The notes beneath the pieces are model-generated. The model did no database searches and was not told where the DNA came from. It saw nothing but the letters and a program-made list of their open reading frames with translations. DNA of 51,893 nt, taken from Candidatus Uhrbacteria bacterium RIFOXYB12_FULL_58_10 (lineage in GTDB: Bacteria; Patescibacteriota; Patescibacteriia; UBA9934; GWF2-40-263). The position numbers and the translations under genes are program-made. Location: contig CALRHL010000005.1 of assembly GCA_943359455.1 (NCBI GenBank), positions 1-51,893 on the forward strand, given 5' to 3'. Shown in pieces: positions 1-51,893 of the stretch (positions within the stretch are counted from its first letter, which is position 1; each line of letters opens with the position of its first letter).

Positions 1-1
1 C

Positions 2-178
2 ATCATCGTTCCCTTTACCAAACTCGGTGAACGCATCTTTCATTTCGTCATTCCAACAACGAGTCATCTCCTCCTGATCGTTGGTCTCGTTATGATCTAT
101 TTTGTTGTGACAGAAATCGTCAAGCGCCTGTACTATCGAAGAACAGATCGAACGGCATTCTATGGACCCAAAGGATGA
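2..178 (+). CDS. C-terminal end of a cation-transporting P-type ATPase (partial)
   Basis: The reading frame is open from the window edge to a TGA at 176-178, giving about 58 residues. It contains one hydrophobic helix (SHLLLIVGLVMIYFVV) followed by TEIVKRLYYRR. A last membrane helix followed by a basic VKR-x-x-YRR tail is typical of magnesium-type P-type ATPases, which pump divalent cations across the membrane. The catalytic domains lie outside the window, so the substrate cannot be judged. The end overlaps the dnaG start by 17 nt in another frame. Any other multi-pass transporter with a similar tail is possible. Confidence 0.55.
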   Translation: MIVPFTKLGERIFHFVIPTTSHLLLIVGLVMIYFVVTEIVKRLYYRRTDRTAFYGPKG

Positions 179-2033
179 AATCAAATCAAGGCTCGATATT
201 GCCGAACTCATCGGCGAGTATTTGACATTGAAGCCAGCTGGGGTTTCACGTTTTCGTGCACTCTGTCCATTTCATACAGAAAAGACCCCTTCCTTTCATG
301 TCTCAGTAGACAAACAAATTTGGCATTGCTTTGGGTGTAACGAAGGGGGAGATTGCTTTTCCTTTGTGATGAAAATGGAAGGAATGGATTTTCCAGAAGC
401 GTTGTTGCATTTGGGAAAAAAAGTTGGAGTCGAGGTTCCGAGATATGCGGCGACGGATACCAATGAAAAACAACGGTTGATCGACATGCACGAACTCGCG
501 CGAAAATATTTTCGAAAAGTTTTGATGGAATCAAGTCTTGCGGTCACAGTCAGAGACTATGTGACACGGCGAGGAATTAACGATGAGCTTGCAGAAAAAT
601 TTAGCATTGGGTTTGCACCAGACACCTGGGATTCGCTCGTTGGATTTTTGGGAACGCGTGGATATTCAGCGACCGAAATAGAAAAAGCAGGTCTTGCGCT
701 TCGACGAAAAGATGGAAGTGGTTTGTATGATCGTTTCAGAAATCGTCTGATGATTCCGTTGCGTGACCAACACGGAAATACCGTTGGGTTTACCGGACGA
801 ATGATGCCTGGATCCTCTGAAAAAGATAGTGCAAAGTACATGAATTCTCCAGAAACTCAGATTTACCATAAAGGACGATTACTGTTTGGACTGGATCTTG
901 CGAAGCAGACGATTAAACAAGAAGGACGCGTGATTATTGTTGAAGGAAATCTTGATGTGGTCGCGTCTCATAAAGCGGGTGTTGAAAATGTTGTTGCGTC
1001 ATCTGGGACAGCCCTGACGGAAGAGCATCTTGCCCTTCTTAAACGTTTTACAAAAACGATCGTTTTTTCGTTTGACGCAGATGCGGCAGGATTTAAAGCG
1101 GCACAGCGTGGAATTGCCCTTGCTCGCGGCTCTCTATTTGACGTTCGAGTCGCCGTCCTTCCTATCGACGCAGGAAAAGATCCGGATGATGCTGTTCAAA
1201 AAAATCCACAGCTTTGGCGCGATGCGACATCAGATACCGCTCCGATTATGCAATACATCATTGAACGCGCCGTCGTTGAGCGAGACCTGACAAACATCGA
1301 TGATAAGCGAGCGGTTGCGGCACTTGTGCTGCCAGAACTTGAACAGATTTCGGACGTTGTCGAGCGCGAGCATTGGTTGCAGACCGTCGCAGATATTTTA
1401 AGAATTGACACTGCCCAGCTCCGTCCTGTCTCATGGGGGCGTCCCACTTCGCTAGGGCTTCGAGGGACAAGTAGGGACGGGGCCCCCATCGCCCGGAGCG
1501 AGAGGCTTGCGAAGTCAAGACCGAGTGAGGACGATGGGGTGTCGCGAAGCTCGGGGCCCCATGTGAAGCCTGCAGAGCACCGCCTGTCCCGCGACGAGCA
1601 GGCTGCTCGAGCCTTGCTCGCCTTTTTCATCCAGGATCCATCGATCCGCCCAGTCCTCATTCTTTCCCTTGAAGAGTCGCTCATCCCAACAGATAATCTA
1701 CGCATTCTTTACAATCACCTTCGCGAAGAGTACAATTCCTCTCAGTCAGTGGACGCGTCAAACCCATCATTTTATGGTCGGCTCTCTGCCCGTTTATCGG
1801 GCCTGGATCTCGCCCTTCTTCAGGAGCTCGCGCTCCTTGGGGAAACGCTTGTATCCGATATGCCTTCCGATCGGGTTTCTGAACAGATCCACGAACTTCT
1901 TCATTCTCTTAGCTCGTCTGCCCGTGATCGTCGTCGAAAAGCGATTGAGGGGGACATGCGCCGTGCAGAATCTGCCGGTGACCGAGATACCGTGAATCGA
2001 TTGATAGAAGAATTAAATAGTCTTCGCCCTTAG
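162..2033 (+). CDS. dnaG: DNA primase DnaG
   Basis: Primase that makes RNA primers at the replication fork. The N-terminal CHC2 zinc finger is intact (CPFH near residues 36-39, then CFGC near 56-59), followed by the RNA-polymerase core with [10 protein letters not shown] near 229-238. The TOPRIM domain shows VEGNLDVV (about 259-266) and the acidic [11 protein letters not shown]-terminal helical segment fits the helicase-binding domain. At 623 aa it is near family length, but about 44 residues between TOPRIM and the C-terminal domain (DNA 1431-1562) are a palindromic repeat insert shared with recJ. Start is ATG at 162, overlapping the preceding gene; rpoD follows 25 nt after the stop, an arrangement resembling the classical dnaG-rpoD macromolecular synthesis operon. 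Confidence 0.97.
1431..1562 (+). repeat. In-frame palindromic insertion element, copy 1 (in dnaG)
   Basis: GC-rich block bounded by TCATGGGGGC and GGGGCCCCATG, with internal arms CCCCATCG (1484-1491) and CGATGGGG (1532-1539). Positions 1476-1561 match the reverse complement of the recJ block at 21713-21814 with about four substitutions and a 2-nt indel. This copy has about 28 extra nt on its left side. It is read in frame as a serine/arginine-rich linker (around [17 protein letters not shown]) between dnaG domains. It resembles Rickettsia palindromic elements in behaviour; origin and mechanism are inferred. Confidence 0.85.
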
Positions 2034-2058
2034 GGGTTTTGTTTGCATTCAACGAACT

Positions 2059-3276
2059 ATGAAGAAGAAAATTAAGAAGGTTCAATCAGTCAAAAAGGTG
2101 CAGAAAGTGCAAAAAACAAAAATGGTTTTAAAAAAACCTGTTGTTCAAAAACCTGTCCCACCACCGAAAGTGCGATATGTCCGCACCGCTCCGCCGAGTG
2201 AGGAAGTAATCGGGCGTCTCATGAAAAAAGGACAACAGCGCGGTTTCGTTACCGAAAACGAAATTCTTTTTACCTTTAGTGACGTTGAGGATTACGTCGA
2301 TGTGTTTCGAGATTTTCTCGACCGTCTCGAAAAAAATGGCGTTCATTTTATCGAAATGAAAGAAGGAATTTTGGGACGCGCATCAGAACATGGTGGCGTG
2401 TACGAAAAAATTCGCACAACACACTCTGGAAAAAAGATGGAAGTACCAGAGTTGTCACAAGATTCGATCCAAATGTACCTGCGTGAGATTGGAAAAATCC
2501 CGTTGCTTACTGGAGCCGATGAAGTCGCGCTCGCGAAACGAAAAGAGCATAACGATAAAGAGGCAGAGCGCCGCATCATTGAGGCGAATTTGCGTTTGGT
2601 TGTTTCCATAGCGAAGAAATTTGTCGGAAAGCAATTGTCGTTGCTCGATTTGATTCAAGAAGGGAATATCGGGTTGTTTCGCGCGGTAAAAAAGTTCGAG
2701 TATCGTAAAGGGTTTAAGTTTTCAACGTACGCGACGTGGTGGATTCGCCAGGCAATCACTCGTGCGCTTGCGGATCAATCTCGCACGATTCGTATTCCGG
2801 TTCACATGGTCGAGACGATCAATCGTTTCATGCAGGTTGAGCGTCGCCTGATTCAAGACCTTGGACGCGAACCACTGCCAGAAGAAATCGCCGCAGAAAT
2901 GAATGAGCCACTCGAAAAAGTTCAGCACATTATTCGCATTTCTCAAGATACGGTTTCGCTCGAAACGTCTGTGGGGGATGACGACGAAGATTCCAAACTC
3001 GAAGATTTTATCGAAGACATCAAAACAATTTCTCCCGATCGCGCCGCAGCACGAGAGTTGTTGCGTGATTACGTAAACGCCGCAATGCACGATCTCTCCC
3101 CACGAGAACAAAAAATCCTAGAAATGCGTTTCGGTCTTCTTGATGGTGTCTCTCATACATTGGAAGAAGTAGGTAAGGAGTTCGACGTAACAAGAGAACG
3201 CATTCGCCAAATCGAAGCAAAAGCTTTGGAAAAAATCCAAGCGCATCCGATGATCGACAAATTGCGAGATTATTAA
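2059..3276 (+). CDS. rpoD: Primary RNA polymerase sigma factor RpoD/SigA
   Basis: Housekeeping sigma factor of 405 aa. After a lysine-rich N-terminus with KVQ repeats (residues 1-35) comes a region 1.1-like segment. Region 1.2 shows [16 protein letters not shown] (about 135-150). Region 2 has [29 protein letters not shown] and the -10 melting signature [15 protein letters not shown]. Region 4 has [15 protein letters not shown] and the helix-turn-helix [13 protein letters not shown] that contacts -35. Region order is complete. Start ATG at 2059, 25 nt after dnaG. The basic KVQ tail is unlike the usual acidic N-terminus and may be repeat-derived. Confidence 0.97.
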
Positions 3277-3300
3277 GTGAATCCGAAATCCACATCCTGT

Positions 3301-3723
3301 ATGTCAAAGCCCATTCTTGATCTGACATCGCTTGTAAAAGCGCACGCGAGTCTTGTGAGTGCGTTATCAACGGTTTCGACGGATGATGTACAAGCTATTC
3401 TGAAGCGAGACGCGGTGATTCAACGGTTTGAATACACCTACGAGCTAAGTTATAAAATGTTGAAACGATTTTTAGAGGCAACAAGTGCAAATCCATCGCT
3501 TATTGATCAGATGGATTTTCGAGATCTGATACGACTTGGAGGAGAATCAGGAATGATTGCACAGGTTGAGGATTGGTTTGTTTTTCGAGACAAACGAAAT
3601 ATCACGAGTCATGCCTACGACGAAAAAAAGGCGGAAGAGGTGTACGCCGTCATCCCTTCGTTTACCGAGGCGTCGGCCCAATTGTTGAAGACACTACAAG
3701 AACGTGTGGAAGCACCTCTATGA
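3301..3723 (+). CDS. HEPN-type nucleotidyltransferase-associated protein (HI0074 family)
   Basis: All-helical protein of about 140 aa. AVIQRFEYTYELSYKMLKRFLE is the typical HI0074 signature, and RNITSHAYDE corresponds to the conserved R-N-x-x-S-H-x-Y motif near the C-terminus. The family partners a minimal nucleotidyltransferase; in characterised MNT-HEPN pairs the HEPN protein is an RNase toxin neutralised by AMP transfer to its tyrosine. ATG 3301 is preferred over GTG 3277 because family members begin close to this point. The stop overlaps the next start as ATGA (3720-3723), so the pair is translationally coupled. Toxin activity is inferred. Confidence 0.85.
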   Translation: MSKPILDLTSLVKAHASLVSALSTVSTDDVQAILKRDAVIQRFEYTYELSYKMLKRFLEATSANPSLIDQMDFRDLIRLGGESGMIAQVEDWFVFRDKRNITSHAYDEKKAEEVYAVIPSFTEASAQLLKTLQERVEAPL

Positions 3724-4028
3724 TTTTTTTGGAACAGGACTGGCGTGAAGAGATGGAGCAGATCTTGAATCGATTCGTTTCAGATCGAACCGTTGTTCTG
3801 TTTGGTTCCAGATGCCACGGAACTCCGAAGCCGTATTCCGACATTGACCTATGTATCATGAGTGACAACCCTGTGGATTCAATTACCATGAGTCAGTTAC
3901 GTCTCGCTTTTTCAGAATCCAATCTTCCTGTAACCGTAGATGTGGTTGATTGGACAACTGTGAGTCCAGAATTTCAAAAGGTTATTTCGAGCAAATGTGA
4001 GCAGGTTTTTCCAAAAGGTTCAGAATAA
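3720..4028 (+). CDS. Minimal nucleotidyltransferase (MNT), partner of HEPN protein
   Basis: A 102-aa MNT-fold protein. The catalytic signature VVLFGSRCHGT...YSDIDL (about residues 26-46) contains the GS motif and the D-x-D metal ligands, and VTVDVVDW supplies the third acidic strand. Start at ATG 3720 is set by the 4-nt ATGA overlap with the HEPN gene. MNT proteins in such pairs act as antitoxins that AMPylate the HEPN toxin; that role is family knowledge, not shown here. A GTG start for the next gene lies inside the 3' end of this one. Confidence 0.85.
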   Translation: MIFLEQDWREEMEQILNRFVSDRTVVLFGSRCHGTPKPYSDIDLCIMSDNPVDSITMSQLRLAFSESNLPVTVDVVDWTTVSPEFQKVISSKCEQVFPKGSE

Positions 4029-4521
4029 ACACTCTGCCGTAAAGTGGATATTTTTTCAGGTGCTCACGGTGTTTATCGGCATCGCTACGTTTGCCTTTCT
4101 GCTTTTGGAACCGCACATCGAGGGAAGGAACGCACACGCAACGCTCCTTGAGATCTATTTCAAAGATCTCTTTCTGGTATATGTGTATATCGCGTCCATC
4201 CCATTTTTCGTGGTACTCTATCAATTGTTCAAGGTCCTGGATTATGCCGGACAGAATACGATATTCTCACAAGCGGCCGTAAACGCCGTAAGAATCATAA
4301 AGTATTGTGGGATGGCAATGATTGGTTTTGTCGCGGGGGGAGTCACCATTATTTTATTGGGTAATAGCGATGATCGACCTCCTGTGATTTTTATGGGTTC
4401 TCTCACCATGTTCGGTTCGATTGTGATTGCTGCCGCGGCGGGAAGGTTTGAGCAGATTTTTAAAAAAGGTTCGGGCGATCTTAGTTTTTGTCGATTACTG
4501 ATTATCAGTTATTGTAAGTGA
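3997..4521 (+). CDS. DUF2975-like four-helix membrane protein
   Basis: A 174-aa protein with four hydrophobic helices near residues 18-38, 57-80, 102-122 and 131-150. The spacing and the phrase VYIASIPFFVVLYQLFKVLDYA resemble DUF2975 proteins, which are often encoded next to small Xre-type regulators in other bacteria; no such regulator is seen here. GTG at 3997 starts inside the mnt gene (32-nt overlap); a start at GTG 4060 is also possible. The 3' end overlaps convergently by 27 nt with the next gene, and the last dozen residues look like run-on sequence. Function unknown. Confidence 0.6.
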   Translation: MSRFFQKVQNKHSAVKWIFFQVLTVFIGIATFAFLLLEPHIEGRNAHATLLEIYFKDLFLVYVYIASIPFFVVLYQLFKVLDYAGQNTIFSQAAVNAVRIIKYCGMAMIGFVAGGVTIILLGNSDDRPPVIFMGSLTMFGSIVIAAAAGRFEQIFKKGSGDLSFCRLLIISYCK

Positions 4522-4914
4522 AACGAACAAGGCACCAAGTAGAAGAACAAATAGGGAAATAGCGAATACAAAAAAGCCAAAGATAATCTTTTCCATTTTT
4601 GAATAAGGTTGGCGAGGAATATTTGTAATCAATCCGCACGCACCGCATTTATATGTATGTTGTGGATCATGAAATTCGTAGTACCCAATGGTGCAAAATC
4701 CTGCAAAGAATACAACAACAACGAGTGCAAGAAAAGTTTTAGAAAGCCATGTAGGTATATTATCAGTGCGCAGTATAGGCATGATGATGCCTGCAGATAC
4801 AATAAACAAAGGAACAATTATTCGATAAATTAATTCATTACGCATCATTTTTTTCTCGTGGCAGTTTGGACACTCAAGACTTGCGTTAATTTTCCAACGA
4901 GGTGATCTTCTCAT
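4495..4914 (-). CDS. Hypothetical membrane protein with split zinc ribbon
   Basis: A 139-aa protein. CPNC (residues 16-19) and CGAC (about 90-93) form two CxxC knuckles that could make one zinc ribbon brought together across two transmembrane helices (about 29-48 and 59-80). A third hydrophobic helix lies near the C-terminus. The cysteine knuckles sit at the membrane border. No family recognised. A TATACT box (minus strand) ends 8 nt upstream of the ATG, predicting a leaderless or nearly leaderless mRNA. Convergent with the DUF2975-like gene. Confidence 0.6.
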   Translation of the reverse strand: MRRSPRWKINASLECPNCHEKKMMRNELIYRIIVPLFIVSAGIIMPILRTDNIPTWLSKTFLALVVVVFFAGFCTIGYYEFHDPQHTYKCGACGLITNIPRQPYSKMEKIIFGFFVFAISLFVLLLGALFVSLTITDNQ

Positions 4915-4922
4915 ATGATATA

Positions 4923-4928
4923 AGTATA
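4923..4928 (-). promoter_or_regulatory. -10 box of a predicted leaderless promoter (zinc-ribbon membrane gene)
   Basis: On the minus strand TATACT lies 8 nt before the ATG at 4914. At the usual -10 to +1 distance the transcript would begin at or within about 2 nt of the start codon. No convincing -35 was identified. Confidence 0.45.
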
Positions 4929-4962
4929 ATGGATATGACTGAGAATGACGACTCTAGAAATC

Positions 4963-4995
4963 AAAAACACCAGACTTGCGTCTGGCATTTTTGTG
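4963..4995 (-). terminator. Rho-independent terminator (minus strand)
   Basis: Read on the minus strand, CCAGAC-GCAA-GTCTGG (4970-4985) is followed by TGTTTTTGA. It sits about 95 nt beyond the stop of the small membrane-protein gene 5091-5414 and would end its transcript. Confidence 0.7.
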
Positions 4996-5090
4996 GTTCT
5001 GCGACCCGGTCTCGCTTGAGGCCTTTCAAGGGACTTACGAGCGACCTTCTCCCTGCTCGCCGACCCTGTTCCGGTCGGATAGAACTTGGG
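4987..5090. repeat. Dispersed ~100-nt repeat R1, copy 1
   Basis: Starts TTTTTGTGGTTCTGC and ends GGTCGGATAGAACTTGG. Related copies lie at 5662-5769 and 6978-7081. Copies 1 and 3 directly follow (on the minus strand) the stop codons of the duplicated membrane-protein genes, so they may be conserved 3' untranslated regions. Internal hairpin potential includes CCGACC/GGTCGG. Function unknown. Confidence 0.65.
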
Positions 5091-5414
5091 TTAAATTTTT
5101 CGTGGTTCTTGCTTTCCGATGCGTGTCGCGATGAGATAAAACAAGCCACTATAAAACGCTCCGGCCAGAAATGGCGTCACTTGTATTATCGTGGGATGCC
5201 AATCATATGAAATTAACCCATTGTCAGATCCATTTCCGGTAAGCATTGCACCAATGAGGAGAAATGGTAATTCCAACAGAAGACCGAGACCAAGTGGTAG
5301 AGCAACAATACTTTGTTCCAAAGGAGTTTCATCCCAATGAATCAAATTCGTCGCCAATACCAGAGCAAAAATAGCAGCAAATATCACTAAAGTAATAATT
5401 CTAAATTTTTTCAT
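5091..5414 (-). CDS. Small three-helix membrane protein, duplicate copy A
   Basis: A 107-aa protein starting MKKFRIITLVIF, with hydrophobic helices near residues 5-22, 39-62 and 82-100 and a polar loop HWDETPLEQ. ATG 5414 is chosen because the upstream codons diverge from copy B and an extended -10 (TGA-TAAACT) ends 8 nt before this ATG in both copies. It is about 87% identical to the product of 7084-7407. No family recognised. The flanking DNA (downstream R1 repeat, upstream palindrome pair) is duplicated with it. Confidence 0.65.
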   Translation of the reverse strand: MKKFRIITLVIFAAIFALVLATNLIHWDETPLEQSIVALPLGLGLLLELPFLLIGAMLTGNGSDNGLISYDWHPTIIQVTPFLAGAFYSGLFYLIATRIGKQEPRKI

Positions 5415-5422
5415 ATATACGG

Positions 5423-5431
5423 AGTTTATCA
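5423..5431 (-). promoter_or_regulatory. Extended -10 of a predicted leaderless promoter, copy A
   Basis: On the minus strand TGA-TAAACT is followed by 8 nt and then the ATG at 5414. The same arrangement is conserved at copy B (7416-7424) although nearby bases differ. Confidence 0.45.
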
Positions 5432-5482
5432 TGAAATCAAATTTTTGTAAGACAATCGAAAACCCACAATACCTAAGGGACC

Positions 5483-5611
5483 TGACCGTCACTTAGTGAC
5501 GGTCAAAACAGACGATGATCAAAATACATTTAGATAACGCTATAAAATAACAATGGAATTACAAGACAAACATCTAAAACGATCTGACCGTCACTAAGTG
5601 ACGGTCAGATC
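5483..5611. repeat. Element with two terminal perfect palindromes, copy A
   Basis: TGACCGTCACT-T-AGTGACGGTCA at 5483-5505 and the same motif with the opposite central base at 5585-5607 (extended to GATC...GATC, 5581-5611) flank about 79 nt of AT-rich sequence. The block is repeated almost exactly at 7520-7653. The palindromes could be operators upstream of the membrane-protein gene or the ends of a small non-autonomous mobile element. Confidence 0.75.
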
Positions 5612-5661
5612 ATGTCCCGGTCAGATAGAACCGTGCGGACATTTGTACACTGCTGAGGCAA

Positions 5662-5769
5662 TGGTATTTTTGTGGTTCTGCAGCCCGGTTTAGATTGAAG
5701 CTTTCGACGATGGGACTTTGCAGTGCCTGTCTATATGTCCGTCAACTCTGTCCTGATCGGACAGAACTG
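5662..5769. repeat. Dispersed repeat R1, copy 2 (diverged)
   Basis: Begins ATTTTTGTGGTTCTGCAG and ends CCTGATCGGACAGAACTG. It is preceded by TGCTGAGGCAATGG, which also occurs (on the opposite strand) in the terminator beside copy 3. No membrane-protein gene adjoins this copy. The 5612-5881 stretch otherwise holds no gene I can support. Confidence 0.6.
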
Positions 5770-5817
5770 ATCGTGACGATTCTGTAGGTCGGATACAGAC
5801 GCTGTTGATAACTTTGT

Positions 5818-5850
5818 TTGTCCAATATATTCGGGGGGGGGGGGTAGAAT
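5818..5850 (+). promoter_or_regulatory. Possible promoter containing a G12 tract (candidate phase-variable)
   Basis: TTGTCC (5818-5823) and TAGAAT (5845-5850) are separated by 21 nt, of which the last 12 are an unbroken G run (5833-5844). The next gene starts at 5882. Loss of about four G would give a standard 17-nt spacer. Poly-G tracts between -35 and -10 are known switches in Neisseria porA; here it is inference, and TATAGT at 5864-5869 is an alternative -10. Confidence 0.4.
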
Positions 5851-5881
5851 ATAAGTATTAAGTTATAGTTAATCTTGATTT

Positions 5882-6709
5882 ATGTCAGAAAATCGTTTTG
5901 GACATGGTGACAGAAAGTATCCTGAAACGTCATTAGCTGCACCAAAAGAACCAATCATTGAAGCAGGGGCAGAAAAAGGGGCTTACGGGCCAGCGATTGA
6001 GATTTTACAAAGAATGATTAAAGAAAACAGTGATGATGGATATAAGCTAACCTTTGTTGCTGATTCGAAGAGTTTGGTAGTTCGAGCCACATTTGAACTC
6101 ACACCAGAGGAAAGAATTGAGGCGATAAAAAAACCTGATGATATTTCTGCCGAAGCATTGACTGACTTATATTCACGTACAGAGGAGAAGATAACCAATA
6201 TGCGAAAGGTATTAATACCCCTAGGATTCGATTTAAATCTGGATAAGAAGACTTCTTATTTTGGAGATGATTCTCAAAACACTATAACTGATGTTGCCGA
6301 GACGCGAAGCTTTGAGCTTGTTTTTGAGGTTAAAGAACGACCAAAACAGGGTGATCCGCAACATGAAGCACATTTGCTGGGCATGGTTGAACAGATTACT
6401 GCCTTAAAAAAGGAACTTTTTCTTAGCCGAGGCTATTTTTATGTAGCATCTGGTGACACCAAAGGCGATTCCGTTCATGTTGAATCATTGGAACCCAAAG
6501 ATTTAATGGACGATGGGTCTTTTTTGTTGGCAGCAGATGACTTTGGTTTTAATGATACTTATATAGCTACTACATATATATCCTTCGGTGATAACGATAC
6601 TTTGAGAGAGGATGTCGATCGAAAACGAGACATCTATTATTTCATAGCAGCTACGGAACAGGAGGCAATTGAAGGCTGGGAAAAAGGAAGCAAAAGATTC
6701 AAGGTGTAG
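5882..6709 (+). CDS. Hypothetical soluble protein of the variable region
   Basis: A 275-aa mixed alpha/beta protein rich in charged residues, with no signal peptide, membrane helix or recognisable catalytic motif. Residues 1-30 are polar and probably disordered. It is monocistronic: it has a possible promoter with a G12 tract upstream, no obvious Shine-Dalgarno, and a strong terminator at 6761-6793. It lies between the two copies of a duplicated locus. The codon use is AT-richer than the housekeeping genes around it, which would fit acquisition. Function unknown. Confidence 0.7.
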   Translation: MSENRFGHGDRKYPETSLAAPKEPIIEAGAEKGAYGPAIEILQRMIKENSDDGYKLTFVADSKSLVVRATFELTPEERIEAIKKPDDISAEALTDLYSRTEEKITNMRKVLIPLGFDLNLDKKTSYFGDDSQNTITDVAETRSFELVFEVKERPKQGDPQHEAHLLGMVEQITALKKELFLSRGYFYVASGDTKGDSVHVESLEPKDLMDDGSFLLAADDFGFNDTYIATTYISFGDNDTLREDVDRKRDIYYFIAATEQEAIEGWEKGSKRFKV

Positions 6710-6760
6710 AGAAGTTTTTAGAGTTTTTGATGTAGAAGGTAATAGGTAATTTAAGGATAA

Positions 6761-6793
6761 AATAACTCCACCCTCATTGGGTGGAGTTATTTT
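6761..6793 (+). terminator. Rho-independent terminator after the 5882-6709 gene
   Basis: AATAACTCCACCC and GGGTGGAGTTATT form a 13-bp perfect stem with a 5-nt loop, ending in TTATTTT. It can also act on the minus strand, where it follows directly on a tRNA-like CCA end at 6793. Confidence 0.8.
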
Positions 6794-6948
6794 GGTTCCG
6801 GGACGTGGAATCTTACTCGCAGACATTCAGAAAGATCATGTCTGTTCCTAAAGAGGGGTTTCCACCCCTCTTTAGATCTCCCCCATTAGCAGTGGGAACC
6901 TCCCGGTTCCCAAACCCTCCCCAGTTCGAATCCACGTCTCTCCAATAA
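6793..6948. other. Structured fold-back segment with tRNA 3'-end-like tips
   Basis: GGGACGTGGA (6801-6810) and TCCACGTCTC (6931-6940) pair over about 10 bp with a G-U. Inside are AAAGAGGGG/CCCCTCTTT (about 6850-6873) and TGGGAACC/GGTTCCCA. On the minus strand, 6793-6808 reads CCACGTCCCGGAACCA, nearly the tRNA-Gln 3' end; on the plus strand TTCGAATCCACG looks like a T loop. No cloverleaf can be completed. It may be a tRNA remnant, an integration scar or a non-coding RNA. Confidence 0.35.
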
Positions 6949-6988
6949 CCACAAAAATACCATTGCCTCAGCAGTGGTATTTTTGTGG
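6949..6988. terminator. Perfect 14-bp hairpin, probable terminator for copy B gene
   Basis: CCACAAAAATACCA (6949-6962) pairs perfectly with TGGTATTTTTGTGG (6975-6988) around a 12-nt loop. It lies downstream of 7084-7407 on the minus strand, in the position of the terminator at 4963-4995. Confidence 0.55.
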
Positions 6989-7081
6989 TTCTGCGGCCCG
7001 GTCTAGATTGAAGCCTTTGAGGGGACTTTGAGACACGCTTCTATACGCTCGTCGACCCTGTCCTGGTCGGATAGAACTTGG
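6978..7081. repeat. Dispersed repeat R1, copy 3
   Basis: Begins GTATTTTTGTGGTTCTGC and ends GGTCGGATAGAACTTGG, matching 4987-5090 at both ends with a more variable middle. It adjoins the stop of the copy B membrane-protein gene. Confidence 0.65.
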
Positions 7082-7083
7082 AG

Positions 7084-7407
7084 TTATATTTTTTTCAGTT
7101 CTTGCTTTTTTATGCGCGTTGCGATGAGATAAAACAAGCCGCTATAAAACGCTCCGGCCAGAAACGGCATCACTTGCATCATCGTGGTGTACCAATCATA
7201 TGAAATTAACCCATTGCCAGATCCGTTTTCGGTAAGCATTGCCCCAATCAAAAGAAAAGGTAATTCCAACAGAAGACCGAGACCAAGTGGTAGAGCGGCA
7301 ATACTTTGTTCCAAAGGAGTTTCATCCCAATGGATCAAATTCGTCGCCAATACCAAAGCAAAGATCGCAACAAATATCACCAAAGTAATAATTTTAACTT
7401 TTTTCAT
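7084..7407 (-). CDS. Small three-helix membrane protein, duplicate copy B
   Basis: A 107-aa paralog of 5091-5414 starting MKKVKIITLVIF, with the same three hydrophobic helices and the same HWDETPLEQ loop. Differences are scattered single substitutions. Both frames are intact, so both copies are probably expressed or recently so. The start at ATG 7407 is supported by the conserved extended -10 (TGA-TAAACT) ending 8 nt upstream. Function unknown. Confidence 0.65.
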   Translation of the reverse strand: MKKVKIITLVIFVAIFALVLATNLIHWDETPLEQSIAALPLGLGLLLELPFLLIGAMLTENGSGNGLISYDWYTTMMQVMPFLAGAFYSGLFYLIATRIKKQELKKI

Positions 7408-7415
7408 ATATACGG

Positions 7416-7424
7416 AGTTTATCA
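7416..7424 (-). promoter_or_regulatory. Extended -10 of a predicted leaderless promoter, copy B
   Basis: On the minus strand TGA-TAAACT, then 8 nt, then the ATG at 7407. It duplicates the arrangement at 5423-5431. Confidence 0.45.
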
Positions 7425-7519
7425 CGACATCGGATTTTTGTAAGACAATCGAAAACCCACATCCCATGAAGAATGCGGGTTTTCTTGGTCACACCCTGTC
7501 CCGGTAGTAGGAACGGACC

Positions 7520-7653
7520 TGACCGTCACTTAGTGACGGTCAAAACAGACGATGATCAAAATACATTTAGATAACGCTATAAAATAACAATAGAATTACA
7601 AGAAAAACATCTAAAGCGATCTGACCGTCACTAAGTGACGGTCAGATCGCTTT
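7520..7653. repeat. Element with two terminal perfect palindromes, copy B
   Basis: The palindromes are at 7520-7542 and 7622-7644; the second extends to 20-bp arms around one central base (7613-7653, AAAGCGATCTGACCGTCACT and its complement). The AT-rich interior is nearly identical to 5506-5580. The rest of 7654-7736 shows no gene. Confidence 0.75.
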
Positions 7654-7736
7654 GCGGCGGGGTCGTTCATTAGCGCAATATATCCATCAATAAGAGATAG
7701 TATCATTTCAAAGCAAAAGCCCAGAGTTTTGTGACG

Positions 7737-8696
7737 TCACATTCGAACAACCTTCGCCAATTCCTGTCCATCGGAAACGGCTTGAAGCGGATATTGCGTG
7801 ATCAAAAATAAGTCGTACGGCGCGAAGCAATCGCTCGACTGCCCGTTGGACGGGTCATACGCACGGGCAAAGATATCGCCCGCTCTCAATGTTGTTCCGG
7901 GTTCCGTCACCCAGACGATATAACAAGAGGAGTCCGCGTATAGAGTTCGAACGGATTTGAGCGGAAAAGTTGGAACCGCCGCGGCAGGTTTGAAATCGGA
8001 AGCGGCCGGCAGAACGCCACAACTTGACAGAAAGCCCAGAAGGTTCTGGAATCGTTCTTCCAATTCCGTCGCGCCGATCGTTCCATGCGTTCCGGCCTCC
8101 CATGTCGCCGCTTGAGTTTTCCGTCCTTCCTTCACGGCGGAAGCCACACAGCTTTCATCGAAGGCATTGAGATAGTCGTCCTCATCTACCGTCAACACAC
8201 ACCGTCCAGCCAGCGGGGCGAAATAATCCGCGCTGTCAGAGGCGACATAAAGATGTGGAATGGAGCGTCTGCCGGATGTGTGGATATCAAGAACCGTGTC
8301 GTGTCCGTTTGCGAGTGTCTGGAGGGTCGAAGCAAGCTTCTGTTCGATGGAATCGCCGTGTCCGGTCAACACGATCTTTTTGGAAAAAATGCGATTCCAA
8401 TCCTTCCCGTTTTGCGCGTTCCATCGTCCGAATTGGAATCCGTATTCTTGAGACTGAACGCCGATCGGATTTGCGAGCGGCACAATCGTCAGCCGGCCGT
8501 TTATGTCCGGTTGCGTCGAAAGAAATTCAATCAACCGAACGAGCAGGGCGCCACCGAGGATTTCTGGTCCGTGGAGATTCCCTTGAAGATAGACGGACGG
8601 ACCCGGTTTTGAACCGACACACGCGAATGTGTGAATGCAAAGTGTGTCCCCGCTCACGAGGCGCTGAAGAGGAATCGATGTGTTCGTAATCATCAT
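7737..8696 (-). CDS. Succinylglutamate desuccinylase/aspartoacylase-family metallohydrolase
   Basis: A 319-aa zinc hydrolase of the M14-like AstE/AspA superfamily. Zinc ligands are visible as GNLHGPE (His and Glu, about residues 39-45) and DIHTSGR (His, about 137-143); the catalytic Glu fits WEAGTHG (about 195-201). These enzymes cleave N-acyl amino acids or amide-like bonds; the substrate here is unknown. It follows a GNAT acetyltransferase on the same strand, so the two might add and remove an acyl group (inference). The ATG directly follows the T run of the hairpin at 8697-8742, and no Shine-Dalgarno is visible. Confidence 0.85.
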   Translation of the reverse strand: MMITNTSIPLQRLVSGDTLCIHTFACVGSKPGPSVYLQGNLHGPEILGGALLVRLIEFLSTQPDINGRLTIVPLANPIGVQSQEYGFQFGRWNAQNGKDWNRIFSKKIVLTGHGDSIEQKLASTLQTLANGHDTVLDIHTSGRRSIPHLYVASDSADYFAPLAGRCVLTVDEDDYLNAFDESCVASAVKEGRKTQAATWEAGTHGTIGATELEERFQNLLGFLSSCGVLPAASDFKPAAAVPTFPLKSVRTLYADSSCYIVWVTEPGTTLRAGDIFARAYDPSNGQSSDCFAPYDLFLITQYPLQAVSDGQELAKVVRM

Positions 8697-8742
8697 AAAA
8701 AAGGGAGGGTGCGTCGTCGTTGCTGTTCACGACGACGCACCC
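8697..8742 (-). terminator. Strong hairpin terminator or attenuator between GNAT and hydrolase genes
   Basis: GGGTGCGTCGTCGT (8707-8720) pairs perfectly over 14 bp with 8729-8742 around an 8-nt loop. On the minus strand it is followed by CTCCCTTTTTT and then immediately by the ATG of the hydrolase. It should end the GNAT transcript or make hydrolase expression conditional. Confidence 0.75.
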
Positions 8743-8751
8743 AAGTGAGAA

Positions 8752-9273
8752 TTAAGTCTGCCGTACATAGCGCAGCCAGCAGGTTTTGTCACGCAACGGA
8801 CATGCGCGCTTCTCTTCGTCGGTTTCCCATTTGTCACACGGACCGCATGTGTGCTTGAACGGGATCGGATTGGTCCAGTCCGTATGAGGCATGAGTCCTG
8901 CGTGCCGTCCGGCTTTGAGCGCCATGGGATTCTGCGTGACCGCGAACACGACTTTTTCGCTCACGCCGGGAAGCGACTTTGACTGTTCGTACAGCAAGTT
9001 CCCGTATCCTTGATTGCGACAGTCGATCCGAATCCATGCCGAACCGAGTTCAACAAAACCGGACGCGACAGGCCACGCGGCAATGAACCCGATCATTTCA
9101 TCGTCCCGTTCGAGTACAAGGGCAAGTCCATCCTCGAACACCTTCGCCAGGTTTTCTGGAGAAGTACGCGTATTGAGAATAGTCGACTCCTCGTGCATGG
9201 CCGCCGACAGAACAAACCATTCGGGGTGATTGATTCGATTCGGGAAACGAAGGAAACGAAGCGTCTCTGCCAT
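8752..9273 (-). CDS. GNAT-family N-acetyltransferase with C-terminal cysteine cluster
   Basis: A 173-aa protein. The acetyl-CoA binding motif A is recognisable as IRIDCRNQGYGNLLYEQ (about residues 81-97), preceded by the GFIAAWPV strand. The last 35 residues carry C-G-P-C, C-P-L and C-W (HTCGPCDKW and ACPLRDKTCW), a possible metal site not usual in simple GNAT proteins. Shine-Dalgarno AAAGGAG lies 5 nt before ATG. A hairpin lies in its leader and a strong terminator after its stop. The substrate cannot be predicted. Confidence 0.75.
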   Translation of the reverse strand: MAETLRFLRFPNRINHPEWFVLSAAMHEESTILNTRTSPENLAKVFEDGLALVLERDDEMIGFIAAWPVASGFVELGSAWIRIDCRNQGYGNLLYEQSKSLPGVSEKVVFAVTQNPMALKAGRHAGLMPHTDWTNPIPFKHTCGPCDKWETDEEKRACPLRDKTCWLRYVRQT

Positions 9274-9292
9274 TTTAGCTCCTTTGTGAAGA

Positions 9293-9322
9293 ACAAACCC
9301 CCGGGAGAATCCCAGGGGTTTA
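9293..9322 (-). promoter_or_regulatory. Leader hairpin upstream of the GNAT gene
   Basis: AAACCCCYGGGA-type arms (minus strand AAACCCCTGGGA and TCCCGGGGGTTT) pair over about 12 bp, 20 nt upstream of the start. It has only a weak T run, so it may be an attenuator or an mRNA stabiliser. Confidence 0.45.
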
Positions 9323-9427
9323 TCTTTCGTGACGCTATTTCACGCAATTCAAAACGCTGGAATTCTCATTATGAGAGCTCCACGACGGCTGTTTGATGCA
9401 AAAAATTGGTCAGCCATATTTAAATCT

Positions 9428-9456
9428 AGCTTAATAGCTAACGATTTTTCTGTCAA
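9428..9456 (-). promoter_or_regulatory. Putative sigma-70 promoter for the GNAT gene
   Basis: On the minus strand TTGACA (9451-9456), a 17-nt spacer and TAAGCT (9428-9433). The -35 is perfect and the -10 weak. The leader would be about 150 nt. The rest of 9323-9530 holds no gene; 9511-9531 carries a short dispersed repeat (ACTTCGCTCGCTCAGG). Confidence 0.4.
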
Positions 9457-9536
9457 CATCAACGAATGATTTGTCAACGGGGATGATTTACGTAACGGAC
9501 GCGATCCTTTGACTCACTTCGCTCGCTCAGGACAAA

Positions 9537-9566
9537 ATAACACCACCTATTACGAGTGGTGTTTTG
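9537..9566 (-). terminator. Terminator after tRNA-Gln copy 1
   Basis: On the minus strand AACACCACTC...AGGTGGTGTTATTTTG: an imperfect copy of the terminator at 9705-9738, duplicated with the tRNA. Confidence 0.6.
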
Positions 9567-9567
9567 A

Positions 9568-9690
9568 TGGTTCCGGGACATGGATTCGAACCATGATTAA
9601 GGGATTCAGAGTCCCTCGTCCCCTCGGCCGTAGACCGTAGGCTTGCAAGTCTCCGGCCTACGGGCGAGGCTGCCGTTAGACGATCCCAGA
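9568..9690 (-). tRNA. tRNA-Gln (CUG) copy 1, with a 49-nt hairpin in the D loop
   Basis: The 3' 53 nt (anticodon arm with loop CTCTGAA, T arm, acceptor strand, encoded CCA) are identical to copy 2. Between GTCTAACGGCAG and GAC, inside the D loop, there are 49 extra nt (9621-9669). The D stem is preserved. The acceptor 5' strand is TCTGGGA, still pairing with TCCCGGA through one U-G. It is either a tRNA with a grossly enlarged D arm or a pseudogene; the intact copy beside it would relax selection. Confidence 0.7.
9621..9669. repeat. 49-nt palindromic insert within tRNA-Gln copy 1
   Basis: CCTCGGCCGTAG (9622-9633) and CTACGGGCGAGG (9658-9669) pair over 12 positions with one mismatch. A nested alternative pairing uses CCGTAGGC and GCCTACGG. 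Removing exactly 49 nt restores the copy 2 sequence. Confidence 0.8.
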
Positions 9691-9704
9691 TGAGGAAGAT
9701 ATGA

Positions 9705-9738
9705 TCAAAACACCACTCAATTACGAGTGGTGTTTTGA
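9705..9738 (-). terminator. Terminator after tRNA-Gln copy 2
   Basis: TCAAAACACCACTC and GAGTGGTGTTTTGA form a 14-bp perfect stem with a 6-nt loop directly downstream (minus strand) of the tRNA 3' end. Confidence 0.8.
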
Positions 9739-9812
9739 TGGTTCCGGGACATGGATTCGAACCATGATTAAGGGATTCAGAGTCCCTCGTCCTGCCGTTA
9801 GACGATCCCGGA
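9739..9812 (-). tRNA. tRNA-Gln (anticodon CUG), intact copy
   Basis: A complete 74-nt cloverleaf: acceptor TCCGGGA/TCCCGGA, D arm GTC-TAACGGCAG-GAC, anticodon arm AGGGA-CTCTGAA-TCCCT with CTG at 34-36, T arm CATGG-TTCGAAT-CCATG, discriminator A and encoded CCA. It reads CAG codons. A perfect terminator follows. Copy 1 is a tandem duplicate. Confidence 0.93.
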
Positions 9813-9936
9813 AGATGTATTTTGGTCGAATGTTAGCATAGGATCTCTTAAGTTGGCAACAGATTCTTGCGTGGTATTTTGGATTGATGTAGGGTTTATA
9901 CCATCTCCAATTAACGCTTCGGCATAGCCCATTCAC

Positions 9937-10016
9937 AATTGAGGCGAGACGAAGAGAAAAGTCTGAAGCGTATCCGTAGATACGTTGAAGACTTTTCTCG
10001 AAGTCGGAGCTCAATT
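9937..10016. repeat. 80-nt long imperfect palindrome
   Basis: AATTGAG (9937-9943) and CTCAATT (10010-10016) bound nested arms GAGAAAAGTCT (9954-9964) / AGACTTTTCTC (9989-9999) and CGTATC/GATACG. It folds into one long hairpin and lies upstream of the 10036 gene. It could be a palindromic repeat of the invading type or a terminator-like structure. The rest of 9813-9936 holds no gene. Confidence 0.65.
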
Positions 10017-10035
10017 TTGGACGGGATGGTGCCGG

Positions 10036-10488
10036 ATGGTTAGTTGGAAATGGTATTACATGGAGGTGGTTTTGCTCTCTTCAATCATTCGTTGTGTGGC
10101 TGGTGCTGGGATCGGACTTGCGATTTCTATCGTCTGGTGGCAGTGGTTACTCTACTGGGTCCCGTTCAATTCGAACTATCCCAATCGTCTGGACGAAATC
10201 AACCGGTTCTTCCCGTTCGTTCTCGTGTTCGGGGTTCTGATAGGGTTGGCGTCGGCACTGCCTCGTGGGTCGATAGGGATCCCATGGAAACGTTTGCGGA
10301 TTGCCGTCATCACTATGTTCGTCATTTTGATGCCACCGCTCTCCGGATATGTCGACACGCTGTCGCCCGCCCAGCAAATGTTCGTCCTACCTGCGTTGCT
10401 GATATGCGTCCTCATCCTCCCCGATCTCGTCCTCCTCGTCGTTGGACTGGCGCATAGACGGTTCGTTGCTTCAAAACCTTCGTCCTAA
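10036..10488 (+). CDS. Hypothetical integral membrane protein
   Basis: A 150-aa protein from ATG 10036, with hydrophobic helices near residues 10-35, 58-75, 90-105 and 118-138, and a basic C-terminal tail (AHRRF). No family recognised. An upstream ATG at 9985 lies inside the 80-nt palindrome and is less likely; ATG 10060 is a further alternative. It has higher GC than its neighbours and is followed by its own terminator, so it is probably monocistronic. Confidence 0.6.
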   Translation: MVSWKWYYMEVVLLSSIIRCVAGAGIGLAISIVWWQWLLYWVPFNSNYPNRLDEINRFFPFVLVFGVLIGLASALPRGSIGIPWKRLRIAVITMFVILMPPLSGYVDTLSPAQQMFVLPALLICVLILPDLVLLVVGLAHRRFVASKPSS

Positions 10489-10510
10489 TTGTGCCCTTAC
10501 AATCCAGAAC

Positions 10511-10543
10511 CTCCGCCGTCCAACTGATGGCGGGATTTTTTTG
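10511..10543 (+). terminator. Terminator after the 10036-10488 gene
   Basis: CCGCC (10513-10517) and GGCGG (10529-10533) stem followed by GATTTTTTTG. Confidence 0.65.
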
Positions 10544-10603
10544 CCTCAAATAATAATCTCATCTCGATGCGAACCAAGTTGAAGCATATGCGTCAAGATG
10601 GTT

Positions 10604-11488
10604 CTATTGGTGGATGACAGAGGTCAGAATTGCTTTCGCAATATCAATTCCTGTCACTCGCTCAAGCTCCTTGAACCCTGGGTTTGCGTTTACTTCGATC
10701 ACGAGCGGACCGCGGGGGGAGCGGAGGATGTCTACGCCGCATATTTCGAGATTGAATGTGTGTGCGGCGCGGATGGCGAGAGCTGTTTCGTCGGGGGAAA
10801 GCTCAACGTGGGTGCCGGTGCCGCCGATTGATGTGTTGGCGCGGATGTCGCCTGGTTTTGCGACGCGTTCCATGGCGGCGAGGATACGACCGTTGAGAAC
10901 GAACACGCGCAGGTCCCGACGGTCTGTTTCGATGTATTCTTCGATGATGACTGGGTTTCCGTCGCGTACGGCTAAGTAGTCGACAATAGGAAGAAACGTT
11001 TCCTGCGTTGGGGCAAAGAACACGCCTTTTCCGTGCGTACCGAAGGCGACTTTGCAGACGACAGGGAATCCGATTGATTTTGCGGTCGCGAGTAGATTTT
11101 CTGGTGTGTGTGCGATCGCCCATCGCGGCATGGGAACGCCGACTTCGGTCAGACGGATGTGCTGGTCGAGTTTATTTTTTGCAGCGGATATATTTCCGTT
11201 AATCACTCGCACTCCGGAATTTATAAATGCCTGAATTGTAAACTGATGCAACGAAGGTTCCTCAATAAAATTTGGTCTACAAATAACCGAATCAAAATCC
11301 AAAATTGACATTTCTGGACGACCGTCGCATTTTATCAATATTTTTTGATCGGAATTTTTTATTGTGAGAAGTGGTTCGTGGATGCGGACGATATCAATAC
11401 CAAGTTCACGACCGGCTTTTTCGAAGCGGTCGGCTTGCGCGTGGGAGTCGGCTTCTGGGTGTGAGAAAATGAGGATTCCTATTTTCAT
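10604..11488 (-). CDS. RimK-type ATP-grasp ligase
   Basis: A 294-aa ATP-grasp protein from the RimK-like group, which join amino acids (often glutamate) to a carboxylate. An N-terminal pre-ATP domain starts MKIGILIFSH. ATP-binding elements are VVCKVAFGTHGKGV (about 133-146), IIEEYI, DLRVFVLNGRILAAMER and the metal-binding DILRSPRGPLVIEVNANPG near the C-terminus. ATG 11488 is chosen because it overlaps the dus stop as ATGA; codons further upstream translate a dispersed repeat. It is in an operon behind dus. The substrate is unknown: candidates are a ribosomal protein, a peptide or a cofactor. Confidence 0.85.
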   Translation of the reverse strand: MKIGILIFSHPEADSHAQADRFEKAGRELGIDIVRIHEPLLTIKNSDQKILIKCDGRPEMSILDFDSVICRPNFIEEPSLHQFTIQAFINSGVRVINGNISAAKNKLDQHIRLTEVGVPMPRWAIAHTPENLLATAKSIGFPVVCKVAFGTHGKGVFFAPTQETFLPIVDYLAVRDGNPVIIEEYIETDRRDLRVFVLNGRILAAMERVAKPGDIRANTSIGGTGTHVELSPDETALAIRAAHTFNLEICGVDILRSPRGPLVIEVNANPGFKELERVTGIDIAKAILTSVIHQ

Positions 11489-12552
11489 AGTTGTCCGTAC
11501 GTCATTGCGAGCGAAGCGAAGCAATCTCTGGGGATTGCCGCGTCGGCTGATGCCTCCTCGCAATGACAAAGAGTGTTGAGAATTTTCTCAATTTCTGATC
11601 TCGACGAGGTCGTATGTAATTGTTCTCGAAAAAATTTCGCTCCAGGCACTCCTTTGAAATACCACGACAGATGTTTTCGAAAGGTGACGACTCCACGTTC
11701 GCCATATTGCTGACAATGGAGGTCGAGATGTTGCAAAACGGTTCGGACGCGTTCTTCCATGGTCACTACTCGTGCGACACGTCCAACAAGCACATCAGAA
11801 ATCTGTTCAAAGATCCATGGATTTCCGAGACCTCCGCGCGCGATTAAAAGTCCATCGCATCCAGAAACCTCGAGGGCTTTTGGAGCAAGCTCAGCTTTGT
11901 GGACATCTCCGTTGCACAAGACAGGAATTGAAACCGCTTCTTTTACACGCCGAATCATTTTCCAGTCTGCGACACCTGCATAGCCCTGACACTTTGTCCG
12001 TCCATGAACAGTAATCAGATCCGCTCCTGCATCTTCAAGAACTTTAGCAAATTCAATACAGTCAGTTGGATTTTCCCAACCAAGACGAATTTTGATCGAA
12101 AGTGGAACGTCGATAACCTCCTTCATCGCACGGACGATTTTTGTTGCGAGCTCTGGTTCTTTCATGAGCGCCGCACCGTTGAAGTTGTGTACGATCTTGT
12201 ACACTGGACATCCCATGTTCACATCAAACCCTTCCGGATGATGTTGCTCTGCAATAATTCGCGCTGATTCAGCCATGGTCGCTGGATCTGATCCAAAAAT
12301 TTGTTGAACCAATGGTCGTTCGTCAGGATGAATATCCGTCATCCCAAGTGTTTTATCATTGTGCCGAACCACAGCTTCAGACGACACCATTTCACGAAAA
12401 ACAACCAGACCAGACCCTACGACCCCTTCGACAAGCTCAGGGTCAAACGGTGAGCAATATCTCACCGTTTGACAAAACGCCGAATCGGTCATGTCGGCCA
12501 TCGGAGAGAGTGCTATAATAGGTTTCGGAAGCGTGTTCCAGTCCAGTTTCAT
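11485..12552 (-). CDS. dus: tRNA-dihydrouridine synthase with repeat-derived insertions
   Basis: A 355-aa FMN enzyme reducing uridines in tRNA D loops. Seen: MADMTDSAF, FREMVSSEAVV, DVNMGCPVYKIV with the catalytic cysteine region, KIRLGWENP, HGRTKCQGYAG and LCNGDV, all in family order. Two repeats are read in frame: about 13 residues around PFDPELVEG near residue 40, between MTDSAF and FREMVSSE where relatives are shorter, and the last roughly 25 residues (CHCEEASADAAIP...), which come from the dispersed repeat at 11501-11567. ATG 12552 lies 9 nt after a TAGACT box, so the mRNA may be leaderless. The stop overlaps the ATP-grasp start. Confidence 0.93.
   Translation of the reverse strand: MKLDWNTLPKPIIALSPMADMTDSAFCQTVRYCSPFDPELVEGVVGSGLVVFREMVSSEAVVRHNDKTLGMTDIHPDERPLVQQIFGSDPATMAESARIIAEQHHPEGFDVNMGCPVYKIVHNFNGAALMKEPELATKIVRAMKEVIDVPLSIKIRLGWENPTDCIEFAKVLEDAGADLITVHGRTKCQGYAGVADWKMIRRVKEAVSIPVLCNGDVHKAELAPKALEVSGCDGLLIARGGLGNPWIFEQISDVLVGRVARVVTMEERVRTVLQHLDLHCQQYGERGVVTFRKHLSWYFKGVPGAKFFREQLHTTSSRSEIEKILNTLCHCEEASADAAIPRDCFASLAMTYGQL
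11501..11567. repeat. 67-nt palindrome-ended repeat R2, copy 1 (inside dus 3' end)
   Basis: GTCATTGCGAG and CTCGCAATGAC form the ends; the interior includes AGCAATC and GATTGC arms. Related copy at 40432-40503. Here it is translated as the C-terminus of Dus and supplies the sequence just before the ATGA junction with the ATP-grasp gene. Confidence 0.85.
12424..12473. repeat. Palindromic insert in the 5' part of dus
   Basis: GTCAAACGGTGAG (12442-12454) and CTCACCGTTTGAC (12461-12473) form a perfect 13-bp stem with a 6-nt loop. It is preceded by CCCTTCGACAAGCTCAGGG, a widespread short dispersed repeat type. It is read in frame in dus as TVRYCSPFDPELVEG. Confidence 0.8.
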
Positions 12553-12561
12553 AGTTTGCTG

Positions 12562-12590
12562 AGTCTACTTGAGTTTTTTACATTTATCAA
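12562..12590 (-). promoter_or_regulatory. Predicted leaderless promoter of dus
   Basis: On the minus strand TTGATA (12585-12590), 17-nt spacer, TAGACT (12562-12567), then 9 nt to the ATG at 12552. The 12594-12648 stretch is an ATTTTAC/CTTTTAC heptamer-like repeat tract. Confidence 0.55.
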
Positions 12591-12593
12591 GCG

Positions 12594-12648
12594 TAGCGAG
12601 GTAACAAGTAGCATTTTACCTTTTACATTTTACTTTTGATTTCTATCC
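12594..12648. repeat. Intergenic (G)TAAAAGG-type tract, copy 1
   Basis: AGCATTTTACCTTTTACATTTTAC, the reverse complement of GTAAAAG-type repeats also at 30256-30315 and 48283-48316. All three lie between genes. Confidence 0.6.
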
Positions 12649-12657
12649 TTTAGCACT

Positions 12658-14022
12658 ATGCAACTCTCATTTCACGGCGCAAACAATGAAGTTACTGGCT
12701 CTTGTCATCTTCTCACCACCAAGGACGCAAACGGAAAAGAATGTCGCATTCTGATTGATTGCGGAATGTTTCAAGGAGAGCGTATGTGTGGGGATAAAAA
12801 TAAAGTGCCATTTGGGTTTGATCCAAAGTCGATTGACGCCGTGTTCGTGACGCACCCGCACGCGGATCATACAGGTCGAATTCCAAAATTGATTACAGAA
12901 GGATACACTGGCCCGATTATGATGACTCACCCCTGTTTGTCACTCACAAAGATTGTTCTGAAAGACGCCTTTCATATCATGACCGAAAATGCAGAAAAGT
13001 GCGGGGACGATGTGTTATATACAAAAGAAGATTTGGAAGTGCTTGAAAAACGTAGTACAGGAATTTCATATCATGAAGAGATAACGGTTGCTCCTGGTGT
13101 AACGGTGATGTTACACGACGCAGGACATGTGCTTGGATCAGCTTTTGTGTCTGTGAATGCAGAAGGGAAGCGTATTATTTATTCTGGTGATGTCGGAAAC
13201 GATGATGTTCCGATTTTGCCCGATACCGAAGCGATCTCTGAAGCCGATGTGGTGATTTGTGAAGCAACGTATGGGCATCGAGTACACGAGCCATCAACAG
13301 AACGTGCAACGAAGCTGAGAGCGGTCGTGGAGCAAACCATTAAGGATGGAGGCGTTCTCATGATTCCAGCATTTTCGATTGAGCGTACACAAGAGTTACT
13401 CTATGAAATCGATTTGATGTTGCGCGATGTGAAAACCAACGTTCCGATTTTTCTCGATTCTCCGATGGCGATTCGCGCGACAGAAGTGTATCGGCATTAC
13501 AAAGAGTATCTTCGATTCGATTCCCCAATTTTATCCGAAGCCGATCGTGATTTTTTCTCATTCCCAAATTTACGTGAAACCTTTACGGTCGACGAGTCAA
13601 AACAAATTAATGAAGTTCCTTCACCAAAAATTATTATTGCGGGAAGTGGAATGATGTCTGGTGGTCGTATTATGCATCATTTGAAACGCTATTTATCCGA
13701 TTCAAAATCTCGTGTTCTCATCATTGGGTTTCAGGCATTTGGGACACTCGGACGTAAACTGTACGAAGGCGCAAAAAAAGTAAAAATTTACGGTGTGAGT
13801 ATCAATGTCCATGCAGGTGTTTCTGCGATTGGAGCTTTTTCCGCGCACGCTGATATGCATAAACTTACACGCTGGCTCAAACCAGAATCCGGAACCGTTC
13901 CAAAAAAGATTTTCCTCGTCCATGGTGATCCGGAGGCTAAGGAAGTATTTGCCACGCATTTACGTCATAACTTGCAGACAGAAGTGATCATTCCTGAGTT
14001 TTTGTCGAGTCATGAGGTTTAA
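12658..14022 (+). CDS. Beta-CASP metallo-beta-lactamase nuclease (CPSF/YsH1-like)
   Basis: A 454-aa RNA-processing nuclease of the MBL/beta-CASP type. The metal site is complete: FVTHPHADHTG (HxHxDH, about residues 62-72), AGHVLGSAF (His), YSGDVG (Asp). The beta-CASP motifs include CEATYGHR, PAFSIERTQELL, AGSGMMSGGRIMHHL and the C-terminal FSAHAD. It probably cuts single-stranded RNA. It is divergent from dus. A weak TATCCT lies 8 nt before the ATG. It is not an RNase J, because the RNase J C-terminal domain is absent. Confidence 0.93.
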   Translation: MQLSFHGANNEVTGSCHLLTTKDANGKECRILIDCGMFQGERMCGDKNKVPFGFDPKSIDAVFVTHPHADHTGRIPKLITEGYTGPIMMTHPCLSLTKIVLKDAFHIMTENAEKCGDDVLYTKEDLEVLEKRSTGISYHEEITVAPGVTVMLHDAGHVLGSAFVSVNAEGKRIIYSGDVGNDDVPILPDTEAISEADVVICEATYGHRVHEPSTERATKLRAVVEQTIKDGGVLMIPAFSIERTQELLYEIDLMLRDVKTNVPIFLDSPMAIRATEVYRHYKEYLRFDSPILSEADRDFFSFPNLRETFTVDESKQINEVPSPKIIIAGSGMMSGGRIMHHLKRYLSDSKSRVLIIGFQAFGTLGRKLYEGAKKVKIYGVSINVHAGVSAIGAFSAHADMHKLTRWLKPESGTVPKKIFLVHGDPEAKEVFATHLRHNLQTEVIIPEFLSSHEV

Positions 14023-14024
14023 AA

Positions 14025-14044
14025 AAACGACCGTGTGGTCGTTT
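14025..14044. terminator. Bidirectional hairpin between convergent genes
   Basis: AAACGACC-GTGT-GGTCGTTT, 8-bp stem; the T run is stronger for the minus-strand gene 14052-14522 (seven T) than for the plus strand. Confidence 0.65.
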
Positions 14045-14051
14045 GTAGAAG

Positions 14052-14522
14052 CTACCCCTTGCGACGGCGGCGAGATGGAGAATGTGGTTGAGGTGGACTA
14101 GGACCTCGGAAGGATCCGAGTACATCGTCTTCGAAAAAGACTGACTTGGTTGGGAAAATCCATGCGACCGTCAAGCATCCTTCGCACGAGCGAAATCGCG
14201 TGACATGCATCGTGCTACTTTTCGATCCATCTACGAGTGCCCCTCCGCACCTTGTACATACGATCGGTTCTTCGCTTGGGTTCTGGAACGTCGCGATTTG
14301 CGCTTCTAGAATGTTTTGGACGTTTGTGCCACGGTTTGCTGATTCATACATCCCGCTGCACTCGTTGCAAACCAAATGGGTGACGGTGGTCCAGTGCATA
14401 TAGCGTTGTCCAATAACCACGTGCATTGGGTCGGGTGGGGAGTCGCTGTGTGATTTCGTCCGGACGAGTAACCGACCTTCCTTACATCCAGGACATGAGT
14501 CCCCCGGTTTTTTTCCAGTCAT
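14052..14522 (-). CDS. Hypothetical protein with paired zinc-ribbon knuckles
   Basis: A 156-aa soluble protein with four CxxC knuckles: CPGC (10-13), CNEC (about 52-55), CTRC (about 88-91) and CEGC (about 113-116). This fits two zinc ribbons built from knuckle pairs. The C-terminal tail is rich in Pro/Ser and ends RRRRKG, which could bind nucleic acid. A GAGGT Shine-Dalgarno lies 4 nt before ATG. No family recognised. It may be a small RNA- or DNA-binding protein. Confidence 0.65.
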   Translation of the reverse strand: MTGKKPGDSCPGCKEGRLLVRTKSHSDSPPDPMHVVIGQRYMHWTTVTHLVCNECSGMYESANRGTNVQNILEAQIATFQNPSEEPIVCTRCGGALVDGSKSSTMHVTRFRSCEGCLTVAWIFPTKSVFFEDDVLGSFRGPSPPQPHSPSRRRRKG

Positions 14523-14576
14523 TTATACCTCAGGCAGTAGGTTACATGAAACAATTCAAAACGTAAACGGAGGAAC

Positions 14577-14605
14577 TTGTATCGTGTATTATATTTTTGT
14601 ATAAT
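14577..14605 (+). promoter_or_regulatory. Strong predicted leaderless promoter for endonuclease-lepA
   Basis: TTGTAT (14577-14582), a 17-nt spacer, TATAAT (14600-14605), then only 7 nt to the ATG at 14613. It is the only clear promoter upstream of lepA, so lepA probably depends on read-through of the endonuclease gene. Confidence 0.65.
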
Positions 14606-14612
14606 TGCACAT

Positions 14613-15455
14613 ATGGGAAGGTATAAAATTCCAATTACTAAACAGAAGTTGATCCGGCTCTACATTGATAAAAAACTTACGCCGCAGAAGATCGGAGAGT
14701 TGCTTGGGTGCAGTTTTGCGACAGTACGTAATAGAATGAAAGAGTTTGGGATAACGTTTCGTAGACCATCGATTGCTCGTCAGAGATTTGATAAAAAGGA
14801 CTTTAGCGGTGATCCTGTCGAAGAAGCATATCTGATCGGGTTTCGAGTCGGTGATTTAAATGTGTATGTTCCTAATCTCCAGACTTCAAATACACTTGTA
14901 GCACGTTGTCATACAACGGATATCCCGCAGGTGAAGCTCATGAAAGCAATTTTTTCTCAGTATGGAGCCGTTCGTGTGAGTAAGTCGATTCATGGATATT
15001 CTATTAATTGTTATTTGAATCGCTCTTTTGATTTTCTTCTGCCAAAAAAAAGACCAGAGCGAATCGATGGAGAGATGAAGGTCGTAGCGGCATTTGTTGC
15101 TGGATACGTGGATGCAGAAGGGAATTTTATCGTGAATCAAGGTAGGGGTCGCTTTAAGCTTGATTCGTATGATGTTGATGTATTATTTTGGATGGATAAT
15201 TGGTTGAAAAGACAGAATATTAAATCATTATTTCGTCAAATTGCCAGAAAAGGCGACACACAATATATTCGAGGAAAACTCGGTTATTTTCATGAAAATT
15301 TATGGAGGATAAATGTGAATGAGGCAAAATCACTCAAGAGATTTATTGGGTTTATTTTGCCTTATCTGAAACATTCACGTAGAATCCAACAAGCGAAGCA
15401 AATGTTGGCTAATATTGAAGCGAGAATTCGCTATGGATCAGTCAAAGATTCGTAA
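14613..15455 (+). CDS. Free-standing LAGLIDADG homing endonuclease with HTH
   Basis: A 280-aa protein. Residues 5-45 form a helix-turn-helix (KLTPQKIGELLGCSFATVRNR). Two LAGLIDADG helices follow: AYLIGFRVGDLNV (about 72-84) and FVAGYVDAEGNF (about 160-171), each with its acidic residue, so it is probably catalytically competent as a monomer. Such enzymes cut a long DNA site and spread themselves. It is not inside an intron or intein here; its 3' end overlaps the lepA start by 23 nt. ATG 14613 is chosen over codons upstream because the promoter overlaps them. Confidence 0.87.
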   Translation: MGRYKIPITKQKLIRLYIDKKLTPQKIGELLGCSFATVRNRMKEFGITFRRPSIARQRFDKKDFSGDPVEEAYLIGFRVGDLNVYVPNLQTSNTLVARCHTTDIPQVKLMKAIFSQYGAVRVSKSIHGYSINCYLNRSFDFLLPKKRPERIDGEMKVVAAFVAGYVDAEGNFIVNQGRGRFKLDSYDVDVLFWMDNWLKRQNIKSLFRQIARKGDTQYIRGKLGYFHENLWRINVNEAKSLKRFIGFILPYLKHSRRIQQAKQMLANIEARIRYGSVKDS

Positions 15456-17244
15456 CTTCTGCATTATTGCTCATGTAGATCACGGAAAATCCACGCTTGC
15501 GGATCGGCTTTTGGAGATGACGGGGACTGTGGAGAAACGAAAGATGAAAGAACAGTTGCTTGACTCGATGGATCTGGAACGTGAGAAGGGAATTACGATC
15601 AAACTAACACCGGCACGGATGGAGTACAAGGCGCATGTTCTCAATCTCATCGACACTCCTGGCCATGTCGATTTTACCTACGAAGTTTCTCGTTCTCTTG
15701 CCGCTGTGGAGGGAGCGATTTTGCTTGTGGATGCAGCACAAGGGGTTCAAGCGCAGACGATTGGAAATTTGTATCTCGCTCTTGGAGAAGACCTCACCAT
15801 TATTCCGGTGCTCAACAAGATCGATTTGCCTGCGGCAGATATTCCTCGTCGGACAGAGGAACTGGTGAAGTTGCTTGGATGCGATCCATCGGAGATTTTA
15901 CATGTGTCTGGAAAAACAGGGGATGGTGTTTCTGATCTGCTTGATGCGATCGTCGAGCGGATTCCTTGTCCAATAGGAGATGTTGACGCGGTGCCACGTG
16001 CGTTGGTTTTTGATTCTAAGTACGACGATTACAAAGGAGTGATTGCGTATGTGCGAGTCGTTGATGGAACATTTAAAAAAGGGGACAAAGTGACGATGAT
16101 GGCCACGTCAGCGATTGGGGAAATTTTGGAAATTGGGAAATTAACTCCAGGAATGGTCCCGACTGGCGAACTTGAGACGGGACAGATCGGCTACATCGTC
16201 ACAGGACTCCGTGATATCAAAGCCTGTCATGTTGGAGACACCATCACGACTCAACGACTTAATGACTCAACGACTGAAGGCCGTTCGACGGCCCAGTCAC
16301 TCCCCGGGTACAAACAGGTCAAGCCGATGGTTTATGCTGGAGTTTTTCCAAAAGAAGGAAACGACTTCGAACACTTGCGCGTGGGAATGGAACGTCTCAA
16401 GCTCAACGATGCCGCGCTCACATACGAACCAGAACATTCGCCTGCGCTCGGATATGGATTCCGTTGCGGGTTGCTTGGTATGTTGCATCTGGAGATTTTA
16501 AAGGAGCGGTTGCGCCGTGAGTTTAATCTTGATCTCATTGTAACCGTTCCGTCCGTGGCATACCGTGTGCTTCGGCAAGGAAAAGATGCTCTTGTGATTA
16601 AAAGTCCGTCGGAGCTTCCCGATCCTTCGTCGATTATTGCCATTGAAGAACCGTGGGCGAAGGTAGATCTCGTGTCGCCGACCGATTTTATTGGACCGGT
16701 TATGCAATTTTGCGTAGAGCGACGCGGGATTTATAAAGACACAGAATATTTATCACAACAACAATCCATCCTTCATTACGAAATGCCACTCGCGATGCTG
16801 ATTGTTGATTTTTACGATAAACTAAAGAGCATCACTTCTGGCTACGCGTCGATGAACTACGAGCTCGTTGATTATCGCACCGCCGACGTTGTTCGTCTCG
16901 ATATTCTCGTTGCCGAAGAAGGGGTCGAAGCTCTTTCCATGCTCACCTATCGTGACGAAGCTGAACGTGTTGGACGCCGTGTCCTCGCTTCTTTGAAAGA
17001 GTCCATTCCACCAGAATGGTTTGTGATAAAATTACAAGCAGCGATCGGAGGAAAGATTGTCGCGTCCGAACGCATCTCTGCTTTGCACAAAGACGTGACC
17101 GCAGGTTTATATGGAGGTGACGTGACTCGAAAACGCAAATTGCTTGATAAGCAAAAGAAAGGAAAGAAAAAAATGGCAGCTCTTGGAAAAGGCAGTGTCG
17201 ATATTCCGACCGACGCCTATTTGAATGTTTTGAAACGCGGATAA
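15433..17244 (+). CDS. lepA: Elongation factor 4 (LepA)
   Basis: A 603-aa translational GTPase that back-translocates or remodels stalled ribosomes. G motifs are AHVDHGKST (about 10-18), DTPGHVDF (about 76-83) and NKID (about 130-133). The LepA-specific C-terminal domain ends with RKRKLLDKQKKGKKKM. ATG 15433 matches the family N-terminus and lies inside the end of the endonuclease gene. Between CHVGDTIT and PGYKQVKPM about 10-15 residues derive from a short repeat (GACTCAACGACT twice, plus GGCCGTTCGACGGCC), in a loop where other LepA proteins are shorter. Confidence 0.96.
   Translation: MDQSKIRNFCIIAHVDHGKSTLADRLLEMTGTVEKRKMKEQLLDSMDLEREKGITIKLTPARMEYKAHVLNLIDTPGHVDFTYEVSRSLAAVEGAILLVDAAQGVQAQTIGNLYLALGEDLTIIPVLNKIDLPAADIPRRTEELVKLLGCDPSEILHVSGKTGDGVSDLLDAIVERIPCPIGDVDAVPRALVFDSKYDDYKGVIAYVRVVDGTFKKGDKVTMMATSAIGEILEIGKLTPGMVPTGELETGQIGYIVTGLRDIKACHVGDTITTQRLNDSTTEGRSTAQSLPGYKQVKPMVYAGVFPKEGNDFEHLRVGMERLKLNDAALTYEPEHSPALGYGFRCGLLGMLHLEILKERLRREFNLDLIVTVPSVAYRVLRQGKDALVIKSPSELPDPSSIIAIEEPWAKVDLVSPTDFIGPVMQFCVERRGIYKDTEYLSQQQSILHYEMPLAMLIVDFYDKLKSITSGYASMNYELVDYRTADVVRLDILVAEEGVEALSMLTYRDEAERVGRRVLASLKESIPPEWFVIKLQAAIGGKIVASERISALHKDVTAGLYGGDVTRKRKLLDKQKKGKKKMAALGKGSVDIPTDAYLNVLKRG
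16248..16298 (+). repeat. In-frame short repeat tract within lepA
   Basis: GACTCAACGACT at 16248-16259 and 16264-16275, followed by the palindrome GGCCGTTCGACGGCC (16279-16293). Similar ACTCAAC/ACTCAATC units occur in tgt and grpE. Confidence 0.65.
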
Positions 17245-17248
17245 GTTT

Positions 17249-19135
17249 ATGTCAGAAAGAGGGAATCGTTATCACCAATCATCGACCGACTCGACATACA
17301 TTGGCGAGTCCGTTGTTACGATGCGCTATGCCGACCTCCAGCCGGCTGTTCGCACGCATGTTGATAATCTCACCGAACAGATAGCAGATCTTGTTCGCAA
17401 GTATGGAAAAAAGCATCCCAAGGAGTTGGTGGAGCTTATGGAAAATGAGGAGATGAGCATCGAGGATGTACGAAAATTTGGCGCGCTTGGGAAAGCGATC
17501 GGGGAGATGTTTGAAAAGAATATGTTGCCTCGTGAGTTAGAAAAAGTTGTAAAGTCCCTTCGAAAGAAAGCATTGTCGCAGTGTGTTGATGCAGAAAATG
17601 TCTACTCTGAACACTTAGAACCAGATGGTTTAAAAGAAGTTTTTCCACATGATCGTCGTAAGTTTTTTGGAGCGTACTTACGTCTTTCGCGATCTAACGA
17701 TATTTTAAAGGAATTAGATAGTCATCTTACTGGGTTGGATCTAGCAAAAGGGTTTGCCATCCAGGGAGATTTTCAGTCCGCGCTTGCATTCCTTGGACCG
17801 AATAACAAACAGTATGACTGGAAAAAAACAGCACTAGATATTGCAAGACTTGCATTTAAGAAAGAAAGGAATGATGTCATGGAACGTTTGTTTGTCGAAG
17901 TTGAACCAGATCGAACAAAGGATACTGTCCTACAATCTGTTATCAGAAAATGTATTTCGATGAAGGAATTTGATCGTGCAAAGATGTTTGCAATGAGTTT
18001 AAGTACGCTCTCTGGAAAAGCGAGGGATTTAATATCAATTGCTCAATCGGAAGCAAGATCAGGCTCTGGGTGGCTCGATTCTTTACAACTCGCTGAACAG
18101 TGTTTGTCTGACTCTTTTCAAGAGACATTGTTGGTTCGTGATAAAGGCCTAAAGAATATCGCGTGTCTGTATGCTCGCCAAGGAGACATTGATAATGCGA
18201 TTCGAGTTTATTCGAACCTATCCATACACAGCTCTCGAACGAGTCTTCCAGATTTTGCTTCTGACTTTGTTTCTTCTGGTAACGACGAGCAAGCATTCTC
18301 GCTCGTACAATCAGGCACTTTATCGACAGATATAGAGACAAAGTTTCAATCGTTTCTTTCCATTGCCATTGCTCAGGCAAGTAACCAGAAGATGAGCGAT
18401 ACCGCATTACGATTTGCGTTAACTGTTGCAGAACAAAATTCAAAGAAAGGATTACTCCAAAATATTCGTTTCGCACCTCGTTTAGTTCTTGCTTATTTGC
18501 TCAGAGGAGAGATGGACGATGCCATACGAATTTTTACATCAATCGATACAACTCCTATTGCAAAAATGAGCACAACAAACCTTCTGCGCGTCGCGTCTGA
18601 ATTGGAGGAATTAGGCTTGGAGATGCATCAAAAAAAACAAGATCTAAAATCAGTTATTAATCTTCTTTTTTCTGTTGTTAAGGAATATGATCATGATCAC
18701 ATCGTCTCAGGTTTTACTGATCTCGCAGATATTTTACGGCAGGTTGGGAGGAATCCAATCCAGGCATTGGAATGCGCGAGAGATTATGAGAATAAAAATA
18801 GACGTGATGGCTCCATGTATGGATACGCGATGATCATCGAAGCCTATGTGAAAAATCATTGCGATCCGACGCCGATTATCAATGACGCGCTCGTCTATGC
18901 AGAAAAGTTGTTAGGAGTAGATGAAATTTTTGAAGCGCTGACGACGATTGCAGAAGAAATGATCTCTGATGGGTTGGATATTGAAACCGTCATAGATGCA
19001 GGGCGTCGTGTGACAACAGGTCGTGAAATGCGAGAGAATCCAAGTCTCGGTTGGAGGGCTTGGTACGTATTTCAGATGAGTCTTTCTGCGGCATTACTCG
19101 ATAAGGCCGAAGAGTTAGACCGTGGAATGGTATGA
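17249..19135 (+). CDS. Large helical-repeat protein, tandem paralog 1
   Basis: A 628-aa soluble protein without signal peptide or membrane helix. Residues about 24-98 (YADLQPAVRTHVDNLTEQ...) are an almost identical module in the next gene. The rest is predicted helical and TPR/solenoid-like, with repeats around ALAFLGPNN, AIRVYSNLS and DDAIRIFTSI and a closing LLDKAEELDR. It is probably a scaffold or partner-binding protein; no catalytic motif. Start ATG at 17249, 4 nt after lepA; its stop overlaps the next start as ATGA. Confidence 0.75.
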   Translation: MSERGNRYHQSSTDSTYIGESVVTMRYADLQPAVRTHVDNLTEQIADLVRKYGKKHPKELVELMENEEMSIEDVRKFGALGKAIGEMFEKNMLPRELEKVVKSLRKKALSQCVDAENVYSEHLEPDGLKEVFPHDRRKFFGAYLRLSRSNDILKELDSHLTGLDLAKGFAIQGDFQSALAFLGPNNKQYDWKKTALDIARLAFKKERNDVMERLFVEVEPDRTKDTVLQSVIRKCISMKEFDRAKMFAMSLSTLSGKARDLISIAQSEARSGSGWLDSLQLAEQCLSDSFQETLLVRDKGLKNIACLYARQGDIDNAIRVYSNLSIHSSRTSLPDFASDFVSSGNDEQAFSLVQSGTLSTDIETKFQSFLSIAIAQASNQKMSDTALRFALTVAEQNSKKGLLQNIRFAPRLVLAYLLRGEMDDAIRIFTSIDTTPIAKMSTTNLLRVASELEELGLEMHQKKQDLKSVINLLFSVVKEYDHDHIVSGFTDLADILRQVGRNPIQALECARDYENKNRRDGSMYGYAMIIEAYVKNHCDPTPIINDALVYAEKLLGVDEIFEALTTIAEEMISDGLDIETVIDAGRRVTTGREMRENPSLGWRAWYVFQMSLSAALLDKAEELDRGMV

Positions 19136-21048
19136 ACGAATCATCACAAAGACAATCGAGTCCCGACGTACGTAGTGCCGTTTCTGAGGCAACCACGCAT
19201 GTTTCGTATGCCGACCTCCAGCCGGCTGTTCGCACGCATGTTGATAATCTCACCGAACAGATGGCAGAGCTTGTTCGCAAGTATGGAAAAAAGCATCCAA
19301 AGGAGTTGGTGGAGCTTATGGAAAATGAGGAGATGAGTATCGAGGATGTACGAAAATTTGGCGCGCTTGGGAGATCGATTGGGGAGATGTTTGAAAAGAA
19401 TATGTTGCCTAAGGAGATGCGGAGGGATGCTTTGAGATTACGAGAAGAAGCAGAGAGACTTTTTCTGGAGGCGGATGAGCTATTTGAAAGACATCAATTG
19501 GGTGGAAATCAGCTTGATGCTCTTCCAGTTGAGGATCGAATTTCTGTTGGGGCAGGATATCTCCGTTTTGGGAACGATAAAATTTTACGTTCCATCTTGT
19601 ATGTTCCAAGGGAAGCTGCACAGCTTTTTGCATTGGCGGAAGATTATCCGACAGCAAATCAAAAGGCCTCGATGATTTTGAACATGATCGAAAAAAATTT
19701 GGTTCTTCTTCAAATCGCCAAATCTGCATGGAAACGAAGAAATAATGAGGCGTTTGAAACATCAATCGAAAATGCAGATCCGAGCCACTCGAAGGACGCA
19801 TTTCTTGAAATGGTTATCCGTGACGTCTTAGATGAAAAAGATTTTGAAACAGCAGAATATCTTGCAGAATCTGGTAGTGACTGGGTTAAACGCGCGGAAA
19901 TGTTTTTAACCATTGCTCACCAAGCAATCTCGATAAAACAAGAAGCGATTCACTCTATACAACGAGCGGAAGAGGAAATACCAAAAGAATATATCTCTGA
20001 TAACGGAATTCATGGAAAAATTGCCGTTCAGTATGCGCGTTTTGGTATGGTCGAGGATGTAAAGAGAGTTATGAAGAAAGGTTTAGCATTTATCACCTTT
20101 TCTTTGCCAGAAATCGCGGAAGGGTTTGTTGCTTTTGGTCAAGATGAGGCGGCATTGAAACTCGGCTCAGAATTACCAAATTGGGAAGTGATGTCGCGTA
20201 TGAAGGTGTTTGGAGCAATTGCGATTGAACAGGTAAAACGCGGGAGAAATTCCGATAAGGCATTCAAAGTAGTACGGGAAACTTCTCAGATTTTTTCTGA
20301 TCCATTTCAAGGAGTGACCGCAAATATTATTCTTGCGCAGGCTCATTTTTCCCGAGGTGAGCACGTGGAGTTTTCGCACACGCTTTCCCTGATTGAAAAA
20401 GGAATTGAAAAAGTTGCCCTAAAGAGTGATAAAAAATTAGTTTATTTAGATTTAGAAGATTTTGCAAAAAAAATATATGAACAAAGAAAGGATCCCCAAC
20501 AGGTGATTCGAGTTATGGATAAGCTCATTTCATCTGAAGAGAATCTACAGGAGTTATGTGACAAACAACTCTCCTTTGCAAGATTTTTACATTCCATTCA
20601 TCAAACAGATGATCGTACCATCAATGTTGAAGATGTCCTTATGGTCGCGAGAGAAACGGCAGAGAGAAGAGAGTCGGTATGGCTTCTGCTTGAAGTGGCA
20701 CGAGCATCTTTTCAAATCGCATCAAAGTTTACAAATGTAAGTTTCGAAAAAGCCATTTATGTCGCATTAGATAAATTGCATAAGGGGATACAAGATCGTC
20801 TCGCAATCGATCTTTATTACGAGGATTTCTTCAAGAGTATGAGATCAATTATTGAAGCAAAAGCGAGTGCAGGCTTTTCTTATACAGAACAGATTGATTT
20901 GCTTCAAGAAGAAATGAGCAATTTTCGAGGAAAAAAAGAGTTTCATGCAAAATTTTTTGCATTGCAGCTATCTCTTGTAAACATTTTTCTTGATAAAGCC
21001 CAGGAATTAGACAGAGAAAATCGTTTTATTAAATTTGAAAAAACATGA
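19132..21048 (+). CDS. Large helical-repeat protein, tandem paralog 2
   Basis: A 638-aa paralog of the preceding protein. The N-terminal module (about residues 23-98) is nearly identical in DNA (about 19207-19420 versus 17325-17538), whereas the remaining roughly 530 residues are only distantly similar yet keep the same helical layout and the ending LDKAQELDR. This contrast suggests gene conversion or strong constraint on the module. ATGA overlaps join it to both neighbours, so it is co-translated with recJ. No known family recognised. Confidence 0.75.
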   Translation: MNESSQRQSSPDVRSAVSEATTHVSYADLQPAVRTHVDNLTEQMAELVRKYGKKHPKELVELMENEEMSIEDVRKFGALGRSIGEMFEKNMLPKEMRRDALRLREEAERLFLEADELFERHQLGGNQLDALPVEDRISVGAGYLRFGNDKILRSILYVPREAAQLFALAEDYPTANQKASMILNMIEKNLVLLQIAKSAWKRRNNEAFETSIENADPSHSKDAFLEMVIRDVLDEKDFETAEYLAESGSDWVKRAEMFLTIAHQAISIKQEAIHSIQRAEEEIPKEYISDNGIHGKIAVQYARFGMVEDVKRVMKKGLAFITFSLPEIAEGFVAFGQDEAALKLGSELPNWEVMSRMKVFGAIAIEQVKRGRNSDKAFKVVRETSQIFSDPFQGVTANIILAQAHFSRGEHVEFSHTLSLIEKGIEKVALKSDKKLVYLDLEDFAKKIYEQRKDPQQVIRVMDKLISSEENLQELCDKQLSFARFLHSIHQTDDRTINVEDVLMVARETAERRESVWLLLEVARASFQIASKFTNVSFEKAIYVALDKLHKGIQDRLAIDLYYEDFFKSMRSIIEAKASAGFSYTEQIDLLQEEMSNFRGKKEFHAKFFALQLSLVNIFLDKAQELDRENRFIKFEKT

Positions 21049-22916
21049 CAAAACACTGGATCACAAATCAACAGGCGTCGGATGAGTTTCGGCAACAGTT
21101 TCCGGAGGTGCATCCGGTTGTTTTGTCGCTGCTGTGGAATCGAGGGGTGCGGACACAGGAGGAAGTTGATGTTTTTTTTGGTCCGGACTGGAGTCGGGAT
21201 GTTTTTTCGCCAAGTTTGTTTCGGAATATGGACGTGGCTGTTACGAAGGTTTTTGAGGTGCTCGTGAATAGCGAGATGATCACCGTGCATGGCGATTACG
21301 ACGCGGACGGGGTTTGTGGATCGGCGGTGCTGATTTCGACGCTTAGGGATTTGTGTCGCGCGTTTGGATTTGACGAGTCGAAGATTAGCTCGTTTATTCC
21401 AGATCGGGAAAAAGATGGATATGGGATGTCTGTTGCGACGGTTGAGCATTTGGCTTTGCACGACAAGACGAAGCTGATTATTACGGTGGATTGTGGAATT
21501 TCGAACAAGCCAGCGATTGATCGAGCAAAGGAGCTTGGGATTGATACGATTGTGTGTGATCATCATACGATGCCGGCGGAACTGCCGGATGCAGCAATTC
21601 TGATCCATCCGCTTGTTCCGGGGGAAACGTATCCGAACAAGACGCTGTGTGGAACAGGGGTTGCTTTCAAGCTGGCGTGCGGGTTACTGGAGGCGGGGCG
21701 AGTACAGCAAGCTCATGGGGCCCCGCTTCGCGACACCCCATCGTCCTCACTCGGTCTCGACTCCGCGAGCCTCTCGCTCCGGTCGATGGGGGCCCCGTCG
21801 CTACGCCCCCATGAGCCAGTGACTGCTTCTGGTTTGATTCCTGACGGTCACGAAAAATGGCTTTTGGATCTGGTTGCGATCGCGACCGTGACGGACGTGA
21901 TGCCACTTACAGGAGAGAATCGATTGTTGGAAACGTTTGGCCTCAAAGTTCTGAACAAAACAAAACGTGTTGGACTTCGGAAATTAATAGAAATTTCAGG
22001 AGGAAAATTTGGCGAACTCGACACGTACTCGATCGGGTTTCAGATTGGTCCACGTATAAATGCGGCGGGACGAATGCATCACGCAAGTGCTGCACTCAAC
22101 GTTTTGCTTGAGGAAGATGAGTTGCGCGCGACGGTCCTTGTGAGTGAATTAAATGCGTTGAATATCGTCAGACAAAAAGCTTCAGACGCGATGTATAAGG
22201 AGGCGATGGGGAAGATTGAAGCGAAGCAGTCTCTCATCATCGTCACAGGCGACGGTTGGTCGGCTGGGTTGGTTGGACTTGTGGCAGGGAAACTTGTGAA
22301 TCAGTTTGGGAAACCTGTGTATGTCGTCGGACGGTCACCGGACGGGAAATATGTCGGATCAGGTCGATCGGTGGAGGGATTTGATGTGACGGAATGTTTG
22401 CGTTCGGCTGCAGATGATCTCGACAAATTTGGCGGACATCCGCAAGCGTGTGGATTTTCGGTGACAGGAGATGAGAAATTCGAGCGTGCATCAAAAAAAA
22501 TGTATGCGTTCGCCGAAAACGCACTCAAAGATCGCGAGCTCGTTCCCACTGTCAAAATCGACGCGGTGATCGATCTGTCCGACGTGACGTGGGTCCTTCT
22601 CGATCAACTCCAATGTTTCGCTCCATTTGGCGAAAAGAATCCCAAGCCACTTTTTTCCTGCACAAAAGTTTCTGTTTCAAATATCGGAACGGTCGGAGCT
22701 GACGCCAAGCATCTCCGCCTGACGGTTACGTCGGCAAGTGGTAAGATGGTCAAAATGATCGGTTTTGGTTTTGGGGAATGGGCACAAAAAGTCCGTCTTG
22801 GTGATAAAATCGATGTTGTGTTTGAGCTTGGGGTGAATGAGTGGAATGGGAATAGAGAATTGCAGTTGAGAATTGTGGATATGAAAATACCTGTAGTGAG
22901 TAAAATCGAACTATGA
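21045..22916 (+). CDS. recJ: Single-stranded-DNA exonuclease RecJ with palindromic insert
   Basis: A 5'-3' exonuclease of the DHH superfamily in recombination and repair, 623 aa. Motifs are HGDYDADGVCGSAVL (about 84-98), VDCGIS, CDHHTMP (about 172-178) and GPRINAAGRMHH (about 338-349); a C-terminal OB-like domain follows. A 34-codon palindromic element (21713-21814) lies in frame between CGLLEAGRVQ and EKWLLDLVAIATV, where relatives have a short loop. The last residues PVVSKIEL lie in another dispersed repeat. The start overlaps the upstream gene and the stop overlaps rnhA, both as ATGA. Confidence 0.95.
   Translation: MTKHWITNQQASDEFRQQFPEVHPVVLSLLWNRGVRTQEEVDVFFGPDWSRDVFSPSLFRNMDVAVTKVFEVLVNSEMITVHGDYDADGVCGSAVLISTLRDLCRAFGFDESKISSFIPDREKDGYGMSVATVEHLALHDKTKLIITVDCGISNKPAIDRAKELGIDTIVCDHHTMPAELPDAAILIHPLVPGETYPNKTLCGTGVAFKLACGLLEAGRVQQAHGAPLRDTPSSSLGLDSASLSLRSMGAPSLRPHEPVTASGLIPDGHEKWLLDLVAIATVTDVMPLTGENRLLETFGLKVLNKTKRVGLRKLIEISGGKFGELDTYSIGFQIGPRINAAGRMHHASAALNVLLEEDELRATVLVSELNALNIVRQKASDAMYKEAMGKIEAKQSLIIVTGDGWSAGLVGLVAGKLVNQFGKPVYVVGRSPDGKYVGSGRSVEGFDVTECLRSAADDLDKFGGHPQACGFSVTGDEKFERASKKMYAFAENALKDRELVPTVKIDAVIDLSDVTWVLLDQLQCFAPFGEKNPKPLFSCTKVSVSNIGTVGADAKHLRLTVTSASGKMVKMIGFGFGEWAQKVRLGDKIDVVFELGVNEWNGNRELQLRIVDMKIPVVSKIEL
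21713..21814 (-). repeat. In-frame palindromic insertion element, copy 2 (in recJ)
   Basis: Exactly 102 nt (34 codons) bounded by TCATGGGG and CCCCATGA. It is the reverse complement of the dnaG element core (1476-1561). In recJ it is translated around [24 protein letters not shown]; the dnaG copy is open in that same frame on its minus strand, so the element can be read through from either side. Confidence 0.87.
22888..22915 (+). repeat. Start-codon-adjacent repeat R3, copy 1
   Basis: TACCTGTAGTGAG followed by TAAAATCGAACTATG; the ATG is the rnhA start and the upstream part encodes the RecJ C-terminus. A copy with three substitutions lies at 24997-25024, ending at the pilD ATG. Confidence 0.7.
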
Positions 22917-23335
22917 AAGTACGAATCTACACCGATGGAGGATCGAGAGGGAATCCTGGACCTTCTGCTTCTGGAGCTGTTATCAAATCCCTTCGTGGCG
23001 GATTAGACGGGGAAATCCTCGCGAACGTTTCTCGTTATCTTGGAACCACCACAAACAATCAAGCGGAGTATACAGCCATTATCATCGGATTAGAACACGC
23101 AAAAACGATTGGAGCAACTGAGGTCGACATGCTTATGGATTCGGAACTCGCGGTTCGGCAGTTGAATGGTGTGTATAAAGTAAAAAATCCAGAAATCGCA
23201 AAACGTTTTGTCGAAGTGCACAATCTCGTTCAGGATTTCAAGCATGTCACTTTCCGCCATATTCCTCGCGAAAAAAATAAAGAGGCCGACACCCTCGTCA
23301 ATCAATGTATCGACGAGCATCTCGCTCGCCAATAA
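22913..23335 (+). CDS. rnhA: Ribonuclease HI family protein
   Basis: A 140-aa RNase H fold enzyme that removes RNA from RNA/DNA hybrids. The catalytic residues are present: Asp in YTDGGSRGNPGP (about 7-18), Glu in NNQAEYTAI, Asp in MDSELAV and the final Asp in EKNKEADTLVNQ. The length is short, as in the stand-alone bacterial and archaeal subgroup. The ATGA overlap with recJ makes it the last gene of the lepA-recJ run; a DNA-repair pairing with RecJ is plausible. Confidence 0.93.
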   Translation: MKVRIYTDGGSRGNPGPSASGAVIKSLRGGLDGEILANVSRYLGTTTNNQAEYTAIIIGLEHAKTIGATEVDMLMDSELAVRQLNGVYKVKNPEIAKRFVEVHNLVQDFKHVTFRHIPREKNKEADTLVNQCIDEHLARQ

Positions 23336-23383
23336 TCCCCAACCTTCAATCCCCAACCCCAACTACCAACTACAAACCCCTCA

Positions 23384-23392
23384 TGCTATACT
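23384..23392 (+). promoter_or_regulatory. Extended -10 of a predicted leaderless promoter (pilM)
   Basis: TGC-TATACT, then 9 nt to the ATG at 23402. The intergenic sequence before it (23336-23380) is a C-rich CCAACTACCAACTAC repeat. Confidence 0.5.
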
Positions 23393-23401
23393 GTCAACAC
23401 T

Positions 23402-24484
23402 ATGAGTTTCTTTGGAGGTAAAACTGCACATACCTATCTTGGAGTCGACATTGGCGCGTCTGGGCTAAAGGTTGTTGAGTTAGCAAATGAAAAAGGACGT
23501 GCAAAGCTCATGACGTACGGCTACACCGAACGTTTGCCTGGGCAGTCGATGATTTCTCCATTTGATGATCCGAAAGGAACAGGGGAGATGCTTGTGAAGT
23601 TGTGTAAAAAGTCTGGAGTGAAATCGAATAAAGTGATGGCTGCGCTTCCACTCACAAGTGTGTTTTCAGCGATCGTGAGTGTTCCACGCATGAAGCATGA
23701 AAAAGAAATGCAGCCATTGGTGGACGCGCAAGTTGGAAAGCTCACACCATTGCCGTTGTCGGAGATGGTGACATATTCTACGTATATTGACGGTTTAGAA
23801 AAGAAAATATCACAGGAGAAACCTTCGGACCATGTTCGAGTTCTTGTGACGGGAGCGGCGAAGTCGTTGGTGCAAAAGTATATTGAAATTTTTAGATTTG
23901 CAAAATTGGAGTTGCAGGCGATTGATACGGAGTCGTTTGCATTTGTGCGATCCTTGATTGGCAAGGATAAAAGTCCGATCGCTGTTTTGGATATCGGATC
24001 AACACGCACGAGTATCACAATTGTCGAAAAAGGAATTCCTGTATTGAATCGCTCCGTGAGTTTGGGTGGAACGGCTGTCACGAAACGCATCATGGATCAA
24101 ATGCATGTATCCGAAGTGCAGGCGGAGCAAATAAAACTTGATCTTGGAACGATGGCGGGGAGTAGTGCCGGAGGTGTTGGTGGCTTGCCGTCTGTTCTTG
24201 AAGCGGTGATGCAACCGATGCTCAATGAGATTAAATATGCGTTTCAGTTGTATGCAGGGATGGAATTGACCGAGTATAAAAAGGTTGAAAAGGTTGTGTT
24301 GACAGGTGGTTCTTCTCATCTCCCAAAGGTGATAGAATTCTTGAAAGAGTCGCTTAATTTGAATGTGTATCGTGGAGATCCATGGGCACGAGTTGTTTTT
24401 CCTGAGGATATGCGTCCAGCGCTTGATGAGATCGGGCCGAGGATGAGTGTGTCGATTGGGTTGGCGATGCGAGAAATCGAATGA
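23402..24484 (+). CDS. pilM: Type IV pilus assembly protein PilM
   Basis: A 360-aa actin-like cytoplasmic ATPase of the pilus alignment complex. It starts TYLGVDIGASGLKVVEL (phosphate-1 motif), has LDIGSTRTSITIV (phosphate-2 type) and VVLTGGSSHLPKVIEF (adenosine motif). In pili, PilM binds the PilN N-terminus; no pilN follows here, because a pilin gene starts in a 4-nt overlap. It is first gene of a three-gene pilus cluster, with a predicted leaderless start. Confidence 0.93.
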   Translation: MSFFGGKTAHTYLGVDIGASGLKVVELANEKGRAKLMTYGYTERLPGQSMISPFDDPKGTGEMLVKLCKKSGVKSNKVMAALPLTSVFSAIVSVPRMKHEKEMQPLVDAQVGKLTPLPLSEMVTYSTYIDGLEKKISQEKPSDHVRVLVTGAAKSLVQKYIEIFRFAKLELQAIDTESFAFVRSLIGKDKSPIAVLDIGSTRTSITIVEKGIPVLNRSVSLGGTAVTKRIMDQMHVSEVQAEQIKLDLGTMAGSSAGGVGGLPSVLEAVMQPMLNEIKYAFQLYAGMELTEYKKVEKVVLTGGSSHLPKVIEFLKESLNLNVYRGDPWARVVFPEDMRPALDEIGPRMSVSIGLAMREIE

Positions 24485-24996
24485 TGGAAAATATGAAAAC
24501 AGACCAAAAAGGTTTTACGTTAATTGAGATACTCGTGGTTGTTCTTATTATTGGAATTATTGGAACCCTCGCGGCGGTGGCGGTGAATGCGGCACGGTCG
24601 AAGGCAAGAGATGCGACGCGGTTGTCGAGTGTTAGGCAGACGCAGTCAGCGCTTGAGGATTACTACAATGAATTGAATACGTATCCGCCTGGCTCAGGTT
24701 TGCCTCTTGGGGACTCAACTCAAAGTTCTTGTTTTGGGACGAATGGATTTGCTTCAAATTGTTCGTCAGCCGATCGTACGTTCCTGCGAGTTGTTTCTGG
24801 TTCCATCGACAAGGGGCTTGAGGGAGTTGTGACCTGTGGAGAACCGGCTCGTAATGCGTTTTGTTATTCGATGCTGGAAAGTGGTTTGACGTACGGTATT
24901 TCGTTTGAATTAGAAAATGGACTTCCACAAGTTGGTCTGATTGCAGGAATCAACTGCGCGTCGCCAGACGGAATGAAGGCGGGGGCGTGTAACTAA
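24481..24996 (+). CDS. Type IV pilin-like protein
   Basis: A 171-aa prepilin with a short positively charged leader (KTDQKG), cleavage site G-F-T-L-I-E and a 22-residue hydrophobic helix IEILVVVLIIGIIGTLAAVAV. The globular domain contains several cysteines (CFGTNGFASNC, CGEPARNAFC, CASPDGMKAGAC) that could form disulfides outside the cell. The prepilin peptidase that would process it lies just downstream. It could be a major or minor pilin for DNA uptake or host attachment; sequence does not decide. Confidence 0.92.
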   Translation: MMENMKTDQKGFTLIEILVVVLIIGIIGTLAAVAVNAARSKARDATRLSSVRQTQSALEDYYNELNTYPPGSGLPLGDSTQSSCFGTNGFASNCSSADRTFLRVVSGSIDKGLEGVVTCGEPARNAFCYSMLESGLTYGISFELENGLPQVGLIAGINCASPDGMKAGACN

Positions 24997-25024
24997 TACC
25001 TGTAGTGAGCGAAGTCGAACTATG
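24997..25024 (+). repeat. Start-codon-adjacent repeat R3, copy 2
   Basis: TACCTGTAGTGAG followed by CGAAGTCGAACTATG; the final ATG is the pilD start. See 22888-22915. Confidence 0.7.
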
Positions 25025-25810
25025 TATCTCGGTGCATTCATCTTTTTGATCGGGCTGTGCGTTGGAAGTTTTTTGAACGTTGTTATTTTTCGTACCCGAA
25101 ATGAACGATCGATTGTACGAGGTCGGTCACGCTGCACGGTGTGTCAAATTGAGTTGCGACCAGCCGAACTCGTTCCTGTTTTGAGCTTCCTCTTTTTGCG
25201 TGGACGCTGTCGCATGTGTGCCTCAAAAATTTCTGTCCAATATCCGCTTGTGGAGTTTGTGACAGGATCATTGTTTCTGTTGTTTTTTCTACGCTACACA
25301 CAAGGATTTGCGCTTCAAGATTACATTAACAGCTCAAACATCGGGATTGCATTCCTGCGTGATATTGTCTTTGTTGCGTTTCTCATGATCGTGTTTGTGT
25401 ACGATTTGCGCTACGTTGAAATTCTCGATCGCTTCACCGTCCCCGCCATGGGATTTGCGCTTGTGATGAATTTACTTCTTGGTGTTGACGCAGAATCATT
25501 GTTACTTGGAGCATCTGTCCTCGGTGGTTTTTTTCTCGTTCAATACACGATTTCAAAAGGCCGATGGGTCGGGGGCGGAGATATTCGCATGGGGCTCCTC
25601 ATGGGACTCATGCTTGGTCTGCGCGATGGATTGATGGCATTGTTTATCGCGTACCTGATCGGCGCATTGTTCGGTCTCGTCCTTATCGTCTCAAAACGCG
25701 CTAACTGGAAAACAGCCATTCCGTTTGGAACGTTTCTCTCGATTGCAACACTCATCGTTCTCCTGTTCGGAAAACCGATGCTGTACTGGTACTTAGGACT
25801 GTTCATGTAA
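25022..25810 (+). CDS. pilD: Prepilin peptidase (A24 family)
   Basis: A 262-aa membrane aspartyl protease that removes prepilin leaders and may N-methylate the new end. It has GSFLNVVIFRTR near the N-terminus, a zinc-binding pair CTVC (about 39-42) and CRMC (about 62-65), and the two catalytic aspartates in VFVYDLRYVEILD and WVGGGDIRMG. About seven hydrophobic helices follow. Its start codon is supplied within a dispersed repeat. The likely target is the pilin encoded directly upstream. Confidence 0.93.
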   Translation: MYLGAFIFLIGLCVGSFLNVVIFRTRNERSIVRGRSRCTVCQIELRPAELVPVLSFLFLRGRCRMCASKISVQYPLVEFVTGSLFLLFFLRYTQGFALQDYINSSNIGIAFLRDIVFVAFLMIVFVYDLRYVEILDRFTVPAMGFALVMNLLLGVDAESLLLGASVLGGFFLVQYTISKGRWVGGGDIRMGLLMGLMLGLRDGLMALFIAYLIGALFGLVLIVSKRANWKTAIPFGTFLSIATLIVLLFGKPMLYWYLGLFM

Positions 25811-25837
25811 GAGCCTGTTTAAAATATTTAAAAAAAT

Positions 25838-25860
25838 AGACGGCCAGAGAAGCCGTCTTT
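25838..25860. terminator. Terminator between convergent pilD and 25867-26391
   Basis: AGACGGC and GCCGTCT form a 7-bp stem with a 7-nt loop, with T run on the plus side and A-rich (T on minus) on the other. Works in both directions. Confidence 0.65.
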
Positions 25861-25866
25861 GTGTTT

Positions 25867-26391
25867 CTAGACCGACAGCTCTTCGCGTGTCACTTCGCCC
25901 GAGAAGATCGGGGCGAGGGCGCGGCACAGAGTCTGGAAGTTTCGCCAGGCGTTGTTGCGTGAGATGATCGTGGGAGCACGAAGTTCTGCCGCGAGGGTCA
26001 TCCGCACACGAGGCGCGATGTCGATCATTTCGCCACCCGAGCACCTGGTTGCAACAACACGCAAATTGTTGAACGTGTTTGCCCATGTGAGAGATGAGAA
26101 TGACGTCGTGAAGTCAGATTCCATCGTTCGCACGAGGTGTGCTCTGACTTTTCGGATATCGAGACCCCAGATTTTTTCTGGACCGTAACGGTTTGCGATG
26201 TTGTCATCGGTCTGCACGAATGCCGCAATGCGGAACAAACGCAGGACGTCATGAGCAAGCACAATTCGATCGGCCCTAACAGGAACGTCACCACTGATCA
26301 TGTTGGCTTCAAGTCGTGTTTTCGCGTCACAACCATCGAAGGTATGTGGAAGAACGTCTTCTGGAGTAACGGCGGGAGCGTGAGACGGCAT
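25867..26391 (-). CDS. Hypothetical soluble protein
   Basis: A 174-aa protein with a mixed fold, three cysteines and no membrane helix or known motif. GGAGG lies 8 nt before ATG, a clear Shine-Dalgarno. GC content is higher than in the pilus genes beside it, and it has its own terminator. It belongs with the other monocistronic SD-led unknown genes of the window (for example 32315-33316 and 42716-43159). Function unknown. Confidence 0.65.
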   Translation of the reverse strand: MPSHAPAVTPEDVLPHTFDGCDAKTRLEANMISGDVPVRADRIVLAHDVLRLFRIAAFVQTDDNIANRYGPEKIWGLDIRKVRAHLVRTMESDFTTSFSSLTWANTFNNLRVVATRCSGGEMIDIAPRVRMTLAAELRAPTIISRNNAWRNFQTLCRALAPIFSGEVTREELSV

Positions 26392-26475
26392 CTGATGATC
26401 CTCCGAAATCAGCCGGAATGGCCGAATTTCAGTTGCAGATTAGCAGGTTGAACAGTTTCTGTCAATCGTATCCTG

Positions 26476-28503
<2,028 letters not shown>

Positions 28504-28514
28504 TATACAGAACT

Positions 28515-28817
28515 ATGCTTACAGACACAGACCTTCTCCATATCGCCAAACTTGCGCGTTTGCGTGTTGAACCCGAAGAACTTCCTCGCTATTCCGAGCA
28601 AGTGGGATCTATTTTGGAGTATGTTGCAAAACTTCAGGAGCTCGATACCGAAGGAGTACCGGAACTCGCGCACGGAGCTGGATTGTCGAATGTGTTTCGA
28701 GTAGATGAAGTGATTTCGTCCGATCCTGACGTGAAGGCACGGATCATCGCCGCGTTTCCACACAAAGAAGGTGACCTGCTAGAAGTTCCTGCTGTTTTTT
28801 CAGACCGAACAGAATAA
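28515..28817 (+). CDS. gatC: Glutamyl-tRNA(Gln)/aspartyl-tRNA(Asn) amidotransferase subunit C
   Basis: A 100-aa GatC, the clamp joining GatA and GatB. It has the typical opening LLHIAKLARLRVEPEELPRYSEQVGSILEYV (here LTDTDLLHIAKLARL) and the family length. It lies 11 nt after ligA and 2 nt before gatA. gatB is not in this window. The complex converts Glu-tRNA(Gln) to Gln-tRNA(Gln), relevant to the tRNA-Gln genes at 9.6 kb. Confidence 0.93.
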   Translation: MLTDTDLLHIAKLARLRVEPEELPRYSEQVGSILEYVAKLQELDTEGVPELAHGAGLSNVFRVDEVISSDPDVKARIIAAFPHKEGDLLEVPAVFSDRTE

Positions 28818-28819
28818 TT

Positions 28820-30256
28820 ATGAAAACTGCCATAGAAATCGCTCGTGATATTCGTGAAGGGAAACGTTCAAGCGAGGATGTCGTGAAGGAATCACTTGCA
28901 ATAATCGAAGCTCAGAACCCAGCACTGAACGCGGTGCTTGGAGTATTTTCGAACACCTTGGATCGAGCACGCGATATAGATCGCCGTCTTGCCGCAGGCG
29001 AGGACGTTGGGGTGCTTGGAGGTGTTCCAGTTGTTTTGAAAGATAACATGCTCGTGAAGGGAGAACGTTGTTCTGCAGGATCAAGGATTCTCGAAAATTA
29101 CGACGCAACGTACGATTCGACGATAACGAAACGTCTACGTGATGCGGGAGCGGTGCTCATCGGTCGAGCAAACATGGATGAATTTGCGATGGGTTCGTCT
29201 ACGGAGAACTCACATTACGGTCCAACAAAAAATCCGTGGGACATATCGTGTGTGCCGGGCGGTTCGTCGGGCGGATCAGCGGCTGTTGTTGCGGCTGGAT
29301 TCGTTCCACTTGCATTTGGATCTGATACGGGCGGATCGATCCGTCAGCCGGCGTCTTTGACAGGGATCGTTGGATTGAAGCCGACATACGGCCGAGTATC
29401 GCGCTACGGACTCATGGCTATGGCATCGAGTCTCGACCAGATCGGTCCGTTTGCACGCACGGTTGAGGATGCGGCACTCGCGTTGTCTGTGATTCAAGGT
29501 GACGATCCACTTGACGGGACAACCGTTGCAGGCGCGGACGTTTCGGTTCCCGAACTGATTGATCGCGATGTAACAGGTTTGCGTGTTGGAGTACCAAAAG
29601 AATATTTTGTAGAAGGAATGGACGAACGTGTACGACAAAATGTGATGGATGCCGTTGCTGTTTTTGAAAAGGCAGGCGCGGAAATTGTTGATATTTCATT
29701 GCCAACTTCTCCGTATGCACTCGCCGCGTACTATGTTGTGATGCCATGTGAAGTTTCATCAAACCTCGGACGGTTCGATGGGATTAGATACGGATATTCT
29801 TCGAGTGGATCTACTCTGCTTGAAACGTATGAACGTTCACGAGGCGAAGGGTTTGGAAAAGAGGTCCAACGGCGCATTTTGCTCGGCACGTTCGCGCTCT
29901 CAAAAGGCTACTACGATGCGTATTATAAAAAAGCGTTGAAGGTCCGCACGCTCCTTAAACGAGACTTTGATGAAGCGTTCAAACAGGTCGATGTGATTGT
30001 TGGTCCAACGTCTCCATCCGTTGCCTGGAAGCTCGGCGAAAAATTCGCCGATCCGCTCGCGATGTACCTCTCCGACATTTATACGGTCTCCGCCAATCTC
30101 GCCACCGTCCCAGCCATGTCGATCCCGTGTGGATTTGTGGATGGATTACCAGTCGGGTTGCAACTGACTGCGAAGCCGTTTGCAGAGTCCACGTTATTCC
30201 GCGCTGGTGCGTTTTATCAGTCCGCAACAGACTGGCACAACCAGACTCCAGGTTAA
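28820..30256 (+). CDS. gatA: Glutamyl-tRNA(Gln) amidotransferase subunit A
   Basis: A 478-aa amidase subunit that releases ammonia from glutamine for tRNA transamidation. The Ser-cisSer-Lys triad is visible: Lys in VPVVLKDNM (about 74), the serines in CVPGGSSGGSAAVVAAG and GSDTGGSIRQPA. Full length with the conserved C-terminal NLATVPAMSIPCGF. It follows gatC with 2 nt spacing. A tract of AAAATGTAAAAAGTA-type repeat follows the stop. Confidence 0.95.
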   Translation: MKTAIEIARDIREGKRSSEDVVKESLAIIEAQNPALNAVLGVFSNTLDRARDIDRRLAAGEDVGVLGGVPVVLKDNMLVKGERCSAGSRILENYDATYDSTITKRLRDAGAVLIGRANMDEFAMGSSTENSHYGPTKNPWDISCVPGGSSGGSAAVVAAGFVPLAFGSDTGGSIRQPASLTGIVGLKPTYGRVSRYGLMAMASSLDQIGPFARTVEDAALALSVIQGDDPLDGTTVAGADVSVPELIDRDVTGLRVGVPKEYFVEGMDERVRQNVMDAVAVFEKAGAEIVDISLPTSPYALAAYYVVMPCEVSSNLGRFDGIRYGYSSSGSTLLETYERSRGEGFGKEVQRRILLGTFALSKGYYDAYYKKALKVRTLLKRDFDEAFKQVDVIVGPTSPSVAWKLGEKFADPLAMYLSDIYTVSANLATVPAMSIPCGFVDGLPVGLQLTAKPFAESTLFRAGAFYQSATDWHNQTPG

Positions 30257-30315
30257 GTAAAAGGTAAAATGTAAAAAGTAAGGAGTTCCAACCATTTTAC
30301 TTTTTACTTTTAACA
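30256..30315. repeat. Intergenic (G)TAAAAGG-type tract, copy 2
   Basis: AAGTAAAAGGTAAAATG, AAAAAGTAAGG and, in the opposite sense, CCATTTTACTTTTTAC; these can also pair as a hairpin, so the tract could serve as a weak terminator between gatA and lgt. Confidence 0.6.
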
Positions 30316-30326
30316 TCGTTTCATTC

Positions 30327-31067
30327 ATGATCCCCTATTTTCAATTTCTCACGATCTCGCTCGGCCCAATCACGCTTCAGGTTTGGGGTCTTTTTGTTGC
30401 ATTCGGAATTCTGATTGGCGCTTGGACTGCTGCACGCATGGCAAAACGCCGTGGACTTGATCAGGCGATTGTCTGGGACGTTGCGGTCTGGGTCGTGGTC
30501 GGATCCATGATCGGTGCACGCTTGTTTCATGTTCTCGTTTACGACCCGCAAACGTATCTTTGGGATCCAATCCAGATTTTCATGATTTGGAAAGGTGGTC
30601 TCTCGATGTTCGGTGGCCTCATCGGAGCAACGATCGCCGGAGTTTGGTACCTCCGTCGCAAAAAACTTAATCTCCTCCTTTGGTGCGACACGCTCATGTT
30701 TGGTCTCCCAATCGGTATCGGCATCGGTCGCATTGGCTGCTTTCTTATTCACGATCATCCTGGAACACTCACGCATTTTCTCCTCGGCGTCCGTTTTCCA
30801 GATGGAATTCGACACGACCTTGGACTTTATGAATCGATATATGGTTTCGCACTCGCAATTGTTTTTTTCTTCCTCGCAAAAAAGGATGCGAAACCACCGA
30901 CATACCTCATTACGTTTTTGATCTCATACGGAGCGTTTCGTCTCTTCACTGATTTTTTCCGTTTGCTTGACACAAAATATTTCCATCTTACTCCCGCTCA
31001 GTATTTGAGTATCATCCTATTTGTTGCAGGAGTCACTCTCTGGAAAAAACATTCAAACCAATTTTGA
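30327..31067 (+). CDS. lgt: Prolipoprotein diacylglyceryl transferase
   Basis: A 246-aa inner-membrane enzyme that puts diacylglycerol on lipobox cysteines. About seven hydrophobic helices. Signature regions are VGSMIGARLFHVLVYD, WKGGLSMFGGLIGA and GIGIGRIGCFLIHDHPG, the last corresponding to the family motif G-R-x-G-N-F, here G-R-I-G-C-F. The third signature, YESIYGFALAIVFF, is also visible. Start ATG 30327. A nucleotidyltransferase gene follows after 4 nt. Confidence 0.92.
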   Translation: MIPYFQFLTISLGPITLQVWGLFVAFGILIGAWTAARMAKRRGLDQAIVWDVAVWVVVGSMIGARLFHVLVYDPQTYLWDPIQIFMIWKGGLSMFGGLIGATIAGVWYLRRKKLNLLLWCDTLMFGLPIGIGIGRIGCFLIHDHPGTLTHFLLGVRFPDGIRHDLGLYESIYGFALAIVFFFLAKKDAKPPTYLITFLISYGAFRLFTDFFRLLDTKYFHLTPAQYLSIILFVAGVTLWKKHSNQF

Positions 31068-31071
31068 TGCT

Positions 31072-32193
31072 ATGCCTAAAGAAAAATCTATTGATGTATT
31101 GAACGCCACAGGCATGTGCCAGCATGGAAATTTTCCAGCATCGTGTGTGTCCTGCACGAAGGAGCAAGAGATGTCCCGTGAGATCGAGTCTTTTGTTTCA
31201 GAAGAACTTGAACGTGAATTGTCGCCAGAACGGAAAGGAGAAATGACGAAGCATCTCTCAGCTGTTTTGGATTTTTTTGATCAAGCAGAAATCCCTGTTT
31301 ATCTCGCCGGTGGTGGAGGTCTCGATTTGCTCGACGGAAAATGGGATCGCGATCATCAAGATTTGGACATGGCGATTTTTAAAAAAGATGCCAAGAAATT
31401 TTACGATGCAGCGATGCGCGCAGGATTTAGACTTTCAGACTATGTAGATCAGGAAAATAAATCACTGACCATCGATGGAATCATGTCTGCCGATCGGCAT
31501 AATGCGCTCGTTCATCAAGGAAATGACAAAGGCGATACATTTGAAATCATGTTTCTGGATGAAGAAGGGGATACGCAAGCTCTTTACGATCAAGCTTCGC
31601 CTGTTGCGTTTGACGGTAGGGAAGTGAGATTGCAGCCGGTAGAAGTTATTTTGTACCATAAGCTGAAGGATGGTCGTAGAAAAGATTTTCGTGATGTAAA
31701 GAAGATTTGGGGGACTCTGACCGAACAACAGCAACAGCAGACAGGGAATCTGCTGCGGACAGCTGGGATCCGTTTTGAAATCGGTGGAAAAGACGTTCAA
31801 GATGTTTCGACCTTGTTAGAATCTGCAACGACAGAAGACGCAGAAAAACACACGGTATTCTTTGGGGCAGAACGGTTAAAGGATTTGGAGACAGGTATGT
31901 ACAAAGAACTCATGTCACGTTGTGACGAGATTTTTAAATTAAAACAAACCGTCGGCGACCGTCAAGATTTTTTTGATGATATGGCAAAAAAATACCATGG
32001 CCTCATGCCTGAACAACGTCAAGTTCTTGAAGTAATGAGAGACGTCCTCTATGCCGATCCACCATCAACGCTCGATCAATTCAAGTCATGGGCAAGGCAA
32101 TTCGTCGACAAAAAAGATGAATTCAAAAAACGCGCTCTGTACGAGTACGTCTCCGAAAAGCTTTGGACGGTGAAGTCAAGTGAAGTCAGGTGA
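31072..32193 (+). CDS. Nucleotidyltransferase-fold protein with N-terminal Cys/His motif
   Basis: A 373-aa protein. Residues 11-28 hold CQHGNFPASCVSC, a small possible zinc knuckle. The nucleotidyltransferase core is YLAGGGGLDLLDG followed by DRDHQDLDMAIF with a D-x-D metal site, like aminoglycoside or lincosamide adenylyltransferases. The C-terminal half is helical and unrecognised. The substrate cannot be assigned and resistance should not be assumed. Start at ATG 31072, 4 nt after lgt. The C-terminus VKSSEVR comes from a GTGAAGTCA direct repeat. Confidence 0.7.
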   Translation: MPKEKSIDVLNATGMCQHGNFPASCVSCTKEQEMSREIESFVSEELERELSPERKGEMTKHLSAVLDFFDQAEIPVYLAGGGGLDLLDGKWDRDHQDLDMAIFKKDAKKFYDAAMRAGFRLSDYVDQENKSLTIDGIMSADRHNALVHQGNDKGDTFEIMFLDEEGDTQALYDQASPVAFDGREVRLQPVEVILYHKLKDGRRKDFRDVKKIWGTLTEQQQQQTGNLLRTAGIRFEIGGKDVQDVSTLLESATTEDAEKHTVFFGAERLKDLETGMYKELMSRCDEIFKLKQTVGDRQDFFDDMAKKYHGLMPEQRQVLEVMRDVLYADPPSTLDQFKSWARQFVDKKDEFKKRALYEYVSEKLWTVKSSEVR

Positions 32194-32221
32194 TTGACAA
32201 ATCCTGATTTTTTTGTAATAC
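32194..32221 (+). promoter_or_regulatory. Sigma-70 promoter for the acidic protein gene
   Basis: Perfect TTGACA (32194-32199), 16-nt spacer, TAATAC (32216-32221). The leader is about 87 nt and contains CCAAGAAA/TTTCTTGG arms (about 32241-32275) able to form a hairpin, and GGAG 9 nt before the ATG at 32315. Confidence 0.65.
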
Positions 32222-32314
32222 TACTCGCTCGTTTGATTGTCCCAAGAAAGCCATTTTATTAATGTTTTTCTTGGTACGGGCAAATTTCTGCTCTGACCAC
32301 ACGGAGTATCCAAC

Positions 32315-33316
32315 ATGAACGACGGTGCATCGCTCGCTGCTATGGCAGTGCTTTTCATCCCCGCGAATCTGCTTCAGCTGAATTTCGGTGAACAGGATCA
32401 TGGCAACTGTACGGTCGGGGACGCGGTGGTTGTCGATGAAAACGTGGTCGTCGAACAAAACGAATTCGAGGGTGAGGACCCATGCATTCGTCGCAAGCAC
32501 CATCGCATCTGGCACCACGAGGATCGGAACCGTGGTCTTGGATGGAAGTCCGCCACGCGTTTCCACAAGGCGTGGGAGCAACACATCACGAATGCTCGTC
32601 GTCTCGCGAATCACGGACGTGTCGAAGAGGCGGAGCGTGTCGCAGCGATCCTGTTGCTCCCGAAGGCGATGTTGTCGGTGTTCAACGATGAGTCCGATGA
32701 GGATTTCGTGAACGAACTCCTCGAAGCAGACGCGTCACAGGAGTGCGCGCTTCTCATCCCTCTGAGTGAGGATGTCGGATACGTGGATTGCGACTTCGAG
32801 GAAGCCGACGAAACGGATCCGTATTGGTGGGGAAACGACGTCAGCGACGAGGACTTCTACGATTCGTACGATCGGTACTGGTCCTACGGATTTCTCGGTG
32901 GTGAGGACGAGGAACTCGACTACCTCTCCTTCTGTCTCAAACGGCAAGCCGATCGTTTCGATCTGCGCGGCGTCCGCGACGCGGAGTTCGTGGAGGTTGT
33001 CCGTCAGCCCCACCGTTTCGAGAACTGGGACGATCAGGAGGACGACTGGCCTGAGCGGTCGATCGATGAACTCGATGAATGGGAGTCCGATCGGTATTGG
33101 GAGGATCGCATGACGGATGATCTCACCAATGAAGAATTGGATGATCAGAATACGGTCGAAGCTGAGTGGGAAGAATTCATCGAGGATGACGAGGAAACAG
33201 AAATCAGGTTCGAGTGGGACATCCCATCCGATCCGATCGACGACTTCGACGATCCCCGCGACGAACTTCCGCGCATCGAGCGTATCCGCAATCGCCGCAA
33301 CCTCGCTCGTGTATAA
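32315..33316 (+). CDS. Hypothetical very acidic, tryptophan- and aspartate-rich protein
   Basis: A 333-aa protein. After an N-terminal segment (about 1-60) and a basic stretch (RRKHHRIWHHEDRNR, about 68-82), residues 130-320 are dominated by Asp, Glu, Trp, Tyr and Arg (for example YWWGNDVSDEDFYDSYDRYW). No catalytic motif or membrane helix. GC is clearly higher than in nearby genes. It has its own consensus promoter, GGAG Shine-Dalgarno and strong terminator. It could be a charged scaffold or a DNA-mimic-like inhibitor; this is speculation. Confidence 0.7.
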   Translation: MNDGASLAAMAVLFIPANLLQLNFGEQDHGNCTVGDAVVVDENVVVEQNEFEGEDPCIRRKHHRIWHHEDRNRGLGWKSATRFHKAWEQHITNARRLANHGRVEEAERVAAILLLPKAMLSVFNDESDEDFVNELLEADASQECALLIPLSEDVGYVDCDFEEADETDPYWWGNDVSDEDFYDSYDRYWSYGFLGGEDEELDYLSFCLKRQADRFDLRGVRDAEFVEVVRQPHRFENWDDQEDDWPERSIDELDEWESDRYWEDRMTDDLTNEELDDQNTVEAEWEEFIEDDEETEIRFEWDIPSDPIDDFDDPRDELPRIERIRNRRNLARV

Positions 33317-33319
33317 CCT

Positions 33320-33348
33320 CGAACCTCCACGGAGGTTCGTTTTTTTTG
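33320..33348 (+). terminator. Strong Rho-independent terminator after the acidic protein gene
   Basis: CGAACCTCC-AC-GGAGGTTCG, 9-bp stem with eight T after it. Confidence 0.85.
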
Positions 33349-33369
33349 TTAAAATTGAACCAAAACCTG

Positions 33370-33398
33370 TTGTCAAATCAGGTAGAGCATGCTAATGT
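33370..33398 (+). promoter_or_regulatory. Promoter of tRNA-Glu
   Basis: TTGTCA (33370-33375), 17-nt spacer, TAATGT (33393-33398), about 20 nt before the mature 5' end. Confidence 0.5.
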
Positions 33399-33418
33399 CC
33401 TGTCGATGAAATCATCAA

Positions 33419-33493
33419 GGCCTTATCGTCTAAGGGCTAGGACGGCTCCCTCTCACGGAGCAAATCGGGGTTCGAATCCCCGTAGGGTCACCA
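33419..33493 (+). tRNA. tRNA-Glu (anticodon CUC)
   Basis: A 75-nt cloverleaf: acceptor GGCCTTA/TAGGGTC with two G-U pairs, D arm GTC...GAC, anticodon arm GCTCC-CTCTCAC-GGAGC with CTC at 34-36, T arm CGGGG-TTCGAAT-CCCCG, discriminator A and encoded CCA. It reads GAG. Promoter and terminator are both visible, so it is transcribed alone. Confidence 0.93.
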
Positions 33494-33497
33494 CAAG

Positions 33498-33530
33498 CGA
33501 CTCTCCATCACGGAGAGCCGTTTTTGTTTG
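33498..33530 (+). terminator. Terminator of tRNA-Glu
   Basis: CTCTCC (33501-33506) and GGAGAG (33512-33517) stem followed by CCGTTTTTGTTT. Confidence 0.75.
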
Positions 33531-33551
33531 TAAGATGAGCGCAGTTTTGGC

Positions 33552-33610
33552 GGTTCCAAATTTTCCATCCACAAATGGGATGCCCTCGGGAAAAAGAAGG
33601 GTTTGGAACC
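33552..33610. repeat. 59-nt inverted-repeat segment
   Basis: GGTTCCAAA (33552-33560) and TTTGGAACC (33602-33610) enclose CCAT/ATGG and GCCCTCGGG. It lies between tRNA-Glu and the toxin gene; function unknown, possibly a palindromic repeat remnant. Confidence 0.45.
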
Positions 33611-33661
33611 GAACTTTATGCGGGTATGATTCCCGTATCCCGACCTGACCCCAGACCTTTC

Positions 33662-34012
33662 TTAATCGCGTGAAAGTCCAAGTGCGGATGCGAGAGCTGT
33701 GTTCATTTTTTTGAGCAGTGACTTTGAAAGGATCCCTACTTCACCAAGGACAATTTTTTTATCAAGTGTTGCGATTTTGTCACAGCGAATCGTTGAGGAC
33801 GCCTTTAGTCCTGTTTTTTTAAAGTCACTGTGAGTATTTGGAAGGGAAACATGAAACCGCGATTTGCGAAATGGGATAGAAGAAATAAATGCGACGATGG
33901 TATCTGGGGATTCTGCAAACGCGCAAGAAATAATAACGGCAGGTCGAATTTTTTGAGAGGAGAGATCGGTAAATGGGAACGGAACTAGGATAATTTTTCC
34001 ACGTTCAAACAT
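33662..34012 (-). CDS. MazF/PemK-type endoribonuclease toxin
   Basis: A 116-aa protein. The N-terminus RGKIILVPFPFTD followed by KIRPAVIIS is the usual PemK/MazF opening that carries the active-site arginine. The conserved S/T-containing strand corresponds to SSTIRCDKIATLDKK. Such toxins cut single-stranded mRNA. It is the second gene of a toxin-antitoxin pair, 22 nt after the antitoxin stop. A role in plasmid-like maintenance or stress is unknown. Confidence 0.87.
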   Translation of the reverse strand: MFERGKIILVPFPFTDLSSQKIRPAVIISCAFAESPDTIVAFISSIPFRKSRFHVSLPNTHSDFKKTGLKASSTIRCDKIATLDKKIVLGEVGILSKSLLKKMNTALASALGLSRD

Positions 34013-34034
34013 AGGACGGATTCTAAACAGGCTC

Positions 34035-34283
34035 TTAGTACTGTTTTTTCAGATCTTTTCGTGTATACAAATCAGGCTCTGTGTTTAGGAAATCAAACCC
34101 ACCCCCGTATTGATTCATGTTCGTTGATTCGCTTAAGGAGAGATTCGTTGAGTCAGGAAATCGAATGAGAAGGACCTCTGCTTTGTTTCGACGTCCAATC
34201 GCAATAGATCGCCGTGTTCGCTGTACGGTTCCAATGAGAAAGGAAAGATTTTTTCTCGCGTCTGTTGTTGTCATTACGGTCAT
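34035..34283 (-). CDS. Phd/YefM-like antitoxin
   Basis: An 82-aa protein starting MTVMTTTDARKNLSFLIGTV with RSIAIGRRNKAEVLLIRF, the DNA-binding and dimer fold of Phd/YefM antitoxins. The C-terminal part (about residues 48-82), polar and with no clear fold, should wrap the toxin. ATG 34283 is preferred over upstream codons because the promoter at 34310-34339 overlaps those. Pairing Phd-like antitoxin with a MazF toxin is a mixed combination seen in other bacteria. Confidence 0.75.
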   Translation of the reverse strand: MTVMTTTDARKNLSFLIGTVQRTRRSIAIGRRNKAEVLLIRFPDSTNLSLSESTNMNQYGGGFDFLNTEPDLYTRKDLKKQY

Positions 34284-34300
34284 AGAGAACGTTGAGTGAA

Positions 34301-34339
34301 TTTGTACAAATTGTACTAAATCTGATAGTTGGTTGTCAA
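34301..34339 (-). promoter_or_regulatory. Promoter and probable operator of the toxin-antitoxin pair
   Basis: On the minus strand TTGACA (34334-34339), 18-nt spacer, TACAAT (34310-34315). The palindrome TTTGTACAAA (34301-34310) and the direct repeat TTGTAC-AAA-TTGTAC overlap the -10, the expected place for autorepression by the antitoxin. Repression is inferred. Confidence 0.6.
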
Positions 34340-34445
34340 TGTGAGTAACACGATCCAACACGGCGTGTTGGCAGGATATGACGGCTGCCTAGTATTCTCT
34401 TCCAGTTTTTGGTAGAGTAAATATAAACATGTTTGATTTATTGTT

Positions 34446-35663
34446 ATGAGCTATACGGAAACAGAGAGTTTAATATTTAAGGATGCTCCCCGTTCAAATT
34501 TCTCTTCTGGTACTCAGAGACTGCTTTTAGAAGCAGCGCGACAAAATTCAATTCCTCTTGATCAGATTATAAAACGTGAGGCTTATGGCACAACACTAAC
34601 CGTGGATGGGAAGTTACCTTCTCCTGATTCAGGAAATTACAAAATTGTGGTGGAAGGGAACCTCGATTTGTTTCGTTCTGCCAAGAAGTTTGAAGCATCA
34701 GATCTCCCGGCATTTTTAAAAGTTGGTGGGGACTTACGAATTTCATCAGAGATATTTTTTCATAAGGATCCCAGTAAATCCCTGGACGTTTCTAGAAATA
34801 TTATCTTGGTTTTTCCTTCGAGTTTTGGTGATACAGAAAAACAACGGTATCGAGACGAAGTTGCGCTTCAGCAGGGTGTTAGTTTTGATGGAGAAATTGT
34901 ATTTGAAATGGAGAAATCTCCTGAGGATGATGTTGAGAAGCATCGTGAGACTAAGGAAGCGTTTGTTAGTCGTCTCGTGTTGATGACTCGCGAACAGTTT
35001 GCTACGTATCTGATCGAGGATTCCATGGAATATGGTGATCGAACAAATGAGTTGATGCTTCGACGTGGAGTCGGTCCAAGTGGAACCTTGTATGGAATTC
35101 TTGCTCGTCGAGCTGAGCTACGAGGTATTTCGTTTTCTGAAATGCAGAAAATAACGGAATTATCTGACGACGAACGTGACGGTTTTGATCAAGTCATGCG
35201 TTCGATTCGCGATGAATGGAGTACAACATCTCATGCATCTATAAAATTTGAAGTAGGGAATTTTGGATATATGCACTGGCGTTTTGGGACGTTACCTTCT
35301 TCAGATCGAGTAGAAAAAGCATACATCACCCTTCGTGATCCGATTCATCAGTTAACAGCTGAGGCAATGGATAAGGCTGTGCAAGCAATCGAAGCCACGG
35401 GATTTGTCGGTCAGTGCAAGGTAGGATATTCTGCAGATACTATGAGAAGTCGTTGTGATAATATTGTTATTCACGGGTCTAATATTGATGCAGTTCAACG
35501 AGCACGTGATGCAGCCGTCGTTGAACTTACGATGAATGGTGTGAATGTAAGCGCTATTGACCAAGGATATGACGAGAAAATTGCAGGCCAAATGGTGTCC
35601 CATAATCAAATTCTCGCCAATCAGATTAGCAGAGCACTCCTGGCAAAAAAACACGCTGTCTGA
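34446..35663 (+). CDS. Hypothetical soluble protein, first gene of an unknown cluster
   Basis: A 405-aa protein without membrane helix or recognisable domain. Residues 40-115 are beta-rich (TTLTVDGKLPSPDSGNYKIVVEGNLDLF); the middle is helical and the C-terminal third alpha/beta. ATG 34446 is the first in-frame start after the upstream stops. The next gene begins 11 nt after the stop, and 35816 and 37024 follow in the same direction with short gaps, so the four are probably an operon. Confidence 0.72.
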   Translation: MSYTETESLIFKDAPRSNFSSGTQRLLLEAARQNSIPLDQIIKREAYGTTLTVDGKLPSPDSGNYKIVVEGNLDLFRSAKKFEASDLPAFLKVGGDLRISSEIFFHKDPSKSLDVSRNIILVFPSSFGDTEKQRYRDEVALQQGVSFDGEIVFEMEKSPEDDVEKHRETKEAFVSRLVLMTREQFATYLIEDSMEYGDRTNELMLRRGVGPSGTLYGILARRAELRGISFSEMQKITELSDDERDGFDQVMRSIRDEWSTTSHASIKFEVGNFGYMHWRFGTLPSSDRVEKAYITLRDPIHQLTAEAMDKAVQAIEATGFVGQCKVGYSADTMRSRCDNIVIHGSNIDAVQRARDAAVVELTMNGVNVSAIDQGYDEKIAGQMVSHNQILANQISRALLAKKHAV

Positions 35664-35673
35664 TTTTAAATGT

Positions 35674-35814
35674 ATGAATCTATTGAAATTAAAAGAACAG
35701 TTAATTGAAGTAAACAAGCAGTACGTTTTGAATATGAATCAGCAGTTTCTTGACAAAGTAAAAGAGATTATTGAAAAGCGGGAGCAGATGGTGCGTGACG
35801 TGCTCGTCAAATAA
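35674..35814 (+). CDS. Small coiled-coil-like protein (46 aa)
   Basis: MNLLKLKEQLIEVNKQYV... is a short, charged, fully helical peptide with heptad-like hydrophobic spacing. It is placed between two larger unknown genes with gaps of 10 nt and 1 nt, which supports it as a real gene in this operon rather than noise. Function unknown; it may be a subunit or bridge for its neighbours. Confidence 0.55.
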   Translation: MNLLKLKEQLIEVNKQYVLNMNQQFLDKVKEIIEKREQMVRDVLVK

Positions 35815-35815
35815 T

Positions 35816-37003
35816 ATGAATAGACGCTCAAATATTGAGGGATTTGGATCAACAGAATCAAGGACCATGGCAGGTGATTTAGTGGAGAATGTTGTAGAAA
35901 ATGAGAAAAATGTTACAGAGCAATTTAAAGAATTTATTGAATCTGTTGTACGTGATGGAATCATGACGGTCAGGAAACTCACTCGCGAAAGTGATGAAAA
36001 AATAGCAGACATGATTTCAGAAAGTATGAAGGGCGGGATTGATTTGTCGATTTTTAATAAAGCAAATGAGGCGGCTAAGCCAGCAAAAGGAATCCTCATC
36101 AATCTTCAGGATAGATACCGACGTTTTCTCCCCGTCTTTTTTTCGCTTGGACTTGCGGGTCAACTTGAGCGTTTGACTCACCCACCCGTTGATGCGAGCT
36201 TTGGGAGGCGACAAGAAGCAGCTGTGCAACTTCGTGAGACTGGGATTACAGACGAGCGAGCGGATGCTTATAGCCCAGGGGTCAGTGAAGTGCTGAATCG
36301 TTCAGTACTTCCATTCGCCTATCAGTCTGTATCCGATATAATTTTTGAAGCACCTGAAAATTTAATATCGAATCATGAGAAAATTACAAGAGTTGCTCTT
36401 GGGAGCGAGCCATCACTTAATCAAGAGTGGCATTATGATAAATCACAACATCAGGATCGAGAAGACGCCTGGCGCCTCTATCTTGGCTTGCCACAAGAGT
36501 ACGGGACATTTGGAATTTCGGACTTCCAACCAGAGGGAAGTAAGGATGATGTGTATTACTACAAAATTAATGATTGGCTTGAAAAATATTCGGCATCCCG
36601 TGCTATGAGTGCAGCAGAGAGAGAGCAAATAAAACCGATCAAATTGATTGTCGACAGTATTGATTTGGCTTCTCAAATTGAAATAGGGGAAGATTTGGAC
36701 CGTTTAATCAATGGGGTTTATATTCCACGGCTTAACCAGGATATTACGCGGGCTCCAGGTCAGTCGATTATCGTGGAAGACATTCGGAAGTATACAACAG
36801 ACAATCAGGGTGGTGGAATCATGGGAAATTTTCGATTTTCAAAAGGTCATGATTCTAAAGGTCTCTACGTTTCTTACTATGATAATTGGGACCTTGGACC
36901 GACGATCGAAGGTGAAAATGGTCTGTTCGGGAAACCATTCGAAATATATGATCGGATCTATTACGACCCAACAACTTTCGATCCTATAGAGGTCGTGTTG
37001 TGA
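35816..37003 (+). CDS. Hypothetical soluble protein, third gene of the unknown cluster
   Basis: A 395-aa protein starting at ATG 35816, one base after the preceding stop. Residues 15-80 are helical and acidic (VENEKNVTEQFKEFIESVV); one weakly hydrophobic stretch lies near 100-115 (FLPVFFSLGLAG). The C-terminal 200 residues are rich in Tyr, Asp and Gly (DDVYYYKINDWLEKY, GLYVSYYDNWDLG). No domain recognised. Together with the next gene it may handle a surface or cell-wall process, but nothing proves this. Confidence 0.72.
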   Translation: MNRRSNIEGFGSTESRTMAGDLVENVVENEKNVTEQFKEFIESVVRDGIMTVRKLTRESDEKIADMISESMKGGIDLSIFNKANEAAKPAKGILINLQDRYRRFLPVFFSLGLAGQLERLTHPPVDASFGRRQEAAVQLRETGITDERADAYSPGVSEVLNRSVLPFAYQSVSDIIFEAPENLISNHEKITRVALGSEPSLNQEWHYDKSQHQDREDAWRLYLGLPQEYGTFGISDFQPEGSKDDVYYYKINDWLEKYSASRAMSAAEREQIKPIKLIVDSIDLASQIEIGEDLDRLINGVYIPRLNQDITRAPGQSIIVEDIRKYTTDNQGGGIMGNFRFSKGHDSKGLYVSYYDNWDLGPTIEGENGLFGKPFEIYDRIYYDPTTFDPIEVVL

Positions 37004-37023
37004 TTGTCATCTGAATTTATCGT

Positions 37024-39336
37024 ATGTGGCCATTTCGTTCACCGGAACAATCCCAACCTGATCCTTCTGCAAAAGGGATCAGTCCGTTTACGCGTGAGCA
37101 TGCAAAATCTGAGCGGAATGCACATCGCTTTTCGCGATTCTTGAAAGTTTGGTTTGTGGCGCATATGGCGGCATATCCGGTGCGAGAGGAGTTGTATGTC
37201 GTGGGAGGGAATGTGCCGAGAATGGTCGAGAAGGCTCTGAGTGATCGTGATCCAGAAGCACAGGCGAAACAGATGCTTGAGCAATACAGGTCAGAGATTG
37301 AGTCTGGCGAACCGATTCCTGTTGATCTGCTCACATTTTATTTGGAACAGGAAAAAGAATCGGCTGGCGTTTCGGGTGAGGAAATTTCGGTTGCAAAGGG
37401 GAAATTTGAGGAAATTATCGCGAAGGCAAAAGAAATTAAGGAAAAAGGAAGTTCTCGATCAGAAGTCCTTGGATACGTTTTGAAACAGCAAGGCGACTAC
37501 GATGATTCGTCGTCTCTCATGACCGATTTACTCGTTCGCGGCAAAGGTGAGTGCGAGGCGAGACAGCGATATATTTCTGCGGCTGTCCAACGATTGTATC
37601 CAGAGGATGTTTCTGCAGGAAAAATGAAATCCGAAACATTTCGTCCATGGGTCGACAAGCAAGGATTATTTCACCCTGGACATGTGCGTGTCGTCATTGA
37701 TCAGGGTGAACGTGTTGAGGTACTTGAAGGGGATGCGGTGAAATCTGATCCAGCGAAGGAACATGTAAAGATCACGAAAATCGAAACGACCAGATTGGCT
37801 GTCACAGGGTACGCGGCAAAGGAAGGTTTGTATGATCTCGACGAGGGATCACGGGTGAAACCGATTTCTGTGACGGATCAAGTTTCGCGTGCGGTGAAAG
37901 GAAGTCATAAATTGGAGAGTGCACAAGAGGCGTTGCACAACGCGCTGACGGACAACACCGTTGCCGCCTATCCAACTGCGGCAACAACGTACGGCCGAGA
38001 AGGTGTCGGTACGCGCGATGTTGATCCGCATCCTGTCGGTGACTCATGGGCTCCATCACGTTATGACTGGGATCACGCGATAGAGTTTACGCTCGTGAAA
38101 CCGTATCCGCTTCTCACCATGGAAAATTTCGATCGTGTGTACAATCCACAAAGTGGATATTTTGAGTTTGAAAAATATGATATTCCAGACCCGCTCGTGA
38201 TGAAAAAAATTGTGCAGATGCGAAATGAAAAACAGCGACGAAGCGGTCTTAAAGCTGGCACCATAATGATACGCAGTGATCAGAAACTTCCAATTGAATC
38301 TTTTGGAAATACACCTGTAGAGTTTTCCATTCGAAACGGATCGTATATTCCAAAGGAACTGGAGTCCATTTCTGTTTCGAAACTTTCTCTGTATGACGTG
38401 GATACTATTCCGAAAAATATTGCCAGCGTCCATTGGACGCCTGACGCCACGTTATTCATGACAGTGGCGGGCGAAGGAGACATAGATCCACATCATGCGC
38501 TCAGAAATTTTTTTGGACTCGCGCATGGAACATGTTCGATTCTTATCGATCCCATGAAAACTGTAAAGAATCGTCCCTCACTTTCGTCTGAAGTATTCAA
38601 CGGAGCAAATGTGGGCTCGCTGACCGTGTCAGGTCTTACCGTGCCATCATTTGGAACACTCCACGCTGAAAAAATTATTTTTGAGGGAAAGACAGAACCA
38701 GGTCAATTTCAAAGCGTGGGCGCTGACTATCTTTCGATTCAGTTTCCAGAAAACCAAAACGTTCTTGACCTTCCGTTATATCTTGATGACGGACATGGAT
38801 TTAGAATCGCAAATATTAAAACCGTAGAAGTACATGGGGTTGTCTATGGGTCAGAAGCATTCAGTCATGTTCCACTCAACACGCTTATTAGTCGCGTGGA
38901 AGGACCAATTGCGAACGATACATTCAAGAACACAAGGATCGTTCATGTCGTTCTGATGCAAGATCCGTTTTCTTCCTTCGACATTTCAAGAGTCAAATCT
39001 ACTGGTGTTGTAACAGTCGATCCCTATATCGGAAAAGGCGTTGGAATGGTCGTGTTTGTCCCATCTATGAATAATCTAACGGAATATGATGCGCAAGCAA
39101 TGGGTAAAGATGGAAAATCTATGCCAGGAATGACCCTCAGGGAACAGGTTGAGTTTTTGCGTGGATGGAATTTGATTGATTCTCATGTTTCGATTGTTGT
39201 TCTGACAGGTGAAAAACACGCAGAGCTCCGAGATCAGTACGGCGGCTTCGATAAAATTCCAGACAGTGCCTATCTAAAAGCGGACTACCTGAAAGGCGCA
39301 GGAAACGTTAAGCCAGCATTTGAGCGGTCGCAATAA
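37024..39336 (+). CDS. Large protein with transglutaminase-like and LRR-like regions
   Basis: A 770-aa protein. After an N-terminal helical part with one moderately hydrophobic stretch (VWFVAHMAAYPV), residues 165-245 contain GKGECEARQRYISAAVQ, HPGHVRVVID and VLEGDA. These offer Cys, His and Asp in the order and rough spacing of transglutaminase-like enzymes. Residues 510-650 contain irregular beta repeats (SEAFSHVPLNTLISRV, NDTFKNTRIVHVVL) like BspA-type leucine-rich repeats. It may be a cysteine peptidase-like enzyme with a binding solenoid. The 3' end overlaps ribH convergently by 29 nt. Confidence 0.65.
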   Translation: MWPFRSPEQSQPDPSAKGISPFTREHAKSERNAHRFSRFLKVWFVAHMAAYPVREELYVVGGNVPRMVEKALSDRDPEAQAKQMLEQYRSEIESGEPIPVDLLTFYLEQEKESAGVSGEEISVAKGKFEEIIAKAKEIKEKGSSRSEVLGYVLKQQGDYDDSSSLMTDLLVRGKGECEARQRYISAAVQRLYPEDVSAGKMKSETFRPWVDKQGLFHPGHVRVVIDQGERVEVLEGDAVKSDPAKEHVKITKIETTRLAVTGYAAKEGLYDLDEGSRVKPISVTDQVSRAVKGSHKLESAQEALHNALTDNTVAAYPTAATTYGREGVGTRDVDPHPVGDSWAPSRYDWDHAIEFTLVKPYPLLTMENFDRVYNPQSGYFEFEKYDIPDPLVMKKIVQMRNEKQRRSGLKAGTIMIRSDQKLPIESFGNTPVEFSIRNGSYIPKELESISVSKLSLYDVDTIPKNIASVHWTPDATLFMTVAGEGDIDPHHALRNFFGLAHGTCSILIDPMKTVKNRPSLSSEVFNGANVGSLTVSGLTVPSFGTLHAEKIIFEGKTEPGQFQSVGADYLSIQFPENQNVLDLPLYLDDGHGFRIANIKTVEVHGVVYGSEAFSHVPLNTLISRVEGPIANDTFKNTRIVHVVLMQDPFSSFDISRVKSTGVVTVDPYIGKGVGMVVFVPSMNNLTEYDAQAMGKDGKSMPGMTLREQVEFLRGWNLIDSHVSIVVLTGEKHAELRDQYGGFDKIPDSAYLKADYLKGAGNVKPAFERSQ

Positions 39337-39706
39337 CCGCGGCGCGGGCGTAGGGGAGGAGGCGGGGTTCGATTTGGTCGGGGAGAATTTCTGGGCCGAG
39401 GATGCCGAGCCCGATTGGTTTCATGAATTCGAGTTGGAGACGAATGATCGCGTCACAGACCGTTTGTCCCATAACAAGACCATGTTTTGTGGATCCACGT
39501 TCGATGATCCCAAGGGCGACGCATCCGTCGATGTCAGAGCGCATCAAGAGACGCTTGAGAGCGAGTGGTTTTTCAATGGAGCCAGGAACCCAAACTTCCG
39601 CAACGATCGTGAGGTTGTTTTCTGCGGCAGTTTTGCGCGCTTCTTCGAGCATCCGTTCGGCCTCTTTTTTGTGAAAGGAACCAAGGACGATGGCAATATT
39701 TGGCAT
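39308..39706 (-). CDS. ribH: 6,7-dimethyl-8-ribityllumazine synthase
   Basis: A 132-aa protein that forms the riboflavin precursor. It shows WVPGSIEKPLALKRLL (family V-P-G-A-x-E-x-P) and ALGIIERGSTKHGLV, including the catalytic histidine and the R-G-x-T phosphate loop. The N-terminus has S-F-H where many relatives have R-F-N. It is shorter than the usual 150 aa. It lies 17 nt after ribE on the same strand. Its stop lies within the 3' end of the convergent gene. Confidence 0.85.
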   Translation of the reverse strand: MPNIAIVLGSFHKKEAERMLEEARKTAAENNLTIVAEVWVPGSIEKPLALKRLLMRSDIDGCVALGIIERGSTKHGLVMGQTVCDAIIRLQLEFMKPIGLGILGPEILPDQIEPRLLPYARAAVIATAQMLA

Positions 39707-39723
39707 AGGAGGTCGTAGAGTCG

Positions 39724-40398
39724 TTAATTGTTAGAAATTGATTCTTGAAGCTCGCGCATGGTTTCGACGGAAAGGGATTTTCGGGCGATGAGTTCTTCGA
39801 GAAAATCACGTACAGTGTCAACCATCGCTTGTGTTTGGCGTTCGACCTCAAAATTTATTTGGTCACCAACTTTGCTCTGTTGGAACGTTGTCCGTCTGAG
39901 AGTTTCTGGAATGAGATAGGCGGTGACAGTTCGATGTTCTTTATTGACTTCGGCGATCGTGAGGCTTACACCGTTGAGTGCAAGGAATCCTTTGTTGAAA
40001 ACATATTTCATCCATGGTCCTGGAATTTCAACGGTCAGGATGAAATTATTTGGTGGAGTCTCGATGCGAATAATCGTTGAAGTTCCATCCACATGGCCAG
40101 ACACGATGTGACCACCTACTTCTGAGCTTGCGATTATTGATCGTTCAACGTTCACAAAATCTCCGATACGAATAGCGTATAGATTGGTGACAGTGAGTGT
40201 TTGTTGCATGACGTCAAAGACAAGTGTTTTTCCATCGATTCTCGTGAGGGTAAGACAGACACCATTTATGGCAACACTTGCACCTGTTTCAACTCCGTTC
40301 AACAGCTCTCTAGAAACATCAACCCCAATTGTTAAGAGACCGTCCTGAATTTGGACAGCTGTGACAGGATAGGCACTGTGAACGATTCCTGTGAACAT
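39724..40398 (-). CDS. ribE: Riboflavin synthase alpha chain
   Basis: A 224-aa trimeric enzyme that dismutates lumazine into riboflavin. It starts MFTGIVHS and has two lumazine-binding barrels: the first with GVCLTLTRI and FDVMQQTL, the second with GHIVSGHVDG and NGVSLTIAEV, ending near VERQTQAMV. ATG 40398 is set by the family N-terminus MFTGIV; longer upstream frames only read repeat R2 and antisense to the next gene. The first riboflavin steps (ribBA, ribD) are not in the window. Confidence 0.93.
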   Translation of the reverse strand: MFTGIVHSAYPVTAVQIQDGLLTIGVDVSRELLNGVETGASVAINGVCLTLTRIDGKTLVFDVMQQTLTVTNLYAIRIGDFVNVERSIIASSEVGGHIVSGHVDGTSTIIRIETPPNNFILTVEIPGPWMKYVFNKGFLALNGVSLTIAEVNKEHRTVTAYLIPETLRRTTFQQSKVGDQINFEVERQTQAMVDTVRDFLEELIARKSLSVETMRELQESISNN

Positions 40399-40431
40399 AA
40401 CAAGATCATCGTAGCAGGCAGTTGAAGTTTT

Positions 40432-40503
40432 GTCATTGCGAGGAGGTACGACGAAGCAATCCCGCGAGAGATTGCTTCGGTCGCTCCACTCCCTCGCAAT
40501 GAC
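40432..40503. repeat. 72-nt palindrome-ended repeat R2, copy 2
   Basis: GTCATTGCGAG (40432-40442) and CTCGCAATGAC (40493-40503), with internal AGCAATC and GATTGCT arms. It lies in the divergent ribE/antiporter intergenic region, just upstream of the antiporter -10. Related to 11501-11567 in dus. Confidence 0.85.
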
Positions 40504-40509
40504 AGAGTG

Positions 40510-40518
40510 TGCTAAAAT
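40510..40518 (+). promoter_or_regulatory. Extended -10 of a predicted leaderless promoter (antiporter)
   Basis: TGC-TAAAAT (hexamer 40513-40518), then 6 nt to the ATG at 40525. It touches the right end of repeat R2, so the repeat may contribute the -35 region. Confidence 0.45.
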
Positions 40519-40524
40519 AAGTCT

Positions 40525-42189
40525 ATGATACTGGAGGAACTTTTTTTTGAAATCGGGGCAGTGATGGTGATTGCGGCAGGACTCGCGATGCTGATTTCGC
40601 GTTTGCGATTGCCGATGGTGATTGCGTATCTCGTGACAGGAATCATTGTTGGTCCGAGCGTGTTTGCCCTGACACAAAACCCAGAAATTTTTGCAGCCAT
40701 GTCGAAAATCGGCGTGGCGTTTTTGTTGTTCACTGTTGGACTTGGACTCAACTGGAATCGCATGAAAGATGTTGGTGGAATCGCGCTTGCGACAGGTGTC
40801 GGACAGGTGCTTGTGACCTCCGCGGTTGGATTTGTGATCGGACGGCTCGTCGGATTCAATCCCGTCACGGCACTCTATGTCGCGGTTGCATTTTCTTTTT
40901 CCAGCACGATTATTATCGTGAAACTTTTGTCCGATAAAGACGAGCTCGACACGCTCTACGGTCGCATCAGTATCGGATTTTTGCTCGTCCAAGATTTTAT
41001 TGCCATGTTCATCTTGCTTGGTCTTGGCGCAATCTCAAACGGTGCCACCGTTCCAGACATCCTCCTCCAGTCAATTCTGAAAATACTTATCCTGATTCCG
41101 ATCTTGATCTTTGTCTCTGTAAGTTTGCTCCCACGTCTCGTTGCGTTTGCTGCCCGATCGCAGGAACTTCTGTTCGTCTTTTCGATCGCCTGGTGCTTTT
41201 TCGTTGCCGGAATCCTTGCCTGGTTTGGATTCGGAATTGAAATGGGTGCTCTCGTCGCAGGAGTGACATTATCTGGCACAGTTTTCGAACGAGAAATTAG
41301 TGCCCGAGTGCGACCACTCCGCGATTTTTTTCTCATCATCTTTTTCGTCGTTCTCGGAACTCAACTTGGTCTTTCGTCACTTTCAGCACTCATCATTCCA
41401 ACGATTATTTTTTCCCTCTATATCTTGATCGGAAATCCACTCCTCGCCATGCTTGTGATGCGATTGCTTGGATACCATCCGCGTACAGGATTTTTATCTG
41501 GGACAACCGTTGCACAAATTTCCGAGTTCTCTTTCATCGTGATCGCCATGGGAATCTCGATAGGACATCTCGATCCATCTGTTCTCACACTTGCAACAAC
41601 CGTCGGTCTTATTACGATCGCGAGTTCTTCTTTTCTCATTCAACACAACCACACCATCTACGAATGGTGTCGGCCATTTCTCAAATGGCTTGAACCACCT
41701 CGCGTTTTATTGAGTGAACAAAAAACATCGCATCCTTGCTCAACGGGATATCTGTTTGGTCTGCACGACATTGGTCATGCCGCCCTTCAAGCCCTCGACG
41801 ATATCCGCGCTTCCTTCATTGTTGTTGACTTTGACCCAACCGTGATTGCCAATCTGACACAAGCCAACGTTCCGTGTGTCTATGGCGACGTGAGTGATGA
41901 AGGATTTCTTGAAGAACTCGCGGCCGATCGCGCTTCATTCATACTTTCCACAATTCCAGAGGTGAGTATTAGTTTGGAAGTTTTGAGTTTTTTGCGAACC
42001 AGGAAATTTTCAGGGACGGTGATTGTGAGTGCACGAACATCTTCTGAATCCGAAAAGTGCTACGCGGCCGGCGCAACCTATGTGATTATTCCGGCAGTGC
42101 TTGGTGGAGAGAAGTTGCGCGAATTGGTCACAGAAAAGAAAACACGCAAAGTTCTTTGGGAAAAGCTTGCGGTATTGGACAAAATTTGA
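40525..42189 (+). CDS. CPA2-family cation:proton antiporter with TrkA-N domain
   Basis: A 554-aa protein of the KefB/KefC type. About twelve hydrophobic helices fill residues 1-375; GIIVGPSVFAL, FLLFTVGLGLNW and FSFSSTIIIVKLL are typical CPA2 segments, and QDFIAMFILLGLG carries the transport aspartate. Residues 400-545 form an RCK/TrkA-N Rossmann domain, with GLHDIG in place of the usual G-x-G-x-x-G and VDFDP as the acidic strand end. It probably exports K+ or Na+ for H+; the altered glycine loop questions standard NAD binding. Confidence 0.9.
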   Translation: MILEELFFEIGAVMVIAAGLAMLISRLRLPMVIAYLVTGIIVGPSVFALTQNPEIFAAMSKIGVAFLLFTVGLGLNWNRMKDVGGIALATGVGQVLVTSAVGFVIGRLVGFNPVTALYVAVAFSFSSTIIIVKLLSDKDELDTLYGRISIGFLLVQDFIAMFILLGLGAISNGATVPDILLQSILKILILIPILIFVSVSLLPRLVAFAARSQELLFVFSIAWCFFVAGILAWFGFGIEMGALVAGVTLSGTVFEREISARVRPLRDFFLIIFFVVLGTQLGLSSLSALIIPTIIFSLYILIGNPLLAMLVMRLLGYHPRTGFLSGTTVAQISEFSFIVIAMGISIGHLDPSVLTLATTVGLITIASSSFLIQHNHTIYEWCRPFLKWLEPPRVLLSEQKTSHPCSTGYLFGLHDIGHAALQALDDIRASFIVVDFDPTVIANLTQANVPCVYGDVSDEGFLEELAADRASFILSTIPEVSISLEVLSFLRTRKFSGTVIVSARTSSESEKCYAAGATYVIIPAVLGGEKLRELVTEKKTRKVLWEKLAVLDKI

Positions 42190-42204
42190 TACAGTTCCAT
42201 TCGT

Positions 42205-42648
42205 ATGGAACGATTATCAATGGAAATGAGATTGAAAGCGGCTCTCGCGGCCGGAGCAGATAAGCCAGGACTCAAGCCTGAAGACCGTTCTGATATTATC
42301 AGACAGTCCAGTAAGGAAGTGCAAGCCTTTCTCGCAGAGAAAAATCGCCCTGCGGCTTCAGATACTCAACATGTTGATATTCCACAAGATTCAGCAATAG
42401 ATCGTGCGATGGAGCAGAGGCGTGAATTTGAACAACAAATTAATGAGAAGAACCGCCAAGTTCAGGAGGCTATGGCTAGAGCCGATCAAGCGGCTCGATC
42501 CGCTCTGGTTGCGCGATCTCAAGGACGATTTGAAGGTCCACAGAGCGAAGAATCGTATCTTGCAACAGAAATTGTCCATAGGCGTCGGGCCGATATTTTA
42601 GCAAAGGAAAAAGTACTTTTATCTGATCAATTAAAAAAGACGGCTTGA
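42205..42648 (+). CDS. Hypothetical coiled-coil protein
   Basis: A 147-aa hydrophilic, almost entirely helical protein rich in Ala, Arg, Glu and Gln (IDRAMEQRREFEQQINEKNRQVQEAMARADQ region), consistent with a coiled coil. No catalytic motif. It begins 15 nt after the antiporter stop, so it is probably co-transcribed, and is followed by a terminator. Function unknown. Confidence 0.62.
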   Translation: MERLSMEMRLKAALAAGADKPGLKPEDRSDIIRQSSKEVQAFLAEKNRPAASDTQHVDIPQDSAIDRAMEQRREFEQQINEKNRQVQEAMARADQAARSALVARSQGRFEGPQSEESYLATEIVHRRRADILAKEKVLLSDQLKKTA

Positions 42649-42684
42649 GAGGGCTGAATTGGCTTGACAAGCCATCTTTTTTCA
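42633..42684 (+). terminator. Terminator after the coiled-coil gene
   Basis: AAAAAAGACGGCTTG and CAAGCCATCTTTTTT form a long stem; the short inner version is GGCTT-GAC-AAGCC (42661-42673) followed by ATCTTTTTTC. TTGACA inside it (42664-42669) with TATACG 15 nt further could be a weak promoter for the next gene. Confidence 0.7.
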
Positions 42685-42715
42685 TATACGGTTATTTTCT
42701 TCCCCTGGAGGGAAC

Positions 42716-43159
42716 ATGGGACAGTTCGTTCAACTCATTGTGCCGCGTCAGTCACGACTGGATGCTGTACCGCATGGACGCGGAAGCGTTCGCGAGTTTC
42801 CGGAGAAGATTCTTCGTGAACGCGACGATCGTTTGCTCAGGCGTGTTCGTGAGCTCATCTCTCGCCATCGTACGCCGCTTGGCATGGAACTCGAGTTCCT
42901 GTCTGATGGCACGTTGCCAGAGACATGGATTGAGCAAGAGCTCAAGTTCCTCGTAAACGCGCGAGGGATCGGAATACGGTACGGATTCGTTTCTCAACGA
43001 CTCGATCATGGAGAGGATCCTGATCGATACCATGCGTACCTGTCGCTCATGCCGGTCGAGGAACCGTACCGACCGCATGTTCCGGATCCAGAACAGATTG
43101 CGCTTATCTCAAACGGAAAGCGCCTGCGGATCTTCCAGCTCCTTCCGCTCCGGCCATAA
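42716..43159 (+). CDS. Hypothetical basic soluble protein
   Basis: A 147-aa protein rich in Arg, Pro and Leu, with no membrane helix and no recognised domain. GGAGG lies 5 nt before the ATG, the clearest Shine-Dalgarno in the window. It is monocistronic with terminators on both sides and has higher GC than the antiporter. It resembles 43243-43680 in size and organisation, but I see no clear sequence similarity. Confidence 0.62.
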   Translation: MGQFVQLIVPRQSRLDAVPHGRGSVREFPEKILRERDDRLLRRVRELISRHRTPLGMELEFLSDGTLPETWIEQELKFLVNARGIGIRYGFVSQRLDHGEDPDRYHAYLSLMPVEEPYRPHVPDPEQIALISNGKRLRIFQLLPLRP

Positions 43160-43177
43160 TTCATGGCTGGATTTTTT
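43150..43177 (+). terminator. Terminator overlapping the stop of 42716-43159
   Basis: CCGGCCAT (43150-43157) pairs with ATGGCTGG (43163-43170, one G-U), followed by ATTTTTTTG. Confidence 0.75.
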
Positions 43178-43191
43178 TGAACCCCCTCCTC

Positions 43192-43220
43192 TTGACATTT
43201 TATCAATTATTGCATACATT
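43192..43220 (+). promoter_or_regulatory. Sigma-70 promoter for 43243-43680
   Basis: Perfect TTGACA (43192-43197), 17-nt spacer, TACATT (43215-43220), 22 nt before the ATG at 43243. Confidence 0.6.
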
Positions 43221-43242
43221 TCATTTACTCCTTGGGGAAATA

Positions 43243-43680
43243 ATGGCGGGACAACTACTGCATTTTTCGAAAGCTGGCATTGGTCTGCATGATCGAACGC
43301 GTATGCCGGGAAGGGTCATTGTATTCCCGACAGATGTGCTGGTCGCGCGCGAGGAAAGATTTTTTCATCGGATCGCCGCGATGCAATTTGTGAGCTGGCT
43401 TCCCGTCAGGGTTCGACTGATCGATCGATTCTACGATCAAGCCGTTCCAAGCGATTGGCTGTTCAAAGTTCATTTCTATTTCCATGCATTGGGTTCTTGG
43501 AAAGAGGGAAGTACGTCTCAAATCGCCTTGCACGATGACGGACCTATCGTCACCTTTCAGAATGTTGTCCGATCGGATGATGTCTGGATCCAAACACTCT
43601 CCACAAAAAGTATCGGGATCGAATCGAATGGAATACGTGCGGCGTTCAATGAGCGTGGTCGTGTTCATCTGACGCCATAG
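43243..43680 (+). CDS. Hypothetical soluble protein
   Basis: A 145-aa protein, beta-rich in its second half (TSQIALHDDGPIVTFQNVV). No domain recognised. ATG 43243 follows a GGGGAAA Shine-Dalgarno and a good promoter; an upstream start at 43177 would overlap the promoter and is rejected. GCC-rich codon use is similar to 42716-43159. The sequence AGAGGCGTTTTTTTC after the stop may be a weak terminator. Confidence 0.62.
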   Translation: MAGQLLHFSKAGIGLHDRTRMPGRVIVFPTDVLVAREERFFHRIAAMQFVSWLPVRVRLIDRFYDQAVPSDWLFKVHFYFHALGSWKEGSTSQIALHDDGPIVTFQNVVRSDDVWIQTLSTKSIGIESNGIRAAFNERGRVHLTP

Positions 43681-43722
43681 AGGCGTTTTTTTCTTTCTGA
43701 TATACTAGATCTACTCATTCAT

Positions 43723-44901
43723 ATGGCCTCACGATCATTTCTCGAAAATTTACGCAATCTCCCTGAGGATGTTTTGAAAATGGTTCGACGTGAAAAAGTT
43801 GCTTCTCCTGTAGAGCAAAGAGTTTTTTCTGAACGGTTACCGACCTTTTCCTCAAAACAGGAGACCGTTGCCTCACCAGAGCACCCAGATCGCAATGAAG
43901 ATGCGAGTTTTATCGATACAGAGCGTGGACTCATGGCTCTCTCCGACGGAGCAGGAGGACAAAATGCAGGAGAGGTTGCGAGTCGTGCGGCGATGACAGG
44001 TGTTCGTGAGGCAATGGCGACTCTCGATAAGATGCTCGCGCGTGAGCGTCAGCGGATTGGTTCGTCGTATGTGTCTGCAGAAAACGTTTCAGCCGTGCTT
44101 GATGAGGCTGTACGCGGAATTGTGAAAAAGGTGAGAGGAGTATCCGATAAAATCGCGGCGGCAGGAAGAGGAGATCAAGACCGATGTTTTGCAACACTGA
44201 TGCTCGCAAAGATTATTGAAACGGGTCCGGGTGAGTGGGCGGCTGTTGTGAAAGGTATTGGTGACTCAAAAGCAGTCATTCGCCGAGCAGATGGAAGGAT
44301 TGAACAAGTTCAGATCAAGGATGATGGAATCATGGAGATTTGGAAACGTGAAGGATTTCCTGAACGCAACCGTGTTACAGGTGAGATGTCGTACCTACCT
44401 CTTTCGGGAGACGAAGCATTTTTGATTGAACAGTCGAATGGAATTGATGATTTTCAAAATAAGCTCGATGCGTTCAATCGTGCTCAAGGTGTCTCAATGA
44501 TCGAAGCAGATCAAAAACGTCTTACGAAAATCTTTAGACAGTACAAACGAGATCGAAATCAGGTCACACGCATGCTTGGAATGAAAGGGGAAAATCCAGA
44601 CGCTCATAGTACCATCGTTAACCTGAGAGCAGGTGATCGATTGTACCTGCTTTCAGATGGAATTACAGATAATCTTACCCTTGAAGAAATGCAACAGGCG
44701 GCTGATCGTACACGTGACGGAAATGTATCGGCAGAATGGGTGCGGTCGTCACAAGAGCGTATGGCTGATGGGACAGATCGAAGCAAGAAAGATGATGCAA
44801 CGGTTGTAGAGCTTGGATTGCCGCAGAGCGCGATTCAAATTGCAAAGGAAAATGATCAAGAACAAATTGATGCGATTCGAATGAAACTCGGGATTGCTTG
44901 A
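43723..44901 (+). CDS. PP2C-type (PPM) protein phosphatase-like protein
   Basis: A 392-aa protein. RNEDASFIDTERGLMALSDGAGGQNAGEVAS (motif PDRNEDA then ALSDGAGG, about residues 50-83) is the PP2C metal-binding core; LYLLSDGITDNLT (about 307-319) and KKDDATVVEL supply the later aspartates. It removes phosphate from Ser/Thr in other families; the partner kinase is not in the window. A TGA-TATACT box lies 16 nt before the ATG. The hrcA promoter begins 6 nt after its stop. Confidence 0.85.
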   Translation: MASRSFLENLRNLPEDVLKMVRREKVASPVEQRVFSERLPTFSSKQETVASPEHPDRNEDASFIDTERGLMALSDGAGGQNAGEVASRAAMTGVREAMATLDKMLARERQRIGSSYVSAENVSAVLDEAVRGIVKKVRGVSDKIAAAGRGDQDRCFATLMLAKIIETGPGEWAAVVKGIGDSKAVIRRADGRIEQVQIKDDGIMEIWKREGFPERNRVTGEMSYLPLSGDEAFLIEQSNGIDDFQNKLDAFNRAQGVSMIEADQKRLTKIFRQYKRDRNQVTRMLGMKGENPDAHSTIVNLRAGDRLYLLSDGITDNLTLEEMQQAADRTRDGNVSAEWVRSSQERMADGTDRSKKDDATVVELGLPQSAIQIAKENDQEQIDAIRMKLGIA

Positions 44902-44906
44902 TGTTC

Positions 44907-44946
44907 TTGACAGGTCAAATTAGCACTCGTATAATGTGAGTGCTAA
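44907..44946 (+). promoter_or_regulatory. Consensus promoter with overlapping CIRCE operator (hrcA operon)
   Basis: TTGACA (44907-44912), 17-nt spacer, TATAAT (44930-44935): a perfect sigma-70 promoter. The CIRCE element TTAGCACTC-N9-GAGTGCTAA (44920-44928 and 44938-44946) matches the canonical operator at every base and covers the -10. HrcA binding here should repress the chaperone operon until heat shock. Confidence 0.93.
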
Positions 44947-44954
44947 TTTTGTTT

Positions 44955-45665
44955 ATGCGCTTTGACTCACGACAGGAAGCTATTCTCAAGTGTATTGTTG
45001 ATGAATATATCCGATCGGCTGAGCCGGTTGGTTCGCGCATGGTCTCAGAACTCGAGAGACTTGATTGTTCGCCAGCCACGATTCGAAATGATATGGCAAC
45101 GCTCGAACAGGCCGGGTATATTGCTCAGCCGCATACATCGGCAGGACGTGTGCCGACGGAGAAAGCGTATGTGTATTATTTACAGCATTTTGTCGAGGGA
45201 GGTCGCGCGGTGAAGAATCAAGAATCAAAAAATAGAATTCAAAAAAGAATGAAAGAGGAAGAAAACGATCAGGGAGATCCGATGAAGTCGCTTGCAAAAA
45301 CACTGATGGGGCTTTCCGGAGAAATGGCGCTTGTGGCTGTGGATCCACGTCGCAGTTTTTATGCAGGGGTTGGAAATTTATTTGAGAAACCAGATTTCGG
45401 AGAGCTGTCCGTCGTGCGCGAACTTTCGCACTTACTCGACCGGTTTGATGATGTGATGGGAGAAGTATTTGAGCGCGTTCAACGTGAACCAGAAGTGATG
45501 ATCGGTTCTGATAATCCATTTGGAAAAGAAATGTCTGCGATTATGGTGAAGTGTCGATTACCAAACGGTCAGATAGGTATTCTTGGTTTGATCGGACCAA
45601 TGCGTATGGATTATGAAAAAAATATAGGAATCATTGAAGAGGTAAGAGATATTTTAGACGAATAA
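44955..45665 (+). CDS. hrcA: Heat-inducible transcription repressor HrcA (short form)
   Basis: A 236-aa repressor, about 100 residues shorter than typical HrcA. The winged-helix DNA-binding half is complete (AILKCIVDEYIRSAEPVGSRMV, CSPATIRNDMATLEQAGYI, PHTSAGRVPTEKAYVYYL). The regulatory half is reduced but ends with a recognisable VRCRLPNGQIGILGLIGPMRMDYEKN-like region. KNQESKNRIQKRM near residue 90 derives from a short AGAATCAAGAATCAA repeat. It binds the CIRCE element 9 nt upstream of its own start. grpE follows after 3 nt. Confidence 0.92.
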   Translation: MRFDSRQEAILKCIVDEYIRSAEPVGSRMVSELERLDCSPATIRNDMATLEQAGYIAQPHTSAGRVPTEKAYVYYLQHFVEGGRAVKNQESKNRIQKRMKEEENDQGDPMKSLAKTLMGLSGEMALVAVDPRRSFYAGVGNLFEKPDFGELSVVRELSHLLDRFDDVMGEVFERVQREPEVMIGSDNPFGKEMSAIMVKCRLPNGQIGILGLIGPMRMDYEKNIGIIEEVRDILDE

Positions 45666-45668
45666 TAT

Positions 45669-46175
45669 ATGACCGACGAATCATTAGACGTAAAAATTGA
45701 AACACCATCGTGTGAGAGATGTGACGGATATTTGACCGGATGGAAGCGAGCGCTTGCGGACTATGACAATCTCAAAAAAGATTTAGGGCGTGAAAGATCA
45801 GAAATGCGCCAGGCAGCGGTTGCGGACGCGGCGTCTAGAATGATTCCTGTCCTTGATAATTTCGACACAGCGGTGAAGTTTGTGCCAGAAGAGATTGATG
45901 ACAAACTGCGAAATTGGCTCATTGGTATCCTCTTTGTTCAAACTCAGCTCGAGGAAGCGCTTCGTCAAATGGGACTGGAATCGTTTGGAGAAGTTGGTGA
46001 AACATTTGACGCGAATCTCCACGATGCCGTCGGCGAATCTCCACCATCTGATTCAGATCAAAGATCTGATCAGCAAATCAGTGAAGTGATCGCCCGCGGG
46101 TGGAAATTTACTACCCGAATTATCCGTCCCGCAAAAGTTATCATTACCTCATCACTCAATCACTCAATCACTTAG
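45669..46175 (+). CDS. grpE: Nucleotide exchange factor GrpE
   Basis: A 168-aa co-chaperone that releases ADP from DnaK. It has the long helix with ALADYDNLKKDLGRERSEMR, the body VLDNFDTAVKF and the beta-domain GETFDANLHDAVGE...RGWKFTTRIIRPAKV. CERCDGY near the N-terminus replaces the usual acidic segment. The last residues (SSLNHSIT) come from an ACTCAATC repeat tract that continues past the stop towards dnaK. Member of the CIRCE operon. Confidence 0.93.
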   Translation: MTDESLDVKIETPSCERCDGYLTGWKRALADYDNLKKDLGRERSEMRQAAVADAASRMIPVLDNFDTAVKFVPEEIDDKLRNWLIGILFVQTQLEEALRQMGLESFGEVGETFDANLHDAVGESPPSDSDQRSDQQISEVIARGWKFTTRIIRPAKVIITSSLNHSIT

Positions 46176-46182
46176 TCACTCT
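46140..46182 (+). repeat. ACTCAATC-type repeat at the grpE 3' end
   Basis: TCATCACTCAATCACTCAATC then ACTTAGTCACTC: tandem units encoding the GrpE C-terminus and its stop, ending 5 nt before the dnaK ATG. The same unit occurs inside tgt (49930-49964). Confidence 0.7.
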
Positions 46183-46187
46183 TCTCT

Positions 46188-48056
46188 ATGCCAAAAATTC
46201 TTGGAATCGACCTTGGAACAACAAACTCTTGCATGGCCATTATTGAAGGTGGTCAACCAAAGGTTTTAGAAAATCGTGAAGGAGCGCGAACAACACCGTC
46301 GATGGTTGCGGTGACAAAGACGGGTGAGCGGTTGGTTGGTGCCCCAGCGAAACGTCAAGCGGTTACGAATGCAGAAAGTACTTTGTACTCGATCAAGCGT
46401 TTGATCGGGCGACGATTTGATGATGCCGAAGTGCAACGTGATTTGAAAATGATGCCGTATAAGATTGTCAAAAAAGGGGAAGGGGTGGCGATTACTATGT
46501 CTGGGAAGGACTATACGCCTGAAGAAATTTCCGCGATGATCCTGACAAAATTGAAGGCAGATGCAGAAGAAAAGCTTGGAGAGAAAATTACGCAAGCGGT
46601 TATTACCGTCCCTGCGTATTTTGATGATGCTCAGCGAGCCGCGACAAAGGTCGCTGGGGAGATTGCCGGACTTGAAGTGTTGCGCATTATCAACGAGCCA
46701 ACCGCCGCGGCCCTTGCGTACGGATTCGATAAAAAGAAGGGTGAGCAAATCATGGTGTACGACTTGGGGGGCGGAACGTTCGATGTGTCTGTTCTCGATG
46801 TTTCTGCTGACACCGTGGAAGTAAAAGCAACCAATGGTGACACGCATTTGGGCGGAGATGATTTTGATCGTCGTGTGATTGACTGGATCGTTGATGAGTT
46901 TCGCAAGCTTGAGGGAATTGATTTGAGTAAAGATCCGCTCGCGCTTCAACGTATAAAGGATGCGGCAGAACGTGCGAAGATTGAGTTGTCGACGGCACAA
47001 ACGACAGAAGTAAACCAGCCATTTATAACGTCAGATGCAAACGGTCCAAAACATTTGTCGCTCTCTTTGTCTCGTTCAAAGCTCGAAGAGCTTGTACATG
47101 ATCTTGTGGAAAAAACACTTGAGCCAGTGAAGCGTGCGTTATCAGATGCGAAAATGGATAAAGGTGCGATCAACGAAATTGTGATGGTTGGTGGAATGAC
47201 GCGCATGCCACTCGTGCAAAAAATGGTCGAGGATTATTTTGGAAAGAAACCGAATATTACGGTAAATCCAGACGAAGTCGTTGCGATCGGAGCGGCTGTG
47301 CAAGGTGGGGTCATGCAAGGCGAGGTAAAGGATGTTCTTTTGCTTGACGTCACTCCGTTGTCACTCGGAATTGAAACGATGGGTTCAGTGATGACGAAAT
47401 TGATTGAGCGCAACACGACCATCCCCACGTCGAAATCCCAAGTTTTTTCTACAGCTGCGGATAATCAAAACACCGTTGAGATTCATGTGCTCCAAGGAGA
47501 ACGTGGAATGGCTGGAGATAATAAAACTCTCGGACGATTCACTCTGTCCGGAATTCCGATGGCACCGCGTGGGGTTCCTCAAGTGGAAGTAAAATTTGAT
47601 ATTGACGCGAATGGGATTTTAAATGTGTCTGCGACCGATAAAGGGACAGGAGTTAGTCAGCAAATTACGATTACCGCATCGACAGGGTTGTCAAAAGATG
47701 AAGTTGAGCGCATGAAGCGTGATGCAGAATTGCATGCAGATGAAGATAAAAAGAAAAAAGAACAGATCGAGCATCGCAATTTAGCAGACACGATGGTGTA
47801 TACTGCGGAGAAGATGTTGAAGGATGTTGGGGACAAAGCGACAGTGGAGGAGAAAAAAGAGGTGGAAGAAAAGATTGTCGCGCTGAAGGCAGTAAAAGAT
47901 GGCGATGACCATGAAGCCATCAAGAAAGCAGCAGATGAGTTGTCTCTGGTGGCGCAAAAAGTTGGCGCGAAGCTGTATTCGCAAGAGAGTTCAAAGGAGC
48001 CACAGGAGACAAAAGCGACGGATGAACCGATTGATACGAAGGCGGAAGAGAAATAA
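46188..48056 (+). CDS. dnaK: Chaperone DnaK (Hsp70)
   Basis: A 622-aa ATP-dependent chaperone. The ATPase domain shows [13 protein letters not shown] (about 5-17), [29 protein letters not shown] and [11 protein letters not shown]. The substrate domain follows with [15 protein letters not shown] and [11 protein letters not shown], and the lid is helical. The C-terminus is acidic and Lys-rich and lacks the EEVD of eukaryotes, as expected. Third gene of the CIRCE operon; the start follows the repeat tract at the end of grpE. Confidence 0.98.
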
Positions 48057-48061
48057 GTTTT

Positions 48062-48280
48062 ATGACATTCGATGAACAGATTGTAACGATGTTTGAGATT
48101 CGAGAAGGGTGTGTGAAAGGTGAAACAGGTGTGTTGCCTCCACCGAGTTCCTGTTCAGAATTCGTGCACGGAATGTATCTCGTGTCTCAATGGCATTTGG
48201 TAACGATTTTGATCGTCACATTGTTTGTTTCGCTCATGTGGATGCTCACCGCCGCTGCTCTGGACCGTGGCGGACACTAG
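48062..48280 (+). CDS. Small single-helix membrane protein between dnaK and dnaJ
   Basis: A 72-aa protein: a polar N-terminus with two cysteines (EGCVKGETG..., SSCSEF), then one hydrophobic helix LVTILIVTLFVSLMWMLTAAAL (in two halves, about 47-68) and a short tail. It begins 5 nt after dnaK and precedes dnaJ by 46 nt, so it would be co-induced with the chaperones. No family recognised. The Cys-bearing segment could face outside. Confidence 0.55.
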   Translation: MTFDEQIVTMFEIREGCVKGETGVLPPPSSCSEFVHGMYLVSQWHLVTILIVTLFVSLMWMLTAAALDRGGH

Positions 48281-48282
48281 AA

Positions 48283-48316
48283 AATAAAAAATGTAAAAGG
48301 TAAAAGGTAAAAGGGA
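48283..48316. repeat. Intergenic (G)TAAAAGG-type tract, copy 3
   Basis: AAAATAAAAAATG then GTAAAAG-GTAAAAG-GTAAAAGG: perfect heptamer units directly upstream of dnaJ. Confidence 0.65.
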
Positions 48317-48326
48317 AATATCGTCT

Positions 48327-49388
48327 GTGTCCAACAAGGATTTTTACAAAACTCTCGGTGTCTCTAAATCCGCTTCGCAGGATGAAATTAAGGCTGCGTT
48401 TCGAAAGTTAGCACATCAGTACCATCCAGATAAGCCTACGGGAAACGAGGCGAAGTTTAAGGAGATTAATGAGGCGTATCAAGTTGTTGGGGATTCAGAG
48501 AAACGTCAGAAGTATGATCAGTTTGGGTCCGCGGCGTTTGATGGCAGTGCTGGTGGTGGACACGGACAAGGTTTTGGAGGTTTTGATTTTTCGGGTTTTC
48601 AAGCAGGTGGGTTTGAGGATCTTGGAGAAATGTTTGGAGATATGTTTGGAGGACGTCGTTCGCGAGCGACGTCCCGTGGGTCGGATATTCAGGTGGACAT
48701 TGATCTTACGTTTTTTGAATCGGTGTTTGGTGTTGATAAAGAAGTCACGCTTTCAAAATTTAACGCATGCGATCGCTGTTCAGGAAATGGGGCGGAGCCT
48801 GGGACGAAAATGAATGAATGTTCTGAGTGCAAAGGGAAGGGTGTAAAGATTGTTCAGCAGCGCACGATTTTAGGAACGTTTCAGACAAAGGCCATGTGTG
48901 GAGTGTGTCATGGGGAAGGACAGACTCCGAATGAGCGATGTTCGACCTGTCGTGGGGATGGAATTACTCGTGGAAAGAAAACACTGTCCGTTCATGTTCC
49001 CGTTGGTGTTGAAGATGGAAACGTTCTGCGTGTTCGTGGTGGAGGAGAAGCCGTTCGTGGCGGGCAAAATGGTGACCTATTCGTTCGACTGCATGTCCGC
49101 GCTGACAAACGGTTTGAGCGTGAAGGATCGACGATTTACTCCTCCCTTAACATTGGATTTTCACAAGCCGCTCTTGGCGCCTCCTTGAACACAGAAATTA
49201 TCGACGGTGCATGGAGTGTAGAAATCGAACCAGGCACTCAGTCTGGCTCTGAAATCCGCGTCCGTGGCAAAGGCGTTCCATCTGGTAACGGTCGTGGAGA
49301 TCATGTGTTTATCGTCCAGGTTGTAACACCGACGAGGCTGTCAAAGGAACAGAGAAAGTTGGTTGAGGAATTGAATCTTAATTCCTAG
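48327..49388 (+). CDS. dnaJ: Chaperone DnaJ (Hsp40)
   Basis: A 353-aa co-chaperone. The J domain has QYHPDKPTG with the HPD motif; a Gly/Phe-rich linker follows (about 70-110). All four zinc repeats are intact: CDRCSGNG, CSECKGKG, CGVCHGEG and CSTCRGDG. C-terminal substrate domains follow. The start is GTG at 48327, since MSNKDFYKTLGV is the family N-terminus and no ATG fits. Last chaperone gene of the CIRCE operon; a small hairpin follows. Confidence 0.96.
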   Translation: MSNKDFYKTLGVSKSASQDEIKAAFRKLAHQYHPDKPTGNEAKFKEINEAYQVVGDSEKRQKYDQFGSAAFDGSAGGGHGQGFGGFDFSGFQAGGFEDLGEMFGDMFGGRRSRATSRGSDIQVDIDLTFFESVFGVDKEVTLSKFNACDRCSGNGAEPGTKMNECSECKGKGVKIVQQRTILGTFQTKAMCGVCHGEGQTPNERCSTCRGDGITRGKKTLSVHVPVGVEDGNVLRVRGGGEAVRGGQNGDLFVRLHVRADKRFEREGSTIYSSLNIGFSQAALGASLNTEIIDGAWSVEIEPGTQSGSEIRVRGKGVPSGNGRGDHVFIVQVVTPTRLSKEQRKLVEELNLNS

Positions 49389-49405
49389 GGACTTTAGTCC
49401 CGTTT
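49388..49405 (+). terminator. Small hairpin between dnaJ and tgt
   Basis: GGGACTTTAGTCCC followed by GTTTTG. The stem is short, so it is probably a weak terminator or attenuator ending just before the tgt GTG at 49407. Confidence 0.45.
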
Positions 49406-49406
49406 T

Positions 49407-50540
49407 GTGTTCGAACTTCTCGCTACAATTGGCAAAACTCGTCGTGGTCGTCTGACGTTACCGCACGGGGTCGTTGAGACTCCGTGCTTTATGCCGATCG
49501 CGACGAAAGGGGCTGTCAAGACACTTTCGAGTGCGGATGTTGAGTCGCTTGGCGCGTCCGTATTGCTGTCGAATACGTATCATCTTCTTTTACGTCCTGG
49601 AATGGATGGCATGAAAAAGCTAGGTGGACTTCATTCACTCATGAATTGGGACAGGCCAATTTTGACGGATTCTGGTGGATATCAGGTGTTTAGTTTGGCT
49701 AAGCTAAACAAAACGACGGAAGATGGGGTTACGTTTCAGTCGCATATTGATGGGAAGCGAATTCATCTAACACCTGAACTGTCGATGCAGATGCAACAGG
49801 TGATCGGTTCAGACATCATGATGCAGTTTGATGATGTCGCAGCAGGGGATTCGACACGGGAGCGGTACGAAGAGGCGATGGAGCGATCGCTGCGCTGGGC
49901 GGCGCGATGTAAAAAAGAATTTTCCAACACTCAATCACTCAATCACTCAACGACTCAGTCACTATTCGCCATTGTTCAGGGCGGGACGCATGAGGATCTG
50001 CGCCAACGATCTTTGGAAGGGTTGTTGGATATTGGTTTTGATGGATACGCGATCGGCGGACTTTCTGTTGGCGAGAAACGTGAGGATGCGTATCGTATTG
50101 CGGAGTTTGTTTGTGACAGACTTCCAACCGACAAGCCTCGCTATTTTATGGGTGGTGGGATGCCAGAAGAAATCGTCCACTACGTTTCCATCGGCGTCGA
50201 CATGTTCGACTGCGTTATTCCAACAAGAAACGCCCGCCACGGGACATTGTTTGTCTGGAATCAAGATCCGTCTACGATTGATTTTACCTTAACTACCAAC
50301 TACCAACTACCAATTCCCCCCTTCTACCGTAAACTCAACATCACCGCCGAGCCAAGCCAGTTCGATACAGGTCCGATCGATCCGTTCTGCGACTGTCTCA
50401 CTTGTAAGACAACATCTCGCGCCTATCTGCGCCATCTTTTCTCCGTCGGCGAAATGCTCGCCATGCGCCTCGCAACGATCCACAATTTGCGTTTTTACCT
50501 CCGTCTTATGGAAGCACTTCGAGCTTCCGTGGTAGAATAA
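49407..50540 (+). CDS. tgt: tRNA-guanine transglycosylase
   Basis: A 377-aa enzyme that exchanges guanine 34 for a queuosine precursor. It shows PCFMPIATKGAVK, LTDSGGYQVFSLAKL with the catalytic aspartate, MQFDDVAAGD, FAIVQGGTHEDLR, GGLSVGE, YFMGGGMPEEIV, the second Asp in FDCVIPTRNARHGTLF and the zinc site CDCLTC...H. GTG 49407 fits the family N-terminus. Two inserts are repeat-derived: NTQSLNHSTTQSL before FAIVQGG, and LTTNYQLPIPPF after HGTLFVWNQ. Both fall in loops. Confidence 0.95.
   Translation: MFELLATIGKTRRGRLTLPHGVVETPCFMPIATKGAVKTLSSADVESLGASVLLSNTYHLLLRPGMDGMKKLGGLHSLMNWDRPILTDSGGYQVFSLAKLNKTTEDGVTFQSHIDGKRIHLTPELSMQMQQVIGSDIMMQFDDVAAGDSTRERYEEAMERSLRWAARCKKEFSNTQSLNHSTTQSLFAIVQGGTHEDLRQRSLEGLLDIGFDGYAIGGLSVGEKREDAYRIAEFVCDRLPTDKPRYFMGGGMPEEIVHYVSIGVDMFDCVIPTRNARHGTLFVWNQDPSTIDFTLTTNYQLPIPPFYRKLNITAEPSQFDTGPIDPFCDCLTCKTTSRAYLRHLFSVGEMLAMRLATIHNLRFYLRLMEALRASVVE
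49930..49964 (+). repeat. In-frame ACTCAATC-type repeat in tgt
   Basis: ACTCAATC, ACTCAATC, ACTCAACG and ACTCAGTC in tandem, translated TQSLNHSTTQSL. Same unit as at the grpE 3' end. Confidence 0.75.
50287..50316 (+). repeat. In-frame CAACTAC repeat in tgt
   Basis: TTAACTACCAACTACCAACT and ACCAATTCC, translated LTTNYQLPIP. A similar CCAACTACCAACTAC tract lies intergenic before pilM (about 23356-23372). Confidence 0.65.
50530..50538 (+). promoter_or_regulatory. Extended -10 of a predicted leaderless promoter
   Basis: TGG-TAGAAT (hexamer 50533-50538) at the end of tgt, then 9 nt to the ATG at 50548. The following AAACTCCGT also occurs before the ATG of 5091-5414 and 7084-7407. Confidence 0.45.
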
Positions 50541-50547
50541 ACTCCGT

Positions 50548-50907
50548 ATGGTAGCTCGGCTTATTTTAAGCGAACTTCTCAGCGGGGTTTTTTCTTTGCC
50601 CGTTTGGTGGTACACGCGTGGGCTTGTCCTGGTTTCGACCTGGTGTCGTGAGACGGTGAAGAATACTTCGCAATTATTTGGCTTGGGGGTGTGGGTAAAA
50701 AATTTGTTTGTTCCGATGTATGGGGAAACTGAATGGAGTGGTCGGGCGATTAGTTTCGTGATCCGCATGGTGATGATTATTCTGAGAGGTTCTGCTGTTG
50801 CGATCTGGTCGATCATTGCGGTCGCGTGTTTCTTTGTGTATGTCGCCGTCCTTCCTCTTGCGATCGTCGGTATTTTTTATCACGGAATTTTTATTTTCGT
50901 AACATGA
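50548..50907 (+). CDS. Hypothetical integral membrane protein
   Basis: A 119-aa protein with a hydrophobic N-terminus (about 5-30) and two strong helices near 69-92 and 95-117; RGAWS-like aromatic residues sit at the membrane edges. No family recognised. Its stop overlaps the start of the Clp-like ATPase as ATGA, so the two membrane proteins are translated together and may form a complex. Confidence 0.65.
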   Translation: MVARLILSELLSGVFSLPVWWYTRGLVLVSTWCRETVKNTSQLFGLGVWVKNLFVPMYGETEWSGRAISFVIRMVMIILRGSAVAIWSIIAVACFFVYVAVLPLAIVGIFYHGIFIFVT

Positions 50908-51893
50908 ACACGTTCCACCCAACGACTGTGACACGCTCACCATCTGTCGGGACAGAAATAGATGGAAAGGTTTTTGTTTGGTCAGAGCAACTCGATGAAA
51001 AGGCTATTAGACAAAAACATGCACGACGTTCTGCTGTTAACATGGTGAATGGTGGAATGCTTGTGGTTGCAACCGCTTGCTTTCTTTGGTTTGGATGGAA
51101 TGTGTATGCGAGCATGCTTCCACATGGAATCGCTGGAGTATTTTTCGAGATTATTTTGCCGAGCGTAACAGGTCTCGCGCTTTCTCTCTTTTTGCTGACA
51201 GGTGCTTTTGTCTTTCAGCGCATGTGTGAACTGACACGTTCTCGATCGAAGATGCCGTTTTTTGTTCGGACAGATACCCTTCCAGAAATTCAAGCACCTG
51301 TTCCCGAAGGTCAGCGAGTAAACATCGCCGATCTCTTTCATCAAGAAGCGACGAAGACGGTGGAAAATGCCTACACGCTTGCAAAAAAATTTGGACATGG
51401 TTCGGTGGAACCGCTCCATTTGTTTATTGCCGCACTTTCACATGGCGATGTGCCTGTTGTATTTGGGCGACTTGGACTTAGTTTTGACGCGTTAAAAGAA
51501 CCTCTGAATCGTCGATTGCTCACACTACAAGTCGGCACGGATCCTGGGTTTTCATCTGATCTTGAACGTGTAATGCTCTCTGCATTTGTGAGTGCGTATA
51601 CTCAACACCGAACGGCTGTTTCCGCGACGGAACTTTTTTTTGAGGCGTATCGACATGACGCATTTCTCCGAGAATTATTTTACGACCTGAGTGTGGATGA
51701 AACACGGTTAGAAAATGTCGTCACATGGATTCGTATTTCGGAAACACTTCGTGAACGTTACGATCGGTTTCGTCACGCCGCATTGTTTAAACCGACTGGT
51801 CCGATGAATCGCTCGATGACTTCTGTGCAAACACCATCCCTTGATGCGATCGGGGAGGATCTCACCTCTGCCGCGGTTGCCGGGCATCTTCCA
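50904..51893 (+). CDS. Membrane-anchored Clp/Hsp100-type ATPase, N-terminal part (partial)
   Basis: The first 330 residues, running off the window. Residues 45-67 and 72-100 contain two hydrophobic helices (GGMLVVATACFLWFGW; ILPSVTGLALSLFLLTGAFVF). A Clp N-domain-like pair of repeats follows: TKTVENAYTLAKKFGHGSVEPLHLFIAALSH and LERVMLSAFVSAYTQHRTAV...ELFFEAYRHD. The end, SLDAIGEDLTSAAVAGHL, is where ClpC-type proteins lead into the first AAA+ domain. An unfoldase fixed to the membrane is inferred. ATG 50904 comes from the ATGA overlap. Confidence 0.8.
   Translation, partial: MNTFHPTTVTRSPSVGTEIDGKVFVWSEQLDEKAIRQKHARRSAVNMVNGGMLVVATACFLWFGWNVYASMLPHGIAGVFFEIILPSVTGLALSLFLLTGAFVFQRMCELTRSRSKMPFFVRTDTLPEIQAPVPEGQRVNIADLFHQEATKTVENAYTLAKKFGHGSVEPLHLFIAALSHGDVPVVFGRLGLSFDALKEPLNRRLLTLQVGTDPGFSSDLERVMLSAFVSAYTQHRTAVSATELFFEAYRHDAFLRELFYDLSVDETRLENVVTWIRISETLRERYDRFRHAALFKPTGPMNRSMTSVQTPSLDAIGEDLTSAAVAGHLP

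Follow-up and report, generated by a model that had tools for sequence, protein, structure and literature searches.

Protein-coding palindromes are already known as a wider kind of element. The palindromic elements of Wolbachia are protein-coding palindromic repeats in a reduced genome. The Rickettsia palindromic element (RPE; Ogata et al. 2000, as reviewed in PMC2229807 and PMC10969869) is a hairpin of about 100-150 nt which is present in several copies. Intragenic GTAG/CGTC REPs form in-frame palindromes in uvrABCD, recBCD and polymerase genes (Di Nocera et al. 2013, PMC3733652; the Wolbachia elements are named there as well). As bacterial MITEs we considered ERIC, NEMIS and RUP (PMC2229807).

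The stretch of DNA analysed here, referred to as the window, comprises 51,893 nt of contig CALRHL010000005.1 (GCA_943359455.1) from Candidatus Uhrbacteria bacterium RIFOXYB12_FULL_58_10. The source genome, labelled G000, amounts to 1.07 Mb on 44 contigs (among them C2, C6, C7, C11 and C27) and is 97.7% complete. The initial annotation had described a palindromic block lying in frame in the dnaG linker between the TOPRIM and C-terminal domains, and a reversed copy of it in recJ. Both are present, and we named the element UPE1:

162-2033, plus strand: dnaG (DNA primase), host gene, Pfam primase match
1433-1562, plus strand: UPE1 copy in dnaG, in frame, in the linker from DnaB_bind/Toprim to the C-terminal domain
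1441-1470, plus strand: nested 30-nt insert GTCCCACTTCGCTAGGGCTTCGAGGGACAA in the dnaG copy, recognised by sequence comparison of copies
21045-22916, plus strand: recJ, host gene, Pfam RecJ match
21711-21714, no strand assigned: GCTC, copy-specific 4-nt flank of the recJ copy, pairing with GAGC opposite
21715-21812, minus strand: UPE1 copy in recJ, in frame, in a loop joining two helices
21813-21816, no strand assigned: GAGC, copy-specific 4-nt flank of the recJ copy, partner of GCTC

The dnaG copy extends over 130 nt from ATGGGG to CCCCAT, including the nested insert, which is unique to this copy, is found in no other UPE1 copy and weakly resembles repeats on C2 and C7. The recJ copy measures 98 nt and is inverted relative to that in dnaG. 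A within-window search aligns the two with 92.5% identity over 93 nt (E ~2e-34); they differ by five substitutions and a 2-nt indel, close to the approximately four substitutions and 2-nt indel initially reported. As had also been stated, both host frames stay open across UPE1, with 623 codons each. We would like to mention further repeats seen alongside. The window contains palindromes of the GTCATTGCGAGG type at 11501-11566, overlapping the end of the ORF at 11485-12552, and at 40421-40520, which belong to a separate repeat family. At C7:38040-38206 and C2:65436-65602 there are CTTCG-rich repeats in tandem, spaced by about 102 bp and seemingly close to tRNA genes; these repeats have 17 nt in common with the dnaG block.

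Copies were located by sequence search, by a covariance model and then by a second model. G000 harbours seven of them, five in genes (dnaG, recJ, uvrB, a Y-family polymerase (IMS) and a UvrD-type helicase with a PD-(D/E)XK nuclease domain, AddA/RecB-like) and two intergenic. One of the latter occupies the interval between frr and the glycyl-tRNA synthetase gene on C2. The other, on C27, adjoins the RNase III gene and consists of the inner core alone within a perfect inverted repeat of about 22 bp. Since the other G000 copies match those of the window at E 1e-19 to 1e-32, chance resemblance is excluded. In four congeners (G001 to G004) the covariance model detects 11 further copies, situated in dnaG, recJ, tgt and between genes; the neighbours of intergenic copies (frr, glyS, rnc, atpC, scpB, recR, dinB) were assigned by eye from sequence. 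Outside these five genomes it finds two copies in G043 and weak ones in G119; with the second model, G018 contributes another five, and G027 and G057 a single copy apiece. Those with context examined outside the genus, including the five of G018, look intergenic. Hence UPE1 is more widespread than the initial annotation had it. It is present in no fewer than five genomes of the genus, at a low load of one to seven copies per genome, and weaker relatives exist in other parts of the order; where it lies inside genes, these are mostly ones for replication and repair. An Rfam 15 search of the window and the copies gave no match at UPE1 above the gathering score, a search of a phage collection gave none, and neither did a pattern scan of viral contigs. 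A weak, partial plasmid match of 37 nt was judged to be due to chance. At L006:37-102 (on C11, near uvrB) Rfam identifies a DUF3800-IX RNA with 55 bits (gathering score 37), and the ORF beside it contains VFVDESGDSG and looks like a DUF3800 protein. Our searches of the open-access literature for palindromic repeats in Patescibacteria turned up no account of an element of this kind.

The mobile unit, ATGGGG...CCCCAT, spans about 77-101 nt, and full copies form a single long stem with a predicted fold energy of about -48 to -67 kcal/mol. An outer arm, ATGGGG/CCCCAT, is followed by a 5-bp arm of variable sequence and by an inner arm similar to CCCCATCG, while the purine-rich motifs GGAGCGA and AGYGAGGA are conserved and unpaired. 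In an alignment of nine copies 95% of the cells are paired and 15 of the 33 pairs are changed on both sides, neither value being reached by any shuffle. In an alignment of 22 copies the latter number rises to 24 of 33 (0/500 shuffles as high), and 94.8% of the cells are paired, versus 76.9% after shuffling and 33-41% in slid controls. As the larger alignment was fitted to the model, the nine-copy covariation count is the fairer one. The stem covariation could be a sign of selection on RNA. Selection for a single peptide is ruled out by the in-gene copies being read in three different frames. Selection for open frames was rejected as well, as their number per copy does not exceed that in shuffled copies. 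A basic, nucleic-acid-friendly peptide as the reason for tolerance was likewise dismissed, the net charges ranging from -1 to +3 without any trend.

Alignments reveal in-frame insertion with empty orthologues for uvrB, recJ, the polymerase, the helicase, tgt and dnaG. In UvrB, about 32 residues are gained between PVTG and GQVEDL in G000 only; the block is absent in 28 other aligned UvrB sequences. The same segment bears different extra residues in G015, G046, G050 and G054, and the G016 sequence is truncated. The blocks in recJ, the polymerase, the helicase and tgt (of G003) are missing from most orthologues, and distant relatives lack the block in DnaG and RecJ. In most orthologues without UPE1 the RecJ loop region is 90 nt long, compared with 207-210 nt where it is filled, all multiples of three. 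The atpD-atpC interval contains UPE1 in G001, G002 and G004 but not in G003, the scpA-scpB interval contains it in G001 but not in G004, and the site upstream of dinB (the gene orthologous to the Y-family polymerase) is occupied in G001 and vacant in both G002 and G003. On the concatenated tree, (G003,(G000,(G002,(G001,G004)))) with support of 0.988-1.0, these fillings nest, with atpC in three genomes, dnaG and recJ in two of those and scpB and dinB in one. Judged from the aligned sequences, the fillings are thus nested or lineage-specific. Only dnaG and recJ depart from the nesting, being occupied in G000 and, separately on the tree, in G001 plus G004.

The dnaG and recJ sites might each have been filled once in an ancestor; G002 and G003 would then have lost the element, and gene conversion would have homogenised the copies. 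Both clades carry the copies in the same DnaG linker and the same RecJ loop, and copies within a genome are mostly more alike than copies of the same gene across species, which would suit such a course of events. It would, however, require four losses on the tree, and the dnaG copies of G000 and G004 differ in reading frame and start offset. In addition, the elements are 80-85% identical in DNA, yet the host proteins DnaG and RecJ are only 67-69% identical between the clades (DnaG 67%). We consider single ancestral insertions unlikely. In view of the absence of UPE1 from both sites in G002 and G003, the differing dnaG frames and the host identity of 67-69%, we take the dnaG and recJ events as independent.

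Directly outside ATGGGG/CCCCAT, about four nucleotides vary among the copies and are complementary inside each copy. At positions -1 to -4 complementarity amounts to 100, 83, 83 and 75%, and beyond to 17-42%; the complementary run has a mean length of 4.4 as opposed to 0.7 in rearranged pairs (0/5000). Examples are TTTT/AAAA at scpB, GCGA/TCGC at atpC, GTAT/ATAC on C2 and GCTC/GAGC at both recJ and dinB. The recJ copy of G001 has a run of 17 bp; several positions of the corresponding arm in G004 are different, the changes affecting both sides. Slow compensatory evolution of the flanks is unlikely, since copies with near-identical cores (96-98%) carry different ones. Most in-gene units with good arms have a length of 2 modulo 3, so that the unit plus four nucleotides preserves the frame; this fits four added bases without proving them. 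Three processes might account for the complementarity: UPE1 may insert at palindromes, its insertion may produce an inverted copy, or template switching, which has been proposed to build and mend hairpins (PMC8794818), may have acted afterwards. The empty scpB site of G004 contains no matching palindrome, and at dinB the flanks would fit one. Short direct repeats were seen at uvrB and atpC only, judged by eye from the flanks. Candidate target-site duplications of fixed length occur as isolated cases, none of them consistent across copies. The copy-specific 4-nt inverted flanks provide a concrete clue to the chemistry of insertion.

UPE1 is, in our opinion, probably a non-autonomous mobile DNA hairpin which lands in or between genes and persists within genes where the frame is kept. 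It would move as DNA, probably mobilised in trans and possibly in the form of a folded single strand; we infer this movement from comparing sequences. Against this reading count the low copy numbers, the possible selection on RNA, and the failure to find a consistent target-site duplication or a linked transposase. Insertion would proceed in either orientation, inside or between genes, and, as the four complementary flanking nucleotides of most copies suggest, at short palindromes or with their creation. In-gene copies would survive only if the net insertion preserves the frame and sits in a linker or loop, there to be translated as a presumably disordered peptide.

Neither a transposase linked to UPE1 nor a parent insertion sequence was found. 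G000 does possess two Y1_Tnp (RAYT-like) genes, and UPE1 might be a REP/BIME-type repeat mobilised by one of these resident transposases, given that GTAG or GGAG precedes the inner stem of many copies and that palindromes and repair genes are insertion sites of published REPs too (PMC3733652). Yet both Y1 genes are flanked by palindromes which differ in sequence from UPE1, unlike a cognate RAYT flanked by the same repeat, and no UPE1 copy adjoins either gene. A RAYT was therefore rejected as the cognate transposase. Moreover, the tetranucleotide is also found as GAAG or GAAA and is thus not a fixed tag. Mobilisation as a REP/BIME-type repeat accordingly seems improbable to us. The palindrome GATCTGACCGTCACTAAGTGACGGTCAGATC at 5581-5680 of the window is the same repeat as that flanking the RAYT-like Y1 gene on C6.

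We count eight independent in-gene events (dnaG, recJ, helicase, polymerase and uvrB in G000, dnaG and recJ in G001/G004, tgt in G003), seven of which fall into replication or repair genes, with dnaG and recJ hit twice each. Assuming that such genes make up 12% of coding sequence, a hand calculation gives a chance of about 3e-6 for at least seven of eight events, and of about 1e-4 for at least five of six if the two events which prompted the search are omitted; the class itself was suggested by the data, and both values are uncorrected for tolerance. Nearby events within the class lie upstream of dinB (G001) and downstream of recR (G003), those outside it at atpD/atpC, scpA/scpB and frr/glycyl-tRNA synthetase. 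The same repair-gene bias was reported for unrelated REPs by Di Nocera et al. (2013), where tRNA pseudouridine synthase genes are also mentioned (PMC3733652).

Together with the strong compensatory changes and the conserved unpaired purine motifs, this distribution inside and near replication and repair genes might indicate a functional RNA, e.g. a protein-binding or RNase-cleaved hairpin, selected to co-regulate DNA-repair mRNAs as a regulon. UPE1 occurs, however, in both orientations relative to the host gene, so that the mRNA bears different strands, and its insertion sites are not conserved across species. Furthermore, copies are also present at atpD/atpC, frr/glycyl-tRNA synthetase and tgt, and the G018 copies look intergenic. 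An RNA regulon therefore appears very improbable.

With nearly even chances, the bias could reflect mere tolerance, long multidomain enzymes offering many loops which accept any insert. In the AlphaFold model of RecJ, residues 227-262 form a loop between two helices with pLDDT <50, the rest being well folded (mean pLDDT 84), which suggests that RecJ tolerates the insert as a predicted disordered loop. Other inserts, some of them clearly palindromic, occupy the same loops of RecJ (G002, G015), UvrB (G015), Tgt (G016) and DnaG (G005) in relatives, as looked at in the UPE1-hit genes only, which is not a fair count. Against tolerance, many other long multidomain enzymes exist, yet seven of eight events hit one class, dnaG and recJ twice each. 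Among these inserts we note a second family (HFSGV...) in UvrB of G000 (residues ~165-195) and in RecJ and UvrB of G015, a CHSERSEES...AQDDK insert in tgt of G016 and a IASSPSRPSTSSGNKAPRND insert in dnaG of G005, the latter two in loops hit by UPE1 in other species. A bolder idea, to which we assign a small probability, is that mobile hairpins are directed towards genes encoding nucleic-acid enzymes, each insertion writing a new 4-nt inverted flank; for example, the folded single-strand intermediate might be captured by a DNA- or RNA-binding protein that is still emerging from the ribosome next to the gene encoding it. If true, steering would explain the build-up of unrelated palindromes in repair and tRNA-modification genes across unrelated phyla. 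The two independent events each in dnaG and recJ within one genus constitute a natural replicate for weighing targeting, tolerance and selection for altered repair.

Returning to the described systems, we read UPE1 as a new family of protein-coding palindromic elements which would work like RPEs and intragenic REPs, extending the small number of in-frame palindrome sets on record by one from Patescibacteria. The mobile, RPE-like character proposed at the outset holds: UPE1 shows multiple dispersed copies, clean empty sites in orthologues, in-frame insertion and a stable, covarying hairpin. Neither of the two refuting outcomes named in the initial annotation materialised, as the block is missing from distant relatives and further copies exist. 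Like RPEs, UPE1 occurs both in intergenic positions and, with the frame preserved, within unrelated, conserved protein genes, whose products apparently accept the additional peptide. It differs from them in phylum and hairpin, the likeness being one of description rather than of alignment to an RPE consensus, and in having fixed ATGGGG/CCCCAT ends, copy-specific complementary flanks and in-gene copies almost exclusively in replication and repair genes. The Wolbachia elements, belonging to a different lineage, are likewise comparable by description. With MITEs UPE1 has in common that it is short and non-autonomous with terminal inverted repeats and presumably stable hairpin transcripts, but neither a consistent target-site duplication nor a parent insertion sequence was detected for it, and the whole unit is one hairpin. 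Intragenic REPs resemble it as in-frame palindromes in replication and repair genes, some also sitting inside other palindromes. They measure, however, 20-40 nt and carry a GTAG or CGTC tag, whereas UPE1 has 77-101 nt with GTAG, GGAG, GAAG or GAAA at the 5' foot in place of one constant tag, and no transposase could be linked to it. Though differently built, UPE1 thus repeats the preference of REPs for replication and repair genes reported in 2013 (PMC3733652).

Follow-up and report, generated by a model that had tools for sequence, protein, structure and literature searches.

A tRNA-Gln gene interrupted by a hairpin beside an intact copy in a Candidatus Uhrbacteria genome, and similarly broken tRNA genes in related bacteria

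Introduction

The genome of Candidatus Uhrbacteria bacterium RIFOXYB12_FULL_58_10 (Patescibacteriota; Patescibacteriia; UBA9934; GWF2-40-263; assembly GCA_943359455.1) contains two tRNA-Gln(CUG) genes in tandem, one of which carries a hairpin within its D loop. The window analysed here is the whole of contig CALRHL010000005.1 (51,893 nt, hereafter C5), one of 44 contigs of a 1.07-Mb assembly that is 97.7 % complete, and essentially the whole genome (G000) was collected. The locus raises the question of whether the interrupted gene, hereafter copy 1, still yields a tRNA, with or without removal of the hairpin, or is dead, and of how the hairpin came to lie next to an intact gene of the same kind. 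With moderate confidence, copy 1 is read here as a displaced, most likely dead tRNA-Gln whose D loop was hit by a hairpin element and whose neighbour works, and as one instance of a pattern that recurs in this small-genome phylum (Patescibacteria/CPR): tRNA genes are broken at their loops by hairpin elements, and beside or within the broken gene stands an intact one for the same tRNA.

Results

Layout of the tandem tRNA-Gln genes

The locus comprises the following features.

9739-9812, minus strand: intact tRNA-Gln(CUG), 74 nt with encoded CCA, found with ARAGORN and Rfam; identical to the single syntenic gene of a sister genome, G003
9568-9690, minus strand: interrupted second tRNA-Gln(CUG), copy 1, with its 5' part at 9670-9690 and its 3' part at 9568-9621
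9622-9670, minus strand: 49-nt palindromic hairpin between A21 and the 3' side of the D stem, boundaries ambiguous by 1 nt
9704-9739, minus strand: between the two copies, an inverted repeat of 15 perfect base pairs and a T run, putative intrinsic terminator of the intact copy
9539-9563, minus strand: terminator-like hairpin downstream of copy 1
9830-9859, minus strand: promoter-like TTGCCA-18-TAACAT with extended -10, upstream of the intact copy, a consensus match only

Read along the minus strand, the intact gene is followed by the terminator hairpin, about 13 bases and then copy 1. The copies are defined by an exact direct repeat of 73 nt (9549-9621 and 9720-9792) and a second repeat of 24 nt (9670-9693 and 9792-9815), and the length of copy 1, 123 nt, equals the 74 nt of the intact gene plus 49 nt. 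From position 4 to the terminator loop the two match exactly, apart from the 49-nt insertion, and the sole difference within the tRNA outside the insert is at the acceptor start, UCU in copy 1 versus UCC in the intact copy, with a U3-G70 pair kept. The D stem of copy 1 still pairs around the insert, and the paired stems, G18G19, the T arm, the anticodon and the CCA are retained. An initial annotation of this DNA had described tandem copies that are equal except for the acceptor 5' side and one clean palindromic insertion leaving the D stem paired, with an intact spare copy adjoining; the repeats and the pairing confirm this description.

Scoring of both copies with covariance models, which the initial annotation had proposed, separated them. 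With the Rfam tRNA model the intact copy scored 61.4 bits and copy 1 27.5 bits, under the gathering score of 29, and with a tRNA-Gln model built from 18 relatives the scores were 102.2 and 55.1 bits, respectively. ARAGORN predicted the intact copy and not copy 1. The hairpin at 9704-9739 was absent from the list produced by a terminator scan, and consensus matching revealed no promoter-like site upstream of copy 1. An imperfect 160-nt inverted repeat (71 %), a large potential hairpin, is found upstream of the tRNA pair at 9898-10056.

The 49-nt hairpin

The insert is a 48-nt palindrome without spacer, in which 20 of the 24 pairs are Watson-Crick and one is G-U. Folded as RNA with a flanking base it has a minimum free energy of -29.2 kcal/mol (z = -4.0), a value equalled by none of 200 shuffles; equally stable folds were found in 10 of 20,000 random 49-nt windows of the genome, i.e. 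the insert exceeds 99.95 % of them. A search of its own genome, as had been suggested earlier, found the 49-nt sequence to be unique, the best other exact match being 11 nt, the same as for shuffles. No second copy was found in 379 sampled genomes of the phylum or in viral contigs, and even with as many as 3 mismatches allowed over 29 nt the other 378 of these genomes gave no match. The whole 131-nt locus, sought in plasmids, gave chance tRNA similarity only.

Several candidate sources and identities were rejected. The longest match to local sequence was 11 nt, not above shuffles. Snap-back synthesis would yield an almost perfect palindrome when recent; it was rejected, as 4 of the 24 positions are imperfect here while the surrounding tRNA is unchanged. 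Rfam returned nothing above its gathering scores for the insert, and a self-splicing group I intron does not fit a simple 49-nt hairpin with no intron family match at 9500-9850. A dispersed palindromic element family of the RPE or REP type needs several genomic copies and the sequence is single-copy. As for movement as a REP by a RAYT (Y1/HUH) transposase, a motif scan of the open frames gave just four implausible matches. The insert is short and lies in a loop, the D loop, of a structured RNA gene, as is typical of the insertions in CPR rRNA genes considered below. That no second copy turned up in any sequence searched counts against mobility of this insert, which may nevertheless have arrived by a route such as that proposed below.

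History of the locus

The sister genome G003, of the same genus, has at the syntenic place a single uninterrupted tRNA-Gln, identical to the intact copy at 74 of 74 positions, with the Dus, MBL-fold and lepA genes downstream of it as in the window. In the order, 71 other genomes were examined and all lack an insertion in the D loop of tRNA-Gln(CUG). The duplication and the insertion are therefore derived, and the possibility that the insertion is an ancestral part of this tRNA, which the initial annotation had kept in view, is contradicted.

The locus is an eventful one, and two further traces were found in the window.

6793-6812, minus strand: 20-nt tRNA-Gln 3'-end fragment, from the T loop to the CCA, with a terminator-like hairpin at 6759-6793
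7446-7514, plus strand: relic of the sequence that immediately adjoins tRNA-Gln at its 3' end in G003, with 90 % identity over 70 nt

The fragment at 6793-6812 is an older scar at this locus. The two traces were also considered as possible signs of a larger element integrated at the tRNA 3' end, for which a recombinase would be expected; none was recognised in the window, and a serine recombinase at the flank in G003, suspected from a zinc-ribbon motif, has no Pfam support. At loci L038, L045, L054 and L039 (genomes G003, G004, G015 and G059, respectively) the 3' end of tRNA-Gln, or a 3' fragment of it, is adjoined by nearly the same stretch, CGACCTGTTCCTACAGACCGGGACAGGGGGTGACC; this stretch spans two families, and in G059 it bears a hairpin insertion of its own.

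Broken tRNA-Gln genes in related genomes

A tRNA-Gln search was carried out over 380 genomes of the class, 20 of which were re-listed completely, and the loci were then read; broken copies were detected by BLAST combined with this non-blind reading. At least 17 of the 380 genomes, i.e. that of the window and at least 16 relatives, have a broken tRNA-Gln beside or wrapped around an intact one, and the breaks almost always carry hairpins. The layouts were as follows.

Layout a, tandem copy whose D loop holds the hairpin, like that of the window: G470, G610, G522 and G353; with the break one base into the D stem: G534 and G740
Layout b, fragments ending with a hairpin in the anticodon loop: G607, G523 and G076
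Layout c, intact tRNA nested in a split outer tRNA: split in the anticodon loop in G627 and G611, in the T loop in G722, G488 and G530

In layout c the inner tRNA usually has an inverted repeat that lengthens its acceptor stem. In G530 and G611 the inner and outer sequences differ, so the inner tRNA is not a fresh copy of the outer one. The initial annotation had taken the locus as a short palindrome entering an RNA gene next to a spare; the clean insertion and the spare stand, but the event is not a lone one, as the architecture recurs in these relatives and in other tRNAs. The pattern is patchy: in a relative taken without selection, none of the 15 tRNAs read over 400 kb had a broken copy next to it.

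Next to these cases from the class, a tRNA-Gln 5' fragment of Ca. Magasanikbacteria GW2011_GWC2_37_14 contains a palindrome of 39 nt, which is one member of a family dispersed over about 32 sites of that genome; a reversed control pattern had no sites. The one match to the D-loop-insertion pattern among 84,980 genomes was a tandem fragment with a palindrome in another part of it and not a D-loop insertion. G418 and G600, which seemed to have split copies in the BLAST table, were left out of the count after the hit spacing indicated divergent tRNAs of normal length. In G534 (L184:1277-1520) two tandem 112-nt units, each of a tRNA-Gln 5' fragment, a double hairpin and a spacer, precede the intact gene, as if insertion had been repeated at one site, and G740 has a similar double hairpin whose stems are different.

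Other tRNAs and the position of the breaks

A second case occurs in the window's own genome, where a tRNA-Asn 5' fragment with a double hairpin lies 87 nt before an intact tRNA-Asn. The fragment (contig C31, 10418-10579; L126) has the double hairpin CCAGCCATCAGGCTGGTCAGCCTCTGGCTGA followed by 7 nt of the anticodon arm, and contig C31 ends exactly at the intact gene. A decayed copy of tRNA-Ser(GGA) is also found in this genome, at 36168-36241 of contig C8, 1.4 kb from the intact gene. In G610, of which 97 % was read, broken neighbours accompany Thr-CGU, Thr-GGU, Ile-UAU and Arg-UCU, and probably also Leu-CAA and Ser-GGA. A two-hairpin element, CCTA..TCCA..TGGACGGCCCGTTCGAG..CTCGAA..TAGG, occurs exactly three times in the 97 % of this genome, each time directly 3' of G18G19, in the D loop of the Ile-UAU, Thr-GGU and Thr-CGU fragments.

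Thirty-six breaks were assigned to positions by hand, and the statistics on them are exploratory. Of these breaks 26 lie in or border the D, anticodon or T loop, against an expected 34 % (p ~3e-6), and when one break per genome was taken 14 of 22 were in loops (p = 0.004). Seventeen of 20 inserts that were folded had z <= -2.4.

These observations bear on the main rival explanation, that two unrelated events took place, an ordinary tandem duplication and then the chance landing of a palindrome in the redundant copy, where it was tolerated as a pseudogene. Apart from the insert copy 1 is a plain tandem duplicate, the genome holds at least six dispersed palindrome families, and the element is unique, all of which would fit this account. 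It is nevertheless considered unlikely, since none of the 20 completely listed genomes has a tandem pair of two intact tRNA-Gln genes while hairpin-broken copies are common, the breaks favour loops, and in G610 three tRNAs carry a single element at the same position of the D loop. The last of these is the strongest evidence for a putative site-specific element over chance.

Fate of the interrupted copy

The host genome has 43 tRNA genes, among them one intact tRNA-Gln(CUG) and one intact tRNA-Gln(UUG). GatB is encoded and no GlnRS scored above its cutoff, so charging of tRNA-Gln is probably via GatCAB. GatCAB of other bacteria senses the D loop.

Death of the gene, which the initial annotation had listed as one option beside tolerance and removal of the hairpin, is a live option and a likely outcome, because copy 1 lies behind a terminator and has no promoter-like site; it would then be either untranscribed or uncharged. 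Its conserved stems, CCA and anticodon speak against reading it as a relic. They would instead suit an excised intervening sequence, in which RNase III, whose gene is present in the host genome, removes the hairpin and leaves a working tRNA nicked in the D loop. The stem of about 21 bp, stacking on the D stem, would be a plausible substrate, and hairpin insertions are excised in some bacterial 23S rRNAs. This alternative is quite improbable, given the position of copy 1 behind the terminator and without a promoter-like site and the fact that in G470 and G610, the most similar relatives, the downstream copy lacks the acceptor 5' strand and would give no mature tRNA even if the hairpin were excised.

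It is very improbable that copy 1 works as a tRNA despite its enlarged D arm, possibly charged in a different way. Retention of G18G19, the D stem, the acceptor, the T arm and the anticodon would allow it, but the probable charging by GatCAB, with the D-loop sensing known elsewhere, the fall in model score from 102 to 55 bits and the lack of such a D loop in all 71 other genomes of the order argue against it. An artefact of assembly or binning, conceivable with an incomplete assembly of 44 contigs, can hardly account for copies separated by about 30 nt of unique sequence, with unique flanks and an exact repeat of just 73 nt, and for the same kind of structure in independent genomes.

GIY-YIG genes near broken tRNAs

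Small GIY-YIG proteins (Pfam PF01541, well over the cutoff) are encoded inside or adjoining the modules in three genomes.

G610: GIY-YIG gene between a broken and an intact tRNA-Thr(GGU), its frame running into the tRNA
G076: GIY-YIG gene separating the inner intact tRNA-Gln from the 5' fragment of the outer one, flanked by matching double hairpins
G534: GIY-YIG gene just downstream of the intact gene

A motif search of the window's genome gave four GIY-YIG frames, and two of these are no more than 400 nt from a tRNA (p = 0.006).

Contig C8, 37873-38121: GIY-YIG ORF, 130 nt after the intact tRNA-Ser(GGA)
Contig C1, 102791-103087: GIY-YIG ORF, 370 nt from tRNA-Ala(CGC)

No GIY-YIG gene was present within several kb of the tRNA-Gln pair in the window, and the element there would thus need a GIY-YIG enzyme in trans or would have lost it.

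Discussion

To return to the reading of copy 1 as a displaced tRNA-Gln hit by a hairpin element, the break is proposed to be made in the loop of a tRNA gene by a GIY-YIG homing endonuclease, acting in cis or in trans, and would be repaired with a hairpin element, alone or together with a GIY-YIG gene. Since most tRNAs have a single gene in these genomes, only events that keep or bring an intact copy would survive, and the insertion and the gain of the intact copy may accordingly have been one self-compensating event. The old copy would stay as a relic with the hairpin in its loop, by which the cutting site would be destroyed too. Copy 1 of the window would be a small, probably non-autonomous or decayed member.

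A broader suggestion, offered tentatively as a possibility, is that CPR bacteria harbour a class of mobile elements that home into tRNA loops, consist of one or two hairpins with or without a GIY-YIG gene and carry a replacement for the destroyed tRNA or part of it, the pair in the window being a non-autonomous or relic member. If this is true, hits in essential single-copy tRNA genes would be survivable, and there would be a testable account of how essential RNA genes can be targeted by homing elements at a bearable cost. Genes for tRNAs are usually viewed as docking sites for large integrating elements which rebuild the end of the gene; in these bacteria tRNA loops appear to be broken repeatedly by tiny hairpins and by small modules with an endonuclease, an intact copy always being left or supplied. 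The pattern would account for tRNA fragments in these genomes, and it would be a caution that broken copies are overlooked or misread by automatic tRNA annotation.

The Rickettsia palindromic elements and the hairpin intervening sequences of 23S rRNA are short palindromes that lie within working genes, some of them RNA genes. The element of the window differs from both in being single-copy and in a redundant gene copy, and its excision is hypothetical. No published description of hairpin-broken tRNA genes beside an intact copy was found in the open-access literature. The nearest parallel is in the same bacterial group, where many of the insertion sequences in CPR rRNA genes are short (<200 bp), without ORF and without an intron match, lie mostly at the top or base of stem-loops and in some cases encode LAGLIDADG or GIY-YIG endonucleases (PMC11270868). 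Their targets are rRNAs, whereas the insertions described here are in tRNA genes and come with an intact gene of the same kind next to or within the broken one; the words 'tRNA', 'palindrom' and 'hairpin' do not occur in the main text of that paper. Functional parallels are provided by SegB of phage T4, a free-standing GIY-YIG homing endonuclease encoded between tRNA genes, whose target is a tRNA region and which promotes inheritance of these genes (PMC2988022), and by a disrupted tRNA-Thr of Caldiarchaeum, where a 5' fragment next to an intact gene for the same tRNA was ascribed to a mobile element (PMC3293823). The former concerns a phage tRNA cluster with neither hairpin insertion nor split tRNA, while the window has no adjacent GIY-YIG gene; in the latter, an archaeal case, a recombinase element of 1.8 kb is involved, the introns are spliced and such hairpin insertions are absent.

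Other repeats and mobile sequences in the host genome

Several further sequences of this genome were recorded in the course of the analysis. An 84-nt hairpin is present in about nine copies (C8:19240, C9:28889, C33:1658, C4:11708, C17:21943, C24:14129, C9:33693, C8:36414 and C3:35710) with a constant core resembling GATGATATGCAGATATCA and an outer stem that seems to covary; it seems to be a dispersed RNA or palindromic element. In the window, 4983-5611 and 6975-7648 form a duplicated cassette, 84 % identical, with an ORF for a small membrane protein and a pair of palindromes, TGACCGTCACTAAGTGACGGTCA, about 100 nt apart, and the palindrome pair is found again on other contigs. A group I intron (Rfam 62 bits) at L130:4328-4514 on contig C35 is followed by a 3' tRNA half ending in CCCCGCAACCA, probably together an intron-containing initiator tRNA-Met that was missed by ARAGORN. 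Finally, an ORF resembling LAGLIDADG homing endonucleases, with a helix-turn-helix (HTH), lies at 14577-15455 of the window, directly upstream of lepA and overlapping it.

Follow-up and report, generated by a model that had tools for sequence, protein, structure and literature searches.

A family of GC-rich palindromes carried in frame by recJ and other genes of a Candidatus Uhrbacteria genus

The available part of the MITE review PMC10969869 describes Rickettsia palindromic elements (RPEs; Ogata 2000, 2002), which are about 150 nt long and are often found in frame in genes. Intragenic REPs were described by Di Nocera 2013 (PMC3733652). As far as the accessible portion of that paper reports, GTAG and CGTC REPs occur within genes, many of them for DNA synthesis or repair, and the host genes include uvrA, uvrB, uvrD and recB. 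In one case, different REPs were present at about the same site of recB. The CGTC repeats have no linked transposase, and mutator effects of intragenic REPs were suggested. We found no earlier report of coding palindromes in Patescibacteria in the open-access literature, and the repeats described here extend such palindromes to this phylum.

The host is an uncultured ultra-small bacterium, Candidatus Uhrbacteria bacterium RIFOXYB12_FULL_58_10, whose genome (G000) comprises 1.07 Mb in 44 contigs. Most of the named relatives with a similar RecJ are likewise Candidatus Uhrbacteria. The window, which is the whole stretch of DNA analysed here, has a length of 51,893 nucleotides. It contains an intact recJ ORF with the Pfam domains DHH, DHHA1 and RecJ_OB. 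An earlier note on this DNA had proposed a repeated palindromic segment of 102 nt within this gene, and this was confirmed (Table 1). The segment starts with TCATGGGG and ends with CCCCATGA, and 80 nt of it are 94% complementary to positions 1471-1550, where an inverted copy lies in dnaG. A BLAST search of the host genome gave seven copies with a best non-self E value of 6e-40, so the match between recJ and dnaG is not due to chance. The two copies are different states of one element, as had been suggested. The extra sequence ascribed to the left arm of the dnaG copy is real and, judged by eye, constitutes a hairpin just inside its left end.

Table 1 Positions of the recJ and dnaG features within the window
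Feature	Position	Strand	Remark
dnaG, primase	162..2033	+	inverted in-frame copy in linker after DnaB-binding region
Family-1 element in dnaG	1432..1563	-	reverse orientation relative to recJ copy
Extra hairpin GTCCC...GGGAC near one end of dnaG copy	1441..1470	.	direct reading
recJ, single-strand-specific exonuclease	21045..22916	+	623 codons, intact ORF, in-frame palindrome inside
Family-1 palindromic element, extent given in the earlier note	21713..21814	+	102 nt
Outer helix, 5' arm CATGGGG	21714..21720	+	partner CCCCATG at 21807-21813
Second helix, 5' arm GCGAC	21730..21734	+	partner GTCGC in 3' half; strong covariation among copies
Third helix, 5' arm CCCCATCG	21736..21743	+	partner CGATGGGG in 3' half
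Predicted disordered RecJ loop, codons 227-262	21723..21830	+	pLDDT < 50, between confidently modelled helices 203-223 and 269-283

Starting from nine copies, we built a covariance model and used it to assemble family 1, which comprises 18 GC-rich copies of about 79-134 nt in Ca. Uhrbacteria (Patescibacteria). All five genomes of the genus carry the family (7, 2, 5, 1 and 3 copies), and the model did not find it in the other 37 of the 42 genomes of the taxonomic family. An order-wide search gave matches in 6 of 72 genomes. The sixth, G042, belongs to another taxonomic family; its single, distant copy (E 1.2e-6) lies immediately 5' of recJ.

Ten copies are in frame within six genes: recJ and dnaG in each of G000, G002 and G004, dinB, uvrB and a UvrD-like helicase gene in G000, and tgt in G001. 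Gene names were taken from NCBIfam and Pfam, those of glyS and the atp genes by eye. Every coding copy is in frame and stop-free, with the dnaG copy of G002 interrupted by an assembly gap (a run of N) that makes its 5' half unreadable. Relative to the gene, recJ, dinB, uvrB and tgt carry the element in forward orientation; dnaG and the UvrD-like gene carry it reversed. Stop-free registers are commoner in coding copies (44 of 60) than in spacer copies (24 of 48), but GC-rich sequence is mostly open regardless; these counts are the part of the register analysis that we use, the register label of the recJ copy of G002 being unreliable. The other eight copies lie in spacers: near glyS, 5' of rnc, after recR, in the lexA-dinB and scpA-scpB gaps, and in the atpD-atpC gap of three genomes. 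The last is at an identical place in G002, G003 and G004, which indicates that copies can be old. A near-relative empty site exists for the lexA-dinB copy only (G002 against G003), and empty orthologues are also provided by RecJ of G001 and others, by UvrB loop B and by Tgt.

The recJ and dnaG copies of the host are closer to other copies of the same genome than to the same-gene copies in G002 and G004. The recJ copy of G000 is at a distance of 0.037 from the rnc copy and 0.055 from the dnaG copy of that genome, and the recJ copies of G002 and G004 are 0.096 apart. In DnaG, the copies of G000 and G004 differ in the register in which they are read. Same-gene copies in different genomes may be independent arrivals in the same loop or may have been homogenised within each genome; judged from these sequences, both fit.

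The earlier note regarded the recJ copy as a unit of exactly 34 codons with symmetric ends, neutral for the frame because its length is divisible by three. The length of 102 nt and the self-complementary arms stand. However, the palindrome reaches beyond the proposed ends, as GCTC...GAGC at 21711-21816, its outer arms vary by site, and RecJ gains a net 40 residues relative to the empty G001 orthologue (67 against 27). Most copies are not multiples of three. Position 21713 is the third base of a codon, 668 nt past the start of the ORF, and the frame is preserved across the whole insert with its flanks, not by the 102-nt unit itself. Because copy lengths vary and the outer arms change by site yet stay self-complementary, the idea of a fixed, frame-neutral unit with defined ends is not supported: the 34-codon exactness is a choice of boundary and not an intrinsic unit. 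A target duplication, which had also been raised, is not seen consistently across copies. The repeat GTGACAGG on both sides was found in uvrB only, in a comparison with few near-relative empty sites.

Family 1 is hairpin-forming. In the 17 copies compared (the rnc copy, of which only the core is present, was excluded), 28 pairs form four nested helices, with 93.5% of 397 cells paired. Fourteen of the pairs are altered on both sides, in 51 cells, a degree of compensatory change reached by none of 500 shuffles, and slid controls gave at most 4 pairs. The flanks beyond the core ATGGGG...CCCCAT also pair, in runs of 1-17 bases at 12 distinct sites. At nine of these the run is at least 3 bases long, which has a chance of 1e-14 under a simple model. 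The outer arms of the recJ copies differ between G002 and G004, and each is self-complementary. The flank pairing could mean either that dyads are the target or that the arms were copied from one another. It is possible that arm complementarity is kept by a need for pairing in mobility, or that one arm repeatedly templates the repair of the other.

Among the described systems, RPEs, as far as their available description goes, come closest. Family 1 shares with them the dispersed palindrome of ~100-150 nt that occurs in spacers as well as in frame within unrelated proteins, the presence of several families per genome, and a small, host-associated type of genome. It differs from them in its phylum, its four covarying nested helices and its site-specific outer arms, and the likeness is one of description. 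Like the intragenic REPs of the accessible part of PMC3733652, it consists of palindromes inside replication and repair genes. Unlike REPs, it is ~100 nt long with four helices and is neither an 8-9 bp tagged stem nor a stem-loop of 20-40 nt; CGTC is found inside most copies, not as an unpaired end tag. Family 1 resembles MITEs in being a short, non-autonomous, multi-copy inverted repeat, but it has neither a consistent target duplication nor a cognate transposase that we could find (the Y1 class was examined). By analogy, it is best filed as a candidate new family of protein-coding palindromes that would work like RPEs.

The RecJ loop can be followed through empty and filled states. RecJ was read in 47 of 51 genomes, the other 4 giving no match. 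From FKLACG to HEKWLL, RecJ has 27 residues in 18 of 24 relatives, and the loop is empty in all but six of the 47. It is filled by family 1 in G000, G002 and G004 (67, 66 and 67 residues) and is also longer in G003 (50), G028 (46) and G005 (32). No insert was found in the 23 RecJs detected in 27 further genomes of the taxonomic family. All five large expansions among the 47 are palindromes. The insert of G003 belongs to family 2, a repeat with 45 matches in that genome, and the insert of G028 to family 3, a REP-like repeat with 50 matches in its genome. The fold of the G028 insert is modestly better than that of shuffles (z -1.7, 14 of 200); its case is carried by the 50 matches. Three unrelated palindromes thus occupy one loop. 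The AlphaFold2 model of RecJ has a mean pLDDT of 87.3, with residues 227-262 below 50, and solved RecJ structures align on either side of the gap. The segment is therefore predicted to be a disordered loop outside the conserved core, in agreement with the surface-like position first proposed for it.

Two loops of UvrB show the same behaviour. Loop A, delimited by a chosen pattern, has 32, 34 and 40 residues in G001, G002 and G004. It has 58 in G000, where it contains the family-3 unit GCCACTTTAGTGGCGTC, and 59 in G003, where it contains family 2. G028 also carries family 3 in loop A, seen separately as the pattern did not pick up this loop. Loop B measures 28-30 residues in four genomes; with family 1 it reaches 59 in G000, and with family 3 it reaches 52 in G028. 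The comparison of family-2 and family-3 insertions with an empty orthologue covers recJ and uvrB. In the DnaG linker, three genomes carry family 1, and G003 has a different palindrome (z -5.3), which was absent from the family-2 search returns and whose family was judged by eye. The UvrD-like loop is occupied by family 1 in G000 and, in G002, by a short hairpin.

At one RecJ site and at two UvrB sites, these loops provide a natural series that runs from the empty state to occupation by family 1, family 2 or family 3. With it, the accumulation of palindromes in repair genes becomes a question that can be tested. While repair-gene palindromes are already published, the family, the phylum and the repeated use of RecJ and UvrB loops by unrelated families are new. 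The recurrence in the same loop (recJ and uvrB, three unrelated families) goes beyond the one recB example in the accessible part of PMC3733652, and it is the strongest open point.

Taken as a whole, the observations are best explained, and with good probability, by the recJ segment being a non-autonomous family-1 repeat that is spreading, or once spread, in the genus and is carried as a tolerated passenger. The repeat would spread, or would have spread, into both coding and spacer DNA of this Uhrbacteria genus. Coding copies would be transcribed and translated, and RecJ would gain a 40-residue disordered loop with its fold, to judge from the model, left intact. Only copies that keep the frame and land in tolerant loops would survive, and the rigid empty state seen elsewhere would follow from this restriction. 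We think that the copies are tolerated passengers with no function in RecJ.

It is possible, though on balance doubtful, that replication and repair genes are actively favoured as insertion sites, or that copies are selected for lowering or modulating repair, along the lines of the mutator idea of Di Nocera 2013. Replication and repair genes make up five of the six distinct family-1 host genes, compared with one of 26 control ORFs (Fisher p 1.7e-4). The controls come from six stretches of the host genome, where 40 of 67 listed ORFs were scanned and 26 had a Pfam domain. The one control in the class is DnaB; if the doubtful RNase_H_2 and HNH_repeat are counted there are three (p 0.0015). For families 2 and 3, a survey of 74 sites gave 30 with a spanning ORF, 12 of which were dropped for having no Pfam domain. 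Family 3 shows a similar excess, with four of six (recJ, uvrB, uvrA and radA, against ileS and an O-antigen ligase-like gene; p 0.002). Among spacer copies, one adjoins recR, one occupies the lexA-dinB gap and, in G042, one is situated 5' of recJ. The same excess was argued to be non-fortuitous in other phyla in the available text of PMC3733652. However, family 2 has three of ten (recJ, uvrB and ligA; p 0.057), and its other hosts are leuS, valS, pheT, tsaD, two Mur ligases and a glycosyltransferase, so that aminoacyl-tRNA synthetase and cell-wall genes carry inserts as well. Large multi-domain proteins with tolerant loops would yield the same pattern, and the functional category was picked after the genes were seen. 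Our best guess is that the repeated use of repair genes, and of the RecJ and UvrB loops, reflects tolerance together with an unexplained bias.

A bolder version, which we regard as unlikely, is that the loop of RecJ and both loops of UvrB serve as landing pads that draw, or repeatedly keep, unrelated palindromes within the same few codons, one arm then being rewritten from the other so that coding sequence covaries as a hairpin. If so, repair genes would carry structures on which their own products act, and reduced bacterial genomes would show this state recurrently, perhaps with a regulatory or mutator role.

There is a small chance that the segment is a structured RNA element of the mRNA, such as an RNase III site, a translational pause or an autoregulatory element, with its coding capacity incidental. 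The deep covariation, the recJ fold, which is more stable than shuffles (z -3.7), and a composite copy 5' of rnc fit this idea. Yet the orientation relative to the gene varies among copies, and the dnaG copy shows no gain in folding over shuffles (z -0.9). Few G.T pairs are present on either strand: the recJ strand has 369 Watson-Crick, 2 G.T, 13 A.C and 13 other cells, and on the opposite strand the 13 A.C cells become G.T, mostly through one change at one pair. A known RNA family was rejected, as the Rfam matches in the window are tRNAs only. Pairing is probably maintained mainly at the level of DNA.

GC-rich hairpin inserts in ORFs have the general shape of known bypass or excision elements. 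An intervening sequence that is missing from the mature protein, by mRNA excision or ribosome bypass, is nevertheless highly improbable here, despite this resemblance of the coding inserts, since each coding copy keeps the frame and lacks stops over its junctions, which excision or bypass would not need. The idea that the loop merely varies in the ordinary way and owes its palindromy to GC-rich low complexity could appeal to the variable length of the DnaG linker in relatives even without repeats, but it is refuted by the repeat family, with its 94% identical copies at unrelated loci, its covariation and the fixed RecJ loop length in relatives.

Regarding the mode of spread of the family-1 repeat, Y1 transposase genes are present in four of the five genus genomes, at seven loci, and absent from G003 despite its many family-2 copies. 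No family-1 copy was found to adjoin any of the seven loci, three of which (L126, L128 and L129) end at a contig edge, and the hairpins flanking Y1 genes, where found, are of another kind. The host has two Y1 (RAYT-like) genes, a likeness to REPIN/RAYT systems, but they are flanked by the palindromes TGACCGTCACTAAGTGACGGTCA and CTCCCGGCTCTCAGAGCCGGGAG and not by family 1. Mobilisation by these resident RAYTs via flanking copies was therefore rejected. A phage or plasmid origin was also rejected, as one search gave no match and the other a single 36-nt match (E 7e-3).

Several further repeats were observed. Palindromes of the TGACCGTCACTAAGTGACGGTCA type lie in repeated blocks of the window (5475-5611 and 7512-7653) and also flank the Y1 gene at L012; the second RAYT-like gene, L013 on contig C12 of G000, is flanked by CTCCCGGCTCTCAGAGCCGGGAG. 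The family-3 unit ends in CGTC, like CGTC-tagged REPs. Upstream of rnc on contig C27 of the host (L026/L005), the family-1 core is centred in a different long palindrome with GTGAGAACACAAGAATGTGAA arms, and the rnc gene of G003 likewise has a family-2 palindrome immediately on its 5' side (L141). The ligA gene of G003 (L189, contig C39) has two separate in-frame family-2 palindromes, and uvrB of G028 (L203, contig C28) has two in-frame family-3 palindromes, in both of the loops used in G000. In the window, an exact 73-nt duplication (9549-9621 and 9720-9792, 171 nt apart) surrounds a tRNA gene, and a 204-nt repeat with 97% identity (17327-17530 and 19207-19410) lies at the start of each of two neighbouring ORFs that immediately precede recJ.

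Follow-up and report, generated by a model that had tools for sequence, protein, structure and literature searches.

The short tandemly repeated repetitive (STRR) heptanucleotides of cyanobacteria are dispersed tandem arrays with a 7-nt unit, which in the classical cases lie chiefly in intergenic regions and RNA genes. Rickettsia palindromic elements, which are long palindromes of a selfish appearance, are inserted without disrupting the frame where housekeeping proteins tolerate them.

The TAACTGA direct repeats of Beggiatoaceae, Cyanobacteria, and some Bacteroidetes (MacGregor, 2015; PMC4679880) also have a 7-nt unit and occupy many sites, mostly just 5' of start codons. Some of these arrays lie in ORFs, at protein ends or outside assigned domains, their distribution across phyla is patchy, essential genes are located downstream, and a post-transcriptional function has been proposed for them (PMC4679880). 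The tandem repeats of Borgs were recently formed, are both genic and intergenic, keep the reading frame, and insert a low-complexity peptide, with the lengths of the in-gene units being divisible by three (PMC9879509).

In the present study, we analyzed a 1.07-Mb genome in 44 contigs (G000), starting from the window, the whole 51,893-nt stretch of contig C5. The organism belongs to the Patescibacteria and is a relative of Candidatus Uhrbacteria, since all 40-mers of the array locus that were tested in the family member G009 agree with the record of Candidatus Uhrbacteria UBA12432. Two short repeats are dispersed in this genome, the octamer ACTCAATC (period 8) and the heptamer AACTACC (period 7). 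Similar to the TAACTGA repeats, they form short head-to-tail arrays of units of approximately 7 nt (here also 8), recur at numerous unrelated loci far in excess of chance, and are patchy across phyla; they differ in the units themselves (7 and 8 nt, TAACTGA being absent from the top recurrent 7-mers of the 445-kb survey described below), in lacking stops in every frame when read in gene sense, in the many core enzymes that are hit, and in residing in a reduced Patescibacteria genome. The cyanobacterial STRR share the dispersed tandem arrangement, but not the units. As in Borgs, the arrays are genic and intergenic, keep the frame, and add a low-complexity peptide, whereas here the unit lengths are 7 and 8 nt and many sites carry the same sequence. 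The in-frame location at tolerant sites of housekeeping proteins resembles Rickettsia palindromic elements; however, the present arrays are simple tandem repeats, even though palindromic repeats do occupy the same Tgt loop in relatives. The class of repeat is known from other bacteria, and what is new, to our knowledge, is the units and their unusual load within core enzymes. In the open-access PubMed Central literature, we found neither the units nor their peptides, nor, with the terms tried, a description of such repeats in CPR bacteria.

Abundance of the two units

Regarding the genome-wide count suggested in the initial annotation, which had described a single satellite motif, octamer dimers with up to 2 mismatches were found at 38 places in the whole genome versus 0 for the reversed pattern, and heptamer dimers with up to 1 mismatch at 35 places versus 1. 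Overlapping matches within one array are counted separately in both figures, the number of distinct arrays being roughly a dozen and a half per unit, and a few of the 38 octamer places, matched with two mismatches, may be due to chance. An equal frequency of the unit in shuffled sequence, the outcome that would have spoken against that annotation, was not observed; the window contains 6 octamer matches at up to 3 mismatches versus 1.04 +/- 1.10 after shuffling, and none of 100 shuffles reached 6. A chance origin is ruled out by these shuffles together with the reversed-pattern controls. The heptamer, the concentration of arrays before start codons, and the presence of the octamer in distant phyla, all described below, had been missed.

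A unit-blind survey, in which all perfect dimers of 5-12 nt were counted in a 445-kb sample (approximately 42% of the genome), gave the same two units: the octamer (as AATCACTC) accounted for 6 of the 16 8-mer dimer arrays and AACTACC for 8 of the 51 7-mer arrays. Most other units in this sample occurred once, and only these two 7-8-mers recurred strongly.

An assembly artefact is unlikely considering that reading frames are kept, that the Tgt array is common to the congener G004, and that the octamer is present in isolate genomes. One end of contig C42 falls within an octamer array (4175-4217), so longer arrays may break the assembly.

Arrays in tgt, grpE, and lepA

The features of the window that are discussed here, all on the forward strand, are as follows.

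49407..50540, forward strand: tgt (queuine tRNA-ribosyltransferase), named from its sequence; carries two arrays
49928..49964, forward strand: octamer array in tgt, in frame, 4.5 units (TRF, translation, family alignment)
about 50289..50314, forward strand: heptamer array in tgt (AACTACC, 3.3 units), in frame (TRF, pattern search, family alignment)
45669..46175, forward strand: grpE, named from its sequence
46149..46186, forward strand: octamer array spanning the 3' end of grpE and the gap to dnaK (sequence, translation)
46188..48056, forward strand: presumed dnaK, 3' of the grpE-end array (ORF list)
15415..17244, forward strand: lepA, named from its sequence
16244..16275, forward strand: diverged octamer array (ACGACTCA) in lepA, in frame (TRF, sequence, ortholog comparison)
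16276..16304, forward strand: hairpin AGGCCGTTCGACGGCCC followed by the octamer-like CAGTCACTC, within the lepA insertion (sequence)
23359..23377, forward strand: heptamer array in a leader, 25 nt 5' of the ATG that opens the ORF at 23402 (TRF, pattern search)

The Zn-ligand region of Tgt (CDCLTC...H) is intact. The octamer array of this gene, with the units ACTCAATC ACTCAATC ACTCAACG ACTCAGTC, is translated into TQSLNHSTTQS in a loop flanked by MERSLRWA and LFAIVQ (loop 1), which in the family alignment is 8 aa longer than in short-loop members such as G021 and five residues longer than in the best PDB match. In the same alignment, loop 1 of G004 reads TPRLNHSTTQS, a diverged version of the array, which is probably older than the split between G000 and G004 because it is present in both. 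The second array is translated into TTNYQLP (loop 2), and its heptamer repeat was not seen in any of the family's other Tgt sequences that span this position in the alignment; G027 carries an unrelated insert, PSTGSGQ, there.

Loop 1 (window 49906-49968; family flanks MERSLRWA/LFGIVQ) contains inserts in about half of the family genomes, and these mostly belong to one of several unrelated types of dispersed repeat. At least six different repeat types were distinguished at this loop. They comprise (CCAACTC)x4 in G005, which is a sister of the heptamer, a palindrome (CHSERSEESVRSFAGAQDD) in G015, a common MSPGHRTVAAVPSDT-like element in G017, G020, G026, and G034, LPLSKGELEGV-like inserts in G014 and G028, LPLPRGGV in G022, a CCCTCCTCCCTCA repeat in G025, a hairpin plus octamer in G027, and a 100-nt repeat in G003, another copy of which is present in the sample of that genome. 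When the relatives' own genomes were sampled at 50-390 kb, extra copies of the inserts of G005, G015, G017, G027, and G034 were detected, with none for the reversed controls, and the evidence that the insert is a dispersed repeat was weaker for G014, G022, and G025. The G027 hairpin and octamer form one composite that occurs at two places, in tgt and at 12417-12497 of another sample stretch.

All three housekeeping genes for which tandem units had been annotated do contain them, but the array assigned to GrpE belongs mainly to the grpE-dnaK junction and that of LepA has diverged. The grpE array (units ATCACTCA) encodes the C-terminal residues SSLNHSIT and extends beyond the stop codon (46175) nearly to the ATG at 46188 of the next ORF, which we take to be dnaK from the operon order and its N-terminal sequence. 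The corresponding gap of the congener G003 contains a degenerate CACT-N4 array and that of G004 none. In lepA, the units ACGACTCA ACGACTTA ATGACTCA ACGACTGA lie at 16246-16275, and the whole diverged array, which includes a small hairpin (GGCCGTTCGACGGCC), spans 16244-16304. Compared with G003 and G004, LepA has exactly 8 additional residues in this loop (24 nt, three units). The array was absent from all 29 other family genomes compared, and since it was found in none of them, comparisons of sequences suggest that it most likely arose in the G000 lineage.

Host genes, orientation, and turnover

According to NCBIfam, arrays are also located in the genes for IleS, MltG, pyruvate kinase, DnaE, ArgS, MurE, RsmA, AtpG, a NADH-dependent reductase, and a UvrD/PcrA-like helicase; RadA, Tgt, LepA, and GrpE were named as hosts from their sequence. 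The view that the insertions lie at loops or termini was supported, with one motif being found at many unrelated sites. These hosts are essential housekeeping genes in which the frame is kept, and the arrays were, therefore, not regarded as contingency loci of the phase-variable SSR kind.

By simple ORF rules, 11 in-gene arrays of this genome are in the sense orientation versus 1 antisense. The single clear antisense host is RadA, the irregular units of which avoid stop codons. Since 7 and 8 are not multiples of three, all three frames give the same peptide, and in the sense orientation this peptide is free of stops in each of them (TQSLNHSI for the octamer and NYQLPTT for the heptamer), whereas the complement contains TGA or TAG.

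Comparisons of congeners indicated turnover. IleS has the ACTCAATC-type octamer in G000, (CACTCCAC)x4 at the same place in G004, and none in G003. At the pyruvate kinase site, the octamer of G000 is matched by an empty site in G003 and a different repeat in G004, and at one shared position of DnaE a heptamer array in G000 corresponds to an octamer array in G004. Judging from these alignments, sites gain, lose, and swap arrays within one genus, and arrays appear to be locally made uniform. The insert of G004 at the pyruvate kinase site is the repeat-like AERSEKAYKPSQPSKPLQHS with a AAGGCTTATAAGCC palindrome.

An active process that generates or spreads the motif, as the initial annotation proposed, is a natural reading of these results, and the ortholog alignment it recommended is in line with this for the lepA array, which is most likely lineage-specific (0 of 29 other family genomes). 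It does not hold that all sites are recent and independent because G004 has the diverged tgt array and an octamer at the same place in IleS.

Origin of the arrays

We consider it probable that the arrays are dispersed short tandem repeats of the STRR/TAACTGA kind that were widely seeded, grown by slippage, and filtered by translation. In this model, 2-3 units would first be copied elsewhere in the genome as a seed, with template switching and error-prone end joining in repair as examples of the route, and replication slippage would then lengthen the seeds and make the arrays uniform. Most insertions would be purged by selection, a translational filter being supported by the orientation and position counts. 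The survivors would be of two kinds: (a) those in protein termini and surface loops that have a frame-neutral net length and run in the one direction free of stops in each of the three frames, and (b) those in leaders that lack G and directly precede an ATG, in the orientation without GTG/TTG starts or stops, in a genome with weak Shine-Dalgarno signals. The Shine-Dalgarno signal before ORF starts is weak in G000 (0.20 versus 0.10 in the control), and no enrichment was detected in samples of G003 and G004. The peptides encoded by the repeats are probably tolerated filler rather than functional parts. Against this explanation, copying and length change are steps that we infer, and the few pairs of empty and filled sites define no insertion junction. 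Slippage alone does not explain the same octamer in distant phyla.

A genome of approximately 1 Mb tolerates in-frame repeats in DNA polymerase, tRNA synthetases, RsmA, LepA, and Tgt, and its arrays chart where essential proteins naturally permit insertions. Empty and filled orthologs offer a system for studying the birth and spread of bacterial 7-8-nt satellites, and the spread of such repeats can be tested directly, since one exact octamer recurs in many phyla.

The leader arrays may instead be an element for translation or mRNA binding, i.e., a post-transcriptional regulon, with the in-gene copies as side effects of its spreading, which we regard as rather unlikely. Eight of the 17 heptamer arrays are intergenic, and by simple ORF rules all 8 lie 7-28 nt 5' of a co-oriented ATG; a sense ATG is present within 30 nt in 8/8 arrays versus 27/246 points chosen at random between genes (Fisher p=6e-8). 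This bias is repeated by the octamer in other phyla, with 17 sense versus 3 antisense arrays within 30 nt of starts (random points, 52/620), and the layout matches that of the TAACTGA repeats (PMC4679880). Leader placement could reflect a function, as MacGregor proposed for TAACTGA, beyond mere tolerance. However, sites differ among congeners with no common heptamer leader demonstrated, about half of the arrays are within genes, and avoidance of the starts and stops of the other orientation explains the bias without a function.

The distribution of the octamer brings in a dedicated sequence-specific process, in which a templating RNA or DNA and an enzyme would seed both units and which would be patchily common to phyla; we hold this to be unlikely. 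If true, it would account for the identical octamers in Patescibacteria, Bacteroidota, Chloroflexota, and Acidobacteriota. Within the genus, family, and order (59 genomes, G000 included), two exact octamers occurred in only 4, the heptamer pair was likewise found in few, and none besides G000 among 379 genomes of the phylum had the octamer pair. Among the GTDB species genomes, which were scanned for this octamer, at least 117 stretches contained exact (ACTCAATC)x3, against a chance expectation of ~0.002 from rough arithmetic on the size of the collection. The matches listed fall in Bacteroidota, Chloroflexota, Acidobacteriota, and Proteobacteria, as well as in other groups. Isolates of Emticicia, Pontibacter, and Cloacibacterium are included, as are MAGs of Anaerolineae, Betaproteobacteria, Thermoanaerobaculia, Omnitrophota, and KSB1. 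One Thermoanaerobaculia MAG has, at several sites, a short palindrome (CGACGCCGTAGGCGGCGTATG and variants) followed by AATC(ACTCAATC)n and often then by ACTCAATG, the ATG of which may be a start codon.

It is quite improbable that a REP-associated (Y1) transposase mobilizes a hairpin element to which the arrays belong, as its tail or otherwise. A hairpin lies within the lepA array, hairpin-octamer composites occur at two places in G027 and several in the Thermoanaerobaculia MAG, and G000 has two Y1_Tnp (PF01797) matches above the cut-off. These matches are weak (about 32 bits), most arrays of the genome have no adjacent hairpin, and Y1 matches occur in 22 of the 33 family genomes, mostly without octamer arrays. 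The Y1 transposase is unlikely to be the mover, its matches being weak and uncorrelated with arrays, and the arrays were also not assigned to the REP/RAYT palindromic units; the unit is non-palindromic and a hairpin accompanies it at some sites only.

Independent slippage at chance seeds, without spreading, draws on a common and well-known process and on the several kinds of tandem unit in this genome, but appears very unlikely: most other 7- and 8-mers occur once, whereas these two occur 6-8 times in the 445-kb sample and more often in the whole genome. Horizontal import of array-carrying DNA, e.g., by phage, from Bacteroidota or other hosts would agree with the occurrence of three exact octamers in Bacteroidota, Chloroflexota, Acidobacteriota, Proteobacteria, and other groups (at least 117 stretches), but has hardly any probability, as the arrays lie within native orthologs of otherwise normal family similarity with native flanks at the sites examined, and a phage vector was rejected since arrays are almost absent from IMG/VR (only 5 and 8 stretches with three exact units).

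Intergenic octamer arrays on contigs C10, C37, and C39 form hairpin-like inverted pairs (AGTGACGTAGTGACG...CACTATATCACTC). The window contains further small tandem arrays at 26807-26834 (CTTCGGATTTCGAA x2) and 48288-48318 (AAAAGGT x4).
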